A DNA stretch of 53,607 nucleotides, from the NCBI GenBank assembly GCA_026391715.1, contig JAPLDO010000223.1, forward strand, positions 1 to 53,607, in the 5' to 3' direction. Shown piece after piece: positions 1 through 53,607 of this stretch (position 1 is the first letter of the stretch; every line of letters begins with the position of its first letter). Under the pieces are notes generated by a model. It searched no databases, was not told the origin of the DNA, and saw only the letters and a program-made list of their open reading frames with translations. A program made the position numbers and the translations under genes. This DNA comes from Bacteroidota bacterium (lineage in GTDB: Bacteria > Bacteroidota > Bacteroidia > Bacteroidales > FEN-979).

Positions 1-5
1 TTTTA

Positions 6-548
6 CTATTCTTTTTGAACTTGCATGAAACTTAACTCCAGCGGGGTTTTGCGCCCAAATATCTTGACCATTACCTTTAGTTTTTTCTTTTCCTCGTTAA
101 TCTCTTCGATCACCCCGCTGAAACTGTTAAAAGGACCGTCGGTAACAGTCACCGTTTCGCCAACAATAAAGGGTATGTTTACCTCTTCACCTTGTTCCGA
201 CATCTCATCAAACTTGCCAAGAATGCGTTTTACCTCCGATGGGCGAAGAGGATGATCTTCCCCTTTTGCGCCTAAAAAACCGAGTACTCCCGGTATGTTT
301 CTGATAATATGCGGAACTTCGCCAACCAAAACGGCTTCTATCAAAACGTAGCCTGGAAAATAGTTCCGCTCCTTACTAACCTTTTTGCCATTTCGTATCA
401 AATACACCTTCTCAGTAGGTACGAGCACCTGAGAGATATACTCCTGAAGATTCTGGTTAACAATCTCATTGTCGAGATATTGTTTAACCTTACCTTCATT
501 CCCGGATATTGCCCTTACTACGTACCACTTTTTGGTTGTTTCAACCAT
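6..548 (-). CDS. nusG: Transcription termination/antitermination factor NusG
   Basis: NusG binds RNA polymerase, suppresses pausing and links transcription to Rho or to the ribosome. The 180-aa protein has the NGN domain at about residues 5-110, opening with [13 protein letters not shown], and a C-terminal KOW domain with [19 protein letters not shown] at about 128-146. Length is normal for Bacteroidota NusG. It is last in the visible part of the tRNA-tuf-secE-nusG transcription unit. Ribosomal protein L11 (rplK) would be expected next, beyond the window edge. The start is ATG at 548, 57 bases after the secE stop. Confidence 0.97.
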
Positions 549-605
549 ATATGACTGATGCTTTGATCTGAACTGCTTAAAGAGTTTAGATGTAAAATTA
601 ATTTG

Positions 606-800
606 TTAGAAAAGCTTATAGAACTGTATAAGCATATTTCTGAACACTTCATCCATTGCAAAAACAATAGCTGCAATGATTAGCGAAGCAACAGAAACAA
701 CGATGGCGCTGCCTTGTAATTCAGACCAGGTAGGCCATGACACCTTATGCATCAGTTCATCATAACTTTCCTGAACGTAGGTAACAACTTTATTAGCCAT
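606..800 (-). CDS. secE: Preprotein translocase subunit SecE
   Basis: SecE is the small clamp subunit of the SecYEG inner-membrane channel. The protein has 64 residues, the usual size of the minimal one-helix form found outside the gammaproteobacteria. A conserved amphipathic segment around ESYDELMHKVSWPTWSE is followed by one transmembrane helix at about residues 32-55. It lies between tRNA-Trp and nusG, its standard position. Confidence 0.95.
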   Translation of the reverse strand: MANKVVTYVQESYDELMHKVSWPTWSELQGSAIVVSVASLIIAAIVFAMDEVFRNMLIQFYKLF

Positions 801-815
801 TTATCTAATTTTTAG

Positions 816-888
816 CACGGGTGGTAGGAATCGAACCCACAGCCTACGGTTTTGGAGACCGCCACTCTACCAGTTGAGCTACACCCGT
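816..888 (-). tRNA. tRNA-Trp (anticodon CCA)
   Basis: The reverse strand folds into a 73-nt cloverleaf: acceptor ACGGGTG/CACCCGT, D-arm GCTC/GAGT, anticodon loop CTCCAAA with anticodon CCA, T-loop TTCGAAT-type. The 3' CCA is not encoded. It lies between tuf and secE, a common position for tRNA-Trp in bacteria, and is presumably processed from the tuf operon transcript. Confidence 0.96.
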
Positions 889-930
889 GTGTAAATAAAC
901 TTTAAGTATTTGCTATTGCGTTATTTAGTA

Positions 931-2118
931 TTAGTCAAGAATTTCGGTTACCTGACCAGCGCCAACTGTACGCCCACCTTCACGTATAGCAAAACGGAGT
1001 CCTTTACTCATCGCGATTTCGGAAATAAGATCTACATTTATAGTGATGTTATCACCAGGCATGCACATTTCTACTCCTTCCGGCAGATGGATTTCACCGG
1101 TTACGTCAGTGGTACGGAAATAGAACTGAGGACGATATCTGTTATGGAATGGTGTGTGACGTCCACCTTCCTGGGTTTTCAGAATATAAACCTCTGCTTT
1201 GAATTTTTTGTGAGGTGTAATTGAACCAGGTTTTGCAATGACCATACCACGACGGATAGAATCTTTGTCAATACCACGAAGGAGCATACCTGCATTGTCG
1301 CCAGCTTCACCTCTGTCGAGAATTTTACGGAACATTTCAACTCCGGTAACAACTGATTTCAGTTTTTCAGCGCCCATTCCGATAATTTCAACTGGATCGC
1401 CGCTATTTATAACGCCGGTTTCAATTCTTCCTGTAGCGACTGTACCACGACCTGTGATTGAAAATACATCTTCAACAGGCATAAGGAAAGGTTTATCAAC
1501 ATCGCGAACAGGCAAAGGTATCCAGGTATCAACTGCATCCATCAGTTCCATGATTTTTTCCACCCATTTGGGTTCCATGTTCAGTCCGCCTAATGCTGAA
1601 CCCTGGATTACTGGAGTATTTACGCCATCGAAACCATAGAAAGTAAGCAGGTCTCTAATTTCCATTTCAACAATCTCGATAATTTCAGGATCGTCAACAC
1701 TATCGCACTTGTTCATGAATACAACAAGTTTAGGCACACCAACCTGACGAGCAAGCAGAATATGCTCACGAGTTTGAGGCATGGGTCCATCAGTTGCTGC
1801 AACAACGATAATAGCGCCATCCATTTGAGCGGCGCCGGTAACCATATTTTTAATATAGTCAGCGTGGCCAGGGCAGTCAACATGAGCGTAGTGTCGTTTT
1901 AAAGTTTGATACTCGATGTGCGCAGTGTTGATGGTGATTCCGCGTGCTTTTTCTTCGGGAGCATTGTCGATCGAATCGAACGATCGGAACTCTGATAACC
2001 CTTTTTCTGCCAGAACCAGAGTAATGGCAGCAGTTAACGTGGTTTTGCCATGGTCAATGTGGCCAATTGTACCTACATTAACATGCGGTTTTGAACGTGA
2101 AAATTTTTCTTTAGCCAT
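931..2118 (-). CDS. tuf: Elongation factor Tu
   Basis: EF-Tu carries aminoacyl-tRNA to the ribosomal A site as a GTP complex. The 395-aa sequence is full length. The GTPase motifs are visible: P-loop GHIDHGKTT at about 18-26, switch [13 protein letters not shown] at about 59-70, DCPGH at about 81-85, and NKCD at about 136-139, followed by two beta-barrel domains. Four tRNA genes precede it and tRNA-Trp, secE and nusG follow, so it is the tufB-type locus. No promoter box is seen in the gap between tRNA-Thr(GGT) and the start, so it is probably read from the tRNA promoter near 2770. Confidence 0.98.
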
Positions 2119-2228
2119 TTTATTAAAGTTTAATTACAAAGTTTAATTAGAAAGTTTAATAAGAAATATTCTCTTTTTGATTTTATATTAATTGAAAAAC
2201 AATAGAAAAGAGCATTAAAAATAATCAG

Positions 2229-2300
2229 AGCCTTTGACCAGAATTGAACTGGTGACCCCTTCCTTACCAAGGAAGCGCTCTACCCCTGAGCTACAAAGGC
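2229..2300 (-). tRNA. tRNA-Thr (anticodon GGT)
   Basis: The reverse strand forms a 72-nt cloverleaf: acceptor GCCTTTG/CAAAGGC with discriminator U, anticodon stem CTTCC/GGAAG and loop TTGGTAA, anticodon GGT. No encoded CCA. It is the tRNA closest to tuf, like thrT before tufB in Escherichia coli. Confidence 0.96.
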
Positions 2301-2313
2301 GGTTATTCATTTG

Positions 2314-2386
2314 AGCGGAAGACGGGGCTCGAACCCGCCACCTGAAGCTTGGAAGGCTTCCGCTCTACCAAATGAGCTACTTCCGC
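2314..2386 (-). tRNA. tRNA-Gly (anticodon TCC)
   Basis: The reverse strand forms a 73-nt cloverleaf: acceptor GCGGAAG/CTTCCGC, anticodon stem GAAGC/GCTTC, loop CTTCCAA, anticodon TCC. It is 13 bases upstream of tRNA-Thr(GGT) in the transcript. A long hairpin lies directly on its 5' side. Confidence 0.96.
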
Positions 2387-2388
2387 GA

Positions 2389-2461
2389 AGTTGGTAAGCT
2401 GGTAAGTTGGCAAGTTGGTAAGTCGAACTTGCCAACTTGCCAACTTACCAGCTTACCAACT
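2389..2461. repeat. 35-bp near-perfect hairpin between tRNA-Gly and tRNA-Tyr
   Basis: Bases 2389-2423 pair with 2427-2461 around a 3-nt loop. There is a single non-Watson-Crick position (2419 with 2431), which is a G-U wobble in one of the two possible transcripts. Each arm is itself built of degenerate octamers such as AAGTTGGT, AAGCTGGT and AAGTTGGC. In the tRNA operon transcript it would be a long double-stranded stalk between two tRNAs, a plausible RNase III substrate. The same octamers recur at 21763-21790. Confidence 0.9.
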
Positions 2462-2470
2462 AAAAATTTG

Positions 2471-2552
2471 TGGGGAGAGGAGGATTCGAACCTCCGAAGG
2501 CTGCGCCAACAGATTTACAGTCTGCCCCATTTGACCGCTCTGGTATCTCCCC
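2471..2552 (-). tRNA. tRNA-Tyr (anticodon GTA)
   Basis: The reverse strand forms an 82-nt class II tRNA: acceptor GGGGAGA/TCTCCCC with discriminator A, anticodon GTA in loop CTGTAAA, and a long variable arm, as expected for bacterial tRNA-Tyr. Confidence 0.96.
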
Positions 2553-2671
2553 AAAATTAATTTGTGAAATGTTGAAACAGTGTATTTCTCACCTTTCATT
2601 ATTCCTGCCTTTCTCAAACTTTCAAAGAACCCTGATTCTATTTCTATTTACCGGTAACTAACCGATGAATG

Positions 2672-2744
2672 AGCCGATGGACGGATTCGAACCGCCGACC
2701 AGCTGATTACAAATCAGCTGCTCTACCAGCTGAGCTACATCGGC
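2672..2744 (-). tRNA. tRNA-Thr (anticodon TGT)
   Basis: The reverse strand forms a 73-nt cloverleaf: acceptor GCCGATG/CATCGGC, anticodon stem GCTGA/TCAGC, loop TTTGTAA, anticodon TGT. It is first in the tRNA array, about 25 bases downstream of a TAnnTTTG promoter box. The order Thr-Tyr-Gly-Thr-tuf matches thrU-tyrU-glyT-thrT-tufB of E. coli. Confidence 0.96.
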
Positions 2745-2768
2745 ACATAGCTCTTTTTAAGAGGACTG

Positions 2769-2776
2769 CAAAAGTA
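2769..2776 (-). promoter_or_regulatory. Promoter -7 box of the tRNA-tuf-secE-nusG operon
   Basis: The reverse strand reads TACTTTTG, an exact match to the Bacteroidota -7 consensus TAnnTTTG, 25 bases before the first tRNA. The upstream strand is A/T-rich. No convincing -33 TTTG at standard spacing was found. Confidence 0.7.
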
Positions 2777-2899
2777 GAGACAATAAAAATACGAAACAAG
2801 GTTTTTTTAAAATAATGGCAGGAATAATTGCTTTTTTTTAAACAAATTTCGTACCGAAATGATAATTATCAATAAATCATCATGTTATATGAAATCAAG

Positions 2900-3199
2900 T
2901 TAAAGTCCTCGGACCTTTTCTTTATGTTTCACCAGTTGTTTGCGTAATGCTTCTGAAGCAAGGTCTATGGCAGCTTCAAATGTATTAGCATCTTTTTTTG
3001 CAAATAGGTCATATCCCTTAATGAGCAAACGCACTTCGGCAATTTTATTTTCTCTGGTTTCGGAATTTTCAAGTCTCAAAATCACTTCACAGCCAATAAC
3101 CCCTTCGAAGAATATTTGCAGTTTATCGAGTTTTTCTTTGATAAAAGTTTCAAGTTTTTTATCTGCTTTAAAATGGACAGAGTTGATTGTTATATTCAT
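2900..3199 (-). CDS. hpf: Ribosome hibernation promoting factor, short form
   Basis: This 99-aa protein belongs to the HPF/YfiA (RaiA) family, which binds the 30S decoding region and inactivates ribosomes in stationary phase. The whole length is the single beta-alpha-beta-beta-beta-alpha domain, with the characteristic opening ITINSVHFKADKKLETFI and a basic C-terminal helix. There is no C-terminal dimerisation domain, so it is the short form. It sits 15 bases after xerC and just upstream of the tRNA operon, the usual Bacteroidota arrangement rpsU-xerC-hpf. Confidence 0.93.
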   Translation of the reverse strand: MNITINSVHFKADKKLETFIKEKLDKLQIFFEGVIGCEVILRLENSETRENKIAEVRLLIKGYDLFAKKDANTFEAAIDLASEALRKQLVKHKEKVRGL

Positions 3200-3214
3200 T
3201 CAGACCTCCTTTTT

Positions 3215-4090
3215 TTATGCCTTTGGATGGGCTTGGTTATATACTCGCTTTAATTTTTCAATAGTATTATGTGTGTAAATCTGAGTAGCAGAAAGGTTTG
3301 CATGCCCAAGAAGTTCTTTGACGGCGTTTAGTTCGGCTCCGTTATTTAGCATAAGAGTAGCGAATGTGTGACGTAAAACATGCGGACTCTTTTTCCCAAG
3401 AGTTGTAACATGCCCAAGATAGCGACATACAATCAGGTAAATCATTTTTGCGTAAGCTATCCTACCTTTGTCAGTTAAAAATAAAGATACATTTTCACCA
3501 AAAACAAACCGCTTCTCTTCCATGTATGATTTCAGTAATGATTCAAACCTGTCTGAAAACGGAATCAGCCGTTCTTTATTACGCTTTCCCAATACCTTTA
3601 TTGTATGGTTATGAAAATCAATATCAGATTCTTTCACATTTACCAACTCTGACAATCTCATACCGGTAGAATAAAACATCTCCAGAATTGTTTTATCACG
3701 GATACCTGCATACCCTTCACCAAATTCAATCTTATCTAACAGTATATCCATCTTATCTTTTTCCACAAAAACCGGTAGGCGTTTTGAGGTTTTAGGAGGT
3801 GTAATTTTCCTCATTGGATTTTCTGCCAGTTCCCCTTCACGTATCAAAAATTTGTAAAAAGACTTCAGAGTAGAAAGTTTGCGGTTGACAGATCTTGCAA
3901 GAATTTCATGTTCCATCAGATGCACAAACCACGAACGGATCATAAGATGATTCACTTCCCGGATATCACTTGTATCATACTGTAAATGAATGTGATCAAA
4001 GAATTGAGTCAGATCGTTTCGGTAGGCCGTTACGGTATGCGTAGAATAACGTTTTTCATACTGTATATAAGCAAGAAAGCGTTCCTTCAC
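3215..4090 (-). CDS. xerC: Tyrosine recombinase XerC
   Basis: This 291-aa site-specific recombinase is of the XerC/XerD type that resolves chromosome dimers at dif. The N-terminal SAM-like DNA-binding domain covers about residues 1-85. The catalytic domain shows the first Arg in STGMRLSELVN, the HxxR motif in PHVLRHTFAT, the second His in LLGHANLSATQIYTH, and the nucleophilic Tyr within that last motif. Length is normal. Its fixed place between rpsU and hpf, rather than beside mobile genes, supports a housekeeping Xer role and not a transposon integrase. Confidence 0.9.
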   Translation of the reverse strand: MKERFLAYIQYEKRYSTHTVTAYRNDLTQFFDHIHLQYDTSDIREVNHLMIRSWFVHLMEHEILARSVNRKLSTLKSFYKFLIREGELAENPMRKITPPKTSKRLPVFVEKDKMDILLDKIEFGEGYAGIRDKTILEMFYSTGMRLSELVNVKESDIDFHNHTIKVLGKRNKERLIPFSDRFESLLKSYMEEKRFVFGENVSLFLTDKGRIAYAKMIYLIVCRYLGHVTTLGKKSPHVLRHTFATLMLNNGAELNAVKELLGHANLSATQIYTHNTIEKLKRVYNQAHPKA

Positions 4091-4196
4091 TGGTTAAAAG
4101 AAAAGTAAGAAAAAATTTTATGGCAACTAAAAACAGGATAAATATCCGAATATTTTTCCTTAACAAAATTTCTTCAGACAAAAAAACTTTTAGCTG

Positions 4197-4394
4197 TTAC
4201 TTGGCGGCTTCCGCGTCCTGAAGTCCCTGAATATAAATTGCCTTGTTGACTTTTTCTCTATGCTTGATAGATGGCTTTGTAAATTTCTGACGTTCGCGGA
4301 GTTCTTTAACTACGCCGGTTTTCTCGAATTTACGTTTCAGTTTTTTCAGGGATCTGTCAATACTTTCGCCTTCTTTCACAGGTACGATAATCAT
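4197..4394 (-). CDS. rpsU: 30S ribosomal protein bS21
   Basis: The 65-aa basic protein matches bS21: opening IIVPVKEGESIDRSLKKLKR, then the GVVKELRERQKF helix. bS21 is a late-assembling small-subunit protein near the mRNA exit/anti-Shine-Dalgarno region. In Bacteroidota it is part of the machinery that masks the anti-SD, consistent with the near absence of SD sequences in this window. A TAATTTTG box lies about 55 bases upstream. It leads rpsU-xerC-hpf. Confidence 0.95.
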   Translation of the reverse strand: MIIVPVKEGESIDRSLKKLKRKFEKTGVVKELRERQKFTKPSIKHREKVNKAIYIQGLQDAEAAK

Positions 4395-4448
4395 GCTTTT
4401 CGCTCGCTTTCTTGTTTATGTGAATACTTATTATCCTTAAAAGGGCTG

Positions 4449-4456
4449 CAAAATTA
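4449..4456 (-). promoter_or_regulatory. Promoter -7 box of rpsU
   Basis: The reverse strand reads TAATTTTG, matching TAnnTTTG. It predicts a leader of about 45-50 nt, A-rich just before the ATG. Confidence 0.65.
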
Positions 4457-4484
4457 CAACCTTAATTTATTATTTCCAAATCAA

Positions 4485-4508
4485 ATTCGGATTTCGGATT
4501 TCGGATTT
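4485..4508. repeat. Short tandem heptamer (TTCGGAT) repeat
   Basis: The heptamer TTCGGAT is repeated three times in a row, followed at 4508-4523 by a small hairpin (ATCCTG/CAGGAT). It lies between the DPP IV stop and the rpsU promoter, one of several simple repeats filling short intergenic gaps here. Confidence 0.75.
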
Positions 4509-4545
4509 ATCCTGAAACCAGGATCACGAATCAAATTCTGACCAG

Positions 4546-6756
4546 CTAAAGGTTACTTAGGATAAAATCGGTCATCCGCTTATATAGATGAAAACTCGTG
4601 TTTTTACCGGTATATATTCCATGGTTGCTGTTTGGATAGAACTGGGACTCGAATTGTTTATCGGCGGCAACCAGGGCAGTTGCCATATCGTAGGAATTCT
4701 GCGGATGTACATTGTCATCTGCCATTCCACAAATAAGTAACAACTTACCTTTTAGTTTATCGGCATGATTAACAGGAGAGTTATCCTCATAACCTACTGT
4801 ATTTTCTTTTGGCGTGCGCATGAATCTTTCCGTGTAAATATTGTCATAATATTTCCAGTTTGTAACCGATGCCACAGCTACCCCAAAATTGAAATAATCT
4901 GCTCCTTTGGTCAAACACGACAAAGTGAGATAGCCCCCAAAACTCCATCCCCACATTCCAATCCTGTTTTTATCAATAAATGGTAAGGACCCGAGATATT
5001 TTGCCGCCTCAATCTGGTCGAGTGTTTCATACTTTCCAAGTTGCAGATAAGTGCATTTCTTGAACTCCTCTCCCCTACCGCCTGTTCCACGATTGTCAAC
5101 AGAAACTACGATAATACCATGCTGAGCCCATAGCTGGTTCCATGCAGAAAATGTACCCCAACTGTTTGTTACTGTCTGTGAACCCGGTCCGCCATAAATG
5201 GTAAAAAGTACCGGATATTTTTTCACCGGGTCGAAATCCGGTGGTTTCATCATCAAACCATTAAGAATTATGCCATCAGATGTTTTAAAAGTAAAAAATT
5301 CAGCTTTGGAATAATTGCAGGCAGTCATGGTTTCGCGGAGTTTTGAATTGTCCTGCATAACCCTTGCTTCCTTGCCGTCCGAGTTACAAACAGAATAGAT
5401 TGGCGGGGTATTCACATCCGACCAACGGCTGATATACCATTTAAAGGTCTTGCTGAAATCGGCAGTATTCGATCCGGGTTTCAGATTCAACTTTACCTTT
5501 TTCTTCCCATCGAGGCTCACCATATATATATCCTTATCCATCGGCGAATTTTCGGTTGACGAATAATAAACAAAACCGTTCTTTTCATCAATACCCAAAA
5601 CATCTAAAACCTCCCAATTTCCCTGAGTAAGCTGTCGAATTTGTTTACCTGCGATATCAAATAGGTAAATATGGCGAAAACCATCCTTCTCGCTGGTAAG
5701 CAGAAATTCTTTCCCGTTTATTAAAAAATCCCAATGGTCATTAATTTCAATATAATATTTGTTCTCCTCATTATAAATTACATGCGAACTCCCGGATTCA
5801 GCATCAGCAAGGAGCAGTTCCAGTTTGTTCTGGTGACGGTTCATTCGGTAAAGCGCTAGGATATTTGGGTTTTGTGTCCACTTGATTCTTGGGATATATA
5901 TATCAGTCTCTTTTCCAATATCCACAGGTTGAACCTTCTTTGAAGCAAGGTCATAAACACAAACCTGGACAAGGGAATTATCCTCCCCGGCTTTTGGATA
6001 TTTATATTTATATTGCTCCGGATACAAATCTCCGTAATAGGTCAACTGGTATTCCTTTACTTTGCTTTCATCGAACCGGTAAAATGCGATCTTTTTCCCG
6101 TTTGGCGACCAGAAAAAAGCCCGGGAAAACTCAAACTCTTCTTCATAAACCCAATCGGTGGCGCCATTAATGATTTCGTTAATTTTCCCATCGGAAGTAA
6201 TCCGGGTTTTGTTCAGAGATGGTTGATTCTGATTGCCGAAAGAAATTTCGGTAACAAAGATATCGTTGTCTCTGACAAAAGCAACTTTTGACCCATCGGG
6301 GGAAAAAGTGGCAAGACGCTGTTTTCCGTTCTTTGACAAGGGAAAGAGTTTTTTGTTCATGAGGTCAAAGATATAATAATTAGCTTTGGATGACCGGCGG
6401 TATATTGGTTCTTCATCAGTTGCAAAAAGTATTTTGGTTTCATCGTCACTGAACTCAAAACTTCCCATTTCAATTGAGGAAGTATCTCCGTCAGGAATCA
6501 ACTCTTTGGCAAGAACAATTGTATTTGAATATTTGCCTGTTGCGTAGTCATAGACATTCAGGCTGTCTTTTTTCAACTGGCAATAATGACCGCCGTCATT
6601 CATAGATTGTATTCCATAAACACCCTTGGAGGAAAATTTTCGGTTCTTGAAAATATCTTCAAGGGTAATTGATTTTTTTTCGCTCTGGGCAAAAAGGACA
6701 GAGTGAATACTTAACAGACATGAAAGTAAGATGAAACTGATAATTCTGCGGTTCAT
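4546..6756 (-). CDS. Dipeptidyl peptidase IV, S9B family, secreted
   Basis: This serine exopeptidase releases X-Pro (or X-Ala) dipeptides from peptide N-termini in the periplasm. The 736-aa protein starts with a Sec signal peptide ending ...SVLFAQ at about residue 23. An eight-bladed propeller (DPPIV_N) covers about 90-460, with the substrate-amine-binding EE pair in DWVYEEEFEFSR at about 201-212. The alpha/beta-hydrolase domain carries the nucleophile in GWSFGG at about 607-612, Asp in ADDNVHP and His in SNHGIY. All catalytic residues are present and the length is standard. It is a single-gene unit with its own TAATTTTG promoter box. Confidence 0.93.
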   Translation of the reverse strand: MNRRIISFILLSCLLSIHSVLFAQSEKKSITLEDIFKNRKFSSKGVYGIQSMNDGGHYCQLKKDSLNVYDYATGKYSNTIVLAKELIPDGDTSSIEMGSFEFSDDETKILFATDEEPIYRRSSKANYYIFDLMNKKLFPLSKNGKQRLATFSPDGSKVAFVRDNDIFVTEISFGNQNQPSLNKTRITSDGKINEIINGATDWVYEEEFEFSRAFFWSPNGKKIAFYRFDESKVKEYQLTYYGDLYPEQYKYKYPKAGEDNSLVQVCVYDLASKKVQPVDIGKETDIYIPRIKWTQNPNILALYRMNRHQNKLELLLADAESGSSHVIYNEENKYYIEINDHWDFLINGKEFLLTSEKDGFRHIYLFDIAGKQIRQLTQGNWEVLDVLGIDEKNGFVYYSSTENSPMDKDIYMVSLDGKKKVKLNLKPGSNTADFSKTFKWYISRWSDVNTPPIYSVCNSDGKEARVMQDNSKLRETMTACNYSKAEFFTFKTSDGIILNGLMMKPPDFDPVKKYPVLFTIYGGPGSQTVTNSWGTFSAWNQLWAQHGIIVVSVDNRGTGGRGEEFKKCTYLQLGKYETLDQIEAAKYLGSLPFIDKNRIGMWGWSFGGYLTLSCLTKGADYFNFGVAVASVTNWKYYDNIYTERFMRTPKENTVGYEDNSPVNHADKLKGKLLLICGMADDNVHPQNSYDMATALVAADKQFESQFYPNSNHGIYTGKNTSFHLYKRMTDFILSNL

Positions 6757-6793
6757 AGGAGAAATGAGTTGATAATGGGTTAATTTGGAAATT

Positions 6794-6801
6794 CAAAATT
6801 A
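6794..6801 (-). promoter_or_regulatory. Promoter -7 box of the DPP IV gene
   Basis: The reverse strand reads TAATTTTG, matching TAnnTTTG, 37 bases before the start codon. Confidence 0.6.
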
Positions 6802-6840
6802 AGAATTTATAGATGGATACACCGATAAACTTTATGGAAA

Positions 6841-6878
6841 TTGCGAAATTGCGAAACTGCAAAATGGATTAAAGTCCA
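6841..6878. repeat. Octamer-period repeat followed by a small hairpin
   Basis: Three near-identical octamers (TTGCGAAA, TTGCGAAA, CTGCAAAA) are followed by the hairpin TGGAT-TAAA-GTCCA. That hairpin has the same TAAA loop and the same flank as the first stem of the two-hairpin elements at 16514 and 43985. This copy looks degenerate. Confidence 0.6.
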
Positions 6879-6973
6879 CTTGCCCACTCATCCATTTTAA
6901 TTGTATAATGGACATTCAAAAAAATCAGGGACCGATGATTTCAGAAAGAATTGATATATTTGCATTCAGATTT

Positions 6974-7048
6974 GGGATGTTAGCTCAGTTGGTTTAGAGC
7001 ATCGCCTTGACAGGGCGGGGGTCGTGGGTTCGAATCCCTCACATCCCA
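6974..7048 (+). tRNA. tRNA-Val (anticodon GAC)
   Basis: The sequence folds into a 75-nt cloverleaf: acceptor GGGATGT/ACATCCC with discriminator A, D-arm GCTC/GAGC, anticodon stem TCGCC/GGCGG with loop TTGACAG, anticodon GAC. CCA is not encoded. It stands alone on the plus strand, with a hairpin and a terminator downstream. Confidence 0.95.
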
Positions 7049-7082
7049 CAGCAGAATCCTTGAAAATCAAGGAAAATCAATG

Positions 7083-7112
7083 AAAACCGCCACTCCAGGC
7101 GGTTTTTCTTTT
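7083..7112 (+). terminator. Rho-independent terminator of tRNA-Val
   Basis: The stem AAAACCGCC/GGCGGTTTT has a 6-nt loop and is followed by a T-rich tail to 7112. A smaller perfect hairpin (TCCTTGA/TCAAGGA, 7057-7073) sits between the tRNA and this terminator. Confidence 0.8.
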
Positions 7113-7238
7113 ACAGCCGTTTACAGATTTCTATAATTGGCATCTTTGGACGGATTAAATGTACCTAAAAAGGCAAGGGATGACGAAGATCAAAAAGCCA
7201 AACCTTAATTGAATCCTTATTAATTTGAAGAGATTTCC

Positions 7239-7856
7239 CTATGAATGGTTCACGCCATCAGACTCTGTAATTTGTGAAATTTTCCGGGCAATATCCTCAG
7301 GAGAAAGAATAAAATCTATACAACCAGTTGCAATTGCGCTCTCCGGCATATCTGGACGAATAGCAGTATCGGGCTTCTGCGCGATTGTAATACCGCCCAC
7401 TTCTTTTATCCCGCAAAGCGCTTCCGCACCATCCCCATCATATCCTGAGACAATGACAGCGATAAGTTTGCCTTCCCAGTGTTTGGTCAAAGAACGAAGG
7501 AAAACTGTAATAACATCAGGCCACCCCCGAGGCTTTGATATTGGTTTTAGTCGAAATTCATCATCCAGAATATGCAAGTCGCAGTTTTCCGGGATGATAA
7601 ATACATGGTTGGGCCGGATGTCCAGTTTCTCGGTTATAAGTTTAACTGGCATCTCTGTATAATGAGGAAGAATCTCATGAAGTTGGGTGGCTATTGTTCT
7701 CAAATGATTAACGATGACGACAGCAACACCCATGTCAGCCGGAAGATTCCGCAGTAACCGGATATAGGAGTCGAGTCCCCCGGCAGAACCGCCAACGCAA
7801 ATAACAGGAAAGTCTTTTGCAGCATTCGTATTCTTCAGTGGTTTAATAACTTTCAT
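7239..7856 (-). CDS. Stand-alone CheB-type methylesterase domain protein
   Basis: The 205-aa protein is a CheB catalytic domain without the usual receiver domain. CheB removes methyl groups from (or deamidates) glutamates of chemoreceptors. The catalytic Ser is in VGGSAGG at about residues 21-27, the His in VNHL at about 51, and the Asp in SGYDGDGAE at about 144-152, so the triad looks intact. No receptor, CheR or CheA is in the window. The start lies 5 bases after the P-type ATPase stop, so the two genes are co-transcribed. Such free CheB domains also occur in CheB/CheR/PAS fusion systems unrelated to chemotaxis. The substrate here is unknown. Confidence 0.85.
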   Translation of the reverse strand: MKVIKPLKNTNAAKDFPVICVGGSAGGLDSYIRLLRNLPADMGVAVVIVNHLRTIATQLHEILPHYTEMPVKLITEKLDIRPNHVFIIPENCDLHILDDEFRLKPISKPRGWPDVITVFLRSLTKHWEGKLIAVIVSGYDGDGAEALCGIKEVGGITIAQKPDTAIRPDMPESAIATGCIDFILSPEDIARKISQITESDGVNHS

Positions 7857-7861
7857 GATAA

Positions 7862-10600
7862 TTAGTCAATATTAGGTGCGGTCACTTTAATCCGTTTAAT
7901 CATTTTTTTCCTGATTTCATAAATTGTAAGACAGATGCCGAAGGCGGTTAATGGTAAAATCCAATCAACGACATGCAGGGGAGCCGTATGAAAATACAGA
8001 TTTAAAGCAGGTACATACATAATCAGCAAAACACAGGAAACCGAGAATGCAAATGCCAGCAGAAGATTTCTGTTTGAAAATAAATACTTTCCGAGGGCAT
8101 TTCCGTAAGTTCGTCTTGATAGGAGATTGGCATACTGACCAAAGATAATTGAAACAAATGTCACCGTAATTGCTTTCTCATAATTTTGACCGCTTCCGGG
8201 GTGAATGAAATATGCAATGAGAAAAGCGCCATAGGCAACAAGTCCCATGAAAAGTCCCGAGAATACAACTCCTATCATCGTCCTGCTATTGAGTATTTTG
8301 TCCTTAGGATTTCGCGGAGGAGCCTCCATTATATTTTTTTCGGGCGGATCAAAGGTAAGCATGATAAGCGGAAGCATTTCGCCGACAATATCTACCAATA
8401 AAATCTGCACTGCCAGTATCGGAATTGCCACACCCAGGAAAGCGCCGGCAAATCCGAACAACACACAGGTGAGTTCAGCCATATTGGACGAAAGATTTGT
8501 CGTAATTGTTTTTTCAAGGTTCCTGAAAATAGTCCTTCCTTCTTTTACCGCGACAACAATGGTGGAAAAATTATCATTCAATAAAATCATATTCGCAGCT
8601 TCCTGCGCCACTCTGGAACCATTTTTCCCCATGGCTATTCCAATATCCGCCCGTTTCAAACTCAAGGTGTCATTTACTCCATCACCGGTTACCGCTACAA
8701 TTTCCCCCTGTTTCATCAGTAAATCCACAATCCGGAATTTGTCATCAGGTGATACTCTTGAAAATATCAAAGCCCTGTTTTGAAAAACCTTTTTCAGTTG
8801 TTTGTCTGTCATGGAAGGTAATTCAGCGCCCTTGATTATAACCGGGTATTCATCACCCTCATTCATCATTCCGATGTTTTCAGCAATTGCCCTTGCCGTT
8901 ACTTCGTTGTCGCCGGTGATCATAAACACTTTCATGTGCGCCTTGAAAACCGATTCAATTGCTGCCTTCACCTCTTTGTGCGGCGGGTCGAGCATGGTAA
9001 CGAATCCGGCAAAGGTCAAATCCTTTTCAGCATCTTCAACCGAATACTCCTTTTTAGCTTCAATATCTTTATATGCAATCGCAATAACACGGAGCGCTTT
9101 TTCGGAGAAAGTGGCCGACAGCGACAGGATCTCTTTTTTTTGTCCGCTTGACAATTTGCTTACTTTTCCAGCGGATATTGTTTTTGTGGAAGCCTCCAGA
9201 ACCGATTCTATTGATCCCTTGACAAAAGAAATGACCTTGTTCTTGTGCGATCGGATGATGGTCGCTCTTTTACGGAAAGAATCAAAAGTAAATGATTTCA
9301 CCAGGGGATATTCTTTTTCAACCGCATCCAGGTTATACCCGGCTTTCAAGGCAAGGACGCTGAAGGAGGTTTCGGTAGGGTCCCCCATTGAATACCATGA
9401 TTTGTGAAACTTATCAGGCGGACTGATTTTTCCTGATGAAGAAAGGAATCCGGAAAGAAAAAATATTTTCATATCACCCAGCGAATCTTTCTTCAAAACT
9501 TTAGCATCTTCGTCAGTTATATTTCCTACCGGTTCGTACCCCAACCCCGATACTAAAAATGATTTCCCGTTGAAGTAGCAACCGTTAATGGTCATTTCGT
9601 TTTTTGTAATGGTTCCTGTTTTGTCTGAAGCAATTACAGTGGCAGAACCCAAGGTTTGAGCAGAAGCGATCTTTTTAACAATGGCTTTTCTTTTCGATAA
9701 CCTTCCCACAGCCAGGGCCAGTGCCATCGAAATCTGGGCGGGTAGTCCTTCAGGTACCATGGCAGCAGCAACACTGACAGAAAAGACCAGGGCCAATGCA
9801 ACTGAATCATGCATCGCCAAACGGACCACAAAAAGTATGATGGCAATAACCAGGGTGGCATACGTCAGCTTTTTCGCCACATCCTTGATCTCAATCTGCA
9901 CCGGTGCATCGGCAGGTTTAATGTTTTCCGATGATGTGCTGATTTTCCCAATTTCCGTTTGTATGCCTGTTGCATAAACAATACCGGTTGCCTGGCCTCT
10001 TGCAACTGTCGTTCCCATGTAAATGCAATTTTTTCTTTCAGGAAAAGGCAAAGTTTTGTCACTGGAAAATAAATGGTCTTTATCCGATGGCATTGATTCG
10101 CCTGTGAGTATAACTTCATTGGCGGAAAACCCGTTCGATTCAATCAGGCGAATGTCCGCCGGAATTCCATCGCCTTCATTTAATCTGACGATATCGCCCG
10201 GGACAAGGCTTTCAGCAAGAATTTCGATCATCTTCCCGTTCCTGATGACATTGCATTTATTTACAACCAGATTTTTTAGAGAGGCAAGAATGTTTTCTGA
10301 TTTCCATTCCTGGTAGAAGCCGATCATTGCATTCACTACCACGATAATGATCAGGATGATTCCATCCCTGAACTGACCTAAAAGAAACGACACTCCGGAT
10401 GCAATTATTAAAATAAAAACAAGCGGGCTGATAAATTGACGGATTAGAATTTTAAAAACACTTACCGGGTTGACTGCTTTCAGCAAATTGCGTCCATACT
10501 TTTGGATGGCCGGCTTTATCTTGCTTTCGACGAGGCCCTGCTTAAGGTCGCTGTTAAATTCTTTGATGACAGTCTCAATATTTTGCTGGAATAATTCCAT
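7862..10600 (-). CDS. P-type (P2-like) cation-transporting ATPase
   Basis: This 912-aa P-type ATPase moves a cation across the inner membrane using an aspartyl-phosphate intermediate. The N-terminal cation-ATPase domain (about 10-75), actuator loop with LTGES at about 165, phosphorylation motif DKTGT at about 323 and hinge GDGVND at about 636 are all present. M4 has VPEGLP and M5 has SSNMAEL, matching calcium-pump (SERCA-like) ligands. M6 reads VDIVGEMLP where SERCA-type pumps usually have N..TD, so the ion specificity is uncertain. It has its own TATCTTTG promoter box and is followed directly by the CheB-domain gene. Confidence 0.88.
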   Translation of the reverse strand: MELFQQNIETVIKEFNSDLKQGLVESKIKPAIQKYGRNLLKAVNPVSVFKILIRQFISPLVFILIIASGVSFLLGQFRDGIILIIIVVVNAMIGFYQEWKSENILASLKNLVVNKCNVIRNGKMIEILAESLVPGDIVRLNEGDGIPADIRLIESNGFSANEVILTGESMPSDKDHLFSSDKTLPFPERKNCIYMGTTVARGQATGIVYATGIQTEIGKISTSSENIKPADAPVQIEIKDVAKKLTYATLVIAIILFVVRLAMHDSVALALVFSVSVAAAMVPEGLPAQISMALALAVGRLSKRKAIVKKIASAQTLGSATVIASDKTGTITKNEMTINGCYFNGKSFLVSGLGYEPVGNITDEDAKVLKKDSLGDMKIFFLSGFLSSSGKISPPDKFHKSWYSMGDPTETSFSVLALKAGYNLDAVEKEYPLVKSFTFDSFRKRATIIRSHKNKVISFVKGSIESVLEASTKTISAGKVSKLSSGQKKEILSLSATFSEKALRVIAIAYKDIEAKKEYSVEDAEKDLTFAGFVTMLDPPHKEVKAAIESVFKAHMKVFMITGDNEVTARAIAENIGMMNEGDEYPVIIKGAELPSMTDKQLKKVFQNRALIFSRVSPDDKFRIVDLLMKQGEIVAVTGDGVNDTLSLKRADIGIAMGKNGSRVAQEAANMILLNDNFSTIVVAVKEGRTIFRNLEKTITTNLSSNMAELTCVLFGFAGAFLGVAIPILAVQILLVDIVGEMLPLIMLTFDPPEKNIMEAPPRNPKDKILNSRTMIGVVFSGLFMGLVAYGAFLIAYFIHPGSGQNYEKAITVTFVSIIFGQYANLLSRRTYGNALGKYLFSNRNLLLAFAFSVSCVLLIMYVPALNLYFHTAPLHVVDWILPLTAFGICLTIYEIRKKMIKRIKVTAPNID

Positions 10601-10625
10601 TTTCTGTAAACCTTTAAATGAAAAT

Positions 10626-10633
10626 CAAAGATA
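10626..10633 (-). promoter_or_regulatory. Promoter -7 box of the P-type ATPase/CheB operon
   Basis: The reverse strand reads TATCTTTG, an exact TAnnTTTG match 25 bases before the ATPase start. Confidence 0.65.
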
Positions 10634-10890
10634 CTCCGAAATCGCCGGTCATTCAGGGAATGTGTGAATGATGTAACTTATTTCATATTTTCTTCATATA
10701 TGAAGGACTAATTGCCAAATCAATTTTGAACTGATTAAATATAAATCCGATTTCCGAATGAGCGACAAAAAAAATTGCTCATAACTGATGAATAGTGAAT
10801 TTTATAAACTCCTTGTTATTATTGAACAGTCTCTTATTTTTCATTTTCATTTGATCTCACGATAGTTTTCGGAACCTTCATTGCATTTTG

Positions 10891-10898
10891 TAACTTTG
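10891..10898 (+). promoter_or_regulatory. Promoter of the RND efflux operon
   Basis: TAACTTTG matches TAnnTTTG. A TTTC at 10866-10869, about 20 bases upstream, is a near match to the -33 TTTG. This predicts a leader of about 95 nt containing two dyads. Confidence 0.65.
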
Positions 10899-10917
10899 CC
10901 GCAAACCTCCTGATTTG

Positions 10918-10945
10918 GCAACAATTTTGTTGCGTTAGTTCAACG
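10918..10945. promoter_or_regulatory. Candidate operator dyads in the RND operon leader
   Basis: GCAACAA-TT-TTGTTGC (10918-10933) is a perfect 16-bp palindrome. It is followed directly by CGTT-N5-AACG (10933-10945). They lie 20-55 bases after the -7 box, where a repressor such as a TetR or MarR protein could block transcription. No regulator gene is adjacent. Confidence 0.45.
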
Positions 10946-10997
10946 GAAGAAAATCTATTAAGGTTTTTCATTTAAATAGAAAAAAGTGTTTGCTTTC

Positions 10998-12233
10998 ATG
11001 CGCATTGTTTTGACATTCATATTGATTTTACTGCTTTATCCCAAAATTTACAGCCAGGAATGTACCCTTGCCGGTTACCTTGACAAGGGTGTATCAAACA
11101 GTCCGGTTTTAAAAGATTTGTCGAACCAAATCCTGTCAAACCATTACGACAGCCTTATTGCAAGAGCAGCCTGTCTGCCGCAGGTAAATTTCAACGGATA
11201 TCTGATGTACGCTCCTTCGGTAAATGGCTGGGGTTATAGCGATGTGATCACCAATGGACAAAACCTTATCGGAACCCTAAATGCGAGCCAGCAAATCTTA
11301 AATAAAAAAACCAGGGAAATTAATTTTGAAAAGTTTGGAATAGCTTCGGAAAATCTGACCAATACAAGAAAAATCAGTCTGAACGAGTTGAAAAAGGCAA
11401 TCACGGCACAGTATTTAACTGCTTTTTCTGCGTTGGAGGAACGAAAATTTCAGCAGATGACACTGGCAACCCTTGTGAATGAAGCAACGATATTGAAAGC
11501 CTGGACTGAAAAGGGGATTTACCGGCAAACCGATTATCTTTCTTTGAAAGTTGAAATATTAAACCTGGAACAAAATATCCGGGACCTCGATCTCCGGTAC
11601 CATAATGAATTCTGGAACCTGAACCTGATTTGCGGCGTTAATGATACTTCTTCCTGCGATCTGAAATTACCCGTCATCAGTGATACTTTGATAAAGACGA
11701 TTGAAAATTCCATGTTTTTCAGGCAATTCCTGATTGACAGTTTGACCATAGTGAATAAGAAACTCCTTGACGATAGCAGGTATAAGCCTGTTGTGAGCTG
11801 GTTTGCCGATGGAGGTATTATAAACAATGAACCGCAATACCTTTATCAGAATTTCGGAATCAGCATAGGACTCAGCATGACTATCCCGGTTTTCGACGGG
11901 AATCAGCGGAAAATCAATTACGACAAGATCCATATCAGCGAGGAGACAAGAAGGAATTACAGGGATAATTTTCGTTTCCGGTATGGTTCACAATTGAAAC
12001 AATTACAGTTTGAATTGGAAAAAACCCGGTTGTTGTTGAAGGAAAACGATAAGCAGATTTCGCTGATACAGGAATTGATTGCCGCCGACAGGATAATGCT
12101 AAACGCCGGTTCCTTATCCATCACCGATTACATCCTTGCATTGAACAGCCTCATTGACGCCAAACATGCCGGTTTATTGTATCAGATCAGAACACAATAT
12201 ATCTTAAACGAGATCAACTTCTGGAAACAATGA
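10998..12233 (+). CDS. Outer-membrane efflux protein, TolC family
   Basis: This 411-aa protein is the outer-membrane channel of the following RND pump. A signal peptide ends ...PKIYSQ at about residue 18. The rest is mostly long alpha-helical sequence with the two-fold TolC repeat: first long helix pair at about 50-190 and the second, with polar heptads, at about 260-400. I chose ATG at 10998 over the in-frame GTG at 10986 because it starts directly at the basic n-region MRIVLTF. Its stop overlaps the adaptor start (ATGA). Slightly short for the family (usually 430-480). Confidence 0.85.
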   Translation: MRIVLTFILILLLYPKIYSQECTLAGYLDKGVSNSPVLKDLSNQILSNHYDSLIARAACLPQVNFNGYLMYAPSVNGWGYSDVITNGQNLIGTLNASQQILNKKTREINFEKFGIASENLTNTRKISLNELKKAITAQYLTAFSALEERKFQQMTLATLVNEATILKAWTEKGIYRQTDYLSLKVEILNLEQNIRDLDLRYHNEFWNLNLICGVNDTSSCDLKLPVISDTLIKTIENSMFFRQFLIDSLTIVNKKLLDDSRYKPVVSWFADGGIINNEPQYLYQNFGISIGLSMTIPVFDGNQRKINYDKIHISEETRRNYRDNFRFRYGSQLKQLQFELEKTRLLLKENDKQISLIQELIAADRIMLNAGSLSITDYILALNSLIDAKHAGLLYQIRTQYILNEINFWKQ

Positions 12234-13150
12234 TAAACAGAGCCCTGATATTATTTCTTGCCGGACTTGTCTGCCTCGCAAACCTCCTTTCGTGCAGCAA
12301 CAGCGGGAATGAGGATGAAAAGATAGTTCGTACCGTTGTTCCTGTCATGGCGGTTTCACCGAGGATTGGCAAAATGGCTGAATACACCGAACTATTTGCC
12401 ACTTCTGCATTTCTTGTAAAAGCTGTGATCAAATCGCCGGTAACCGGGTATGTTGAAAAATGTTCATTTTCACCCGGCGATAAAGCGCTGAAAAATCAGG
12501 TTCTGTTTCAGCTTCGCACCAGGGAAGCAGAGGCTTTGCAACAGGATAAATCTGGTTCCATTAATATTGGCGGCGTTGTTTTGATGAAAGCAACTTTGGA
12601 TGGCGTTGTTGCAACTATTGACCATCCACAGGGCGATTATGTGCAGGAGGGTGATGTCCTCGGTACATTGGTCGTACCCGAAAGCCTTGTGTTCCTTCTG
12701 GAAGTTCCCTACGGCATGAAGAAAATGGTAAGCGCCAGCCACGACTACAAACTAATTTTGCCAGACAATACGGAAATTACGGCAACGGTCAAGTCGGTTA
12801 TGCCTTCAATGTCGGCAGCCTCCCAGACACAACGTGTGGCGTTGCAACCGCGCTGTTTCATGGATATTCCCGAAAACCTGACGGCAAAGGTAAATATAGC
12901 GCTTAACCGTAGAAATAACGCTGTAATCCTTCCGAAAAGCTGTATCCTGAATGATGAAATCATGAAGAATTTCTGGATAATGAAGTTGATAAACGATTCA
13001 GTGGCAGTTAAAATCCCGGTAGAAACTGGCATTAAAACAACCGATAGCATTGAGGTGGTTACGCCTGTTTTTGGCGCCTCCGACCGTATCCTTTCCGGCG
13101 GTAATTACGGATTGGGAGATACAGTGATGGTTAGAATCATCAAACAATAA
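12230..13150 (+). CDS. RND adaptor (membrane fusion) lipoprotein, compact form
   Basis: Periplasmic adaptor joining the inner-membrane RND pump to the TolC-like channel. A lipoprotein signal with lipobox NLLSC is seen at about residues 18-22. Lipoyl half-motifs occur at about 66-95 (SPVTGYVEKCSFSPGD) and about 120-150 (ATLDGVVATIDHPQGDYV), followed by beta-barrel and membrane-proximal domains to the end. Only about 25 residues separate the lipoyl halves, whereas standard adaptors carry a 60-100-residue alpha-hairpin there. The total of 306 aa is correspondingly short. It overlaps the TolC gene by 4 bases and is 26 bases from the pump gene. Confidence 0.85.
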   Translation: MINRALILFLAGLVCLANLLSCSNSGNEDEKIVRTVVPVMAVSPRIGKMAEYTELFATSAFLVKAVIKSPVTGYVEKCSFSPGDKALKNQVLFQLRTREAEALQQDKSGSINIGGVVLMKATLDGVVATIDHPQGDYVQEGDVLGTLVVPESLVFLLEVPYGMKKMVSASHDYKLILPDNTEITATVKSVMPSMSAASQTQRVALQPRCFMDIPENLTAKVNIALNRRNNAVILPKSCILNDEIMKNFWIMKLINDSVAVKIPVETGIKTTDSIEVVTPVFGASDRILSGGNYGLGDTVMVRIIKQ

Positions 13151-13176
13151 GGCAATTTATCAGTCAGAGCGGCGCC

Positions 13177-16100
13177 ATGTTTAATCAGGATTTTTACAAA
13201 AAATTCGCCAAGCCAACCATTTTCATACTTCTGGTAATTCTTTTTACCGGCGGATTTGCCTACCGGAAAATGGAGACTTTGCTGTTCCCTGATGTTGTTT
13301 TTCCGAAGATTCGCATCATCGCCGATAACGGGGAGCAACCCATTGATAAGATGCTGATTACTGTTACCCGGCCTCTCGAAATTGCCATTAAAAGGGTCAA
13401 TGGCATCGAAACGGTGCGCAGTTCAACCAACAGGGGAAGCTGCACTATCGAGGCATTTTTTGAATGGAAAACCGATATTAATGTTGCCAGAATGCAGTTG
13501 GAGGCGCGCATCAACGAGATCAGGAACGCGCTGCCTTCTACCGCCAACCTCACTATCGAAGCCATGAGCCAGAACATCTACCCGGTGATTGGATATACGC
13601 TGGAGAGTGAAAAATTCGGACAGGTTGAGATGAGGAATGTAGCCATGTTTTTTGCCAGGCCACGTTTTTCGGAAGTTCCCGGTATCTCCAACGTGGTGGT
13701 CAGGGGTGGAAAGACTAAGGAATTTGTGATAATCCCCGATCCTATGAAGTTGGCACAACTGGGACTGACGCCGCAAAACCTTATCAATATTCTTGGAAGT
13801 ACAAATTTTATCGAATCAAACGGGTTGCTCTCCGATTACCGCAGATTGTACCTTTCCGTAACCGACAGCCGGATCAAAACCCTTGAAGATCTGGGCAATG
13901 TTGTTATAAGGAACGATCGCACAAGGATCATTAGAATTGCCGACATTGCCGCCGTTGAATTCGGGGAACAGCAGGAATTTATTCGCATAAACGCAAACGG
14001 ACGTGAAGCCGTTATCCTTGATATTGTTAAACAAAAGGGCGCAAATCTGATTGATTTTGTTGATAAAGTGCAGGAGAAGGAGCGGGAGATAAGGAAACAA
14101 CTACCGCCCGGAATGATTCTGAAACCATACTATAATCAGGCTGTATTTGTTACCGAATCTATCAATAGCGTGCTCAGGGCAATCTTCGAGGGACTTATTC
14201 TTGCTTTGCTTGTGGTGGTTCTTTTCCTTCGCTCATTCAGGGCAAGCCTGAATGTTATCATAATCATTCCTGTTACACTGGCGCTTACGTTAACCGTACT
14301 TTATCTCGCCGGGATAACCCTCAACATTATGTCGCTTGGCGCCATTGCAGCCTCCATCGGACTGATCATTGACGATGCAATTGTGGTGATCGAGCAAATC
14401 CACCGCGTTCATGAGGAAAACCCCGGCAAGGAGCTGAACCACGTGGTGAGGGATACCATCAGGATGTTGTTTCCGGCTATGGTTGGTTCATCGCTGAGCA
14501 CTATCGTCATATTTTTTCCTTTTGTAATGATGAGCGGCGTGGCAGGGAGTTTTTTCAGGGAACTCACTACCACAATGGAAATAACCCTGATATGCAGTTT
14601 CATAACCACCTGGCTGGGGTTGCCTGCGCTTCATCTTGCGATGGGATATAAACCCCGTGAAAAAAGCGCCACCCACACGGAAAAAAGCGCCGGAATGCAT
14701 CTTAACTGGCTTGTCTGGTTTTTCGACAAACCGGTATTCGCCATTGGATTTATTATTATTCTTGCCGGAAGCGTTTGGTTTTTAATACCGCAACTGAATA
14801 CCGGCTTTCTTCCTGTTCTGGACGAGGGTACGATTGTACTCGACTATCTGACTCCTCCGGGCACAGCTCTCGACGCCTCCGACGCTATGATGCGCAGGGT
14901 TGACACAGTTGTACTGAATCACCCTGATGTGGATACCTATATGCGGCGTACCGGTACAAATATGAGTTCCAGCATCAGCATGGCGAGTGGCGTAATCCCG
15001 CCAAATGAAGGCGATTACCTTATCCAGTTGAAGCCGGATATGAAGCGGTCAACTGAAGATGTGATTTCCGAACTGAGAGAAAAAATTTCAGCGCAGGAAC
15101 CGGCGCTCACCATCGAATTCGGCCAACGGATTGCCGATTTGCTTGGAGATTTGATTGGAAGACCGGAGCCTGTTGAAATAAAGATTTTTGGAGATGAGAA
15201 GGCGGAACTCGAAACCCTCGCCATCCGGGCTCAGGCGCTGCTGGCAAAAATCGCAGGGGTTGCCGATCTGAAAAACGGAATCGTGGTGGAAGGACCAACC
15301 ATCACTGTCATCCCGGATGAGGTTAAACTGGCGCAGTTTCAACTTACCGCCGCCGACCTTCAAACACAACTTAAAGCCTGTAATGAAGGCATAGAGGCAG
15401 GCGAAGTACAGTCGGGGGAACAGATGCTGCGGATTTTAATACGATTTACGAGTTTCAAGGATAACTCCCTCGAAAAAATACTTTCACAGCCCATATTTGC
15501 ACCTGATGGTTCCTTCCGCCCCCTGAAAGATTTTGCCAGGGTTGAAGTATCGAAAGGAACGCCCGACATTACGCGTGAGGATCTCAAATCAAACATTGTG
15601 GTGACCGCCCGGCTCGAAAACCGCGACCTTGGCAACGCGATGAAGGACATTAAAACTACTCTCGGTCAAAACCTGGCGCTGCCGGCAGGGTACTATCTCG
15701 TGTATGGCGGAACGTGGGCGCAACAGCAGGCTTCCTTCAGTGAGCTGCTGATGATCCTGCTGGCTGCCACTGCGCTGGTATTTTCGGTTTTGCTCTTTCT
15801 TTTCCGCGATTTCAGAATTTCGCTGCTGGTTATCTTTATCTCCCTTCTTGGCATCGCCGGTTGCATCTGGGCTTTGTTCATTACAGGAATTCAGCTTAAC
15901 GTTGGCAGTTACACAGGAATTATCATGATTGTTGGAATCATTGCAGAAAACGCTATTTTCACCGTCAATCAGTTTTGGGCAAACATGAAATCATCATCAA
16001 ACAATGTGGATGCATCTATCCGCTATGCCATTTCGTTGCGGATCCGTCCCAAACTTATGACCGCAATTGGCGCAATTCTTGCCCTGACTCCGTTGGCGCT

Positions 16101-16239
16101 GGGCATTGGCGTTGGCGCTCAGATGCAGCAACCGCTCGCTATCGCAGTAATCGGAGGGTTTGTAATCGCCATGCCTTTGCTGCTCTTTGTATTCCCGACT
16201 TTGCTGAGGTGGATATTTATCGGAAAATCAAAAAAATAA
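13177..16239 (+). CDS. RND-family efflux transporter (AcrB/MdtB-like)
   Basis: The 1020-aa inner-membrane proton antiporter has the family layout: TM1 near residues 10-28, a large periplasmic domain to about 330, TM2-TM6 to about 500, a second periplasmic domain, and TM8-TM12 to the end. The proton-relay acidic pair is in GLIIDDAIVVIEQ in TM4 (about 396). TM10 contains GIIAENAIFTVNQFW. Family members export drugs, detergents or metals. Substrate cannot be assigned: the sequence lacks the metal-binding Met clusters expected of CusA/CzcA, so a hydrophobic compound is more likely. Last gene of the three-gene operon. Confidence 0.92.
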   Translation: MFNQDFYKKFAKPTIFILLVILFTGGFAYRKMETLLFPDVVFPKIRIIADNGEQPIDKMLITVTRPLEIAIKRVNGIETVRSSTNRGSCTIEAFFEWKTDINVARMQLEARINEIRNALPSTANLTIEAMSQNIYPVIGYTLESEKFGQVEMRNVAMFFARPRFSEVPGISNVVVRGGKTKEFVIIPDPMKLAQLGLTPQNLINILGSTNFIESNGLLSDYRRLYLSVTDSRIKTLEDLGNVVIRNDRTRIIRIADIAAVEFGEQQEFIRINANGREAVILDIVKQKGANLIDFVDKVQEKEREIRKQLPPGMILKPYYNQAVFVTESINSVLRAIFEGLILALLVVVLFLRSFRASLNVIIIIPVTLALTLTVLYLAGITLNIMSLGAIAASIGLIIDDAIVVIEQIHRVHEENPGKELNHVVRDTIRMLFPAMVGSSLSTIVIFFPFVMMSGVAGSFFRELTTTMEITLICSFITTWLGLPALHLAMGYKPREKSATHTEKSAGMHLNWLVWFFDKPVFAIGFIIILAGSVWFLIPQLNTGFLPVLDEGTIVLDYLTPPGTALDASDAMMRRVDTVVLNHPDVDTYMRRTGTNMSSSISMASGVIPPNEGDYLIQLKPDMKRSTEDVISELREKISAQEPALTIEFGQRIADLLGDLIGRPEPVEIKIFGDEKAELETLAIRAQALLAKIAGVADLKNGIVVEGPTITVIPDEVKLAQFQLTAADLQTQLKACNEGIEAGEVQSGEQMLRILIRFTSFKDNSLEKILSQPIFAPDGSFRPLKDFARVEVSKGTPDITREDLKSNIVVTARLENRDLGNAMKDIKTTLGQNLALPAGYYLVYGGTWAQQQASFSELLMILLAATALVFSVLLFLFRDFRISLLVIFISLLGIAGCIWALFITGIQLNVGSYTGIIMIVGIIAENAIFTVNQFWANMKSSSNNVDASIRYAISLRIRPKLMTAIGAILALTPLALGIGVGAQMQQPLAIAVIGGFVIAMPLLLFVFPTLLRWIFIGKSKK

Positions 16240-16272
16240 CCATATTGTTTTACTAAATCAAATAAATTTTTT

Positions 16273-16521
16273 ATGAAAAAGATAATTGTATTCCTATCAG
16301 CATGTCTGCTGATCAGCCTTCAGGGGTATTCTCAAAAAGTAACCCCCGATAAAGTCCCGGCGCCGGTTAAACAATCATTTGCTAAGAAATTTCCTACGGC
16401 AACAGACGTTAAATATGAAATGGATATGAAAAAGGGCATGGAAAGTTATGAAGTTCAGTTTTCCCCCAAAGGTGATATTCTAAAGAAGAGCCTACTCCGA
16501 AAAGGAAACAATTTGGACTAA
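16273..16521 (+). CDS. Small secreted PepSY-like protein
   Basis: The 82-aa protein has a signal peptide ending at LISLQGYSQ (about residue 20). A single PepSY-like repeat of the Bacteroidota type follows: VPAPVKQSFAKKFPTATDVKYE, then YEVQFSPKGD. Such periplasmic proteins are widespread and of unknown function. The stop codon lies inside a hairpin repeat (16514-16527), so the last residues come from repeat DNA. It is 33 bases after the RND pump stop and might be on the same transcript. Confidence 0.75.
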   Translation: MKKIIVFLSACLLISLQGYSQKVTPDKVPAPVKQSFAKKFPTATDVKYEMDMKKGMESYEVQFSPKGDILKKSLLRKGNNLD

Positions 16522-16573
16522 AGTCCAGTAACTATCTAATTATCAATTGCCACTACCTTAAGATTGTGGCAAT
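16514..16573. repeat. Two-hairpin intergenic element, copy 1
   Basis: Hairpin 1 is TGGAC-TAAA-GTCCA (16514-16527), followed by AGTAACTATC. Hairpin 2 is ATTGCCAC/GTGGCAAT (16546-16553 with 16566-16573), then TCAAG. The order, spacing, TAAA loop and CAATTCA tail match the element at 43985-44073, but the stem sequences differ while pairing is kept. Confidence 0.7.
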
Positions 16574-16741
16574 TCAAGTTGCTGATATACCGGGCTCGTA
16601 GCCAAATTTTGATTTTTTGTAACCACTTTTCGGAATGACTCAAAATTCATTGGAATGAATTTGGACGCCGCTAATCGTCAGGCATCAACTGTTATTAGAA
16701 TCCAATAGTTTTCGTATTTTTACCCCCGTGAAATTAAAAAC

Positions 16742-17647
16742 ATGGAATTCATAGACTATTACAAGATACTCGAAATTGATAAAAATGCCTCAGCGGCTGA
16801 TATCAAAAAGGCTTATCGCAGGCTTGCACGTAAGCATCATCCTGATCTGAATCCAAACGATAAGAATGCAAAGACAAAATTCCAGAAGATCAATGAAGCC
16901 AATGAGGCGCTGAGCGATCCGGAAAAACGGAAAAAATACGATCAGTATGGCAGTAACTGGAAACATGGAGGCGAATATGAGCAGCCGTCTGGTCCTCGCC
17001 AGGGATATCGCAAACCTGCTGAGGGCTTTGATTCGTCCGGCAACTTTGAAGAACGTGATTTTTCGGATTTCTTTGAATCTTTATTCGGCGGCGCCCAGCG
17101 CGGACGGCAATCAACGCAGTCCAAATTCAGGGGGCAGGATTATAATGCCGAATTAAGTCTCGACCTTCGCGATGCTTACGAAACCCACAAAAGAACCCTG
17201 ACGGTAAATGGGAAAAATATCCGGATAACTATTCCTGCCGGTATCGAAAACGGGCAAACCATCAAAATTGCCGGTCATGGCGGCGAAGGCGCTAACGGCG
17301 GTCCTAACGGAGATTTGTATATCGCCTTTTCCATTTCAAACAGTACGCAGTTTAAGCGGGAAGGCGACAATCTTCATAAAGAGCAGTTACTTGACCTGTA
17401 TTCAGCCGTACTTGGCGGCGAAATCACCATTGAAACCTTCGATGGAGCAGTGAAGCTAAAAGTCAAACCCGAAACCCAGAATGGAACCAAAGTTAAACTG
17501 AAGGGGAAAGGTTTCCCGGTTTATAAAAAAGAGGGTGAATTTGGCGATCTATATATAACGTGGCAGATAAAAACTCCCGTTCATATTTCGGAAAAAGAAA
17601 AAGCATTATTCAGGGAACTTCAAAAAATATCCGGGCATGGAAAATGA
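16742..17647 (+). CDS. cbpA: DnaJ-family co-chaperone CbpA
   Basis: This 301-aa type II J-protein stimulates DnaK. The J domain covers residues 3-70 with the HPD triad in KHHPDLNP. A Gly/Phe linker follows (about 75-125), then the DnaJ C-terminal substrate-binding domains (about 135-290), with no zinc-finger region. It overlaps the next gene, a CbpM-like regulator, by 11 bases, which supports the CbpA identity. Upstream TATTTTTA (16715-16722) is one base off the -7 consensus. Confidence 0.92.
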   Translation: MEFIDYYKILEIDKNASAADIKKAYRRLARKHHPDLNPNDKNAKTKFQKINEANEALSDPEKRKKYDQYGSNWKHGGEYEQPSGPRQGYRKPAEGFDSSGNFEERDFSDFFESLFGGAQRGRQSTQSKFRGQDYNAELSLDLRDAYETHKRTLTVNGKNIRITIPAGIENGQTIKIAGHGGEGANGGPNGDLYIAFSISNSTQFKREGDNLHKEQLLDLYSAVLGGEITIETFDGAVKLKVKPETQNGTKVKLKGKGFPVYKKEGEFGDLYITWQIKTPVHISEKEKALFRELQKISGHGK

Positions 17648-17936
17648 AAATCTAATCCCGCTGCACCAATTGTGTCGGCATTATAATATTGAGTTTTCAT
17701 TCATTGAATCGCTGGATGAATTCGGACTGGTAAGGATTACGACAATTGATGAGACAAGGTACATATATTCAGAGCAAATCCAGCCATTGGAAAAGATGAT
17801 CCGGTTACATTACGATCTTGATATAAACCTCGAAGGAATCGAAGCAATCTCACATCTGCTGGAAAAATTAGATTCATTGCAGGAGGAGCTGAGGATTACC
17901 AGGAATCGTTTGACAAGATTTGAACAGGACAAATAA
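17637..17936 (+). CDS. cbpM: CbpM-like chaperone modulator
   Basis: This 99-aa protein of the MerR-like/CbpM family inhibits the J domain of CbpA in E. coli. It opens with LIPLHQLCRHYNIEFSFIES, has an IRLHYDLDINLEGIE helix-strand segment at about 52-66 and a C-terminal coiled coil (about 70-97). The 11-base overlap with cbpA indicates translational coupling. Confidence 0.85.
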   Translation: MENENLIPLHQLCRHYNIEFSFIESLDEFGLVRITTIDETRYIYSEQIQPLEKMIRLHYDLDINLEGIEAISHLLEKLDSLQEELRITRNRLTRFEQDK

Positions 17937-17949
17937 TTAGACAAAAAAC

Positions 17950-18597
17950 ATGAAACGCCTGACATTTCTGGTAGCAATAATCATAACCTGTATGACCGCG
18001 CACAGCCAGCAACCGGTACGACCTGATAGTACTGCCAACCTGATTAAACCCGACAGCGTGAAACGGGCTGTTGAAACCGGCCAAGTCCAACCTGTTAAGA
18101 AACAACATACTGCACACGTTCGCAAAGATACTCGCCCGCTGAAAGACCGGATAGACTGGGATTTTAACACCAGTTTCTGGGTGAATACGCAGCAGGTGTT
18201 TTTCAACGCCAGCATCCTGATCTCTTATAAATTCCCGAAAACATTTTCAGTTGGCGCAGGACCTGTGTACGTTTTCACATATCGCAAAGATGTTGAAGCG
18301 AGCCTTAATGGCATAGGCGGACAGGTATTTGCAAAAGCGCGGTTGTTAAAATTCTTTTATCTGTGGACGGCTTATCAGGGACTTAGCAACCAGTATCTCA
18401 CCGAGGTAACCGTCAGTCCCGTCTCGTTTACGTGGAACCATAGATATGTTGATTCATGGTTTGTCGGGGCTGGCTTCAACATAAGGCTGGGACGGCGGTT
18501 TGGAATAAATATATCGGCGCTATATGATTTCCTGTATGATAAAAGTGAATCGCCATATTATAATGCTTTTATTTACCAGTTTGGTTTTTCATTTTGA
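17950..18597 (+). CDS. Predicted outer-membrane beta-barrel protein, unknown function
   Basis: The 215-aa protein has a signal peptide ending ...CMTAHSQ at about residue 19 and a low-complexity, Lys/Pro/Asp-rich linker (about 20-60). The remainder consists of alternating aromatic strands (SFWVNTQQVFFNASILISY, SVGAGPVYVFTY, GFNIRLGRRFGINISALYDF) and ends in Phe (IYQFGFSF), the C-terminal signature of outer-membrane barrels. I do not recognise a family. It lies 13 bases after cbpM and just before nhaA. Confidence 0.7.
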   Translation: MKRLTFLVAIIITCMTAHSQQPVRPDSTANLIKPDSVKRAVETGQVQPVKKQHTAHVRKDTRPLKDRIDWDFNTSFWVNTQQVFFNASILISYKFPKTFSVGAGPVYVFTYRKDVEASLNGIGGQVFAKARLLKFFYLWTAYQGLSNQYLTEVTVSPVSFTWNHRYVDSWFVGAGFNIRLGRRFGINISALYDFLYDKSESPYYNAFIYQFGFSF

Positions 18598-18617
18598 CAA
18601 CAAAGCTATCAGCAACA

Positions 18618-19769
18618 ATGGAAATTGCGCTACCACGGTTATTTCAAGAGTTTTTCCAAAGTAAAAAAGCGGGAGGTCTGGTACTGATCTTTTGTACTGC
18701 GGTCTCATTAATACTTGCCAACTCGCCGGTTCAGAATGTGTGGCTTGATTTCTGGCATCGGGAATTTGCGGGCAATTCAATTGTCCACTGGATTAATGAT
18801 GGCATGATGGCTATATTTTTTCTTCTCATCGGGCTTGAGTTGGAACGCGAAATATATACCGGGGAATTGTCGAGTCTGAAAAGCGCTTCACTCCCTTTTT
18901 TCGGAGCCTTTGGTGGAATGTTACTACCGGCAGGTATCTTTTTACTTTTCAACTATGGCGCGCCAACCCAGTCAGGCGCAGGAATTCCAATGGCAACCGA
19001 TATTGCTTTTGCCATCGGCATTCTCTCCCTGCTCGGAACCAGGATTCCCGATTCCCTGAAAATCTTTCTTACCGCGCTGGCAGTAATAGACGATCTCGGA
19101 GCCATTCTTATTATCGCGGTTTTCTATACAAAAACTCTGGTTATTTCAAATTTATTCATTTCACTTGCCATCTTCGCTGCACTCGTCGGATTAAACAGGC
19201 TGAAAGTGTATAATCTGTTACCCTATTTGCTGGGTGGAGTGGCTATGTGGTATTTCATGCTCCATTCGGGAATTCATGCTACCGTTGCAGGAGTTCTACT
19301 CGCTTTTGCCATTCCCTTTGGCGATGGAGGCGCTAAATCCCCATCATATATAATGCAGCATGTTCTTCATAAGCCGGTGGACTTCATTATCCTTCCGCTT
19401 TTTGCTCTTGCAAACACATCGCTGATCTTAGGCGCCGGCTGGTACCTTGGACTCGGAGAACCTTTGACGCTTGGAATAATTCTGGGGCTTTTTATTGGTA
19501 AACCGCTGGGGATAGTCCTATTTTCACTCCTCGGCGTTGCATTGGGCTTGTGTTCCTTACCTGCGGGAAGTGGATGGAAGCATCTTGTGGGGGTTGGATT
19601 TCTGGGGGGAATCGGCTTCACAATGTCCATTTTTATAACGCTCCTTGCTTTTGACCAACATTCGCTTGTAAACAGCTCAAAAATTGCCATCCTTCTCGCC
19701 TCCTTTGCAGCGGGCATAGCGGGTTATTTTTGGTTGAAAAGCGCCTCCGTAAAAAATAGAAATGACTAA
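18618..19769 (+). CDS. nhaA: Na+/H+ antiporter NhaA
   Basis: This 383-aa inner-membrane antiporter exchanges Na+ for H+ to maintain sodium and pH balance. The ion-binding Asp pair is in LAVIDDLGAILIIA at about 151-164, and the TM4-type segment GIPMATDIAFAIGILSLLG is intact. About 11-12 transmembrane segments. I chose ATG at 18618. An in-frame TTG at 18594 overlaps the preceding gene and would add eight residues not typical for NhaA. Confidence 0.93.
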   Translation: MEIALPRLFQEFFQSKKAGGLVLIFCTAVSLILANSPVQNVWLDFWHREFAGNSIVHWINDGMMAIFFLLIGLELEREIYTGELSSLKSASLPFFGAFGGMLLPAGIFLLFNYGAPTQSGAGIPMATDIAFAIGILSLLGTRIPDSLKIFLTALAVIDDLGAILIIAVFYTKTLVISNLFISLAIFAALVGLNRLKVYNLLPYLLGGVAMWYFMLHSGIHATVAGVLLAFAIPFGDGGAKSPSYIMQHVLHKPVDFIILPLFALANTSLILGAGWYLGLGEPLTLGIILGLFIGKPLGIVLFSLLGVALGLCSLPAGSGWKHLVGVGFLGGIGFTMSIFITLLAFDQHSLVNSSKIAILLASFAAGIAGYFWLKSASVKNRND

Positions 19770-19786
19770 GCCATTATATTTATTTG

Positions 19787-19827
19787 TCAATCCAATCCAT
19801 TCAATCCCTTCAATCCATTCATCCATC
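19787..19827. repeat. Pyrimidine-rich simple repeat (AATCCATTC-like)
   Basis: Degenerate 8-9-base repeats of AATCCATTC fill the gap between the convergent nhaA and lplA genes. The lplA stop codon (TGA on the minus strand at 19826-19828) lies at its edge. Confidence 0.65.
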
Positions 19828-20809
19828 AAAACAACCCCGTCAGAAACTCCTCCAAAGTAAGAAAATTAAAATAATCTCCAATGTTAAAAGGGGTAAGAGC
19901 AATACGAATAGCTTCCTCGTTATGTGAAACGCCGGTCAAAGCTATTTCCAGTTCTTCCGGATCAAGACGTCCGAAATAATCGCCAAAGATTTTAATCAGA
20001 AGGATGGTTCCATTCATAACATCGAGATCGAATTCGATGGTTCCGCTTTTATCGGTACGCAACACTTTACGGAAATTGTAATTTGGGGAGTAGCCGAAAT
20101 TCCATTCCCAGGTATTGTATTTGGTTCTGACGAGTTCATGAATTTTATCATGATCTTCTGATGAAAGTTCCATCATTTTTGCATCCGGGTATTTCTCTGC
20201 AATATGATTCTGTACCAGAGTGGCAAACTGCATCACATCCATCGGCTCAATAAGATGTTCGCTGATATTGGTAACCCGGCTGCGCACCGACTTTACCGCC
20301 TTGCCCTGAAATTTCAGCGGATCAACATTCAACGCGAGGGATAGATCGGTCATTTGTGCCGAAAACAGAAGAGTTCCGTGATGCAATACCTTATTTTTCC
20401 AGATATGTTCGGCATTCCCTGAGAATTTCCTGCCTTCAATAGTAAGGTCGTTCCTGCCTTCAAACCGTGCGGCAATACCGATTTTCTGTAGTACTTCGAT
20501 GATCGGTTCTGTGTATTTCCTGAAATCTATAAGATTTCCATCCTTCCCCTGCTGAATAAAAGTAAAATTCAGATTCCCCAGATCGTGAAATACCGCTCCG
20601 CCGCCGCTAAGCCTGCGAACCACCGGAATGTTGTTGCGTTTAACATACTCCACGTTGATTTCAGCCAGAGTATTCTGGTGTTTCCCTACAATTATCGAGG
20701 GTGCATTCCGCCAGAGCATGAATGAGTCTTCATCGAAATTTTTCAGCACATATTCTTCAGTAGCGAGATTAAAGTAGGGATCAGTGTGGCGTCGTTTGAT
20801 GATTAACAT
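19826..20809 (-). CDS. lplA: Lipoate-protein ligase A
   Basis: This 327-aa enzyme attaches free lipoate, via lipoyl-AMP, to E2 and GcvH apo-proteins. The N-terminal catalytic domain shows the RRLSGGGAVFHDLGNLNF motif at about 65-82, and RKFSGNAEH follows at about 127. A C-terminal accessory domain (about 240-327) is present, so it is the complete single-chain type. Monocistronic, with a TATTTTTG box 19 bases before the start. Confidence 0.93.
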   Translation of the reverse strand: MLIIKRRHTDPYFNLATEEYVLKNFDEDSFMLWRNAPSIIVGKHQNTLAEINVEYVKRNNIPVVRRLSGGGAVFHDLGNLNFTFIQQGKDGNLIDFRKYTEPIIEVLQKIGIAARFEGRNDLTIEGRKFSGNAEHIWKNKVLHHGTLLFSAQMTDLSLALNVDPLKFQGKAVKSVRSRVTNISEHLIEPMDVMQFATLVQNHIAEKYPDAKMMELSSEDHDKIHELVRTKYNTWEWNFGYSPNYNFRKVLRTDKSGTIEFDLDVMNGTILLIKIFGDYFGRLDPEELEIALTGVSHNEEAIRIALTPFNIGDYFNFLTLEEFLTGLF

Positions 20810-20827
20810 CTGTGAGGGATTTTAACG

Positions 20828-20835
20828 CAAAAATA
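20828..20835 (-). promoter_or_regulatory. Promoter -7 box of lplA
   Basis: The reverse strand reads TATTTTTG (TAnnTTTG). It is divergent from the acyltransferase promoter at 20864. Confidence 0.6.
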
Positions 20836-20863
20836 CAGCATTTTTAAGCTCAGTATAAAAGAT

Positions 20864-20871
20864 TAACTTTG
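20864..20871 (+). promoter_or_regulatory. Promoter -7 box of the acyltransferase gene
   Basis: TAACTTTG matches TAnnTTTG, 32 bases before the ATG at 20903. Confidence 0.65.
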
Positions 20872-20902
20872 CCGGCTCCTATTCATTTCTTATATAAATC
20901 CA

Positions 20903-21781
20903 ATGGATCGCATTACTTTCTATCTTTTCCGGTTTTTTATTTTGGTCTTTCGGTTCATTCCGTTTTCATGGTTATTTGGTTTTGCCGACCTGGTTTTTTA
21001 TGTGATCTATTACCTTGTCGGATATAGAAAAACGGTGGTTTTTGAAAATCTGAAGAGGTCATTTCCTGAAAAGTCAGAAAACGAGATTACCAGAATTGCA
21101 AAGGCATTTTACCATCATCTGTCCGATATGTTGATTGAAAGTTTGAAAGCTTTTACGATGCCTGAAGAGGCGGTAGTTAACCGTTACAAGTATTACAACA
21201 CTGAGTTTCTTGATGAATTATACAGGAAAGGACAATCGGTAATCTGTGTGGCTGGTCATTACGGTAATTGGGAGTGGGGCGGACTTGCCAGCGGTAGCCA
21301 ACTGAAACATAAACCGGTAGGTTTCTACAAACCGCTTTCAAATAAATTGATTGATGATTATGTCCAGAAAACAAGGGTGAAAGGCAGGTCGAAACTCGCA
21401 TCTATCGCCAACACTTCTGATACCTTCAAAACTGACTGGGGCGAGCCTGCTATTTATTATATGGTCGCCGATCAGAGTCCGTCAAGTCCAAGGTTAGCCT
21501 TATGGGTTGACTTTATGAACCAGGAAACCGCTACCCTTCATGGTCCGGAAAAATATGCCCGGATTCACAATCTTCCGGTTGTTTTTGCTTATGTAAAAAA
21601 AGTAAAACGTGGATATTACACAATTGACTTTCAAATGCTGGAAGCCGACCCTTCAAAAACAAAAACCGGCGAAATCACCCGCCGGTTCATGCAATCCCTC
21701 GAAAAAGTTATTATTGAAGATCCAAGGTACTATCTGTGGTCGCATCGAAGATGGAAATTGAATAAGCTGGTAAGCTGGTAA
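20903..21781 (+). CDS. Lysophospholipid/lipid A acyltransferase (LpxL/HtrB-like)
   Basis: This 292-aa membrane-anchored acyltransferase is of the family that adds secondary acyl chains to lipid A or related lipids. An N-terminal membrane helix (about 8-38) precedes the catalytic HX4D/E motif in AGHYGNWEWGG at about 116-126. Other family blocks are GFYKPLSNKLIDDYVQKTR and MVADQSPS (about 187-194). The exact acceptor is not evident. The last codons (LNKLVSW, then TAA) are encoded by an octamer repeat, so the C-terminus was probably rewritten by repeat DNA. Confidence 0.85.
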   Translation: MDRITFYLFRFFILVFRFIPFSWLFGFADLVFYVIYYLVGYRKTVVFENLKRSFPEKSENEITRIAKAFYHHLSDMLIESLKAFTMPEEAVVNRYKYYNTEFLDELYRKGQSVICVAGHYGNWEWGGLASGSQLKHKPVGFYKPLSNKLIDDYVQKTRVKGRSKLASIANTSDTFKTDWGEPAIYYMVADQSPSSPRLALWVDFMNQETATLHGPEKYARIHNLPVVFAYVKKVKRGYYTIDFQMLEADPSKTKTGEITRRFMQSLEKVIIEDPRYYLWSHRRWKLNKLVSW

Positions 21782-21792
21782 GCTTGCCAACT
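21763..21792. repeat. Octamer repeat at the 3' ends of two convergent genes
   Basis: TAAGCTGG, TAAGCTGG and TAAGCTTG follow each other, then CCAACTAC. It uses the same octamer as the hairpin in the tRNA operon (2389-2461). It supplies the acyltransferase stop and touches the stop of the aconitase-like gene. Confidence 0.75.
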
Positions 21793-23593
21793 ACAACAGT
21801 CCCCCGTTCTTATATATCGCCAACTGAGCGTCATAAAACTTGTCAACCTGTGTTGTTTTTTGGTTTCGCAGGTTTGTTAACTTACCGGTTACAAAATCAA
21901 CTCTGATTGGATCGCCGTTCTGAAGTTCCATCTGGGTTATAATTTCGGGGCTATAAGTGAGGATAGGCATAGCGGCATTTATGGCATTCCGCTCGTAAAT
22001 AGCGCCATAAGATTCAGCCAGAATGCAACTAATTCCCAGCGACAGGAAACAATCAACCGCCTGCTGTCTGGAGCTTCCCGCGCCGAAATTTTTCTGAGTG
22101 ACAACGATATCGCCTGCGTTTGCTTTTTTCGCAAAATCTTCAAATCCTTTCAGATTATCAAACGCATACTGCCCCATCTCCTTGATATCTGTAATAGTCA
22201 GATACCGGTTATGAAAAATCATATCGGTATCAATATCATCTTTCGGAATGATCCAAACGTTGCCTTCGACTGTAGTTGGTTTTTCAACTTTTGCTTTTTC
22301 CTGCCGGGTTACAGGTGATTTGTGACCAGTAGGGGAGAAGAGAGCCGGTTTTTCCGGAATCTGGTCGGGGGTTGTAATAAAGCCTGCAACTGCCGAAGCT
22401 GCAACAACGGCAGGTGAAGCGAGATAAACAAAACCTTTGCCTTGTTTGCCTTCAAAATTGCGGTTGCCTGTGCTAATAGTCACCTCGCCTGGTCCGTTCT
22501 GACCTACCTGACCGGCGGCGCATCCGGCGCATCCGGCGTTGGAAACCATAACGCCGGCTTCCTTGAAAATCTGAATCAGACCTTCGTCCATGGCTTGTGT
22601 CCATATTGCATCTGTGGCGGGAACAATCTTCAGAACAACGCCTGGCGCCACTTTTCGTCCTCTCAAAATAGCGGCGGCAACACGCAAATCCTCAATGCGC
22701 CCATTGGTGCAACTTCCGATGAAACCAGAGTCAATTTTTTGATTTCTCACCGTATCAATCGAAATATCATCGTGCGGATGTCCGGGTTTTGCAACCATCA
22801 CCACGAATTTGCTCATGTCAATTTCGATGATTTTTAAATAGATTGCATCTGAATCTGCAACTACGGGAAAAAAATCCTTTCCTGTAATATGCCTGAGTTC
22901 TTCAAGCAAAGCAGGCGAGGTGGGGAATAGGATGATAATTGCGCCCATTTCAGTTCCCATGGATGAAATGGTAATCCGCTCGGCAAGATTGAATTTTTCG
23001 GTCTCTTCGCCATAAATCTCAATCGAATATCCAAGAAGTTTATTGGCTCCGAAAATCGAAAGAAAGTTCAAAACAATGTCTTTGGCTGAGAGTCCATCAG
23101 GTCTTTTTCCCGAAAGAATAATTTTAACCGAAGCGGGAACTTTGAACCAAACTGCTCCTTTAGCCCAGGCAGCGGCAATGTCCTGATCGCCCATACCCTG
23201 ACCGAAAGAAGCAATGGCGCCCATGATATTGGCATGGGAATCGGTAGAAACAAATGTGCTGCCGGGCCAGGACATTCCCTTATCAATGGCAAGATGAGTG
23301 CCTATGCCTGCATCAACATCGTAAACGCGGATGCCGTTTTCACGGGCAAACTGGCGGCAGTAATGCTGGTTGGCTGCATATTTCTGGTCAGATCCACCAG
23401 GGTTGCAATCGAATGTAAAGATGGTTTTCGAGGAGTCGGCAACGGAAAGTCCATTATCCATGAGGTTTTTCACTACATTGGCGCCTCCGAAATCACGCGC
23501 CGCACGGGTATCAATGAAAACATCAACGATATCCCCGGGTTTTACAATCGCCTGATTTGAATGAGTTGCTATAATTTTTTCTATTATATTCAT
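21791..23593 (-). CDS. Aconitase/3-isopropylmalate dehydratase family hydro-lyase, fused large and small domains
   Basis: This 600-aa [4Fe-4S] hydro-lyase interconverts a 2-hydroxy and a 3-hydroxy acid through dehydration and rehydration. The large (LeuC-like) domain covers about 1-415, with cluster cysteines in GSCTNGR at about 293-299 and in AGCAGCAAG at about 353-361. The swivel (LeuD-like) domain is fused at about 440-600, with GAGSSRQQAVDC at about 522-533. At 600 residues it is shorter than mitochondrial-type aconitase and equals LeuC plus LeuD in one chain. Its operon partner is an isocitrate/isopropylmalate dehydrogenase, so aconitase activity is the simplest reading. Isopropylmalate, homoaconitate or dimethylmalate-type substrates are possible, and no leuA/leuB neighbours are present. 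Confidence 0.8.
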   Translation of the reverse strand: MNIIEKIIATHSNQAIVKPGDIVDVFIDTRAARDFGGANVVKNLMDNGLSVADSSKTIFTFDCNPGGSDQKYAANQHYCRQFARENGIRVYDVDAGIGTHLAIDKGMSWPGSTFVSTDSHANIMGAIASFGQGMGDQDIAAAWAKGAVWFKVPASVKIILSGKRPDGLSAKDIVLNFLSIFGANKLLGYSIEIYGEETEKFNLAERITISSMGTEMGAIIILFPTSPALLEELRHITGKDFFPVVADSDAIYLKIIEIDMSKFVVMVAKPGHPHDDISIDTVRNQKIDSGFIGSCTNGRIEDLRVAAAILRGRKVAPGVVLKIVPATDAIWTQAMDEGLIQIFKEAGVMVSNAGCAGCAAGQVGQNGPGEVTISTGNRNFEGKQGKGFVYLASPAVVAASAVAGFITTPDQIPEKPALFSPTGHKSPVTRQEKAKVEKPTTVEGNVWIIPKDDIDTDMIFHNRYLTITDIKEMGQYAFDNLKGFEDFAKKANAGDIVVTQKNFGAGSSRQQAVDCFLSLGISCILAESYGAIYERNAINAAMPILTYSPEIITQMELQNGDPIRVDFVTGKLTNLRNQKTTQVDKFYDAQLAIYKNGGLL

Positions 23594-23622
23594 ACAGATG
23601 AATTTAAATGAAAGTGTAATTT

Positions 23623-23641
23623 TTTCGCTATTTCGCTATTT
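23623..23641. repeat. Octamer repeat (TTTCGCTA)
   Basis: TTTCGCTA is repeated twice, followed by TTTA. It lies between the HD-like gene and the aconitase-like gene and contributes the HD-like gene's stop codon (TAA, 23640-23642 on the minus strand). Confidence 0.65.
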
Positions 23642-24188
23642 ACTTTAGCCTTTCCCTGAAAGGCTCAAAGGTCATAAAATCAGCATGATGAACGATATAG
23701 GCTTCAACAGTTCGTTTCACCATGTCGCCTTCACCCGCATGAGTGGCAATAATATGACATACCGCTGGTGGAACGCCGCATTGTTCAGCGAGAGAAACGC
23801 CTGAAAAAGGATGGCGCAGGTATTTTCCGTATTTTCCCTGAAATGATTTTCCGTTGGAATCCAGTTCGTATTCGAGTAATTTTCCAACATCGGCGAGAAT
23901 GGCGCCGGCAATAAGAATGTCCATATTTACCGGGAGTTCATCCATGAAGAACTCGTTCATCTTGTTTCCGGCGTCACGCGCCACATGAACCACACAGCGT
24001 TTATGCGCCATAAAGGAAACCTTAAGGTCGGGACCTGCAAGCAGGGTAAATGGAATTTTATTGAGGTCGTCGGGGGAAAGTACGCTTCTTTCAAGCGCAA
24101 GTTCCCATGTTTTGGCTGTTTTTTCACGGAGATCAGAATCCTGGATCCACAATAACTCCGGCCAGAGGGCTATAATTTCGTCGGTCAT
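23640..24188 (-). CDS. HD-domain-like protein with altered HD motif
   Basis: The 182-aa alpha-helical protein resembles HD-superfamily phosphohydrolases. A first His lies in KRCVVHVARDAGN (about 64), then GAILADVGKLLEY (about 95-107), HPFSGVSLAE (about 126), IIATHAGEGD (about 147) and YIVHHADFM (about 164). The position that gives the family its name reads Ala-Asp (LADVGK) instead of His-Asp, so the two-metal site is probably incomplete. It lies between the dehydrogenase and the aconitase-like gene, separated by short repeats. Function unknown, perhaps linked to those two enzymes. Confidence 0.7.
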   Translation of the reverse strand: MTDEIIALWPELLWIQDSDLREKTAKTWELALERSVLSPDDLNKIPFTLLAGPDLKVSFMAHKRCVVHVARDAGNKMNEFFMDELPVNMDILIAGAILADVGKLLEYELDSNGKSFQGKYGKYLRHPFSGVSLAEQCGVPPAVCHIIATHAGEGDMVKRTVEAYIVHHADFMTFEPFRERLK

Positions 24189-24202
24189 ATATCTTTGTCT
24201 AT

Positions 24203-24270
24203 GTAGCGAAATAGCAAGGTAGCGAAGCAGCGAAATATTTCGCCGCCTCGCTACCTTGCTATCTTGCTAT
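24203..24270. repeat. Long imperfect hairpin made of octamer repeats
   Basis: Bases 24203-24236 pair with 24237-24270 with only three mismatches and two G-T pairs. Each arm is a row of octamers (TAGCGAAA, TAGCAAGG, TAGCGAAG; then TACCTTGC, TATCTTGC). It lies between two genes of the operon and provides the dehydrogenase stop codon (TAG, 24267-24269 on the minus strand). Confidence 0.8.
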
Positions 24271-25460
24271 TTTAATTTGCTAATTATTGCATCTCCCATC
24301 TGCTGTGTTGTAACTGCTCCTTTACTGAATACATCAGGATTTCCAGCGAGTTTCATCATATCGTAGGTTTTAACTTTTCCTTCTTCAATCAACTCTCCTA
24401 CAGCTTTTGAAATCTTTGCCGCCAGTTCCATCTCGCCGATGTGCTGGAGCATCATTACTGCCGACAAAACCATTGCAATAGGATTTACGATAGAGGGATT
24501 GAATTCTGCATATTTGGGCGCTGAACCGTGAGTTGGTTCGAACACTGCTATTTCCGGGCCTATGTTGGCGCTGCATGCAAATCCCAGTCCGCCAATCAAG
24601 CCTGCAAAACCATCGGAAACAATATCTCCGAACATATTTCCCGCTACAATTACAGGATATGTTTCAGGGTTCTTGGTGAGCCACATCATTTGAGCGTCAA
24701 TGTTAGTATCCTGAACTTTGATTCCGGGATAATCGTTTTTCGCCATTTCCTGAGCAATTTTAAGCATCATTCCCGAGGTTTCTCTGATTACATTTGGCTT
24801 TTCGCAAACGGTGACAGTAGAAATACCCTTAGATTTCGCATATTCGAAAGCTGCTTTTACAATTCGTGTTGTATATTTTCTGGTGAAAATACGGGTTGAA
24901 ACAGCTAAATCAGGACGCGGACACCAGGCAAAATTTTCTTTGAATTTCTTATGGGTCATCAGCGCGTCATATACCTGATCAGGGGGATTTGTCCATTCAA
25001 CGCCGCCATAAAGCCCTTCGGTATTCTGCCGGAATATCATGGTGTCAATAATAGGCTCTTCAATAACGCCGCCAAATCCCCGGCGAATAAAATTCAGCGG
25101 GTTTCCTTTAAAAGTTTTACACGGACGCATACAGATATCAAGATCATATTTCTGCCGCATACTAACTATCGGACTATAATATACAAAACCCTTGCCTTTC
25201 AGTTCGGGCGCCAGTTCAGCCTCTGTCTTATCTTTTGGCTTAGAGGTAATTGCGCCAAAAAGTCCGATTTTATGCTGTTCTAACAGTTTTTGCGTGCGGG
25301 CAGGAAATGGATCTCCTTCTTTACGCCAGCATTCCCATCCAATATCGCCATGAATGTATTCCGCATCAAAACCGACAGCATCCAATACGCGGATTGCCTC
25401 ATCAAGTACCACTTTCCCGATACCATCGCCGGGCATCGCAACAATTGTTCTTTTTGCCAT
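24267..25460 (-). CDS. Isocitrate/isopropylmalate dehydrogenase family protein
   Basis: This 397-aa NAD(P)-dependent decarboxylating dehydrogenase opens with the typical MPGDGIGKVVLDEAI. The substrate-phosphate/carboxylate region is FRQNTEGLYGGVEW at about 145-158. The conserved metal-binding Asp residues are in GNMFGDIVSDGFAGL at about 284-298, and the coenzyme loop is EPTHGSAPKYA at about 317-327. The NTEGLYGGVE motif resembles isocitrate dehydrogenases more than LeuB. It is first in an operon with an HD-like protein and an aconitase-like enzyme, so it likely makes 2-oxoglutarate. A TATCTTTG promoter box precedes it. Confidence 0.85.
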   Translation of the reverse strand: MAKRTIVAMPGDGIGKVVLDEAIRVLDAVGFDAEYIHGDIGWECWRKEGDPFPARTQKLLEQHKIGLFGAITSKPKDKTEAELAPELKGKGFVYYSPIVSMRQKYDLDICMRPCKTFKGNPLNFIRRGFGGVIEEPIIDTMIFRQNTEGLYGGVEWTNPPDQVYDALMTHKKFKENFAWCPRPDLAVSTRIFTRKYTTRIVKAAFEYAKSKGISTVTVCEKPNVIRETSGMMLKIAQEMAKNDYPGIKVQDTNIDAQMMWLTKNPETYPVIVAGNMFGDIVSDGFAGLIGGLGFACSANIGPEIAVFEPTHGSAPKYAEFNPSIVNPIAMVLSAVMMLQHIGEMELAAKISKAVGELIEEGKVKTYDMMKLAGNPDVFSKGAVTTQQMGDAIISKLK

Positions 25461-25505
25461 AAAATTTTGAATTTTTAATTAGTTAAATGATTAACAATTT
25501 GATGC

Positions 25506-25513
25506 CAAAGATA
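25506..25513 (-). promoter_or_regulatory. Promoter -7 box of the dehydrogenase/aconitase-like operon
   Basis: The reverse strand reads TATCTTTG (TAnnTTTG), 45 bases before the dehydrogenase start. Confidence 0.65.
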
Positions 25514-25580
25514 CAACTCCGCGCAAAATTCCCAATACAGTCAGCGCAAATTTTTAACTGAATTTTAGACTTCATTTCTT

Positions 25581-25588
25581 TACATTTG
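25581..25588 (+). promoter_or_regulatory. Promoter -7 box of the CCA-adding enzyme gene
   Basis: TACATTTG matches TAnnTTTG. Transcription would start near 25592-25595. This rules out the in-frame TTG at 25586 as the start codon and places a 24-codon ORF (25593-25667) at the very 5' end of the mRNA. Confidence 0.6.
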
Positions 25589-25625
25589 CAAAATGCTAAT
25601 CCACAATTTCATCATAAGGCTATTA

Positions 25626-25666
25626 CGCAATTTCACCATTTCACTGCCTCGCTACCTCGCCATTTG
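25626..25666. repeat. Octamer-period repeat upstream of the CCA-adding enzyme
   Basis: GCAATTTC, ACCATTTC, ACTGCCTC, GCTACCTC and GCCATTTG follow one another with an 8-base period, the same family as the repeats at 23623 and 24203. It occupies the 5' leader and ends exactly at the proposed TTG start. Confidence 0.65.
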
Positions 25667-27079
25667 AAAAATCATCTCACAATCCCAATCTTTCAAATCG
25701 TTTCACAGGTTGCCGGTGAATCGCATCTACAGGTATTTGTGATCGGCGGATTTGTGCGCGATTTGTTGTTACAGCGCGATAATAAGAAAGATATTGACAT
25801 TGTAGTACTTGGCAGCGGTATTGACTTTGCCCATAAGGTTGCCAATCGGATTGGGGAAGATATCCCGGTTAAATTTTTTAAGAATTTCGGGACAGCCATG
25901 TTCAGCTATCAAGGTTGGCAAATAGAATTCGTTGGCGCCCGTAAGGAATCGTACCGTCTTAATTCCCGAAAACCTATTGTGGAAGATGGAACCATAGAGG
26001 ATGATCAGAACCGCCGCGATTTTACTATAAATGCCATGGCTATTGATCTTACGCCAGAGCATTATGGCAGGCTGATAGATCCTTTTAAAGGAGTTGAGGA
26101 TCTGAAATTGAAAATCATTCGCACGCCTCTGGATTCCGATATCACCTTTTCGGATGATCCGTTGCGGATGATGCGCGCAATAAGATTTGCCACCCAATTG
26201 AATTTCGCTATTCACCCGGTTTGCCTCGAAGCCATCAAACGAAATGCTGAAAGAATCAGAATTGTCTCCAAGGAACGCACCATTGAAGAGTTTAACCTGA
26301 TCATCATGGCAAAGACGCCATCTTCCGGGTTTATCCTTCTTGATGAAACTGGTTTGCTGAATATTATATTTCCGGAGTTTTGCGAACTCAAAGGCGCCGA
26401 AATCATTGAAGGGAAAGGACATAAGGATAATTTCTCTCACACGCTCGCTGTACTCGACAATGTGGCGTCCATTTCGGATAACCTGTGGCTCAGGTGGGCA
26501 GCCATCCTTCACGACATTGCCAAACCGGTCACAAAAAAATTTATTCAGGGTATCGGATGGACTTTTCATGCTCATGAGTTCAGAGGTGCAAAAATGGTCC
26601 CGGCAATATTTTCGAGGCTTAAACTTCCGCTGAATGAAAAAATGCGGTACGTCGCCAAACTGGTACTATTGCATTTGCGGCCAATCGTGCTTGCCGAAGA
26701 TGTTGTAACAGACTCGGCTGTCAGGCGTTTACTTTTCGAGACCGGTGAAGATATTGATGACCTGATGCTGCTGTGTAATGCAGATATCACTTCGAAAAAT
26801 CCGGTCAAAGTGAAAAAATATCTCAGTAATTTTATTATTGTTCGCCAGAAGCTGAAAGAAATTGAGGAAAAGGACAAACTACGAAACTGGCAACCACCCA
26901 TTTCCGGCGAGATTATCATGATGACTTTCGGAATAAAACCTTCAAAACAAGTAGGGCTTATCAAAGAAGCAATTACAGAAGCCATTCTTGAAGGACAAAT
27001 TCCTAATGATTATGAAGCTGCATTCCGGTTTATGCTCAGTGAAGGCGAAAAAATAGGCCTTGTCGTGGCTATTCAGTAA
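25664..27079 (+). CDS. CCA-adding enzyme / poly(A) polymerase family protein with HD domain
   Basis: This tRNA nucleotidyltransferase builds or repairs the 3' CCA, which fits tRNA genes here that do not encode CCA. The class II nucleotidyltransferase motif is VFVIGGFVRDLLL with DIDIVV downstream. RRDFTINAMAIDL and the PolyA_pol RNA-binding block DPLRMMRAIRFATQL follow. An HD domain has AAILHDIAKP at about 293-302. No ATG precedes the conserved start in frame. I propose TTG at 25664 (MKNHLTIPIFQIVSQ, 471 aa), since the open frame back to 25586 begins inside the promoter and crosses repeat DNA. Confidence 0.85.
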   Translation: MKNHLTIPIFQIVSQVAGESHLQVFVIGGFVRDLLLQRDNKKDIDIVVLGSGIDFAHKVANRIGEDIPVKFFKNFGTAMFSYQGWQIEFVGARKESYRLNSRKPIVEDGTIEDDQNRRDFTINAMAIDLTPEHYGRLIDPFKGVEDLKLKIIRTPLDSDITFSDDPLRMMRAIRFATQLNFAIHPVCLEAIKRNAERIRIVSKERTIEEFNLIIMAKTPSSGFILLDETGLLNIIFPEFCELKGAEIIEGKGHKDNFSHTLAVLDNVASISDNLWLRWAAILHDIAKPVTKKFIQGIGWTFHAHEFRGAKMVPAIFSRLKLPLNEKMRYVAKLVLLHLRPIVLAEDVVTDSAVRRLLFETGEDIDDLMLLCNADITSKNPVKVKKYLSNFIIVRQKLKEIEEKDKLRNWQPPISGEIIMMTFGIKPSKQVGLIKEAITEAILEGQIPNDYEAAFRFMLSEGEKIGLVVAIQ

Positions 27080-27109
27080 ACCTTTTGTATCTGGTATTGC
27101 AGAATTTTA

Positions 27110-27117
27110 TATTTTTG
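27110..27117 (+). promoter_or_regulatory. Promoter -7 box upstream of the pRiA4b ORF-3-like gene
   Basis: TATTTTTG matches TAnnTTTG, 24 bases before the ATG at 27142. Confidence 0.6.
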
Positions 27118-27141
27118 AACCGATTTTGAGATGCAACAACT

Positions 27142-27930
27142 ATGCTGATTTACCGATTTAAAGTTACTTGTGAAGAAAGTGACGGGTTTTTACGGGAGAT
27201 AGAAATCCAGCCTAATCAGACTTTCCTCGATTTTCACCACATTTTGGTCGACTCATCCGAGTTACTCCGATGCGAAAAGGCTTCCTTCTATATTACAGAT
27301 AAGAAATATAAAAAGGATCGTGAGATTTCTTTGAAATCGGCAAAAAAACAAATTCGAAAATATGACGAGGATAACGATCAGGTTGTTACTGAATTGGTTC
27401 CGGTGCCTCTGATGAAAACCGAGAAATTGAAAAATTATATCGAAGACCCTCACCAAAAGATGATTTACGAATTTGTTGGACGCGAGGATTTCTCCTTTCA
27501 CCTCGAACTCTTTAAAATTTTTCAGTCTGAAGGTACAATTTCTTTTCCCAGATGTATTAAGCACATTGGAGAACTCCCGAAAAAAGCTGAGCAACCTGTG
27601 CCGGTTCCTGAAAAACCAATTGACCCCAAGATTGTCATACCCAAAATCGCATTACCCGCGATCAACAACATTGCCAAACTTGAGCATCTTGTTGAGAATG
27701 AAGATGAACTTGCTGCCATCGAGAGCGAACTGGGTGGATTACTGGCAGAAGCTGCGACTTCTTCAAATGGAGATCAGGAATTGGGAGTTTCTGCGGATTA
27801 TGACTATTCTTTCGGTCAAAACGATGAGGATCAGGAAGACGAACATATAGATCATTTGGATGATTTTGATGATCTCGAAAGTCTCGATCGACGAATGTCG
27901 GGCTTCGACCATGATTCGGATGACTTTTAA
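27142..27930 (+). CDS. pRiA4b ORF-3-like domain protein
   Basis: The 262-aa protein begins with a domain resembling the plasmid pRiA4b ORF-3 fold: LIYRFKVTCEESDGFLREIE, then TFLDFHHILVDSS and IYEFVGREDFSFHLEL (to about residue 135). A Pro-rich linker and a strongly acidic Asp/Glu-rich C-terminal tail (about 180-262) follow. Function unknown. It overlaps miaA by 20 bases, and the pair probably forms one transcript from the TATTTTTG box. Confidence 0.7.
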   Translation: MLIYRFKVTCEESDGFLREIEIQPNQTFLDFHHILVDSSELLRCEKASFYITDKKYKKDREISLKSAKKQIRKYDEDNDQVVTELVPVPLMKTEKLKNYIEDPHQKMIYEFVGREDFSFHLELFKIFQSEGTISFPRCIKHIGELPKKAEQPVPVPEKPIDPKIVIPKIALPAINNIAKLEHLVENEDELAAIESELGGLLAEAATSSNGDQELGVSADYDYSFGQNDEDQEDEHIDHLDDFDDLESLDRRMSGFDHDSDDF

Positions 27931-28831
27931 TAATCCATTACTGGTTGTTCTGGCAGGTCCTACTGCGACTGGAAAAACTCAGACAGGTATACACCTTGCA
28001 AGTCATTTTCACAGCGAAATTCTTTCGGCAGATTCACGACAGTTTTTTCAGGAAATGAAGATCGGAACTGCTTTTCCCGTTCCTCATGAACTTGCTGCCG
28101 TCAGGCACCATTTTATCGGGCATCTCTCAATTCACGATTCTTATAATGTATCCCGGTTTGAAACTGAAGCGCTTCAATTACTTAAGCGCCTATTTCAGGA
28201 TCGCCGGGTGGTTTTTCTTGTAGGTGGTTCGGGATTATATATCAATGCGGTATGCCATGGAATAGATATATTACCCGACCCAGATCCTGCCGTGCGCATT
28301 GAACTGAAGTTGCGTCTGGAACAACACGGTATTGCAACCCTTCAGGAAGAGCTGCAAAAAACAGATCCGGAGTACGCTTCAATAGTTGACTTGGCAAATC
28401 CCGCCCGACTAATCCGTGCTCTGGAAATTTGCCACACAACTGGCGTACCTTATTCATCGTTGCGACTTAACAATCCCAAAGAACGACCATTCAGAATATT
28501 GAAAATAGGGATTACACATCCACGGGAAACGCTGAACGAAAGAATCAACAATAGGGTGGACAGGATGATTGACGCCGGATTGGTTGAGGAAGCGCGCGAG
28601 CTTTACCCATACAGACATCTCAATGCCCTTAATACCGTAGGCTACAAAGAATTATTTGACCATTTCGATGAACAGTATCCGCTCGGGCTGGCGATAGAAA
28701 AAATCAAAACTCACTCCCGACGTTATGCCAAACGACAGATGACCTGGTTTAACAAGGACCCGAAAATGGTCTGGTTTTTACCCTCCGAAACTGAAGGTAT
28801 GATAAGTTTAATAGAAAAATTCTTACCTTAA
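27911..28831 (+). CDS. miaA: tRNA dimethylallyltransferase MiaA
   Basis: This 306-aa enzyme transfers the dimethylallyl group from DMAPP to N6 of A37 in tRNAs reading codons that start with U (the tRNA-Tyr and tRNA-Trp here are expected substrates). The P-loop is AGPTATGKT at about 12-20, followed by LSADSRQFFQEMKIGTA, FLVGGSGLYINAV, and the C-terminal FKTHSRRYAKRQMTW-type motif (KIKTHSRRYAKRQMTWFNKD). Start chosen at ATG 27911. ATG 27920 is equally possible. The longer open frame to 27860 lies wholly in the upstream gene. Confidence 0.93.
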   Translation: MIRMTFNNPLLVVLAGPTATGKTQTGIHLASHFHSEILSADSRQFFQEMKIGTAFPVPHELAAVRHHFIGHLSIHDSYNVSRFETEALQLLKRLFQDRRVVFLVGGSGLYINAVCHGIDILPDPDPAVRIELKLRLEQHGIATLQEELQKTDPEYASIVDLANPARLIRALEICHTTGVPYSSLRLNNPKERPFRILKIGITHPRETLNERINNRVDRMIDAGLVEEARELYPYRHLNALNTVGYKELFDHFDEQYPLGLAIEKIKTHSRRYAKRQMTWFNKDPKMVWFLPSETEGMISLIEKFLP

Positions 28832-29461
28832 TACAATTGTTCCTTTCGTTACAAGATTCAAATTGTTTATCGGAAAACCAATAAACCGTTGAATTAATGG
28901 AATTATTATTATAAACATTCAGTTCACATTTGTGCAATGAATTGATTTTAAAATTTGCATGAATTTAATAAGTCGCGCTAATTCAGAGTATAAGATCAAG
29001 TTTAATAAACTATGAATTGAATATTTAATTCAATTGCATGTTGTAAACATTTTATATTACAACTGTAATCAACAATGATTCGGTTAATGAGTATCCGATT
29101 GCATACCTTAATTGTTAAAACTAATTTTTCTCTACAACTTTTATCTGATTCTATGTTTATTGGAAGCGAATTGCTTTGCTTTCTACTATTATCATTGGGA
29201 ATACTCTGGCAAGGAGACTATTTTCGGAGTGGATTTATCAGTTACAAATATCAAACGTCAAACATAATGTTTACAAATGTAATTACATACATAAACAAAT
29301 TTCGCAAATTCAGTTTACTTTTGTAATTATCAGTTGTAATTCCTTATACATTTCCTTATTTATTGATATAATGCTTTTAATCATTAGTTTATAGGTTATT
29401 CTTAAAGGTATTAGTTAGATTAAGTATTTTTCACAAATGTTTTATTGAGATTAATGGATTC
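28832..29461. other. Long A/T-rich intergenic region with repeated dyads
   Basis: About 630 bases without a convincing gene, clearly more A/T-rich than its neighbours. It contains three of the four (A/T)TTAC-N4-GTAAT dyads reported below and one extra TAnnTTTG box (29316-29323). A small ORF at 29075-29326 lacks any recognisable feature. Confidence 0.6.
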
Positions 29462-29475
29462 ATTACTTTTGTAAT
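29056..29475. promoter_or_regulatory. Four (A/T)TTAC-N4-GTAAT dyads upstream of the HTH gene
   Basis: ATTAC-AACT-GTAAT at 29056-29069, TTTAC-AAAT-GTAAT at 29270-29283, TTTAC-TTTT-GTAAT at 29314-29327, and ATTAC-TTTT-GTAAT at 29462-29475. The last two enclose TACTTTTG, the promoter -7 box, so protein bound there would block transcription. Candidate operators of the adjacent HTH protein. Confidence 0.6.
29464..29471 (+). promoter_or_regulatory. Promoter -7 box of the HTH gene
   Basis: TACTTTTG matches TAnnTTTG, 16 bases before the ATG at 29488, and is embedded in an ATTAC-N4-GTAAT dyad. Confidence 0.65.
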
Positions 29476-29487
29476 AAATTTTGTAAA

Positions 29488-29895
29488 ATGGTTGACCGGA
29501 TTCTTGAGATGCTGAAAGAAAAAAATTTATCGCCATCTCAATTTGCCGACGAGATCGGTATTCAACGATCAGGAATGTCTCACCTACTCTCTGGACGAAA
29601 TAAACCCAGCCTTGAATTTATAATGAAAATTTTAAAGCGTTATCCTGACATTAAAGCAGATTGGTTGCTATATGGAACAAGCGAAGCTGAAACGGAAATA
29701 GAAACCGCTCCGGTCCAAAATGTTCAAAAAGAAGTTACTTTGTTTGACATACCGGAAACAGTTGAACCGAAACCGGAAAACCGGCAACCTCCAAAGGGTC
29801 AGGTACAGCGGAAAGAAAAACAGGAAAAAAAGGTGGAAAAGATTGTAATTTTCTACGATGATAAAACTTTCAGGGAATATGAACCTGAAAGATGA
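29488..29895 (+). CDS. XRE-family helix-turn-helix DNA-binding protein
   Basis: The 135-aa protein has an N-terminal Cro/CI-type HTH (about 1-60) with recognition region FADEIGIQRSGMSHLLSGR and the scaffold KPSLEFIMKILKRYPDIKADWLL. A low-complexity basic/acidic linker follows (about 70-112), then a short C-terminal segment KIVIFYDDKTFREYEPER. The same architecture is common in Bacteroidota, function unassigned. It faces the ndk gene convergently, with its stop adjacent to the ndk stop. Four dyads in front of it suggest autoregulation. Confidence 0.8.
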   Translation: MVDRILEMLKEKNLSPSQFADEIGIQRSGMSHLLSGRNKPSLEFIMKILKRYPDIKADWLLYGTSEAETEIETAPVQNVQKEVTLFDIPETVEPKPENRQPPKGQVQRKEKQEKKVEKIVIFYDDKTFREYEPER

Positions 29896-30315
29896 TTAGA
29901 ACCTTTCAAGGTCAGAAAAAAAGAAACCCGACTCTCGGCATGCGCTTTCATCGCTATCTGAACCGTGAATTGCATTTTCGCTAAGGCTTATTCCATATAC
30001 TTTTCGGATTGTTCCCTCTTCTGCTTTTGCAGGATCAGTTGCTCCAATAAATTTCCTGAAAGATTCAACAGCATTCCCTTTTTCCAGGATAGCAACAATA
30101 ATAGGACCTGAAGACATAAAGGTTGTAAGATCTTCATAAAAAGGTTTACCGATATGCATTTCATAGAAACGCCCAGCCTGTTCTTTTGATATATAAACTT
30201 TTCTCAAGGCTTTGATTATATATCCGCCCTCTTCAATTTTGGCAATAATGTTGCCGGTGTAGCCAGCCTTCACTGTTGAGGGCTTTATCATTGTGAAAGT
30301 GATATTTCCAGTCAT
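29896..30315 (-). CDS. ndk: Nucleoside diphosphate kinase
   Basis: This 139-aa enzyme transfers the gamma-phosphate of ATP to NDPs via a phosphohistidine. Family motifs are NITFTMIKPSTV at the start, FYEMHIGKPFYEDL, GATDPAKAEEGTIRKVYG, and the active-site His in NAIHGSDS at about 113. I chose ATG at 30315. The open frame to 30339 starts inside the promoter box. It ends next to the HTH gene and is divergent from the DHH gene. Confidence 0.95.
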   Translation of the reverse strand: MTGNITFTMIKPSTVKAGYTGNIIAKIEEGGYIIKALRKVYISKEQAGRFYEMHIGKPFYEDLTTFMSSGPIIVAILEKGNAVESFRKFIGATDPAKAEEGTIRKVYGISLSENAIHGSDSDESACRESGFFFSDLERF

Positions 30316-30336
30316 ATTCAATTCTATTAGCAGAAG

Positions 30337-30344
30337 CAAAATTA
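30337..30344 (-). promoter_or_regulatory. Promoter -7 box of ndk
   Basis: The reverse strand reads TAATTTTG (TAnnTTTG), 21 bases upstream of the chosen ndk start. It fixes the start choice. Confidence 0.65.
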
Positions 30345-30365
30345 CAATTATAATTCAAATATCGT

Positions 30366-30373
30366 TATTTTTG
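30366..30373 (+). promoter_or_regulatory. Promoter -7 box of the DHH-gldI operon
   Basis: TATTTTTG matches TAnnTTTG, 22 bases before the TTG start at 30396. Divergent from the ndk promoter. Confidence 0.65.
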
Positions 30374-30395
30374 CATTTCTCAAACACTGATATAT

Positions 30396-31415
30396 TTGGA
30401 AAATACCGACTTTGCTGCAATATCAGAACTTCTGTCTGCTCCCCAAAGAATACTGATAACTACCCATACCAACCCTGATGGCGATGCGCTTGGGTCAAGT
30501 CTTGCTTTATCCTTTTATCTTAAAAAGAAAGGTCACCTTGTGGATATCATGGTTCCTGATACTTACCCTGAATTTCTCTCATGGATGCCGGGATGTGAAA
30601 ATATTTTGATCTATACCATTAACAAGGAGGCGTGTCAGAACGCCATAAATAATGCGGACATCACTGTTGCCGCAGATTATAACCAGTTGTCCCGGTTGAA
30701 TGAAGCCGGGAATATGGTTCGTCAATCTTCTGCAAAAAAGGTACTGATTGATCACCATCTTAATCCTACTGATGAATTTGACTTTAAGATATCTGTCACA
30801 CTTATTTCCTCTACTTCGGAACTTGTTTATAATTTCATCGAATCAAGGGGAGATTTGCATTTGCTTGATAAAGAAATCGCTGAGTGCATTTATACCGGTA
30901 TTATTACCGATACAGGGTCGCTGAGTTATGCTTGTAATTATGTAAAAACCTACCTGATCATCGCTGAATTGTTTCGACTTGGCATCAATGGCGAACAGTT
31001 GCACCGACTTATCTATGATACCTATTCTGAAAACAGACTTCGTTTGCTGGGTTATTCAATCAGCGATCAACTGGTGGTTTTACCGGAATTTTATACAGCT
31101 TTTATTATCCTGTCAAAGCATGCCCTCGAACGGTTCAATCATCAAATAGGAGATACTGAAGGCATTGTAAATTATGCTTTGTCAATAAAGAATATCAACC
31201 TTGCAGCGCTTTTTACAGAAAGAGACGGAATCGTTAAAGTTTCATTTCGCTCTAAAGGAAATTTTTCAGTGAATAAACTTGCCATGGAATGTTTCGGCGG
31301 AGGGGGTCACAGGAATGCAGCAGGCGCCAACTGCACAACATCTCTGGAGGATACTGTAATGAAATTCAGAAATTTACTACCATCTTTTCAATCTCAACTC
31401 AAAACGGTTTATTAG
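30396..31415 (+). CDS. DHH-family phosphoesterase (NrnA-like)
   Basis: This 339-aa protein resembles the bifunctional oligoribonuclease/pAp phosphatase NrnA, which degrades 2-5-nt RNA and pAp. The DHH domain has THTNPDGDALGSSL at about 28-41, AADYNQ, and LIDHHLNP at about 115-122. The DHHA1 domain has the GGGGHRNAAGA motif at about 302-312. Start is a TTG at 30396 (MENTDFAAISELL), consistent with the -7 box 22 bases before it. Its TAG stop overlaps the next gene's GTG start by one base. Confidence 0.9.
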   Translation: MENTDFAAISELLSAPQRILITTHTNPDGDALGSSLALSFYLKKKGHLVDIMVPDTYPEFLSWMPGCENILIYTINKEACQNAINNADITVAADYNQLSRLNEAGNMVRQSSAKKVLIDHHLNPTDEFDFKISVTLISSTSELVYNFIESRGDLHLLDKEIAECIYTGIITDTGSLSYACNYVKTYLIIAELFRLGINGEQLHRLIYDTYSENRLRLLGYSISDQLVVLPEFYTAFIILSKHALERFNHQIGDTEGIVNYALSIKNINLAALFTERDGIVKVSFRSKGNFSVNKLAMECFGGGGHRNAAGANCTTSLEDTVMKFRNLLPSFQSQLKTVY

Positions 31416-31957
31416 TGATTTCCCGGATTATCTTCATTTTTTTCCTTCTGTTGTCCCTTGAATTACAATCTTGCATGGAACCCTCCCAGGAAAAAGAAAT
31501 TAAAGCCAATCTTCAAATACTGGATGACTCCTTGTTATTATATAATCAGAAGATTGTTCAAATTGAAAACCAGGAAATAGCGGATTTTATTAATCGCTAT
31601 AAATGGAGGATGGAAACTACTTCAACCGGATTGCGTTTTGTAATCATAAAAAAGGGAACCGGACTTACCCCAAATAAAGGAGCGACAGTAACAATTAGCT
31701 ATTCAGTGAAATTATTAACCGGCGATGTAGTTTTTCAATCAGATTCCTTGCATCCTTTTACCTTTATTGCTGGACAAAGAAAAGTTACCAGCGGTCTTGA
31801 AGAAGGAGTTATGCTTATGCATCAGGGGGATCGCGCCAAATTTATTGTTCCTTCTTATCTCGCTTATGGTCTCCTTGGCGACCTTGAGAAAATACCAACC
31901 AGGGCGATTCTTGTTTATTATGTGGAACTTATTCATGTAACAAATCCGATTAATTGA
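31415..31957 (+). CDS. GldI-like FKBP-type peptidyl-prolyl isomerase lipoprotein
   Basis: The 180-aa protein has a hydrophobic signal with lipobox LQSC at about residues 17-20. A helical linker follows, then one FKBP domain (about 80-178) with GATVTISYSVKLLTGDVVFQ, SGLEEGVMLMHQGD and VPSYLAYG. The order ndk/DHH/lipoprotein-FKBP/FKBP resembles the gldI neighbourhood of gliding Bacteroidota. GldI is a gliding and type IX secretion accessory protein. Start chosen as GTG 31415 (TAGTG overlap). The longer frame to 31289 runs inside the upstream gene. Confidence 0.78.
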   Translation: MISRIIFIFFLLLSLELQSCMEPSQEKEIKANLQILDDSLLLYNQKIVQIENQEIADFINRYKWRMETTSTGLRFVIIKKGTGLTPNKGATVTISYSVKLLTGDVVFQSDSLHPFTFIAGQRKVTSGLEEGVMLMHQGDRAKFIVPSYLAYGLLGDLEKIPTRAILVYYVELIHVTNPIN

Positions 31958-31982
31958 TGGTTTCTGAGGTGATTTTATTTAT

Positions 31983-31990
31983 TACCTTTG
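31983..31990 (+). promoter_or_regulatory. Promoter -7 box of the triple-FKBP gene
   Basis: TACCTTTG matches TAnnTTTG, 41-59 bases before the two candidate start codons. A TTTC about 18 bases upstream may serve as the -33 element. Confidence 0.6.
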
Positions 31991-32030
31991 CACCTCGAAA
32001 AATGTACTTATATTATTATTATTAACTAAA

Positions 32031-33347
32031 ATGTCAAAAATCCAAAGTATGAAAAAAGTGTTTGTGAATCCATTGGTCATGGTAATGTTGGTTGCTCTGA
32101 CTATGTTAGCTTGTTCCTCAAAGTATCCCGGCTATGATAAAACGGAAACAGGCTTGTATTATAAGCTTTTTAAAGTGAGCAAAGACACCGTAAAACCACG
32201 TCAGGGTGATTGGGTGTCGCTTAATATGCGTTACAGTTATAAAGACTCAACGTTGTTTAACAGCAAAACTGCCATGAACACCCCTGTCAGATTTCAACTG
32301 CCAAAATCTGATTTCAAAGGAGATATTTATGAAGGAATTAAAATGTTATCAGTTGGCGATAGCGCCGATTTCATTATCAATGCAGATTCCTTGTTTACAA
32401 AAACTTTTCGCCAGCCGCAGCGTCCTCCGTTTATTGACAGCAATAGCATAGTTCATTTCTATATTACATTATTATCGGTTGATTCACCAGTAACCTTGAT
32501 TAAAAAGGAAGAAGAGAGTTTGAAGAAATATATTGAAGAAAAGAAAATAACAGTAGTTCCTACAAATTCAGGTTTGTATTTTATTGAAACGTTACCGGGA
32601 CAAGGCGCTAAAATTGATTCAGGATGTTGGGTAAAGGCTAATTTCAAAGTTTCACTTATTGATGGCAAGCAGGTTTTTTCTACTTTAGATCGCGGCGAGC
32701 CTATGGAATTTGAATGCGGCAAACGTTTTGATACTCCCGGATTCGAGGAAGGTATCACAAAAATGTTGAAAGGCGGCAAAGCAACGCTGGTTGTTCCTTC
32801 CAAAATTGCTTTTGGAGAAACAGGACGCGGCGCAATGGTTCCTCCATATTCTACTGTTATTTATGATGTGGAAGTTGTTGATGTAACTTCAAAGGCAGAT
32901 CACCAGAAAAAGGTTGCTGAGGACAAGAAGAAGGAAGAAATGAAGAAAACAACCAATAAAACACAAGAAGGAGCGCTTATGAATAAATATTTGAAAGATA
33001 AAAATATTACGGCAAAACCCACCGCAAGCGGTTTGGTTTACGTTGAAAAAGTAAAAGGAACAGGCGCCAAAGCTGTTGCCGGAAAAAAGGTTAAGGTTCA
33101 CTATACAGGAACGCTGTTAGATGGCACTAAATTCGACTCGTCGCGTGACAGGAATGAACCGTTTGAATTTAACCTGGGTCAGGGACAAGTGATTAAAGGC
33201 TGGGACGAAGGCATCGGGATGATGAATGTTGGGGGCAAAGCTATATTGGTCATTCCCTCGAGCATTGCTTATGGCGATCGCGATAACGGAAAAATTCCTC
33301 CATTTTCAACTCTGGTGTTTGATGTTGAACTGCTTGATGTAAAATAG
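32031..33347 (+). CDS. Lipoprotein with three FKBP-like peptidyl-prolyl isomerase domains
   Basis: The 438-aa lipoprotein has signal lipobox MLAC at about residues 25-28. Three FKBP modules follow: a divergent one at about 35-150, a second at about 165-285 ([36 protein letters not shown]), a Lys/Glu-rich linker at 287-320, and a third, most canonical one at about 330-438 ([53 protein letters not shown]). Probably an envelope protein-folding factor. ATG at 32049 is an alternative start giving a tighter signal peptide. Its last 79 bases are also read antisense by the uvrB frame. Confidence 0.85.
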
Positions 33348-35422
33348 CAGGAACTGAAACGCAAAATAAAAACGGGTTCTTTCTTCTGAAGGAACCCGTT
33401 TTTCGCTTCCTGGAGTTTATCCTGAAGAATTTTATTTTCATCCCTAAGCCTTGCCGCTTCAAGGAAATCAAGACTTTTAACAGCTTCTTCCAGCGCTTTA
33501 CGGTTCTTTGCTATCAGTTTTTGAAGTTTATCTTTCGACAGATATTGGATTACAGGATCGGCAGCCACATTGATTTCGTCTTTTTCAATATAAGGTACTG
33601 GCCCTCGCGGTAGTCCATCAGCAATGGCAGTTTGGCCCGGAATGTCTAATGTTTTTTTGACAATCTGCGTAGGAGTAATATTGTATTTGACATTATAGGC
33701 AATTTGCTTTTCACGCCGGCGGTTGGTTTCGAACATCATGCGTTTCATTGATTCGGTAATCTTGTCGGCATACATAATTACGCGGCTGTTAATATTCCTT
33801 GCAGCGCGGCCTGCTGTTTGAGTTAATGACCTTTCGGAACGCAAGAAACCTTCTTTATCAGCATCCAGGATAGCGACAAGCGAAACCTCTGGCAGATCAA
33901 GCCCTTCTCTAAGCAGGTTTACGCCAATAAGAACATCAAAAACACCGAGTCTCAGGTCACGTAGAATTTCCACCCTTTCAAGGGTTTCAACATCAGCATG
34001 AATATACCGGCATCGAATGTCAATCTTCGAAAAATAGCTTGTAAGTTCCTCAGCCATTCGTTTCGTGAGCGTGGTAATAAGTACGCGTTCATGTTTCTGA
34101 ATCCGCTGGTTGATTTCATCGAGTAGATCATCAATCTGCCGCAGACTTGGTCTTACTTCAACAAAGGGATCAAGCAGCCCGGTTGGTCTGATTACCTGTT
34201 CAACCATTACTCCTTCGCATTGCTGCAATTCAAAATCAGCCGGGGTAGCGCTAACGTAGATGGTCTGGTTAACGAGGGTTTCGAACTCATCGAATTTCAA
34301 TGGACGGTTATCGAGCGCCGAAGGAAGCCGAAAACCATATTCCACCAGGGTTTGCTTGCGTGAGCGGTCACCTCCATACATGGCGCGGATTTGAGGAATT
34401 GAAACATGACTCTCATCAATAACCATCAGAAAATCATCAGGAAAGAAATCAATAAGACAAAACGGTCGCGAACCTGACGTCCTGCCGTCGAAATATCGCG
34501 AATAGTTTTCAATCCCTGAGCAATACCCAAGTTCGCGCATCATCTCAATATCATACCCAACGCGATCCTCCAGTCGTTTTGCCTCAAGTTCTTTCCCGGT
34601 TTCATTGAAATAAGCGCACTGTTTCATCAGATCATCCTTAATTTCAAAGAGCGCTTCCTTCATTTTATCCTGAGATGTTACAAAAATATTTGCAGGATAA
34701 AGTGTCATCTGATCCATGACGTCAATTTTCCTTCCGGTAAGCGGGTCAAATGATTCAATAGTTTCAATTTCATTGCCGAGAAAGATGATTCTGTATGCAA
34801 TATCAAGGTAAGCGGGAAAAATGTCAACTGTATCGCCTTTAACCCTGAATTTTCCTCGCGTAAAATCTGCCTCAGTTCTTGAATAAAGGCTATTTACCAG
34901 CGAATTTAACATCGTTTTGCGTCCGATTTGATTACCCGGTTTCAGTCTGATTACGCTCTCGCTAAAATCATCCGGATTTCCGATTCCATAAATGCATGAA
35001 ACAGAACATACAACAATGATGTCGCGTCTTCCCGACAAAAGTGAAGAAGAGGCGCTTAACCTAAGTTTTTCGATTTCATCATTGATTGAAAGATCCTTCT
35101 CAATGTAGGTGTTGGTGGAAGGAATGAAAGCTTCAGGCTGATAATAATCATAATATGAAACAAAAAATTCCACGGCATTCTCAGGGAAAAACTGCCTGAA
35201 TTCACCGTATAATTGCGCAGCCAGTGTTTTATTGTGACTTAAAACAAGAGTGGGCTTCTGAACCTGGGCAATTACGTTGGCGATTGTAAAGGTTTTCCCT
35301 GACCCTGTCACACCGAGTAGAACCTGTCCGGGATCGCCCCGCTGAATGCCTTCAACGAGTTGCCTGATTGCTTCGGGTTGGTCGCCGGTTGGAATAAAGT
35401 CCGATGTTAACTTGAAATCCAC
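33269..35422 (-). CDS. uvrB: Excinuclease ABC subunit UvrB with C-terminal extension
   Basis: UvrB is the damage-verifying helicase-like subunit of nucleotide excision repair. The 717-aa protein shows Walker [11 protein letters not shown] at about 37-46, the beta-hairpin region [24 protein letters not shown] split across 89-112, helicase motifs SATP and QTAGRAARN at about 537-545, and the UVR (UvrC-binding) motif at about 637-670. About 41 residues after the UVR domain are unusual. They are read through the terminator at 33368-33403 and into the antisense of the FKBP gene, implying loss of the original stop. Confidence 0.93.
33368..33403. terminator. Bidirectional terminator inside the uvrB 3' end
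   Basis: AAAAACGGGTTC (33368-33379) pairs perfectly with GAACCCGTTTTT (33392-33403), with A and T tracts on both flanks, so it can end transcripts from both the FKBP gene and uvrB. It lies inside the uvrB open frame. Confidence 0.85.
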
Positions 35423-35427
35423 GGGTA

Positions 35428-36555
35428 CTATTTTTTTGCTTTATAAATGAGCGTTGAGACAATAGGATAATGATCCGAAAGGGAAATATCTATCTTTTTA
35501 TACTCAACAGATTTAAAATGTGAGGAGTACATAATATAATCAATTCTGAATGACGGAAATTTGCCCAGATATGTTGACTCAAAGAATCCATTCCCCGATT
35601 CTTTAAAGGAATCATTCAGTGTTTGAGTCAACTGATAATAGGTGTATGAAGATGGCGTATCATTGAAATCACCGCCGAGGATAACAGGATAGCGACACAT
35701 TGCAACATCATCCGATAAAATAGTTACCTGTGCCGCCCGGAGGATAAAAGCCTTCCGAAGTTTCCAAAGCATACGTTTCGAGCCCTCTTTCAACTGTATA
35801 GCTTCATTTTCATTATCAGGCTCAGTGAGATGCGAATAAAATGAATAATCTTCGTTTCCGAACCGGATTGATTCAAGATGAAGGTTATAAAGCCTGATTG
35901 TATCCTCGTTGATAACAATGTCGGCGAAAACTGCAAATAAACTTCCATCCTGAAGTTTAAAATGTCCTGAATTGACGATAGGATATTTTGAAAATATGGC
36001 AATGGCATTAATTTTTTGTTTATACTGGAAACTCCGGTAGTTCGTAAAGGAATAGTATTCCAGATTGATAGATTTAGTGAATTTTTCAAGAGTCACTAAA
36101 TAATCCTCACCCCTTGCAAAGAATTCCTGGATAAACATAATGTCAGCTTTCTGTCCGGCTAAAAAATCGGTGACTTTACTCCTGGTTTCACCCGACCTGG
36201 TTGAACGATTCTGACCATATAAGCGGTGTACGTTATAACTGAGAACCTTGAGACTAATGCCATTGGATGGGCTGGATGCATAAAATCTGAAAGGATAGAG
36301 AGAACGCAGATTATTCCAGCCCAGTAATATACATATCAGAGAGATAAAAATATAGCGTTTCCAAAGGATAAGCCAGATAAAAACGAAGATGATGTTTATT
36401 AAAAGAATAACCGGATAAGCAAGACCGAAAAATGCAAAAATCCAGGCTTTTCCCGGATTTATAAATGCAGCGACATAAGAAGCGAGCAACGACACTACCG
36501 ATACCAAATTAAGGACTAAAAGCGTTACAGTTAGAATTTTTCGACCTTTATTCAT
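35428..36555 (-). CDS. Membrane-anchored endonuclease/exonuclease/phosphatase-family protein
   Basis: The 375-aa protein has three N-terminal hydrophobic segments (about 8-30, 38-60, 65-85), then an EEP domain (about 100-370). EEP motifs: LSYNVHRLYG, the metal Glu in IMFIQEFFARG, ILGGDFNDTPSSYTY and LSDHYPIVSTL. The superfamily includes nucleases, sphingomyelinases and inositol phosphatases. The substrate is unknown. It follows the rhomboid gene by 15 bases and precedes uvrB by 5, so mutL-rhomboid-rhomboid-EEP-uvrB may be one transcript. Confidence 0.85.
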   Translation of the reverse strand: MNKGRKILTVTLLVLNLVSVVSLLASYVAAFINPGKAWIFAFFGLAYPVILLINIIFVFIWLILWKRYIFISLICILLGWNNLRSLYPFRFYASSPSNGISLKVLSYNVHRLYGQNRSTRSGETRSKVTDFLAGQKADIMFIQEFFARGEDYLVTLEKFTKSINLEYYSFTNYRSFQYKQKINAIAIFSKYPIVNSGHFKLQDGSLFAVFADIVINEDTIRLYNLHLESIRFGNEDYSFYSHLTEPDNENEAIQLKEGSKRMLWKLRKAFILRAAQVTILSDDVAMCRYPVILGGDFNDTPSSYTYYQLTQTLNDSFKESGNGFFESTYLGKFPSFRIDYIMYSSHFKSVEYKKIDISLSDHYPIVSTLIYKAKK

Positions 36556-36570
36556 TTAACAATATGTATA

Positions 36571-37509
36571 TCAGCGCTTATTTGAAGTTGTAAATAAAAA
36601 TTCCTTTTCTTCGCGGGTCAAACTGTCATAACCGCCTTTGCTTATTTTATCCAAAATTTCGTCAATTCTGCGCTGACTTTCCTTTTTTTGTTTATTGTAT
36701 TCATCGTCCGACTTTGGTCTTGCTGCAAAATTAGCGGATGAATAGGTTCGCCGTTTCCTTATTTTAAACAAATTTTCAATCTTATCAAATATGGATCCGC
36801 TGCCGGCATGTTTATATGCTTTCTGAGAAATTTTGTAAAACCAGATGTATATAACCCCAAATAAGGCGCCTCCGATATGAGCAAGATGTCCTCCTGCATT
36901 CCCCGAAGGAATCATGAAAAAATCAAAAACAAAGAGGATTATTGCAAGATATCCGATTCGCAGCTTTCCGATCAGAAAAAGTTGAATGGTATATCCTGGC
37001 ACATAAAAGGAAATTGCAGTTACGATTGCCATAACCGATGCAGAAGCCCCGAGTGCGAAAGAGGAGGGAACAATATCAGCGAATACCGGAAAAACATTGA
37101 ACGCAAATACGTAAACCAACCCCCCGGTGATTCCTCCAAACAAATAAACAAATACCAACTTCCGCGCAGTAAGAAATTCGAGAAATATTTTTCCAAACCA
37201 ATAAAGCCAAAGCATATTGAATAGAATATGCCATATATCAATATGTAGAAAATTGTACGTTACCAAGGTCCAGGGTTTCATTGCCAGGTCGGGAACAGAA
37301 GCGGGGATAGCCAGCGCATGAAGTATCAGGTTATCAATGCTATCGTCTCCAGGGTTATTGAAAAAGAAGAAAATTACCTTGAGCGCCTGTATCAGAACCC
37401 AGACTGAAATATTTATCAGGATCAATACAGATAATCCTGATCCTTTTATGAAGAACTTTTTAAGTTCATCAAATGGGTTGGGCTGTGGATTGTTAGAATA
37501 ATTCATCAT
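36571..37509 (-). CDS. Rhomboid-family intramembrane serine protease (second copy)
   Basis: The 312-aa membrane protein has a rhomboid core (about 60-230) of six helices. NFLHIDIWHILFNMLWLYWFG contains the HxxxN-type loop motif. The Ser motif is ALGASASVMAI at about 151-161 and the His is in GGHLAHIGGALFG at about 208-220. Ser/His dyad intact. A charged cytosolic tail follows (about 245-312). It overlaps the upstream rhomboid gene by 4 bases. Confidence 0.88.
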   Translation of the reverse strand: MMNYSNNPQPNPFDELKKFFIKGSGLSVLILINISVWVLIQALKVIFFFFNNPGDDSIDNLILHALAIPASVPDLAMKPWTLVTYNFLHIDIWHILFNMLWLYWFGKIFLEFLTARKLVFVYLFGGITGGLVYVFAFNVFPVFADIVPSSFALGASASVMAIVTAISFYVPGYTIQLFLIGKLRIGYLAIILFVFDFFMIPSGNAGGHLAHIGGALFGVIYIWFYKISQKAYKHAGSGSIFDKIENLFKIRKRRTYSSANFAARPKSDDEYNKQKKESQRRIDEILDKISKGGYDSLTREEKEFLFTTSNKR

Positions 37510-38345
37510 GATGATAAGCTGCCTGTCCTTTTTCTCCAGTAAACAATTAAAAAGAAACCAAAGATCATTCCGCCGAGATGGGCAAAGTGAGCAACGTTGT
37601 CGCTTGCGTTTTTCGAAATACCTGAAAACAACTCAATAGCGCCATATATTATTACAATCCATTTGGCTTTTATGGGAAAGAGAAAATATACGAACACAAG
37701 CATATTTGGAAACATCATTCCAAAAGCAAGAAGAATACCATATACGGCTCCCGATGCCCCAATTGTAGGCACGTCCATTTGCAGTTTAATCAACTGGCTG
37801 GTATAATCAATTGACTGAACAACAAATCCCGGAGAATTACTGGAAAGTGACCATTGGTCTATAAAATTTCTTATAGTAGTTCCTTGAGCATCATAATATT
37901 GTGGAAAATGATGCCTGACAAAGCCGATAAAGCCTTCTACCGAAGGGTTCTGGGAATATGTTTGCGCCGCTGCCTGGATTGATGAAATATCAAGCCAGTT
38001 AACAAAAGTTTGGACCATTGCCGCGCCAATGCCGGTAACCATGTAGTAGGTCAAAAACCTTTTGGACCCCCATGCATTTTCGATTAGGTAACCAAACATC
38101 CACAAGGCGAACATGTTGAAGAGAATGTGTTGGAAATTGGCATGTAAAAACATGTAGGTTACAAATTGGTATGGTCTGAATAAATCCGACTGGAAATAAT
38201 GCAAACCGAGCAGGTTGGCAAGGTCAATGCCAAAGGCAGATTCGAAGGAATTAGTAGCGAGAAAAAATAATCCATTGATAATCAATAGATTTTTGACAAC
38301 CGGTGGAAGAAGGGTGAAACCCGCTGGACTATATTGTTGTGTCAT
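37506..38345 (-). CDS. Rhomboid-family intramembrane serine protease (first copy)
   Basis: The 279-aa rhomboid has MFLHANFQHILFNMFALWMFG at about 66-86, Ser motif IGASGAVYGILLAFG at about 197-211 and His in VAHFAHLGGMIFG at about 251-263. A roughly 80-residue insertion between the first loop and the Ser helix (about 105-185) is hydrophilic. It differs enough from the next gene to be an old duplication. 11 bases after mutL, so co-transcribed. Confidence 0.88.
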   Translation of the reverse strand: MTQQYSPAGFTLLPPVVKNLLIINGLFFLATNSFESAFGIDLANLLGLHYFQSDLFRPYQFVTYMFLHANFQHILFNMFALWMFGYLIENAWGSKRFLTYYMVTGIGAAMVQTFVNWLDISSIQAAAQTYSQNPSVEGFIGFVRHHFPQYYDAQGTTIRNFIDQWSLSSNSPGFVVQSIDYTSQLIKLQMDVPTIGASGAVYGILLAFGMMFPNMLVFVYFLFPIKAKWIVIIYGAIELFSGISKNASDNVAHFAHLGGMIFGFFLIVYWRKRTGSLSS

Positions 38346-38356
38346 TACTTTTTGTA

Positions 38357-40210
38357 TCAGTAAATTTTGAATTTTTTATATAGGTCATCAAACGACATAA
38401 TTACCATGGTTGGTTTACCATCTGGCGATAATTCGGGAACTTTGCAGGCAAACAGGTTCTCAATCAGCGCTTCAATTTCTTCATGTTGCAATGATCTGCC
38501 TCTTTTAACCGCAAGTTTTTTTGCCAGGGTTTTCGCCAGGATTTGTCGCTGGTTCAGTTTATTTTCACCTCCGGGTGATTTTAATCCTTCTAATACTGAT
38601 TCGAAAAAACCGACAGGATCAGAAGGCGAAATATGAAAGGGAAAGGCATGAATAACAAAAGATCCATTACCAAAGTCATTGATGTCGAATCCGATTTCTG
38701 TAAAATAATCTTTCCATTCGAGGTAAAAAGCTGCATTGTCGGGCGACAGATTTACTGTTTGTGGAAAAAGCTGGTGTTGACCAGTAGATTCAGAGTTCTG
38801 CTGAGTTTCAGAAAAATTTTCATATAGAATACGCTCATGGGCATGCTGCTGATCAATGACGATGACGCCAGTTTTTGTATATGTTAGAATGAACGACTGT
38901 TGTATCTGAATGCTGATCTTTCGAAACTGGTTAGCGTTCGCTACTTCGGCGCCAAAAGATTGCTCAGGAAAGTCAGTTGAATGTTGGATAGGTAAATTTT
39001 CCTGGTTGTTTTTCTGACTGTTTGCATAAAAATCATTCCAGCCCCTGACGTCTTGCCTTGATGATTGCGAAAAACTAAATTTTGATTGAGGTTCGGTTTT
39101 TTTTTCAAAAGGATTGTAATCAGGATTTACCTTGATAACTGGCTGCTCTATCTGTTGGTTGGGCGCAAGGGGAGTGAGGTTCAAACTGTTTTCAACATCA
39201 AAATCAATTGTTGGAGAAATGTTGAACTTACCTATTGATTGCTTTACCGCAGCATGCAGGATTGCATAAATACTTTTAGTATCCTGAAAGTTGATCTCGG
39301 TTTTTGTTGGATGGATATTAACATCAATGGTTTGAGGGTCAACTTCCATGTATATAAAATAAGATGGCAGCGAATCGTGAGGTATCAACTCTTTAAACGC
39401 TCCTTCGATGGCATGATGAAGATAAGGGCTTTTCATGAACCTTCCATTGGTAAAGAAATACTGTTCGCCTCGCGTTTTTTTTGCAAATTCAGGTTTGCCG
39501 ATAAAACCGGAAATATTTACAAGGTCGGTATGTTGTTCAACCGGGATCAGACGCTGATTGTAGGATGTACCAAAAAGATTAACAATTCGCTGTTTAAGAT
39601 TACCTGGAGGTACCTTGAACTGAGTTTTGTCATGGTTATAAAAAGTAAATGAAACATGAGGATTTACAAGCGCAACTCTGAAGAACTCTTCAATGATATA
39701 TTTCAGTTCAAGAGTGTTTGATTTTAAAAAATTCCTGCGCGCCGGAACATTATAAAAAAGGTTTTTAACGCTGATGGAGCTTCCATTCTGACAATTAACA
39801 GGCGATTGTTCCTTAAATACGGTTCCTTCTACCTGCACGCTTGTACCTATCTCATCGTCAAGTCGTTTAGTTTTCAATTCAACATGGGCAATGGAGGCAA
39901 TGGAGGCGAGCGCTTCTCCGCGGAAACCTAACGTCCTGATTTGGAGAAGATCATCACTTTTCTGAATTTTAGATGTAGCATGGCGTTCAAAACACATCCT
40001 GGCGTCGCGTTCCGACATCCCGCAACCATTATCAGTAACCTGGATAAGCATTTTACCCGATTCCTTAATGATCAGTTTCACCTCTGTAGCTCCGGAATCA
40101 ATAGTATTTTCTAATAATTCTTTTACAACAGAGGCAGGTCGTTGTACAACTTCTCCGGCAGCAATCTGATTGGCAACTAAATCGGGTAAAAGGTGAATAA
40201 TATCAGCCAT
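38357..40210 (-). CDS. mutL: DNA mismatch repair protein MutL
   Basis: This 617-aa mismatch-repair ATPase couples mismatch detection to strand removal. GHKL ATPase motifs: ELLENTIDSGA, DNGCGM at about 68, GFRGEALASI at about 95. A Gln/Asn-rich linker follows (about 345-425), then the C-terminal dimerisation domain. The metal-site motif reads DQQHAHERILYE rather than the usual DQHA-x2-E-x4-E spacing, ACK is present, but the C-x-H-G-R-P region reads SPDGKP. Endonuclease activity is therefore doubtful. Start chosen at ATG 40210 (MADIIHLLPDLV), the universal MutL N-terminus. Confidence 0.93.
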   Translation of the reverse strand: MADIIHLLPDLVANQIAAGEVVQRPASVVKELLENTIDSGATEVKLIIKESGKMLIQVTDNGCGMSERDARMCFERHATSKIQKSDDLLQIRTLGFRGEALASIASIAHVELKTKRLDDEIGTSVQVEGTVFKEQSPVNCQNGSSISVKNLFYNVPARRNFLKSNTLELKYIIEEFFRVALVNPHVSFTFYNHDKTQFKVPPGNLKQRIVNLFGTSYNQRLIPVEQHTDLVNISGFIGKPEFAKKTRGEQYFFTNGRFMKSPYLHHAIEGAFKELIPHDSLPSYFIYMEVDPQTIDVNIHPTKTEINFQDTKSIYAILHAAVKQSIGKFNISPTIDFDVENSLNLTPLAPNQQIEQPVIKVNPDYNPFEKKTEPQSKFSFSQSSRQDVRGWNDFYANSQKNNQENLPIQHSTDFPEQSFGAEVANANQFRKISIQIQQSFILTYTKTGVIVIDQQHAHERILYENFSETQQNSESTGQHQLFPQTVNLSPDNAAFYLEWKDYFTEIGFDINDFGNGSFVIHAFPFHISPSDPVGFFESVLEGLKSPGGENKLNQRQILAKTLAKKLAVKRGRSLQHEEIEALIENLFACKVPELSPDGKPTMVIMSFDDLYKKFKIY

Positions 40211-40232
40211 TTCAATAATAAAAGTATAGAAA

Positions 40233-40262
40233 AGCGCCATTGAAAATTGATTCAATGGCGCT
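40233..40262 (-). terminator. Hairpin terminator of the DUF6580 gene
   Basis: A 12-bp perfect stem (AGCGCCATTGAA/TTCAATGGCGCT) with a 6-nt loop, followed on the minus strand by TTTTC and other T-rich sequence. It separates the DUF6580 gene from mutL. Confidence 0.6.
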
Positions 40263-40328
40263 AACGATTTTTAAGGTTTCTCAAATCGAAATTTCTTCTC
40301 CTTTTCAGCAGGCAGAAGCGTTATTCAC

Positions 40329-40889
40329 TCAGAATCTGGCTCTATCCAGTACCGGGAACCTCATCTGAACCAGGTAGAAAGATCCATAGAATGCCGCACT
40401 GAAAAACAGGCTGCCGATCAGGTCGTTCATAAAAAATGAAATCCCATTAGTAGTGTCCCGGAAAAACATTAGTCCTGCCACATAACATTCAGCAAGACCG
40501 GCAAAGGTTTGCGGGTAATAAGGGCTGGCGAGCCATGAAGCAAAATTGGTTATCAGAAAAAAGATAACCGAAGAAGAAAAAGATGCCAGCAGAACTGAAC
40601 CCACATTAACTTTTTTCCGGATCATCATACCGATCAGCACCGTTATGGCAAAACTCATATAAACTGCAGGCATATTGGCGTGCAGACCTATCACGAGATC
40701 GCTTATGAACATCGCGGCGATCGGAAGGGCGAAAGCATATTGCTTTCTGTCGAAATAGGTACCGGCAAACAAAGCCATAGCTGCAATAGGCGTAAAGTTT
40801 GGCCAATGCGGCAGCAACCTGATAAAGGCTGCAAAAAGAATAACAGAGAAAACGATAATAAATCTAGGATTAATAGATTTATATTTCAT
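40329..40889 (-). CDS. DUF6580-family integral membrane protein
   Basis: The 186-aa protein has five or six transmembrane helices and the family signature RLLPHWPNFTPIAAMALFAG near the N-terminus. It resembles small S-component-like proteins of energy-coupling factor transporters (an inference from size and topology). The substrate is unknown. Start chosen at ATG 40889 (MKYKSINPRF). The open frame to 40985 runs through the promoter box at 40914. Confidence 0.75.
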   Translation of the reverse strand: MKYKSINPRFIIVFSVILFAAFIRLLPHWPNFTPIAAMALFAGTYFDRKQYAFALPIAAMFISDLVIGLHANMPAVYMSFAITVLIGMMIRKKVNVGSVLLASFSSSVIFFLITNFASWLASPYYPQTFAGLAECYVAGLMFFRDTTNGISFFMNDLIGSLFFSAAFYGSFYLVQMRFPVLDRARF

Positions 40890-40913
40890 GAATATATTAA
40901 GTTTAGGTTGACA

Positions 40914-40921
40914 CAAAAGTA
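40914..40921 (-). promoter_or_regulatory. Promoter -7 box of the DUF6580 gene
   Basis: The reverse strand reads TACTTTTG (TAnnTTTG), 24 bases before the chosen start. Confidence 0.6.
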
Positions 40922-40965
40922 ATAAATCATTTGAATAAAAGTCAATAGTTTTGAAAAATACTTCA

Positions 40966-40973
40966 TATTTTTG
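40966..40973 (+). promoter_or_regulatory. Promoter -7 box of the amidohydrolase gene
   Basis: TATTTTTG matches TAnnTTTG, 29 bases before the ATG at 41003. Confidence 0.6.
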
Positions 40974-41002
40974 GCAAACCATCATAAAACCAATATTTTA
41001 AA

Positions 41003-42634
41003 ATGAATGGACACCGTTGTTTTCTAATCATATTAGTAGTTTTTGTCATAATTTCGTGCAACAGGATGAAACAAAAAGCCGATTTAATTGTAACCAATGG
41101 AGATGTTTTCACCGTTGCTGCAAACATACCAAAGGCTGAAGCCTTTGCCGTTAAAAATGGGAAAATAGTGGCAATTGGAACGCAAGATGAAATATCAGCA
41201 GGTTTTGATGCGCCGGAAATTCTTAATCTGAAGGGAAAGATTGTTTATCCCGGATTTATTGACGCTCATTGTCACTTCTTTGGATATGCGCTGGGTTTAC
41301 AGTATATTGACCTTTCAGGTTGCGCTTCGTTCGATGAAGTGATCCAACGGCTTCAATCGGAAAAACATACAGAAGGCAAATGGCTGGTTGGACGGGGATG
41401 GGATCAGAACCTTTGGACGGAAAGGCATTTTCCGGATAATGTACGTCTTAATCAACTTTATCCAAATAACCCGGTTATGCTTATCCGGGTTGATGGTCAT
41501 GTAGTATTGGCTAACGAGGCTGCGCTTGAAGCTGCTAAAATTGACAAATCAAACTCGTTTGCCAACGAACAGGTAGAAATTAAAAATAATATTCTGACTG
41601 GCATTTTAAGCGAAACTGCCGCCGACAAAATGCGAAGCGCAGCCCCTGTTCCTGCGGGTGACGAATTGAGCAGGTTATTGAAAGAAGCCGAACGCAGATG
41701 TTTTGCCGTTGGATTGACAACCGTAAGCGATGCCGGTCTCGATTACGACCAGGTTATGGTTCTTGATTCGATGCAAAAAACCGGAGCGCTTTCTATGCAG
41801 ATTTATGCCATGTTGACCCCGAATGAAAAAAACATCTGCAACTTGATCCGAAAAGGCATCTATCAAACAGATAACCTGGTTGCAAGGTCAATAAAAATTT
41901 ATGCTGACGGAAGTCTTGGAAGCCGGACGGCAAGATTAAAGAAACCATATTCCGACGCGCCCGGTCAGTCGGGAATAATTGTCACCTCCCCTGATTCGAT
42001 GAAGACTTTATGTAGAATGGCATTAGATAATGGCTATCAGGTAAATACACATTGTATCGGAGATTCTGCCGTCAGTCTGGTTTTAAATATTTATGCAGAT
42101 TTTTTGAAAGGCAGGAATGACCTTCGATGGCGAATAGAACATGCACAAGTTGTGGATCCTGCCGATATTCATCTTTTTGGCGATAATTCTATCATTCCTT
42201 CTGTTCAGGCAACACATGCAACTTCCGATATGAACTGGGCTGAGAATCGGCTTGGACATGAAAGAATCAAAGACGCTTACGCCTACAAATCGTTAATGAA
42301 CCAGAATGGGTGGCTCGCGAATGGCACAGATTTTCCAATCGAAAATATTTCCCCGCTATTAACTTTTTACGCAGCAGTTTCACGAAAGGATTTGAAAGGA
42401 TTTCCTGAAGGAGGTTTCGAACCGGAAAATGCGCTGTCACGCGAGGAGGCGCTACAGTCAATAACTATTTGGGCGGCAAAGGCAAATTTTATGGAAAAAA
42501 CAAAAGGCAGTCTTGAAGTAGGCAAGGATGCCGATTTTGTGATTCTTGATCAGGATATCCTACATGTTCCCATTGAACGCGTTCCTTCAACTCATGTTGA
42601 AAATACCTATATCAAAGGGGTAAGGATGAAATGA
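41003..42634 (+). CDS. YtcJ-like metal-dependent amidohydrolase lipoprotein
   Basis: The 543-aa protein is an amidohydrolase (amidohydro_3). A short hydrophobic signal ends in a lipobox-like IISC at about residues 16-19, so it is probably envelope-anchored. The metal motif is PGFIDAHCHFFGYALGL at about 83-99. Other blocks: KIYADGSLGSRTARL, NTHCIGDSAV, WRIEHAQVVDP, GTDFPIENISP and the closing GKDADFVILDQD. The family hydrolyses C-N bonds in diverse amides. The substrate is unknown. Three bases separate its stop from that of the convergent PaaK-like gene. Confidence 0.88.
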   Translation: MNGHRCFLIILVVFVIISCNRMKQKADLIVTNGDVFTVAANIPKAEAFAVKNGKIVAIGTQDEISAGFDAPEILNLKGKIVYPGFIDAHCHFFGYALGLQYIDLSGCASFDEVIQRLQSEKHTEGKWLVGRGWDQNLWTERHFPDNVRLNQLYPNNPVMLIRVDGHVVLANEAALEAAKIDKSNSFANEQVEIKNNILTGILSETAADKMRSAAPVPAGDELSRLLKEAERRCFAVGLTTVSDAGLDYDQVMVLDSMQKTGALSMQIYAMLTPNEKNICNLIRKGIYQTDNLVARSIKIYADGSLGSRTARLKKPYSDAPGQSGIIVTSPDSMKTLCRMALDNGYQVNTHCIGDSAVSLVLNIYADFLKGRNDLRWRIEHAQVVDPADIHLFGDNSIIPSVQATHATSDMNWAENRLGHERIKDAYAYKSLMNQNGWLANGTDFPIENISPLLTFYAAVSRKDLKGFPEGGFEPENALSREEALQSITIWAAKANFMEKTKGSLEVGKDADFVILDQDILHVPIERVPSTHVENTYIKGVRMK

Positions 42635-42637
42635 ATT

Positions 42638-43945
42638 TCAGTTTTTTTCGCGGTTGTCAATAAATTTTATGGGTTTACGGCTGGTTTCGGGAAACTGCAA
42701 TTTCTGTAAAGCGGATTCATGCTCAAAGGAAATTAACGGCGCTACTCGCAGTTTTGTTCTGAAATGGTCTTTTATGTCTGTCTCTTTTTCTTCTCCGATA
42801 TTTTTTCCGCTTACGCGAATCCTGATTTCATCGGTTCCAATCTGGTTAGTATAAACTTCAACGATGTAGTTCGAGATATAATCAATATTGTCGAGAATAT
42901 CGTAAAGCGCAGGTGGGTAAAGCGTTGTTCCTTTGTATTTGATCATCTGGTTTTTTCGACCAAATATGGGACCAAGACGTATTGTATTTCGTCCGCATTT
43001 ACAAGGTTCGGTATGATGATAACAAATATCCCCCGTCTTGAAACGCAGTAAAGGCATTCCTTCAACGCCAAGAGTAGTGATTGTGACTTCTCCCGGTTCA
43101 CCTTCGGCAACAGGGTTATTGTTGTCGTCGAGAAATTCCACTATTATCAGTTCAGGGTGGTGATGCCCGCCAATACCTTGGGAACATTCTGTAAAACTGG
43201 TTGCCATTTCGGTGGAGGCATAAGTTGAAAAGAGCCGGAGTCGCCATTTTTCCTGTATCCTTCTGCCCAGCGTATTCGGTGAAAAATCGGTGTTTCGTAG
43301 CGGTTCGCCAATACATACAGCGTTTTTTATGCTGCTGTTGCAATAATCAATTCCGCGGCGTTCTGCAAATTCAATTATTTTGAGAATGAAGGATGGCACG
43401 GCAATTATGGAATTTGGTTTTATCCGGTTAATGGTATCCCACTGTAATTCAGGAATGCCATTCCCAACTCTGACAATGCCGGCGCCGAGCGCCCTGATTC
43501 CCATGAAATATGCCAGTCCCGCCATAAACCGCCGGTCAATTGTAGTCATTAACTGATAAACATCCGTTGGAGAACCTCCGGCGCAGGTAAACGAAATGGC
43601 TTCATTATAAGCCAGCCTGTCCAAATCTTTATCAGTCATGGCAAAAGTTACGGGATTGCCCATTGTTCCGGAAGTTGTAATGTAATCAATGATTTTGGTT
43701 TTTGGCACACAGAGAAAATCGCTGTTTTGGTTTTGCAGATCGTCTTTCATCGTAACCGGAATCTGAGCAAAATCTTCAACGGATTTGATTTTCCGAATGT
43801 CTATCCTGTGTTTCTGAAACATATCCTTGTAAAACAGCGAATTGGCGCCAAGGTATTCAAGCGCCTCGTGGAGTCTGTTGTTTTGGTATTTCTGAATGTT
43901 CTCCAGCGACGTTTGTTCTATTTCAGGGAAAAATTTGTTGTTCAT
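42638..43945 (-). CDS. PaaK-like acyl/aryl-activating (adenylate-forming) enzyme
   Basis: This 435-aa enzyme of the phenylacetate-CoA ligase family adenylates a carboxylic acid and transfers it to a thiol (CoA or a carrier-protein arm). The nucleotide loop is TTSGTMGNPVTF at about 95-106. The central domain has STYASTEMATSF-type motif FSTYASTEMA at about 240, then LRFKTGDICYHH and the C-terminal LYPPALYDILDNI. In this operon a natural acceptor is the acyl carrier protein encoded two genes upstream. Start chosen at ATG 43945 (MNNKFFPEIEQ). The longer frame to 44074 is translated repeat DNA. Confidence 0.82.
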   Translation of the reverse strand: MNNKFFPEIEQTSLENIQKYQNNRLHEALEYLGANSLFYKDMFQKHRIDIRKIKSVEDFAQIPVTMKDDLQNQNSDFLCVPKTKIIDYITTSGTMGNPVTFAMTDKDLDRLAYNEAISFTCAGGSPTDVYQLMTTIDRRFMAGLAYFMGIRALGAGIVRVGNGIPELQWDTINRIKPNSIIAVPSFILKIIEFAERRGIDYCNSSIKNAVCIGEPLRNTDFSPNTLGRRIQEKWRLRLFSTYASTEMATSFTECSQGIGGHHHPELIIVEFLDDNNNPVAEGEPGEVTITTLGVEGMPLLRFKTGDICYHHTEPCKCGRNTIRLGPIFGRKNQMIKYKGTTLYPPALYDILDNIDYISNYIVEVYTNQIGTDEIRIRVSGKNIGEEKETDIKDHFRTKLRVAPLISFEHESALQKLQFPETSRKPIKFIDNREKN

Positions 43946-43984
43946 GATTGGCATAGATGAGTGCGGTCTTAAAAAAATTGATTT

Positions 43985-44073
43985 TGGGCTAAAGCCCAGT
44001 GTGCAGCTTAGTTTCCTTATCCCCCGACCTAAAGGTCGGGGCAATTCAGGTCGGGGCAATTCAGGTCGGGGCA
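43985..44073. repeat. Two-hairpin intergenic element, copy 2, with a 15-bp tandem repeat
   Basis: Hairpin 1 TGGGC-TAAA-GCCCA (43985-43998), followed by GTGTGCAG. Hairpin 2 CCCCGACC-TAAA-GGTCGGGG (44022-44041), then CAATTCA. The unit GGTCGGGGCAATTCA (44034-44048) is repeated at 44049-44063 and partly at 44064-44073. The element lies between the sulfotransferase and PaaK-like genes of one operon and encodes the sulfotransferase stop codon. Confidence 0.85.
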
Positions 44074-45134
44074 AAATATAAGCCCAGCTCCGTCCCTATC
44101 AATCTTTTTTCGTCGTCTTTCAGGGTGAAATTATTTTTCTTGTAATAGCTTGTTTTCTTAATAAAATCTTTAATTCTCTCTTCAAAACCGGAGGAAAAAG
44201 GGAGGTTCAACTGTGTATAAAGGTTCGCGATTACTGAAACCGGACTTTTTTCGAGGTCTTCAAAACGGATTTCTGCTATGGTTCCGGCAGGAAGATCGCC
44301 TTTTGCTTTTTCGACTGCATTGAGTAGTTTGCCAAGAAATCGTGCCACTTCTTCAACCGTAGGATTTACCGGATGATTTGTCAGAGTATTTTGTTTTCCC
44401 AGTATTTTCCACATATTTACGGTTGAAGGTACAACGTTAAATGGATGCCTTGTAATATGGATAAACTTTGCTTTGGGAAATATTTGGAGAAGTGTATCTA
44501 TTCTAAACGAATTGAATGGATTCTTTGAAATAATTCTCTTTCCGCTTTTATAATTGAGTTTACGGTAAAAGTCCCGAATCTCTTTTTTCCATTGTTCAAG
44601 ATCGTCCGCAGGAGGAAAGAATGGCGTTTCATTATCCAGAAAATAATTCTCTGAACTCTGAAAAACAAGTCGTTCAAGAGGTGAATATGAAGTCGTCCTG
44701 TAAATGGCATATTCGTCTTCCTGGGGTTCATCCATCCCGATTTCTACCTGGTCCATGGGGCGATGTTTTCCAATCAGCCTTTTGAAAAGAGGACGGTAAT
44801 ATGGATAGGAAACAAGAAAACTGTCAGGCACGGCAACCTCAAAAAGAGTAGGAGCATGAAAGTTTATATCCAGGTTCAGCGCCTGATGCAGGTATGTAGA
44901 TCCTGTTCGCCAGTGACCAATGATAAAAACCGGATCATCAGGAACTTTCACGTTATTCAGAGTGTCGGCAAATCTGGCTTTTTCAATTAAAGAAAACAAA
45001 GACGACCAACAAGCTCCCTGCAACAGGAATGCAAGCCTTAACAGGGTTTTTGCATTGAAAGCAACTTTATTCCGGTTCAAAAGCCGAAACAGTTGACCGA
45101 TTGTAATTCCGGCGGTTAGGTAGGAGTCTTTCAA
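44061..45134 (-). CDS. PAPS-dependent sulfotransferase family protein
   Basis: The 357-aa protein transfers sulfate from PAPS to a hydroxyl or amine. The 5'-phosphosulfate loop is VFIIGHWRTGSTYLHQAL at about 70-87, with the invariant TGSTYLH core. The 3'-phosphate loop is HITRHPFNVVPSTVNMW at about 225-241. ISKNPFNSFRIDTLLQIFPKAK is also typical of sulfotransferase family 3. It is the sixth gene of the carrier-protein operon, 11 bases after the ACP gene. The last residues (FAPT) come from a tandem repeat. Confidence 0.85.
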   Translation of the reverse strand: MKDSYLTAGITIGQLFRLLNRNKVAFNAKTLLRLAFLLQGACWSSLFSLIEKARFADTLNNVKVPDDPVFIIGHWRTGSTYLHQALNLDINFHAPTLFEVAVPDSFLVSYPYYRPLFKRLIGKHRPMDQVEIGMDEPQEDEYAIYRTTSYSPLERLVFQSSENYFLDNETPFFPPADDLEQWKKEIRDFYRKLNYKSGKRIISKNPFNSFRIDTLLQIFPKAKFIHITRHPFNVVPSTVNMWKILGKQNTLTNHPVNPTVEEVARFLGKLLNAVEKAKGDLPAGTIAEIRFEDLEKSPVSVIANLYTQLNLPFSSGFEERIKDFIKKTSYYKKNNFTLKDDEKRLIGTELGLYFAPT

Positions 45135-45145
45135 AACCGGGTTTG

Positions 45146-45433
45146 CTAAGGAGTAATTTTCACCAAACGCTGGTCGGTAATAAACTGTGCAATGCTATTT
45201 ATTGAGCGTATAACTTCACGAGCCAGAGTCTGGTCGGCAATGCGGAAACCGTAAGTTCGCTGAATTGCCATGATGATTTCAATTGCATCAACTGAATCAA
45301 GTGTCAGAGCATTTCCACCGCCAAAAAGAGGTTTCTCTTCATCCACATCCACGGGGTCAACATCGGTAATGCCAAGTGTGGAGATGATCATGCTTTTGAT
45401 TTCAAGTTTTAACTCATCAGTTGGTTCAGGCAT
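45146..45433 (-). CDS. Acyl carrier protein (specialised)
   Basis: The 95-aa carrier protein has the phosphopantetheine Ser in LTLDSVDAIEI at about residues 43-53, preceded by EEKPLFGGG and followed by IQRTYGFRIADQ. This pattern (FGGG...LDS[IV]DA[IL]E, RYG[VF][KR]I) resembles ACPs of aryl-polyene/dialkylresorcinol clusters rather than the housekeeping fatty-acid AcpP. It sits 20 bases after the BtrH-like acyltransferase gene, suggesting that enzyme uses this carrier. Confidence 0.85.
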   Translation of the reverse strand: MPEPTDELKLEIKSMIISTLGITDVDPVDVDEEKPLFGGGNALTLDSVDAIEIIMAIQRTYGFRIADQTLAREVIRSINSIAQFITDQRLVKITP

Positions 45434-45453
45434 AAGTAATTTAGTTTTGGCAA

Positions 45454-46461
45454 TTATTTTATTGCGAGGGACAAGGATTTAAAGAACCTCTCTTCAACAT
45501 CTGCCCGGTCATAAATCATTTCACTTAATTGTTTTAATTTATCTGGTCCAAGGTCGCGGTTTTTTCCGATTCGGGCTGTGAACAGCGATATTTCACGCCA
45601 TCCATCTCCAATGTTCATGAGTTCTTCCGAAAGCGATTTCAGCTCTGCAATTCCGGTTATTGCGGCAGCCTGTTGAAGAAATGTTGCATAGATGAACCTG
45701 AATCCTGCGCCGCCGGTTCCCTGGTCTTCGAGCAGGATGTTAATTTTCATGATTTCATGAGAAAGATGTTCGGTATCGCGTGCAAATTTGGGCCATTCTG
45801 TCACTTTTTTTGCAAACATCCTGATTCCTTTGATACCGAGGAAAGGGATTGGAATTTTCAGCATATTAAAGCAGGCTTTGCTTATGCCTTTGAGAATTGC
45901 CGGCTTCAGGTTTACCTGAGTTGGCAAACTGTCAACATGAAAAATAAACCCTTTAGGCGACATATTTCCTCCCGCAAATCTTCCCTTTTCCAGCGATAAG
46001 GCATCAAGTTCAACCAATTTCGGGAAATAGGCGTCGCTAACGATATACCGGTTTTCCTCCTTACCAATAACTACAAGGAAATGGACGTTGATATGCACCC
46101 GTTCCCAGGATGGAACATAATCGAGATAGAAAAAGTCGACCTGATTGGCAACAGGAATCTGTTGCCGGATCAGTTCATCAAGTTTCATTTCACCCTTTAC
46201 CGGGTCTCTGAAATTATAGGTTTTAAACCTGACTCCGAGACGTTTTTCAATATTTTTCCGCATCTGTCCCGGCTTATTTCGGACAATAAATGTAGGAAAA
46301 GCGAATGATTTCATTTTGTGAAAGTATCCAAAAAATATACCGCTTGAAATTCCGAAAACCAGTGGCTCTGTAATCTCCATACCGCGATGGCTCAGTAGCG
46401 ATGCGATTGTTCCTGATTCGCAATGCGCTGCCATTTTATGTTCATAGTTATTTATGATCAT
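45454..46461 (-). CDS. BtrH-like acyltransferase (BtrH N-terminal and DUF4872 type)
   Basis: The 335-aa protein resembles BtrH of butirosin biosynthesis, which transfers an acyl group from a carrier protein (BtrI) to an amine of the aminoglycoside. The papain-like/C39-like core is at about 10-160: Cys in HCESGTIASLL at about 13-23, His in HINVHFLVVIG at about 123-133, and Asp in YIVSDAYF at about 139-146. The helical C-terminal half (about 190-335) is DUF4872-like. Its start abuts the stop of the HTH-like gene (no gap) and the ACP follows by 20 bases. Confidence 0.78.
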   Translation of the reverse strand: MIINNYEHKMAAHCESGTIASLLSHRGMEITEPLVFGISSGIFFGYFHKMKSFAFPTFIVRNKPGQMRKNIEKRLGVRFKTYNFRDPVKGEMKLDELIRQQIPVANQVDFFYLDYVPSWERVHINVHFLVVIGKEENRYIVSDAYFPKLVELDALSLEKGRFAGGNMSPKGFIFHVDSLPTQVNLKPAILKGISKACFNMLKIPIPFLGIKGIRMFAKKVTEWPKFARDTEHLSHEIMKINILLEDQGTGGAGFRFIYATFLQQAAAITGIAELKSLSEELMNIGDGWREISLFTARIGKNRDLGPDKLKQLSEMIYDRADVEERFFKSLSLAIK

Positions 46462-46968
46462 CTAATTTCGTTCCTCAATTTTGGTAAGTACAACGAAAGG
46501 ATTGGCAGTTGGCGACTGAGCGATAGAAATATGTTCGGCTTTATTTTCAAGGATATGGTTTGATTCCAGCGTTCCTTTCGACTCGATCAGAATAACCTGG
46601 AAAAGGTTTGCCGGAGCTACATTGAAAACTCCCGAAAACCGAATAATTTCATCAGCCGAAACTGTGCCGAAATACACAGGATTCAGGAGCTTTTTCACCC
46701 TTGATTTTCTGATTCCGGCGCGCGCCGCCAGTTCAAAAATGGTGAGGTCTTCGAGAACCATGTAGTATTTAACTATACTGATTCTGCCTTTTATAAGCTG
46801 TTCCCTGAGTTCAGCTTCCAGATTGCGACGTTTCAGGGTATAATCGTCCATGTAATTAGCTGAAAGGTAAGATCCTGTCTGTATAGGTCCGTAATTCCCA
46901 TCCTCCTTTTCCACGTAAATTATTACCTGTTGTTCGGGGTAATCCACATAGCCATCTTTTTCCTTCAT
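46462..46968 (-). CDS. Small HTH-like protein of the carrier-protein operon
   Basis: The 168-aa protein is not a family I can name. Residues about 74-112 (TIFELAARAGIRKSRVKKLLNP then SADEIIRFSGVFNV) look like a helix-turn-helix of the XRE type followed by a second pair of helices. The N-terminal 60 residues are acidic with a coiled tendency. The C-terminus (about 130-168) is low complexity. It could be a pathway regulator. It lies between the methyltransferase and BtrH-like genes, with the BtrH-like start directly adjoining its stop. Confidence 0.6.
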   Translation of the reverse strand: MKEKDGYVDYPEQQVIIYVEKEDGNYGPIQTGSYLSANYMDDYTLKRRNLEAELREQLIKGRISIVKYYMVLEDLTIFELAARAGIRKSRVKKLLNPVYFGTVSADEIIRFSGVFNVAPANLFQVILIESKGTLESNHILENKAEHISIAQSPTANPFVVLTKIEERN

Positions 46969-47020
46969 TTAGTGAAACTTTAAAATTGAAGCCTATTCCG
47001 GTTTTGCAAAATTAAGAAGA

Positions 47021-48127
47021 TCATCGCTTATTTGCTTCAATCAGGCAAATTGGCGCAATGGTTGGAATTATTTTTGGCAAAGTGAATCCCGATTTTTCCA
47101 GAAGAGTTTCAAATTCAGCGGCGGTACGTTCCTTGCCTCCCTGCATGGCAGCCATCATTTGAATGTCAAGTAATTTGGAAAGCGAAGGTGTATTTCCGGG
47201 GGGAACCACCATTTCGATAATTAGCAACCGGCTGTCAGTCAGCATACATTTTGAAATATTGGATAGGATTATCAAACAATCTTCATCGTTCCAGTTGTGG
47301 ATAATATTCTTAAGAATATAAATATTCGCTTCAACAGTAATGGATTTAAAAAAATCGCCGGCGATGACCGTAGTCCGATTGAGAGAATGATTAACGGCAA
47401 GTATTTCCGGGGCTTTTGCAACTCCCTGGGTTGTATCGAAAAGTATTCCCTTTGATCCCGGATTGTTATTCAGGATATTTGCAAGCAGGAATCCTTCACC
47501 GCCTCCGATATCAGCGATAACCGGATATTTTGAAAAGTCATAAGCATTTAGGATAGGGGAGAGGCCAAGTTCAGAGAGGTTTGACATTGATTTATCAAAC
47601 AGTTCATAATCTGGCGGATGATCTTTCAGGTATTCATAAATCCCGGCGCCGTATCGTTCTTTGAATGGATCCATGCCGGTTTTAACGGCGACTTCGAGAT
47701 TGCTCATCAGGTTCCAGTTTACGGCTCCGAGATGATGAAGTATCATATAGCGCAATGAACCCTGTTCTTCAAGCAATGGTTTCGACAACCCATTTAGCGC
47801 ATATCGGTCATCTTTCAATTGGCGGAAAATCCCCTGGCTGGCAAGGGCGCGCATTATACGTGAGATGTTTGAGGCGTCAACGTGCAGAAGGTCAGCCATT
47901 TCATGGACTGTGAGTGGTTTCTTTTTCAGCAGCGTGGCAATATCGAGTTTTGCTGCAACATATAAAGAGGGTAAAAGCCAGAAATACTGAAACTGCTCGT
48001 ACAATACAACATTTCCGGGAAATAGTTTCCTGTTGAGTTGAAGAAGAAAGGTGCGGAACGAATTTATGGCTTTGATGAGCCAAACAGGAGGGAGCTTCTG
48101 AACAGGTTGTGGTTTATTAAAACTCAT
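47021..48127 (-). CDS. SAM-dependent O-methyltransferase (acetylserotonin/hydroxyneurosporene type)
   Basis: The 368-aa protein has an N-terminal winged-helix dimerisation domain (about 40-110, DIATLLKKKPLTVHEMADLL) and a Rossmann methyltransferase domain. SAM-binding motif I is VIADIGGGEGFLLANIL at about 204-220, and ILKNIIHNWNDEDCLIIL at about 272-289 carries the catalytic-type His of the family. This class methylates phenolic or polyketide hydroxyls. Its start lies 5 bases after the upstream 595-aa gene's stop, so it acts in the same pathway. Confidence 0.87.
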   Translation of the reverse strand: MSFNKPQPVQKLPPVWLIKAINSFRTFLLQLNRKLFPGNVVLYEQFQYFWLLPSLYVAAKLDIATLLKKKPLTVHEMADLLHVDASNISRIMRALASQGIFRQLKDDRYALNGLSKPLLEEQGSLRYMILHHLGAVNWNLMSNLEVAVKTGMDPFKERYGAGIYEYLKDHPPDYELFDKSMSNLSELGLSPILNAYDFSKYPVIADIGGGEGFLLANILNNNPGSKGILFDTTQGVAKAPEILAVNHSLNRTTVIAGDFFKSITVEANIYILKNIIHNWNDEDCLIILSNISKCMLTDSRLLIIEMVVPPGNTPSLSKLLDIQMMAAMQGGKERTAAEFETLLEKSGFTLPKIIPTIAPICLIEANKR

Positions 48128-48132
48128 CAGAT

Positions 48133-49920
48133 CTAACGAACCGGGAGATTTTTCAACTGAGTTTCAAATTTTTCAAGATCTGCAATCAGTTTTGTCTTTT
48201 TATCCTGAAGGCTCAGTTTCACTGAAGAAAACAACTCCTTGTAATACTGAATGCCTTTTTCGAGGTTATCGCTGAAGGTGGAAAAGTATTCCTGCTGTTT
48301 TTCCGACCAGGGTCTGGCAGTTTCGTCAATCTTGTTTTTCAGGTAATCAATGTAGATTGACAATTCTTTAATGAACATGTGAGGGCGGTCTTTACGTCGG
48401 ATTACATTGATTTTTCCATAGATATGATCCACCATTTCCTTCAGCGTCATCTCCTTTGAAAAATAAGCCATGTTTGGTCCTGGGCACACCGAAACGCCCG
48501 GATGCTCCACTTTGGTATCGAGGTCATTGACAAGCAGGGCTGATGTGCCGAGTCCGACGCAGATACATGATTTGTCAACGATTTTATTGAATTCGGTATG
48601 ATATTCAACTGAATTCAGATTTTTTGCTTTCAGTTCCTCAATTTTTAATTTCTGATATTTTCTTGAAGCAGTGCAAAGCGTAGGATCTCCAAATTCATTA
48701 CTCAGAGCGGCATATTTTTTCGGACAGGGATTTCCCGGCGTATGTTTTTGGATGTAGACGTCTTTTTCGATGTCTTTGGTATTTCCGCGGAGGTTGTTGA
48801 AAGGAACGCCAAGCGGGCTGATATTACTCACATACAAATCTTCTTCCGTAGCTTCGCATAGCATGCCGAGTGTTTTATTATCAACGTTAACAACTTCGGG
48901 AACCAAAAGGAACGGAGTTCCCCAGCCAACAGAATTCAGTTCATAATGATCGGCAAGGAATTGATGTTCATCGGCAGTGCCTACGCCGCCTTGCGCCGTT
49001 ATTTTAATCTCAGGGGGTTCTGGCGGACATTGCCGCTTTTTGGCGATGAGAGCTGTTTTGAGTAGTTCAAAGGTTTGTCGGACAAGTTCCTTACGGTTGA
49101 GCTTCATCTCTTCGAGTACAGGACCAAGGAGGTAACCGGTGGTGGGAAAGGCGTGACCCCCGCAATTCAGTCCCGATTCAATACGGTACTCTGAAACCCA
49201 CAATCCTTTTTTGGCAAGATATTTTCCCTGGATCAGCGCTGATCTGTAATCGCTTACTTTAAGCGTGATCTTCTTTTTCAGATTAAAATTTTCATCGGGA
49301 TAAAACTCGCTGAACGATTCGATGTAATTATATAACCGGGGACTCATCCCTGCCGATAACACAACTGATGATGAAAGGTGGCTGTTGACAAATCCGCGAA
49401 GCGCCGCATGACCATCATTGTATTCGGGAGGCAGTTTTTCATGGTTCCGGTAGTTTTCCTTATCTACCTTAGTCATAATATTTACATCAATGTTACCCAT
49501 GGAGAGGTTTTCGTTGATCCACTCCCTTACGTCGAGGTTATCCCAGTCGCGTTTAATCTTATCGAATTTCTGTTTCAGAGCTGAGGAATCCTGAAGCATT
49601 TCGATATATCGTGAAAATTCGCTGCTTTTCTGTTCGTAAGTTGCCTTTAATTCTTCGAATTTGTCTTTTGCAAGTTTGTCGACAAGATTCAGGTAAGCCG
49701 TAATCCGTTTTGCCCTGAAATCCTCAATTTTTTCAGATATACCTTGAAAAGGAAGATCAAACTTCCTGCTATAGAATTCGCGTAATTTTTCCATCAGTAT
49801 ATCATCAAGAAGCGAAATCACCGAAGAGATGCCAAGATGAGCCACTTTCACAGGAGTATCAATGGAATATCCAATTCCCAATACCGGGATATGGAATGAA
49901 TGCGGGGTTATTTTATTCAT
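48133..49920 (-). CDS. Conserved Bacteroidota protein of unknown function, operon leader gene
   Basis: The 595-aa protein has no signal peptide or membrane helix. It opens HIPVLGIGYSIDTPVKVAHL. Striking motifs are SSVVLSAGMSPRLYNY (about 184-199), GLNCGGHAFPTTGYLLG (about 253-269), ITAQGGVGTADEHQFL (about 310-325), GWGTPFLLVPE, and VCPGPNMAYF with several Cys. The C-terminal 90 residues are coiled coil. The GGVGT segment and the barrel-like strand pattern suggest a TIM-barrel, flavin-type enzyme, but this is only an impression. I recall similar uncharacterised proteins in other Bacteroidota. First gene of a seven-gene operon. Confidence 0.75.
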   Translation of the reverse strand: MNKITPHSFHIPVLGIGYSIDTPVKVAHLGISSVISLLDDILMEKLREFYSRKFDLPFQGISEKIEDFRAKRITAYLNLVDKLAKDKFEELKATYEQKSSEFSRYIEMLQDSSALKQKFDKIKRDWDNLDVREWINENLSMGNIDVNIMTKVDKENYRNHEKLPPEYNDGHAALRGFVNSHLSSSVVLSAGMSPRLYNYIESFSEFYPDENFNLKKKITLKVSDYRSALIQGKYLAKKGLWVSEYRIESGLNCGGHAFPTTGYLLGPVLEEMKLNRKELVRQTFELLKTALIAKKRQCPPEPPEIKITAQGGVGTADEHQFLADHYELNSVGWGTPFLLVPEVVNVDNKTLGMLCEATEEDLYVSNISPLGVPFNNLRGNTKDIEKDVYIQKHTPGNPCPKKYAALSNEFGDPTLCTASRKYQKLKIEELKAKNLNSVEYHTEFNKIVDKSCICVGLGTSALLVNDLDTKVEHPGVSVCPGPNMAYFSKEMTLKEMVDHIYGKINVIRRKDRPHMFIKELSIYIDYLKNKIDETARPWSEKQQEYFSTFSDNLEKGIQYYKELFSSVKLSLQDKKTKLIADLEKFETQLKNLPVR

Positions 49921-49940
49921 TTACATATATAAAGACAGTG

Positions 49941-49948
49941 CAAAGATA
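49941..49948 (-). promoter_or_regulatory. Promoter -7 box of the carrier-protein biosynthetic operon
   Basis: The reverse strand reads TATCTTTG (TAnnTTTG), 20 bases before the ATG at 49920. No other convincing box occurs in the short gaps down to 42638. Confidence 0.7.
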
Positions 49949-49978
49949 CTTATTTTTAGCTAACATTTTACGCGCAAA

Positions 49979-50008
49979 GTTCCCATCGGGACGCAACCCA
50001 TAAGGAAC
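49979..50008. repeat. Small dyad-containing intergenic sequence (GTTCC...GGAAC)
   Basis: GTTCC (49979-49983) pairs with GGAAC (50004-50008), with an alternative inner hairpin CCC-ATC-GGG. It lies between two divergent promoters. It may be an intergenic repeat, but no second copy was seen in the window. Confidence 0.4.
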
Positions 50009-50041
50009 AATAAATTTATTCAGCATCCGGTTTTTTTATCG

Positions 50042-50049
50042 TATGTTTG
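50042..50049 (+). promoter_or_regulatory. Promoter -7 box of the giant surface protein gene
   Basis: TATGTTTG matches TAnnTTTG, 31 bases before the ATG at 50081. Confidence 0.6.
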
Positions 50050-50080
50050 AAACATCAGCAAAACTTATCAAAACCGGCAA

Positions 50081-53000
50081 ATGAAAACGCTATCTTTTCT
50101 GTTCATCTCATGTTTGTTCACATATTCAATCAGCGCTCAAAATGCGCCTTTGGACCCCAGTAAACAAATTAATGTTTATGTAAGCTCTACTACCACTCAA
50201 ACTAACACCGACATTTTACGGCAGGCTTCATTCAACCAACAGATCATTGGAATTCAAGTTGTAACTGCCGGGAATTTAAACCCGGATATTGTGAGTTCGT
50301 TTACCATGAATACTAACGGATCAACAAACGCCAGCGATATTGTTGCCGCAAAAGTTTATTATACAGGAACAAACGGCACATTTACCGCAACCAACCAGTT
50401 TGGGACAATCTGCTTAACTCCGGCTGGTTCTTTTTCAATTGCGGGTTCACAGGTTTTGGCTGAAGGAACTAATTATTTCTGGCTTACTTATGATATTTCA
50501 TTAAACGCTGCCCATAATGATTTAATTGATGCAGAATGTAATTCAATCATTGTAAATGACACAGTAAAAACTCCGGCGATTGTGGCGCCGGAGGGTTTCA
50601 GAACAATAAAAGCAGCTCTCACCGGCGCGGTAACCGTTGGTTCAACCGGCGACTATCCAACAATCACAGGCGCAGGAGGCGTGTTTGAAGCAATAAATAT
50701 TGGAGGTTTGAAAGGAAATACAACTGTTCTGATTGTATCAAATACCTTAGAAACCGGTATGGTAGCATTATCGCAATGGTATGAAGCCGGAGGTTCAGAT
50801 TTTACCCTGACGATTCAGCCGGACGCCGCTGTGGAAAGAGTAGTTTCGGGCAGTTTTGCTGGAGGACTTCTCCGGTTATCCGGCGCCGATCGCGTTACGA
50901 TTGACGGACGATACAATAATGCCGGAAAATACCTCGCCATTGCCAACACAGCAACATCGGGAACCATCGCTGCAATACAACTCATTGGAACCGTAGCAGG
51001 AATGGGATGCGCAGATATTCTGATCAGGAATTGCAGGGTAAGCGCCGGTCACAACGGAAATGGTTCCTACGCCATTACTTTGGGTGGTACAACAGTTGGA
51101 TCGGCTGGATACGATCACGACCAGGTTGCAATTCAGAATTGTGTTCTTTCCAAAGCCGGATATGGCATCTATTCGCGAGGCAGCGCTACCGGGATATACG
51201 ATAACCTTGTTATCTCCGGCGACTCTGTTGGCTCTGTGATTCCTGGGAATGAGGTAAAACTATGTGGAATATATCTTCAGCAATGTGCCACCGCGATGGT
51301 TTCGGGCAACACGGTATTTAATATCGTCAATGGCTCATCCGAACCGAAAGGAATCCAACTCTCTGCCGGCTGCATAAATTCAACTGTTTCCGGGAATATG
51401 GTTACAGCGGTGAAATATACTGGAGCCTTCACTTATGGCGGTTCCGGGATCTATATCAATCCTGGATATTTGACTGCTAATATTTCAATCGCCAACAACA
51501 TTATAACTGATATTTCAGGGGTTGGCAGTATGAACCTTGCTATTGCCGGAATCCGGATCGAAAACGGCGCCGGTATCGCGCTTTACTACAATTCGGTAAA
51601 TCTTGCAGGCAATGTAAGTCATGCAACAACCGGCGATATGAGCGCGGCAGTTTATATTGGCGGCTCGGCGGCAGAAATAATTCTGAAAAACAACATCTTC
51701 AGAAATTCTATCGTGAATACCGCTGCCAGCGCGCTATCTTATGCGATATATTCAAATATGCCTGGCTATGGCTTTTCCACGATAGATTACAACGACTATT
51801 TTGCCGGCGGTTCCCAGGGGCGACTGGGTTATTGTGATTATACAAATGCGAACACTATTTCCCAATGGAAAACGGCAACTTCGCAGGACGTCCATTCAAT
51901 CGGCGACGACCCGTTGTTTGCCACCATGACCGATCTCCACTTCGATTATGCCTCGCCTGCGCGGTTTGCAGCCGCACCAATTATTGGAATTACAACTGAT
52001 TTCGAGAATGTCATCCGCAATGATTCAACACCTTCAATAGGCGCTCTTGAAACGCCGCGAGACAGCCAGGGACCTGAAATCACCTATTCAAAATTGCAAA
52101 ATACAGCAACGCTGACTCAACGAACTCTGATAGGAACAATAACTGATGCGACAGGCGTTCCAGTATCTGGTCCCGGTTTGCCCGTTTTATATTGGAACAT
52201 CAACCATGGAACCTGGAATGCCTCTGTCAGCGAACATACTGGCGACAGCAGCTACCAGTTTACTTTCGGGTTTGGCGTTTCTATTTCCGACAGCGTATTT
52301 TATTTCATTGCAGCTCAGGATACCTATTCTATGCCCAGCGTAGGCGTCTTTCCTTCTGCCGGGGCGGCGGGGTTCAGCGCCAATCCGCCGGCTTGCTCTG
52401 CAAAGCCAGCCAATCCTGACGTTTATAAAGTTGTGGCAGGGCTCAACGGTATTCTAACGGTAGGAATTGGCGGCAATTACCCAAACCTTACCGGAACCGG
52501 AGGACTGTTTGAAACTGTTAACAATAACCTTCTGAATGGGAACGTTGACGCCAGGGTCATATCCGACCTCACTGAACCGGGAACCTGGCAACTTTATAGC
52601 TGGCTGGAGGAGGGCGCCGGTTCTTATTCGCTAACCATCAATCCTGACGGAACTACTGAACGACTAATCTCCGGGAATGTTGACAAGGGTCTCATAACTC
52701 TCAACGGCGCTAAACGTGTCACCATCTCCGGCGCCGCCGGCGATACAACTTCCCGGTACTTCAGGATTCGCAATACCAACAACAGCTACCCTGTAATCCA
52801 TTTCCTCAACGGCGCCCAAAACAATACTGTCCGCAACTGCCATATCGAGTCGGAGCTATTGGGAATCGCTTTCGGCGCGTCAATTGTATTCTCAGGAAAT
52901 TCCCATAACCAAATCATTTTTAACGCTATTCATAACCGCACCGACACAACCGACATTCAATTCTACGGAATCTATTCCCTTGGAACCACGGCAAATCCCA

Positions 53001-53607
53001 ATCATTCGAATATCATCAGAGGAAATGAAATATCCAATTACAGTTCAACAGGCATTAATATAACCGGTATCGGCAACGGCGGCGAATGGGTAATCGCAGG
53101 AAACAGCTTTTTTAATAATCTGGAGCCTCCGCAGCCAACTCTTCAGCGGGGCATTAATTTTGTACCGGGCGGGTTGTCGCACGAAAACCATATTACCGGA
53201 AATTATATTTGGGGACAATCGCCCCAATGCGGTGGTAATTACTGGAATAATTCAGGAAGCGCAGGTTTCTCAGGAATTTCCATCAATGCAGGATCGGCAA
53301 ATAATTACATACAGAATAATACGATTTCTAATATTTTTTTATCTGATACAACCACAGGCAGCTTTTATGGGATAGTAGTCGAGGATGGCTGGTGTTCGGT
53401 GACAAACAATATCATCGGTAACGCTGATACTGCCAAATCAATCAGAAACGCAGCCGCTATTGGTTCTGTTGAAGGAATAAGCATCCGGTCAGCCACAAGT
53501 ACCTGCAACGTATCCGGGAATATGATTATGAATTTTATTTTCACTGCCCCTTCAGGAAATCCGGAAACGACCGGAATTTTTATCAACAGCGCCAATGCAA
53601 CAAAAAA
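50081..53607 (+). CDS. Giant secreted BNR_assoc_N/beta-helix surface protein (3' end beyond window)
   Basis: The frame is open from ATG 50081 to the window end (at least 1175 codons, no stop found on reading it through). A signal peptide ends ...FTYSISAQ at about residue 20. Residues about 28-165 match the BNR-repeat-associated N-terminal domain (KVYYTGTNGTF, EGTNYFWLTYDIS). From about 180 the protein is Gly/Asn/Thr-rich with parallel beta-helix repeats (SGNTVFNIV, IANNIITDIS, LKNNIFRNS). A second module starting at about 790 repeats the opening of the first: TVGSTGDYPTITGAGGVFE versus TVGIGGNYPNLTGTGGLFE. Likely an exported adhesin or glycan-related protein. A type IX sorting domain would be expected at the unseen C-terminus. 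Confidence 0.85.
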   Translation, partial: MKTLSFLFISCLFTYSISAQNAPLDPSKQINVYVSSTTTQTNTDILRQASFNQQIIGIQVVTAGNLNPDIVSSFTMNTNGSTNASDIVAAKVYYTGTNGTFTATNQFGTICLTPAGSFSIAGSQVLAEGTNYFWLTYDISLNAAHNDLIDAECNSIIVNDTVKTPAIVAPEGFRTIKAALTGAVTVGSTGDYPTITGAGGVFEAINIGGLKGNTTVLIVSNTLETGMVALSQWYEAGGSDFTLTIQPDAAVERVVSGSFAGGLLRLSGADRVTIDGRYNNAGKYLAIANTATSGTIAAIQLIGTVAGMGCADILIRNCRVSAGHNGNGSYAITLGGTTVGSAGYDHDQVAIQNCVLSKAGYGIYSRGSATGIYDNLVISGDSVGSVIPGNEVKLCGIYLQQCATAMVSGNTVFNIVNGSSEPKGIQLSAGCINSTVSGNMVTAVKYTGAFTYGGSGIYINPGYLTANISIANNIITDISGVGSMNLAIAGIRIENGAGIALYYNSVNLAGNVSHATTGDMSAAVYIGGSAAEIILKNNIFRNSIVNTAASALSYAIYSNMPGYGFSTIDYNDYFAGGSQGRLGYCDYTNANTISQWKTATSQDVHSIGDDPLFATMTDLHFDYASPARFAAAPIIGITTDFENVIRNDSTPSIGALETPRDSQGPEITYSKLQNTATLTQRTLIGTITDATGVPVSGPGLPVLYWNINHGTWNASVSEHTGDSSYQFTFGFGVSISDSVFYFIAAQDTYSMPSVGVFPSAGAAGFSANPPACSAKPANPDVYKVVAGLNGILTVGIGGNYPNLTGTGGLFETVNNNLLNGNVDARVISDLTEPGTWQLYSWLEEGAGSYSLTINPDGTTERLISGNVDKGLITLNGAKRVTISGAAGDTTSRYFRIRNTNNSYPVIHFLNGAQNNTVRNCHIESELLGIAFGASIVFSGNSHNQIIFNAIHNRTDTTDIQFYGIYSLGTTANPNHSNIIRGNEISNYSSTGINITGIGNGGEWVIAGNSFFNNLEPPQPTLQRGINFVPGGLSHENHITGNYIWGQSPQCGGNYWNNSGSAGFSGISINAGSANNYIQNNTISNIFLSDTTTGSFYGIVVEDGWCSVTNNIIGNADTAKSIRNAAAIGSVEGISIRSATSTCNVSGNMIMNFIFTAPSGNPETTGIFINSANATK

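Follow-up and report, generated by a model that had tools for sequence, protein, structure and literature searches.

What is made by an operon that encodes a carrier protein, an activating enzyme, an acyltransferase and enzymes of methyl and sulfate transfer? The question is raised by a locus in the window, the 53,607-nucleotide stretch of DNA analysed here, which belongs to a member of the Bacteroidales (genome G000). A first-pass annotation had concluded that the locus fits no standard biosynthetic cluster. This conclusion fails, as the FlxY and DarH proteins of the operon pass the curated NCBIfam cut-offs for flexirubin biosynthesis. Flexirubin, in which a polyene is joined as an ester to a resorcinol made by DarA/DarB, serves as a marker of Bacteroidota in taxonomy and shows a colour shift with KOH. 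We consider it likely that the operon supplies starter activation, acyl transfer and tailoring to a flexirubin-type aryl-polyene pathway without the DarA/DarB dialkylresorcinol half, and its product is probably a relative of flexirubin so far undescribed. An operon without any resorcinol or aryl-polyene link was rejected on the curated FlxY and DarH scores and the homologues in canonical clusters.

The claimed seven-gene operon is real. Seven intact open reading frames lie on the minus strand within positions 42638-49948 (Table 1), with gaps, from the 595-aa gene onwards, of 5, 52, 0, 20, 11 and 115 bases. The box proposed ahead of the operon, TATCTTTG, is present and is named after what we take to be the Bacteroidota-type -7 consensus. 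However, the window has 8 copies of this 8-mer where 2.8 would be expected, and thus the box alone is weak evidence of a promoter. The repeat described in the 115-base gap was also found, as a 15-base unit in three head-to-tail copies (the third 80% alike) with a palindrome at 44022-44041; in many relatives the sulfotransferase-FlxY gap is occupied by a gene of about 234 codons. The start codon of FlxY is an ATG at either 43945 or 43954. The family assignments were upheld, namely PF00891 O-methyltransferase, BtrH_N with DUF4872, PP-binding, Sulfotransfer_3 and AMP-binding.

Table 1. Features of the operon and its flanks, in order of transcription.
Feature	Position	Strand	Basis or remark
TATCTTTG, candidate Bacteroidota-type -7 box	49941..49948	-	20 bases before the 595-aa start
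595-aa conserved Bacteroidota protein	48133..49920	-	adjoins the operon only in the window's genus, among loci seen
SAM O-methyltransferase, 368 aa	47021..48127	-	PF00891, E 2.7e-44
52-base gap, site of an ABC-2 permease gene (~400 aa) in relatives	46969..47020	-	synteny
Distant DarG-family protein, 168 aa	46462..46968	-	weak Cro/C1 HTH match; NF053536, 40 bits
DarH, BtrH-related acyltransferase, 335 aa	45454..46461	-	NF053550, 326 bits (cut-off 300)
Acyl carrier protein, 95 aa, Ser47 in LDSVDA	45146..45433	-	PF00550, E 6.8e-7
PAPS-type sulfotransferase, 357 aa, TTG start	44061..45134	-	PF13469, E 6.7e-30
Palindrome and three 15-base direct repeats	44017..44077		between sulfotransferase and FlxY
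FlxY-type acyl-CoA ligase (PaaK-like)	42638..43945	-	NF053551, 724 bits (cut-off 520)

The functional residues named earlier were confirmed, and a check for their loss found them retained. Ser47 of the carrier protein is invariant in 10/10 aligned rows, including three carrier proteins of flexirubin-type clusters at 33-35% identity. Cys14, His127 and Asp143 are invariant in 19/19 DarH rows and are taken, by analogy, as the catalytic three; a PDB sequence search with DarH gave no match. Similarly, the GGGEG loop of the O-methyltransferase is invariant together with HNW in 10/10 rows (its top PDB sequence match is AlpH, followed by further methyltransferases), and the GHWRTGST loop of the sulfotransferase in 7/7.

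The carrier-protein operon, with its activating enzyme, BtrH-like acyltransferase and genes for methyl and sulfate tailoring, is kept as a unit in relatives. Sulfotransferase matches at E <=1e-60 were obtained in 13/18 same-genus genomes, 19/24 other genomes of the same family and 1/38 other genomes of the same order; neighbourhoods were fetched for 17 of the 19 other-genus and 2 of the 13 same-genus positives, and for G276. The core order O-methyltransferase, ABC-2 permease, DarG, DarH, carrier protein and sulfotransferase was found at 16/16 other-genus loci with that side visible. Wherever both flanks could be seen in relatives (27/27), the permease gene lies between the O-methyltransferase and DarG, and the window is the sole locus seen without it; in the scanned stretches of G000 the only other permease is the cluster-1 one on contig C98, 34% identical. 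The 595-aa gene behaves differently from the other six, for which genes routinely found apart were not the pattern. It occurs in 75/198 genomes of the phylum, unlinked to the operon outside the window's genus, and stands beside the operon at 12/12 same-genus-type loci (10 of them fetched with the 595-aa protein itself, hence not independent, and 2 with the sulfotransferase) against 0/16 other-genus loci. Its role as a core component was thus rejected. The protein matched no Pfam or NCBIfam family, and a PDB sequence search gave no convincing match, its profile returning two weak apolipoprotein matches.

Several lines of evidence support the flexirubin-type reading. In addition to the scores of FlxY and DarH, an FlxA-type TAL encoded on contig C184 of G000 passes its curated model FlxA_rubin_TAL (NF053541; 828 bits, cut-off 700), and its orthologues are 74-77% identical in 10/10 operon-bearing relatives. 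The window FlxY, the only match above the NF053551 cut-off in G000, shares 55-62% identity with the FlxY proteins of three canonical flexirubin clusters, and the DarH cut-off is passed by 0/14 control genomes. The canonical clusters of G170 and G095 hold FlxY, GT2, an MMPL exporter, an FAD oxidoreductase, a C45 acyltransferase, DarG, DarH, TAL and several KS homologues, while matches to KR and the operon carrier protein occur in those of G170 and G099. Finally, the pathway homologues of G199 share one contig, in two clusters with 20 kb between them, and the conservation of the core module points the same way.

The remainder of the pathway is encoded elsewhere in G000. The absence of ketosynthase and transporter genes noted in the first-pass annotation holds for the operon, but flexirubin-type ketosynthases and ABC genes are present in the same genome. 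Genes for the TAL, type II synthases, carrier proteins, LolA and an ABC transporter lie on C184, C58, C215 and C98, with the polyene synthase set (KS, KR, DH, ACP) on C58, C184 and C215; a whole-genome scan located ketosynthases on these same three contigs and a FabF on C97 (39%). G000 also carries three DarH copies and, on C184, a second DarG that passes NF053536 (102 bits, cut-off 70). The pieces are dispersed over at least six places (seven contigs), and therefore no synthases are in view when only the contig of the operon is read. With one DarA query, DarA was found in none of 43 genomes of the window's family (searches 0/11 and 0/42; controls 3/3 each). DarB, sought among genomes in G000 only, was not found in a PF08541 scan, which returned three proteins, none scoring above 61 bits to StlD/DarB (cut-off 450). 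This absence is upheld by the score of a canonical DarB to PF08541, 55 bits.

Other observations count against the flexirubin-type reading. The gene first described as HTH-like does show a weak Cro/C1 HTH match, and its product is a distant DarG that misses the subfamily cut-off of 70 bits and shares 20-27% identity with the DarG proteins from four flexirubin-type genomes. The NF053551 cut-off is imperfectly specific, since 1/14 control genomes also passes it. FlxY does not adjoin the module at 4/17 other-genus loci, all in one genus (g106), and the G000 pieces lie on different contigs. In a tree that left out DarH98 of G199, whose sequence as joined from two stretches lost its frame and contained a stop, the operon DarH and its syntenic copies form one clade (88/90 support) that is separate and long-branched, and its substrate may therefore differ from the canonical one; can_L060, can_G017 and can_G099 are also long branches.

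In the proposed flexirubin-type pathway, the FlxA-type lyase (C184) would convert tyrosine to 4-coumarate, which the window FlxY would activate to 4-coumaroyl-CoA. The type II ketosynthases, ketoreductase, dehydratase and carrier proteins (C184, C58, C215) would extend this starter to a polyene. The operon carrier protein would hold the acyl chain, and the papain-like DarH, through its Cys/His/Asp, would transfer this chain to an acceptor, bearing a hydroxyl or an amine, that is not a DarA/DarB resorcinol. The O-methyltransferase and sulfotransferase would modify the product, which would reach the outer membrane by way of ABC, MMPL and LolA proteins encoded outside the operon.

It is unlikely, in our view, that the operon instead serves a second, separate product, its methyl and sulfate groups decorating a lipid of another cluster and FlxY being a mere neighbour. 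In relatives, the operon stands at the end of a second cluster with its own FabF-type KS, AT, ACP, DarB-like KASIII, two crotonases, 3-hydroxyacyl-CoA dehydrogenase and B12 radical SAM enzymes, a content which could mean a product apart from the polyene. The separate DarH clade is in line with this, as are 4/5 of the g106 loci, which hold the module with FlxY not adjoining. However, G000 keeps the operon while 330,884 scanned bases (~7% of the genome) held no homologue of the second cluster's DH, TE, KASIII, ACP or AT, and as crotonase only a distant one on C149 (27%, 52 bits). Against PF08541, a KASIII like that of the second cluster reaches only 21 bits, under the cut-off, so that the G000 scan could miss one and its absence is weakened as an argument; the corresponding KS would score 173 bits to PF00109, and the ketosynthases of G000 are otherwise accounted for. 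In addition, the GT2, MMPL, FAD oxidoreductase, C45 and FlxY genes of the second cluster all belong to the gene set of flexirubin clusters.

That the operon is decaying in G000, as a relic whose permease, upstream block and neighbours were lost or relocated, appears very improbable. The missing permease and the scatter over seven contigs would fit decay, as would a radical SAM gene on C186 with matches in two frames near its end and the identity to outgroups, lowest of six in the window for DarH (by 0.1 point) and the sulfotransferase (by 0.7). Nevertheless, all seven frames are intact, the motif residues are retained, and for 7/7 genes the mean identity to outgroups is within about 3 points of that of relatives, by plain comparison rather than a formal rate test. 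Least likely of the readings weighed is that the operon works by itself, activating an acid, loading it onto the carrier protein and making a sulfated, methylated acyl amide, as the window's own enzyme set and the BtrH precedent might suggest. Acid activation by the PaaK-like enzyme is retained, as of FlxY type, but direct loading of the carrier protein is unsupported because the tested member, the flexirubin ligase FlxY of Chitinophaga, makes the CoA thioester 4-coumaroyl-CoA from 4-coumarate (PMC3992019). Flexirubin-type synthases are present in the same genome, and the amine acceptor would be carried over, by analogy, from BtrH only. A ladderane-type pathway, prompted by B12 radical SAM and phytoene-desaturase-like genes, was rejected at 39 and 55 bits to the ladderane radical SAM model (cut-off 360).

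With the flexirubin clusters of Flavobacterium and Chitinophaga, the flexirubin-type pathway proposed here has in common the FlxA-type TAL, FlxY, type II KS set, KR, DH and ACPs, and also GT2, MMPL exporter, LolA, polysaccharide deacetylase, C45 acyltransferase, FAD oxidoreductase, DarG, DarH and ABC transporter. It differs in the lack of any DarA found and of DarB in G000, in the dispersal of genes in G000, in the threefold DarH, in the 595-aa protein of the window's genus and in the added O-methyltransferase, sulfotransferase and B12 radical SAM enzymes, none of which was matched in three canonical clusters. PMC3949708 describes xanthomonadins without dialkylresorcinol, so that the lack of DarA does not by itself make a polyene novel, and a BtrH-like gene with ABC genes beside darA/darB in Azoarcus. 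Xanthomonadin (Xanthomonas) and arcuflavin (Azoarcus) follow the same aryl-polyene logic from a chorismate-derived starter, and Azoarcus keeps darA/darB; here, in contrast, TAL, FlxY, DarG and DarH are kept, no DarA was found and a sulfotransferase is added. Butirosin BtrH likewise has a BtrH_N domain with Cys/His/Asp and an adjoining ACP gene, whereas the window protein carries DUF4872 as well and its family occurs in flexirubin clusters. What is new, as judged from the genes, is that FlxY, DarG and DarH, companions of DarA/DarB in canonical clusters, persist where no DarA was found and are linked to predicted methyl and sulfate transfer. Literature searches found nothing joining flexirubin with a sulfotransferase, nothing on aryl polyene with sulfotransferase as judged by title, and nothing combining at least three of aryl polyene, Bacteroidales, flexirubin and radical SAM.

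The gene set predicts a sulfated pigment, and the separation of DarH from the resorcinol makes its true reaction testable. Cluster-finding programs might miss the pathway, split as it is. A wider proposal is possible, if short of probable: the whole Bacteroidales family may make a new class of outer-membrane pigment lipid, in which a dedicated DarH would attach an aryl polyene, started by TAL and FlxY as in flexirubin, to a head group other than a resorcinol, with O-methylation and sulfation following to make the pigment anionic. Several relatives may build this head with the DarB-like synthase, crotonases and B12 radical SAM enzymes, which might amount to an oxygen-independent flexirubin pathway.

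The first-pass annotation described the operon accurately: seven genes, separated in order by gaps of 5, 52, 0, 20, 11 and 115 bases, with which the Pfam and NCBIfam families concur. Behind the first gene (595 aa), to which neither database assigns a family, stand an O-methyltransferase (OMT), a weak DarG, DarH (BtrH_N plus DUF4872), an ACP, a sulfotransferase and FlxY. The last of these matches FlxY_rubin, an NCBIfam family named for flexirubin biosynthesis, at 724 bits (cut-off 520), and DarH matches DarH_acyl, a family named BtrH-related acyltransferase and present in canonical flexirubin clusters, at 326 bits (cut-off 300). In Chitinophaga pinensis, purified FlxY formed 4-coumaroyl-CoA and FlxA is a tyrosine ammonia-lyase (TAL) (PMC3992019). 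BtrH is an ACP:aminoglycoside acyltransferase, BtrH_N being papain-like (PMC10318531), and in Azoarcus darA/darB are accompanied by an adjacent BtrH-like gene and ABC genes (PMC3949708). We infer every reaction of the proposed mechanism from such families. The operon DarH forms its own clade (88/90 support; 92% of 200 bootstrap trees, a bootstrap not fully settled), which makes it likely that its acyl donor or acceptor is distinct.

The element ahead of FlxY has no other copy in the window with up to three mismatches, and occupies the position of a gene of about 234 aa in many relatives. The rest of the pathway cluster in relatives lies on the side of the window's long ORF.

Coordinates and contents of the operon and other features (G000, the window's own genome; KS, KR, DH and AT, synthase parts)
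Feature	Sequence	Position	Description
Operon	window	49920 to 42638, minus strand	seven genes
Element ahead of FlxY	window	44017-44077	palindrome CCCCGACCTAAAGGTCGGGG and three 15-base direct repeats
Long ORF	window	50081-53605	at least 1175 aa, signal-like start; divergent from operon, runs off contig
KS/KASIII scans	G000 C184		TAL, KR, KS, ACP, acyltransferase, radical SAM, DH, DarG
KS/KASIII scans	G000 C58		217-aa protein, ACP, four KS, polysaccharide deacetylase, LolA
KS/KASIII scans	G000 C215		thioesterase, KS
DarH scan	G000 C37		DarH
DarH scan	G000 C98		DarG, DarH, ABC ATPase, ABC permease
Radical SAM query	G000 C186		cytochrome c, GT2, MMPL-acyltransferase-methyltransferase, FAD oxidoreductase, C45 acyltransferase, radical SAM, 139-aa protein
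Radical SAM gene (L041)	G000 C186	40323-41684	shares 92% identity with a relative across residues 1-387; final part matches in a different frame (assembly error or real change)
Radical SAM trio	G000 C219	47594-51735 (L086 12595-16736)	tandem, B12-type
Cluster 1	G199, single contig	51.4-72.3 kb	TAL to LolA
Cluster 2	G199, same contig	92.6-124.7 kb	DH to FlxY
Second 595-aa gene copy	G095 C1	4371176-4372868	broken, internal stops; flexirubin-positive genome

Sulfotransferase matches (E 1e-60 or better) were found in 13 of 18 genomes of the same genus, 19 of 24 others of the same family and 1 of 38 others of the same order; neighbourhoods were examined in 2, 17 and 1 of the positive genomes, respectively. 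OMT, an ABC-2 permease, DarG, DarH, ACP and sulfotransferase stand together in all 16 loci from other genera where that side can be seen; the seventeenth (L113) is cut. FlxY follows in 13 of the 17; those lacking it, four in number, all belong to one genus (g106), which has five loci. The sole other-family match (G276) has no further operon gene beside it. Mean protein identity to outgroups agrees within about 3 points between window and relatives for 7/7 genes, the window being lowest of six for DarH and the sulfotransferase; its copy therefore looks functional, though it lacks the permease.

A scan of named genomes for the 595-aa protein gave 23 loci. Ten (77-83% identity; titled uncultured Bacteroidales in eight cases, Bacteroidetes and Draconibacterium orientale in one each) carry the operon or whatever part their contig spans; in 13 the gene lacks operon neighbours within the stretch examined. 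The gene occurs in 75 of 198 phylum genomes and DarH in 13 (12 above cut-off), with both in 10; in 9/9 such genomes other than G000, the two are on separate contigs or are separated by about 143 kb or more. Adjoining the operon it was seen only in the window's genus. Many glycines and several cysteines of the protein are invariant, and Pfam, NCBIfam and PDB searches found no known relative.

G000 (5.02 Mb, 256 contigs, 99% complete), in which the window makes up the whole of contig C250, has three DarH genes, one FlxY above cut-off and a single FlxA-type TAL. The C184, C215, C186 and window pieces are bordered on both sides by genes unmatched to the pathway; those on C58, C37 and C98 extend to contig ends. 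Since C37 and C98 may be neighbouring, the pathway lies in at least six places. The remaining KS (C97; 39% to relatives' KS, next to an RNase III-like gene by eye) is taken as the housekeeping FabF. Past the end of the operon, the window and three other loci (L007, L014, L025) share the same genes (amidohydrolase, MutL, rhomboid and others, matched by eye), so that the operon is probably in its ancestral place and the upstream part moved away.

A Flavobacterium-type DarA query, which found 3/3 canonical genomes, found none in 11 and then 42 genomes of the window's lineage; because ten relatives of the first set may recur in the second under other handles, the safe count is 43 (G000 plus the 42), several being incomplete assemblies. 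Canonical DarB exceeds the PF08541 cut-off (55 bits), so a G000 scan should have picked up any DarB; none of its three matches exceeded 57 bits against DarB (cut-off 550; canonical G170, the control, 675).

The relatives' second cluster (L077 in G207, L073 in G199) holds a DarB-like KASIII, two crotonases, a FabF-type KS, AT, ACP and several radical SAM genes, and in G207 it also includes a 3-hydroxyacyl-CoA dehydrogenase; this set had no match in the canonical flexirubin clusters fetched. Its DarB-like synthase scored 107 against 450, and none of that type was seen in 330,884 scanned bases of G000. Against PF08541 this synthase reaches only 21 bits, so the rest of G000 may still hold one. The C219 trio shares 33-35% identity with a radical SAM from the relatives' cluster 2; no pathway neighbours were seen in its locus.

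As DarA and DarB were tested for and were lacking in G000, the pathway is of flexirubin type in its components and logic but does not count as a flexirubin cluster. Xanthomonadins are described as aryl polyenes without a resorcinol (PMC3949708), and resorcinol absence alone is thus already known. The literature searched yielded no flexirubin-type set that lacks DarA and carries a sulfotransferase.
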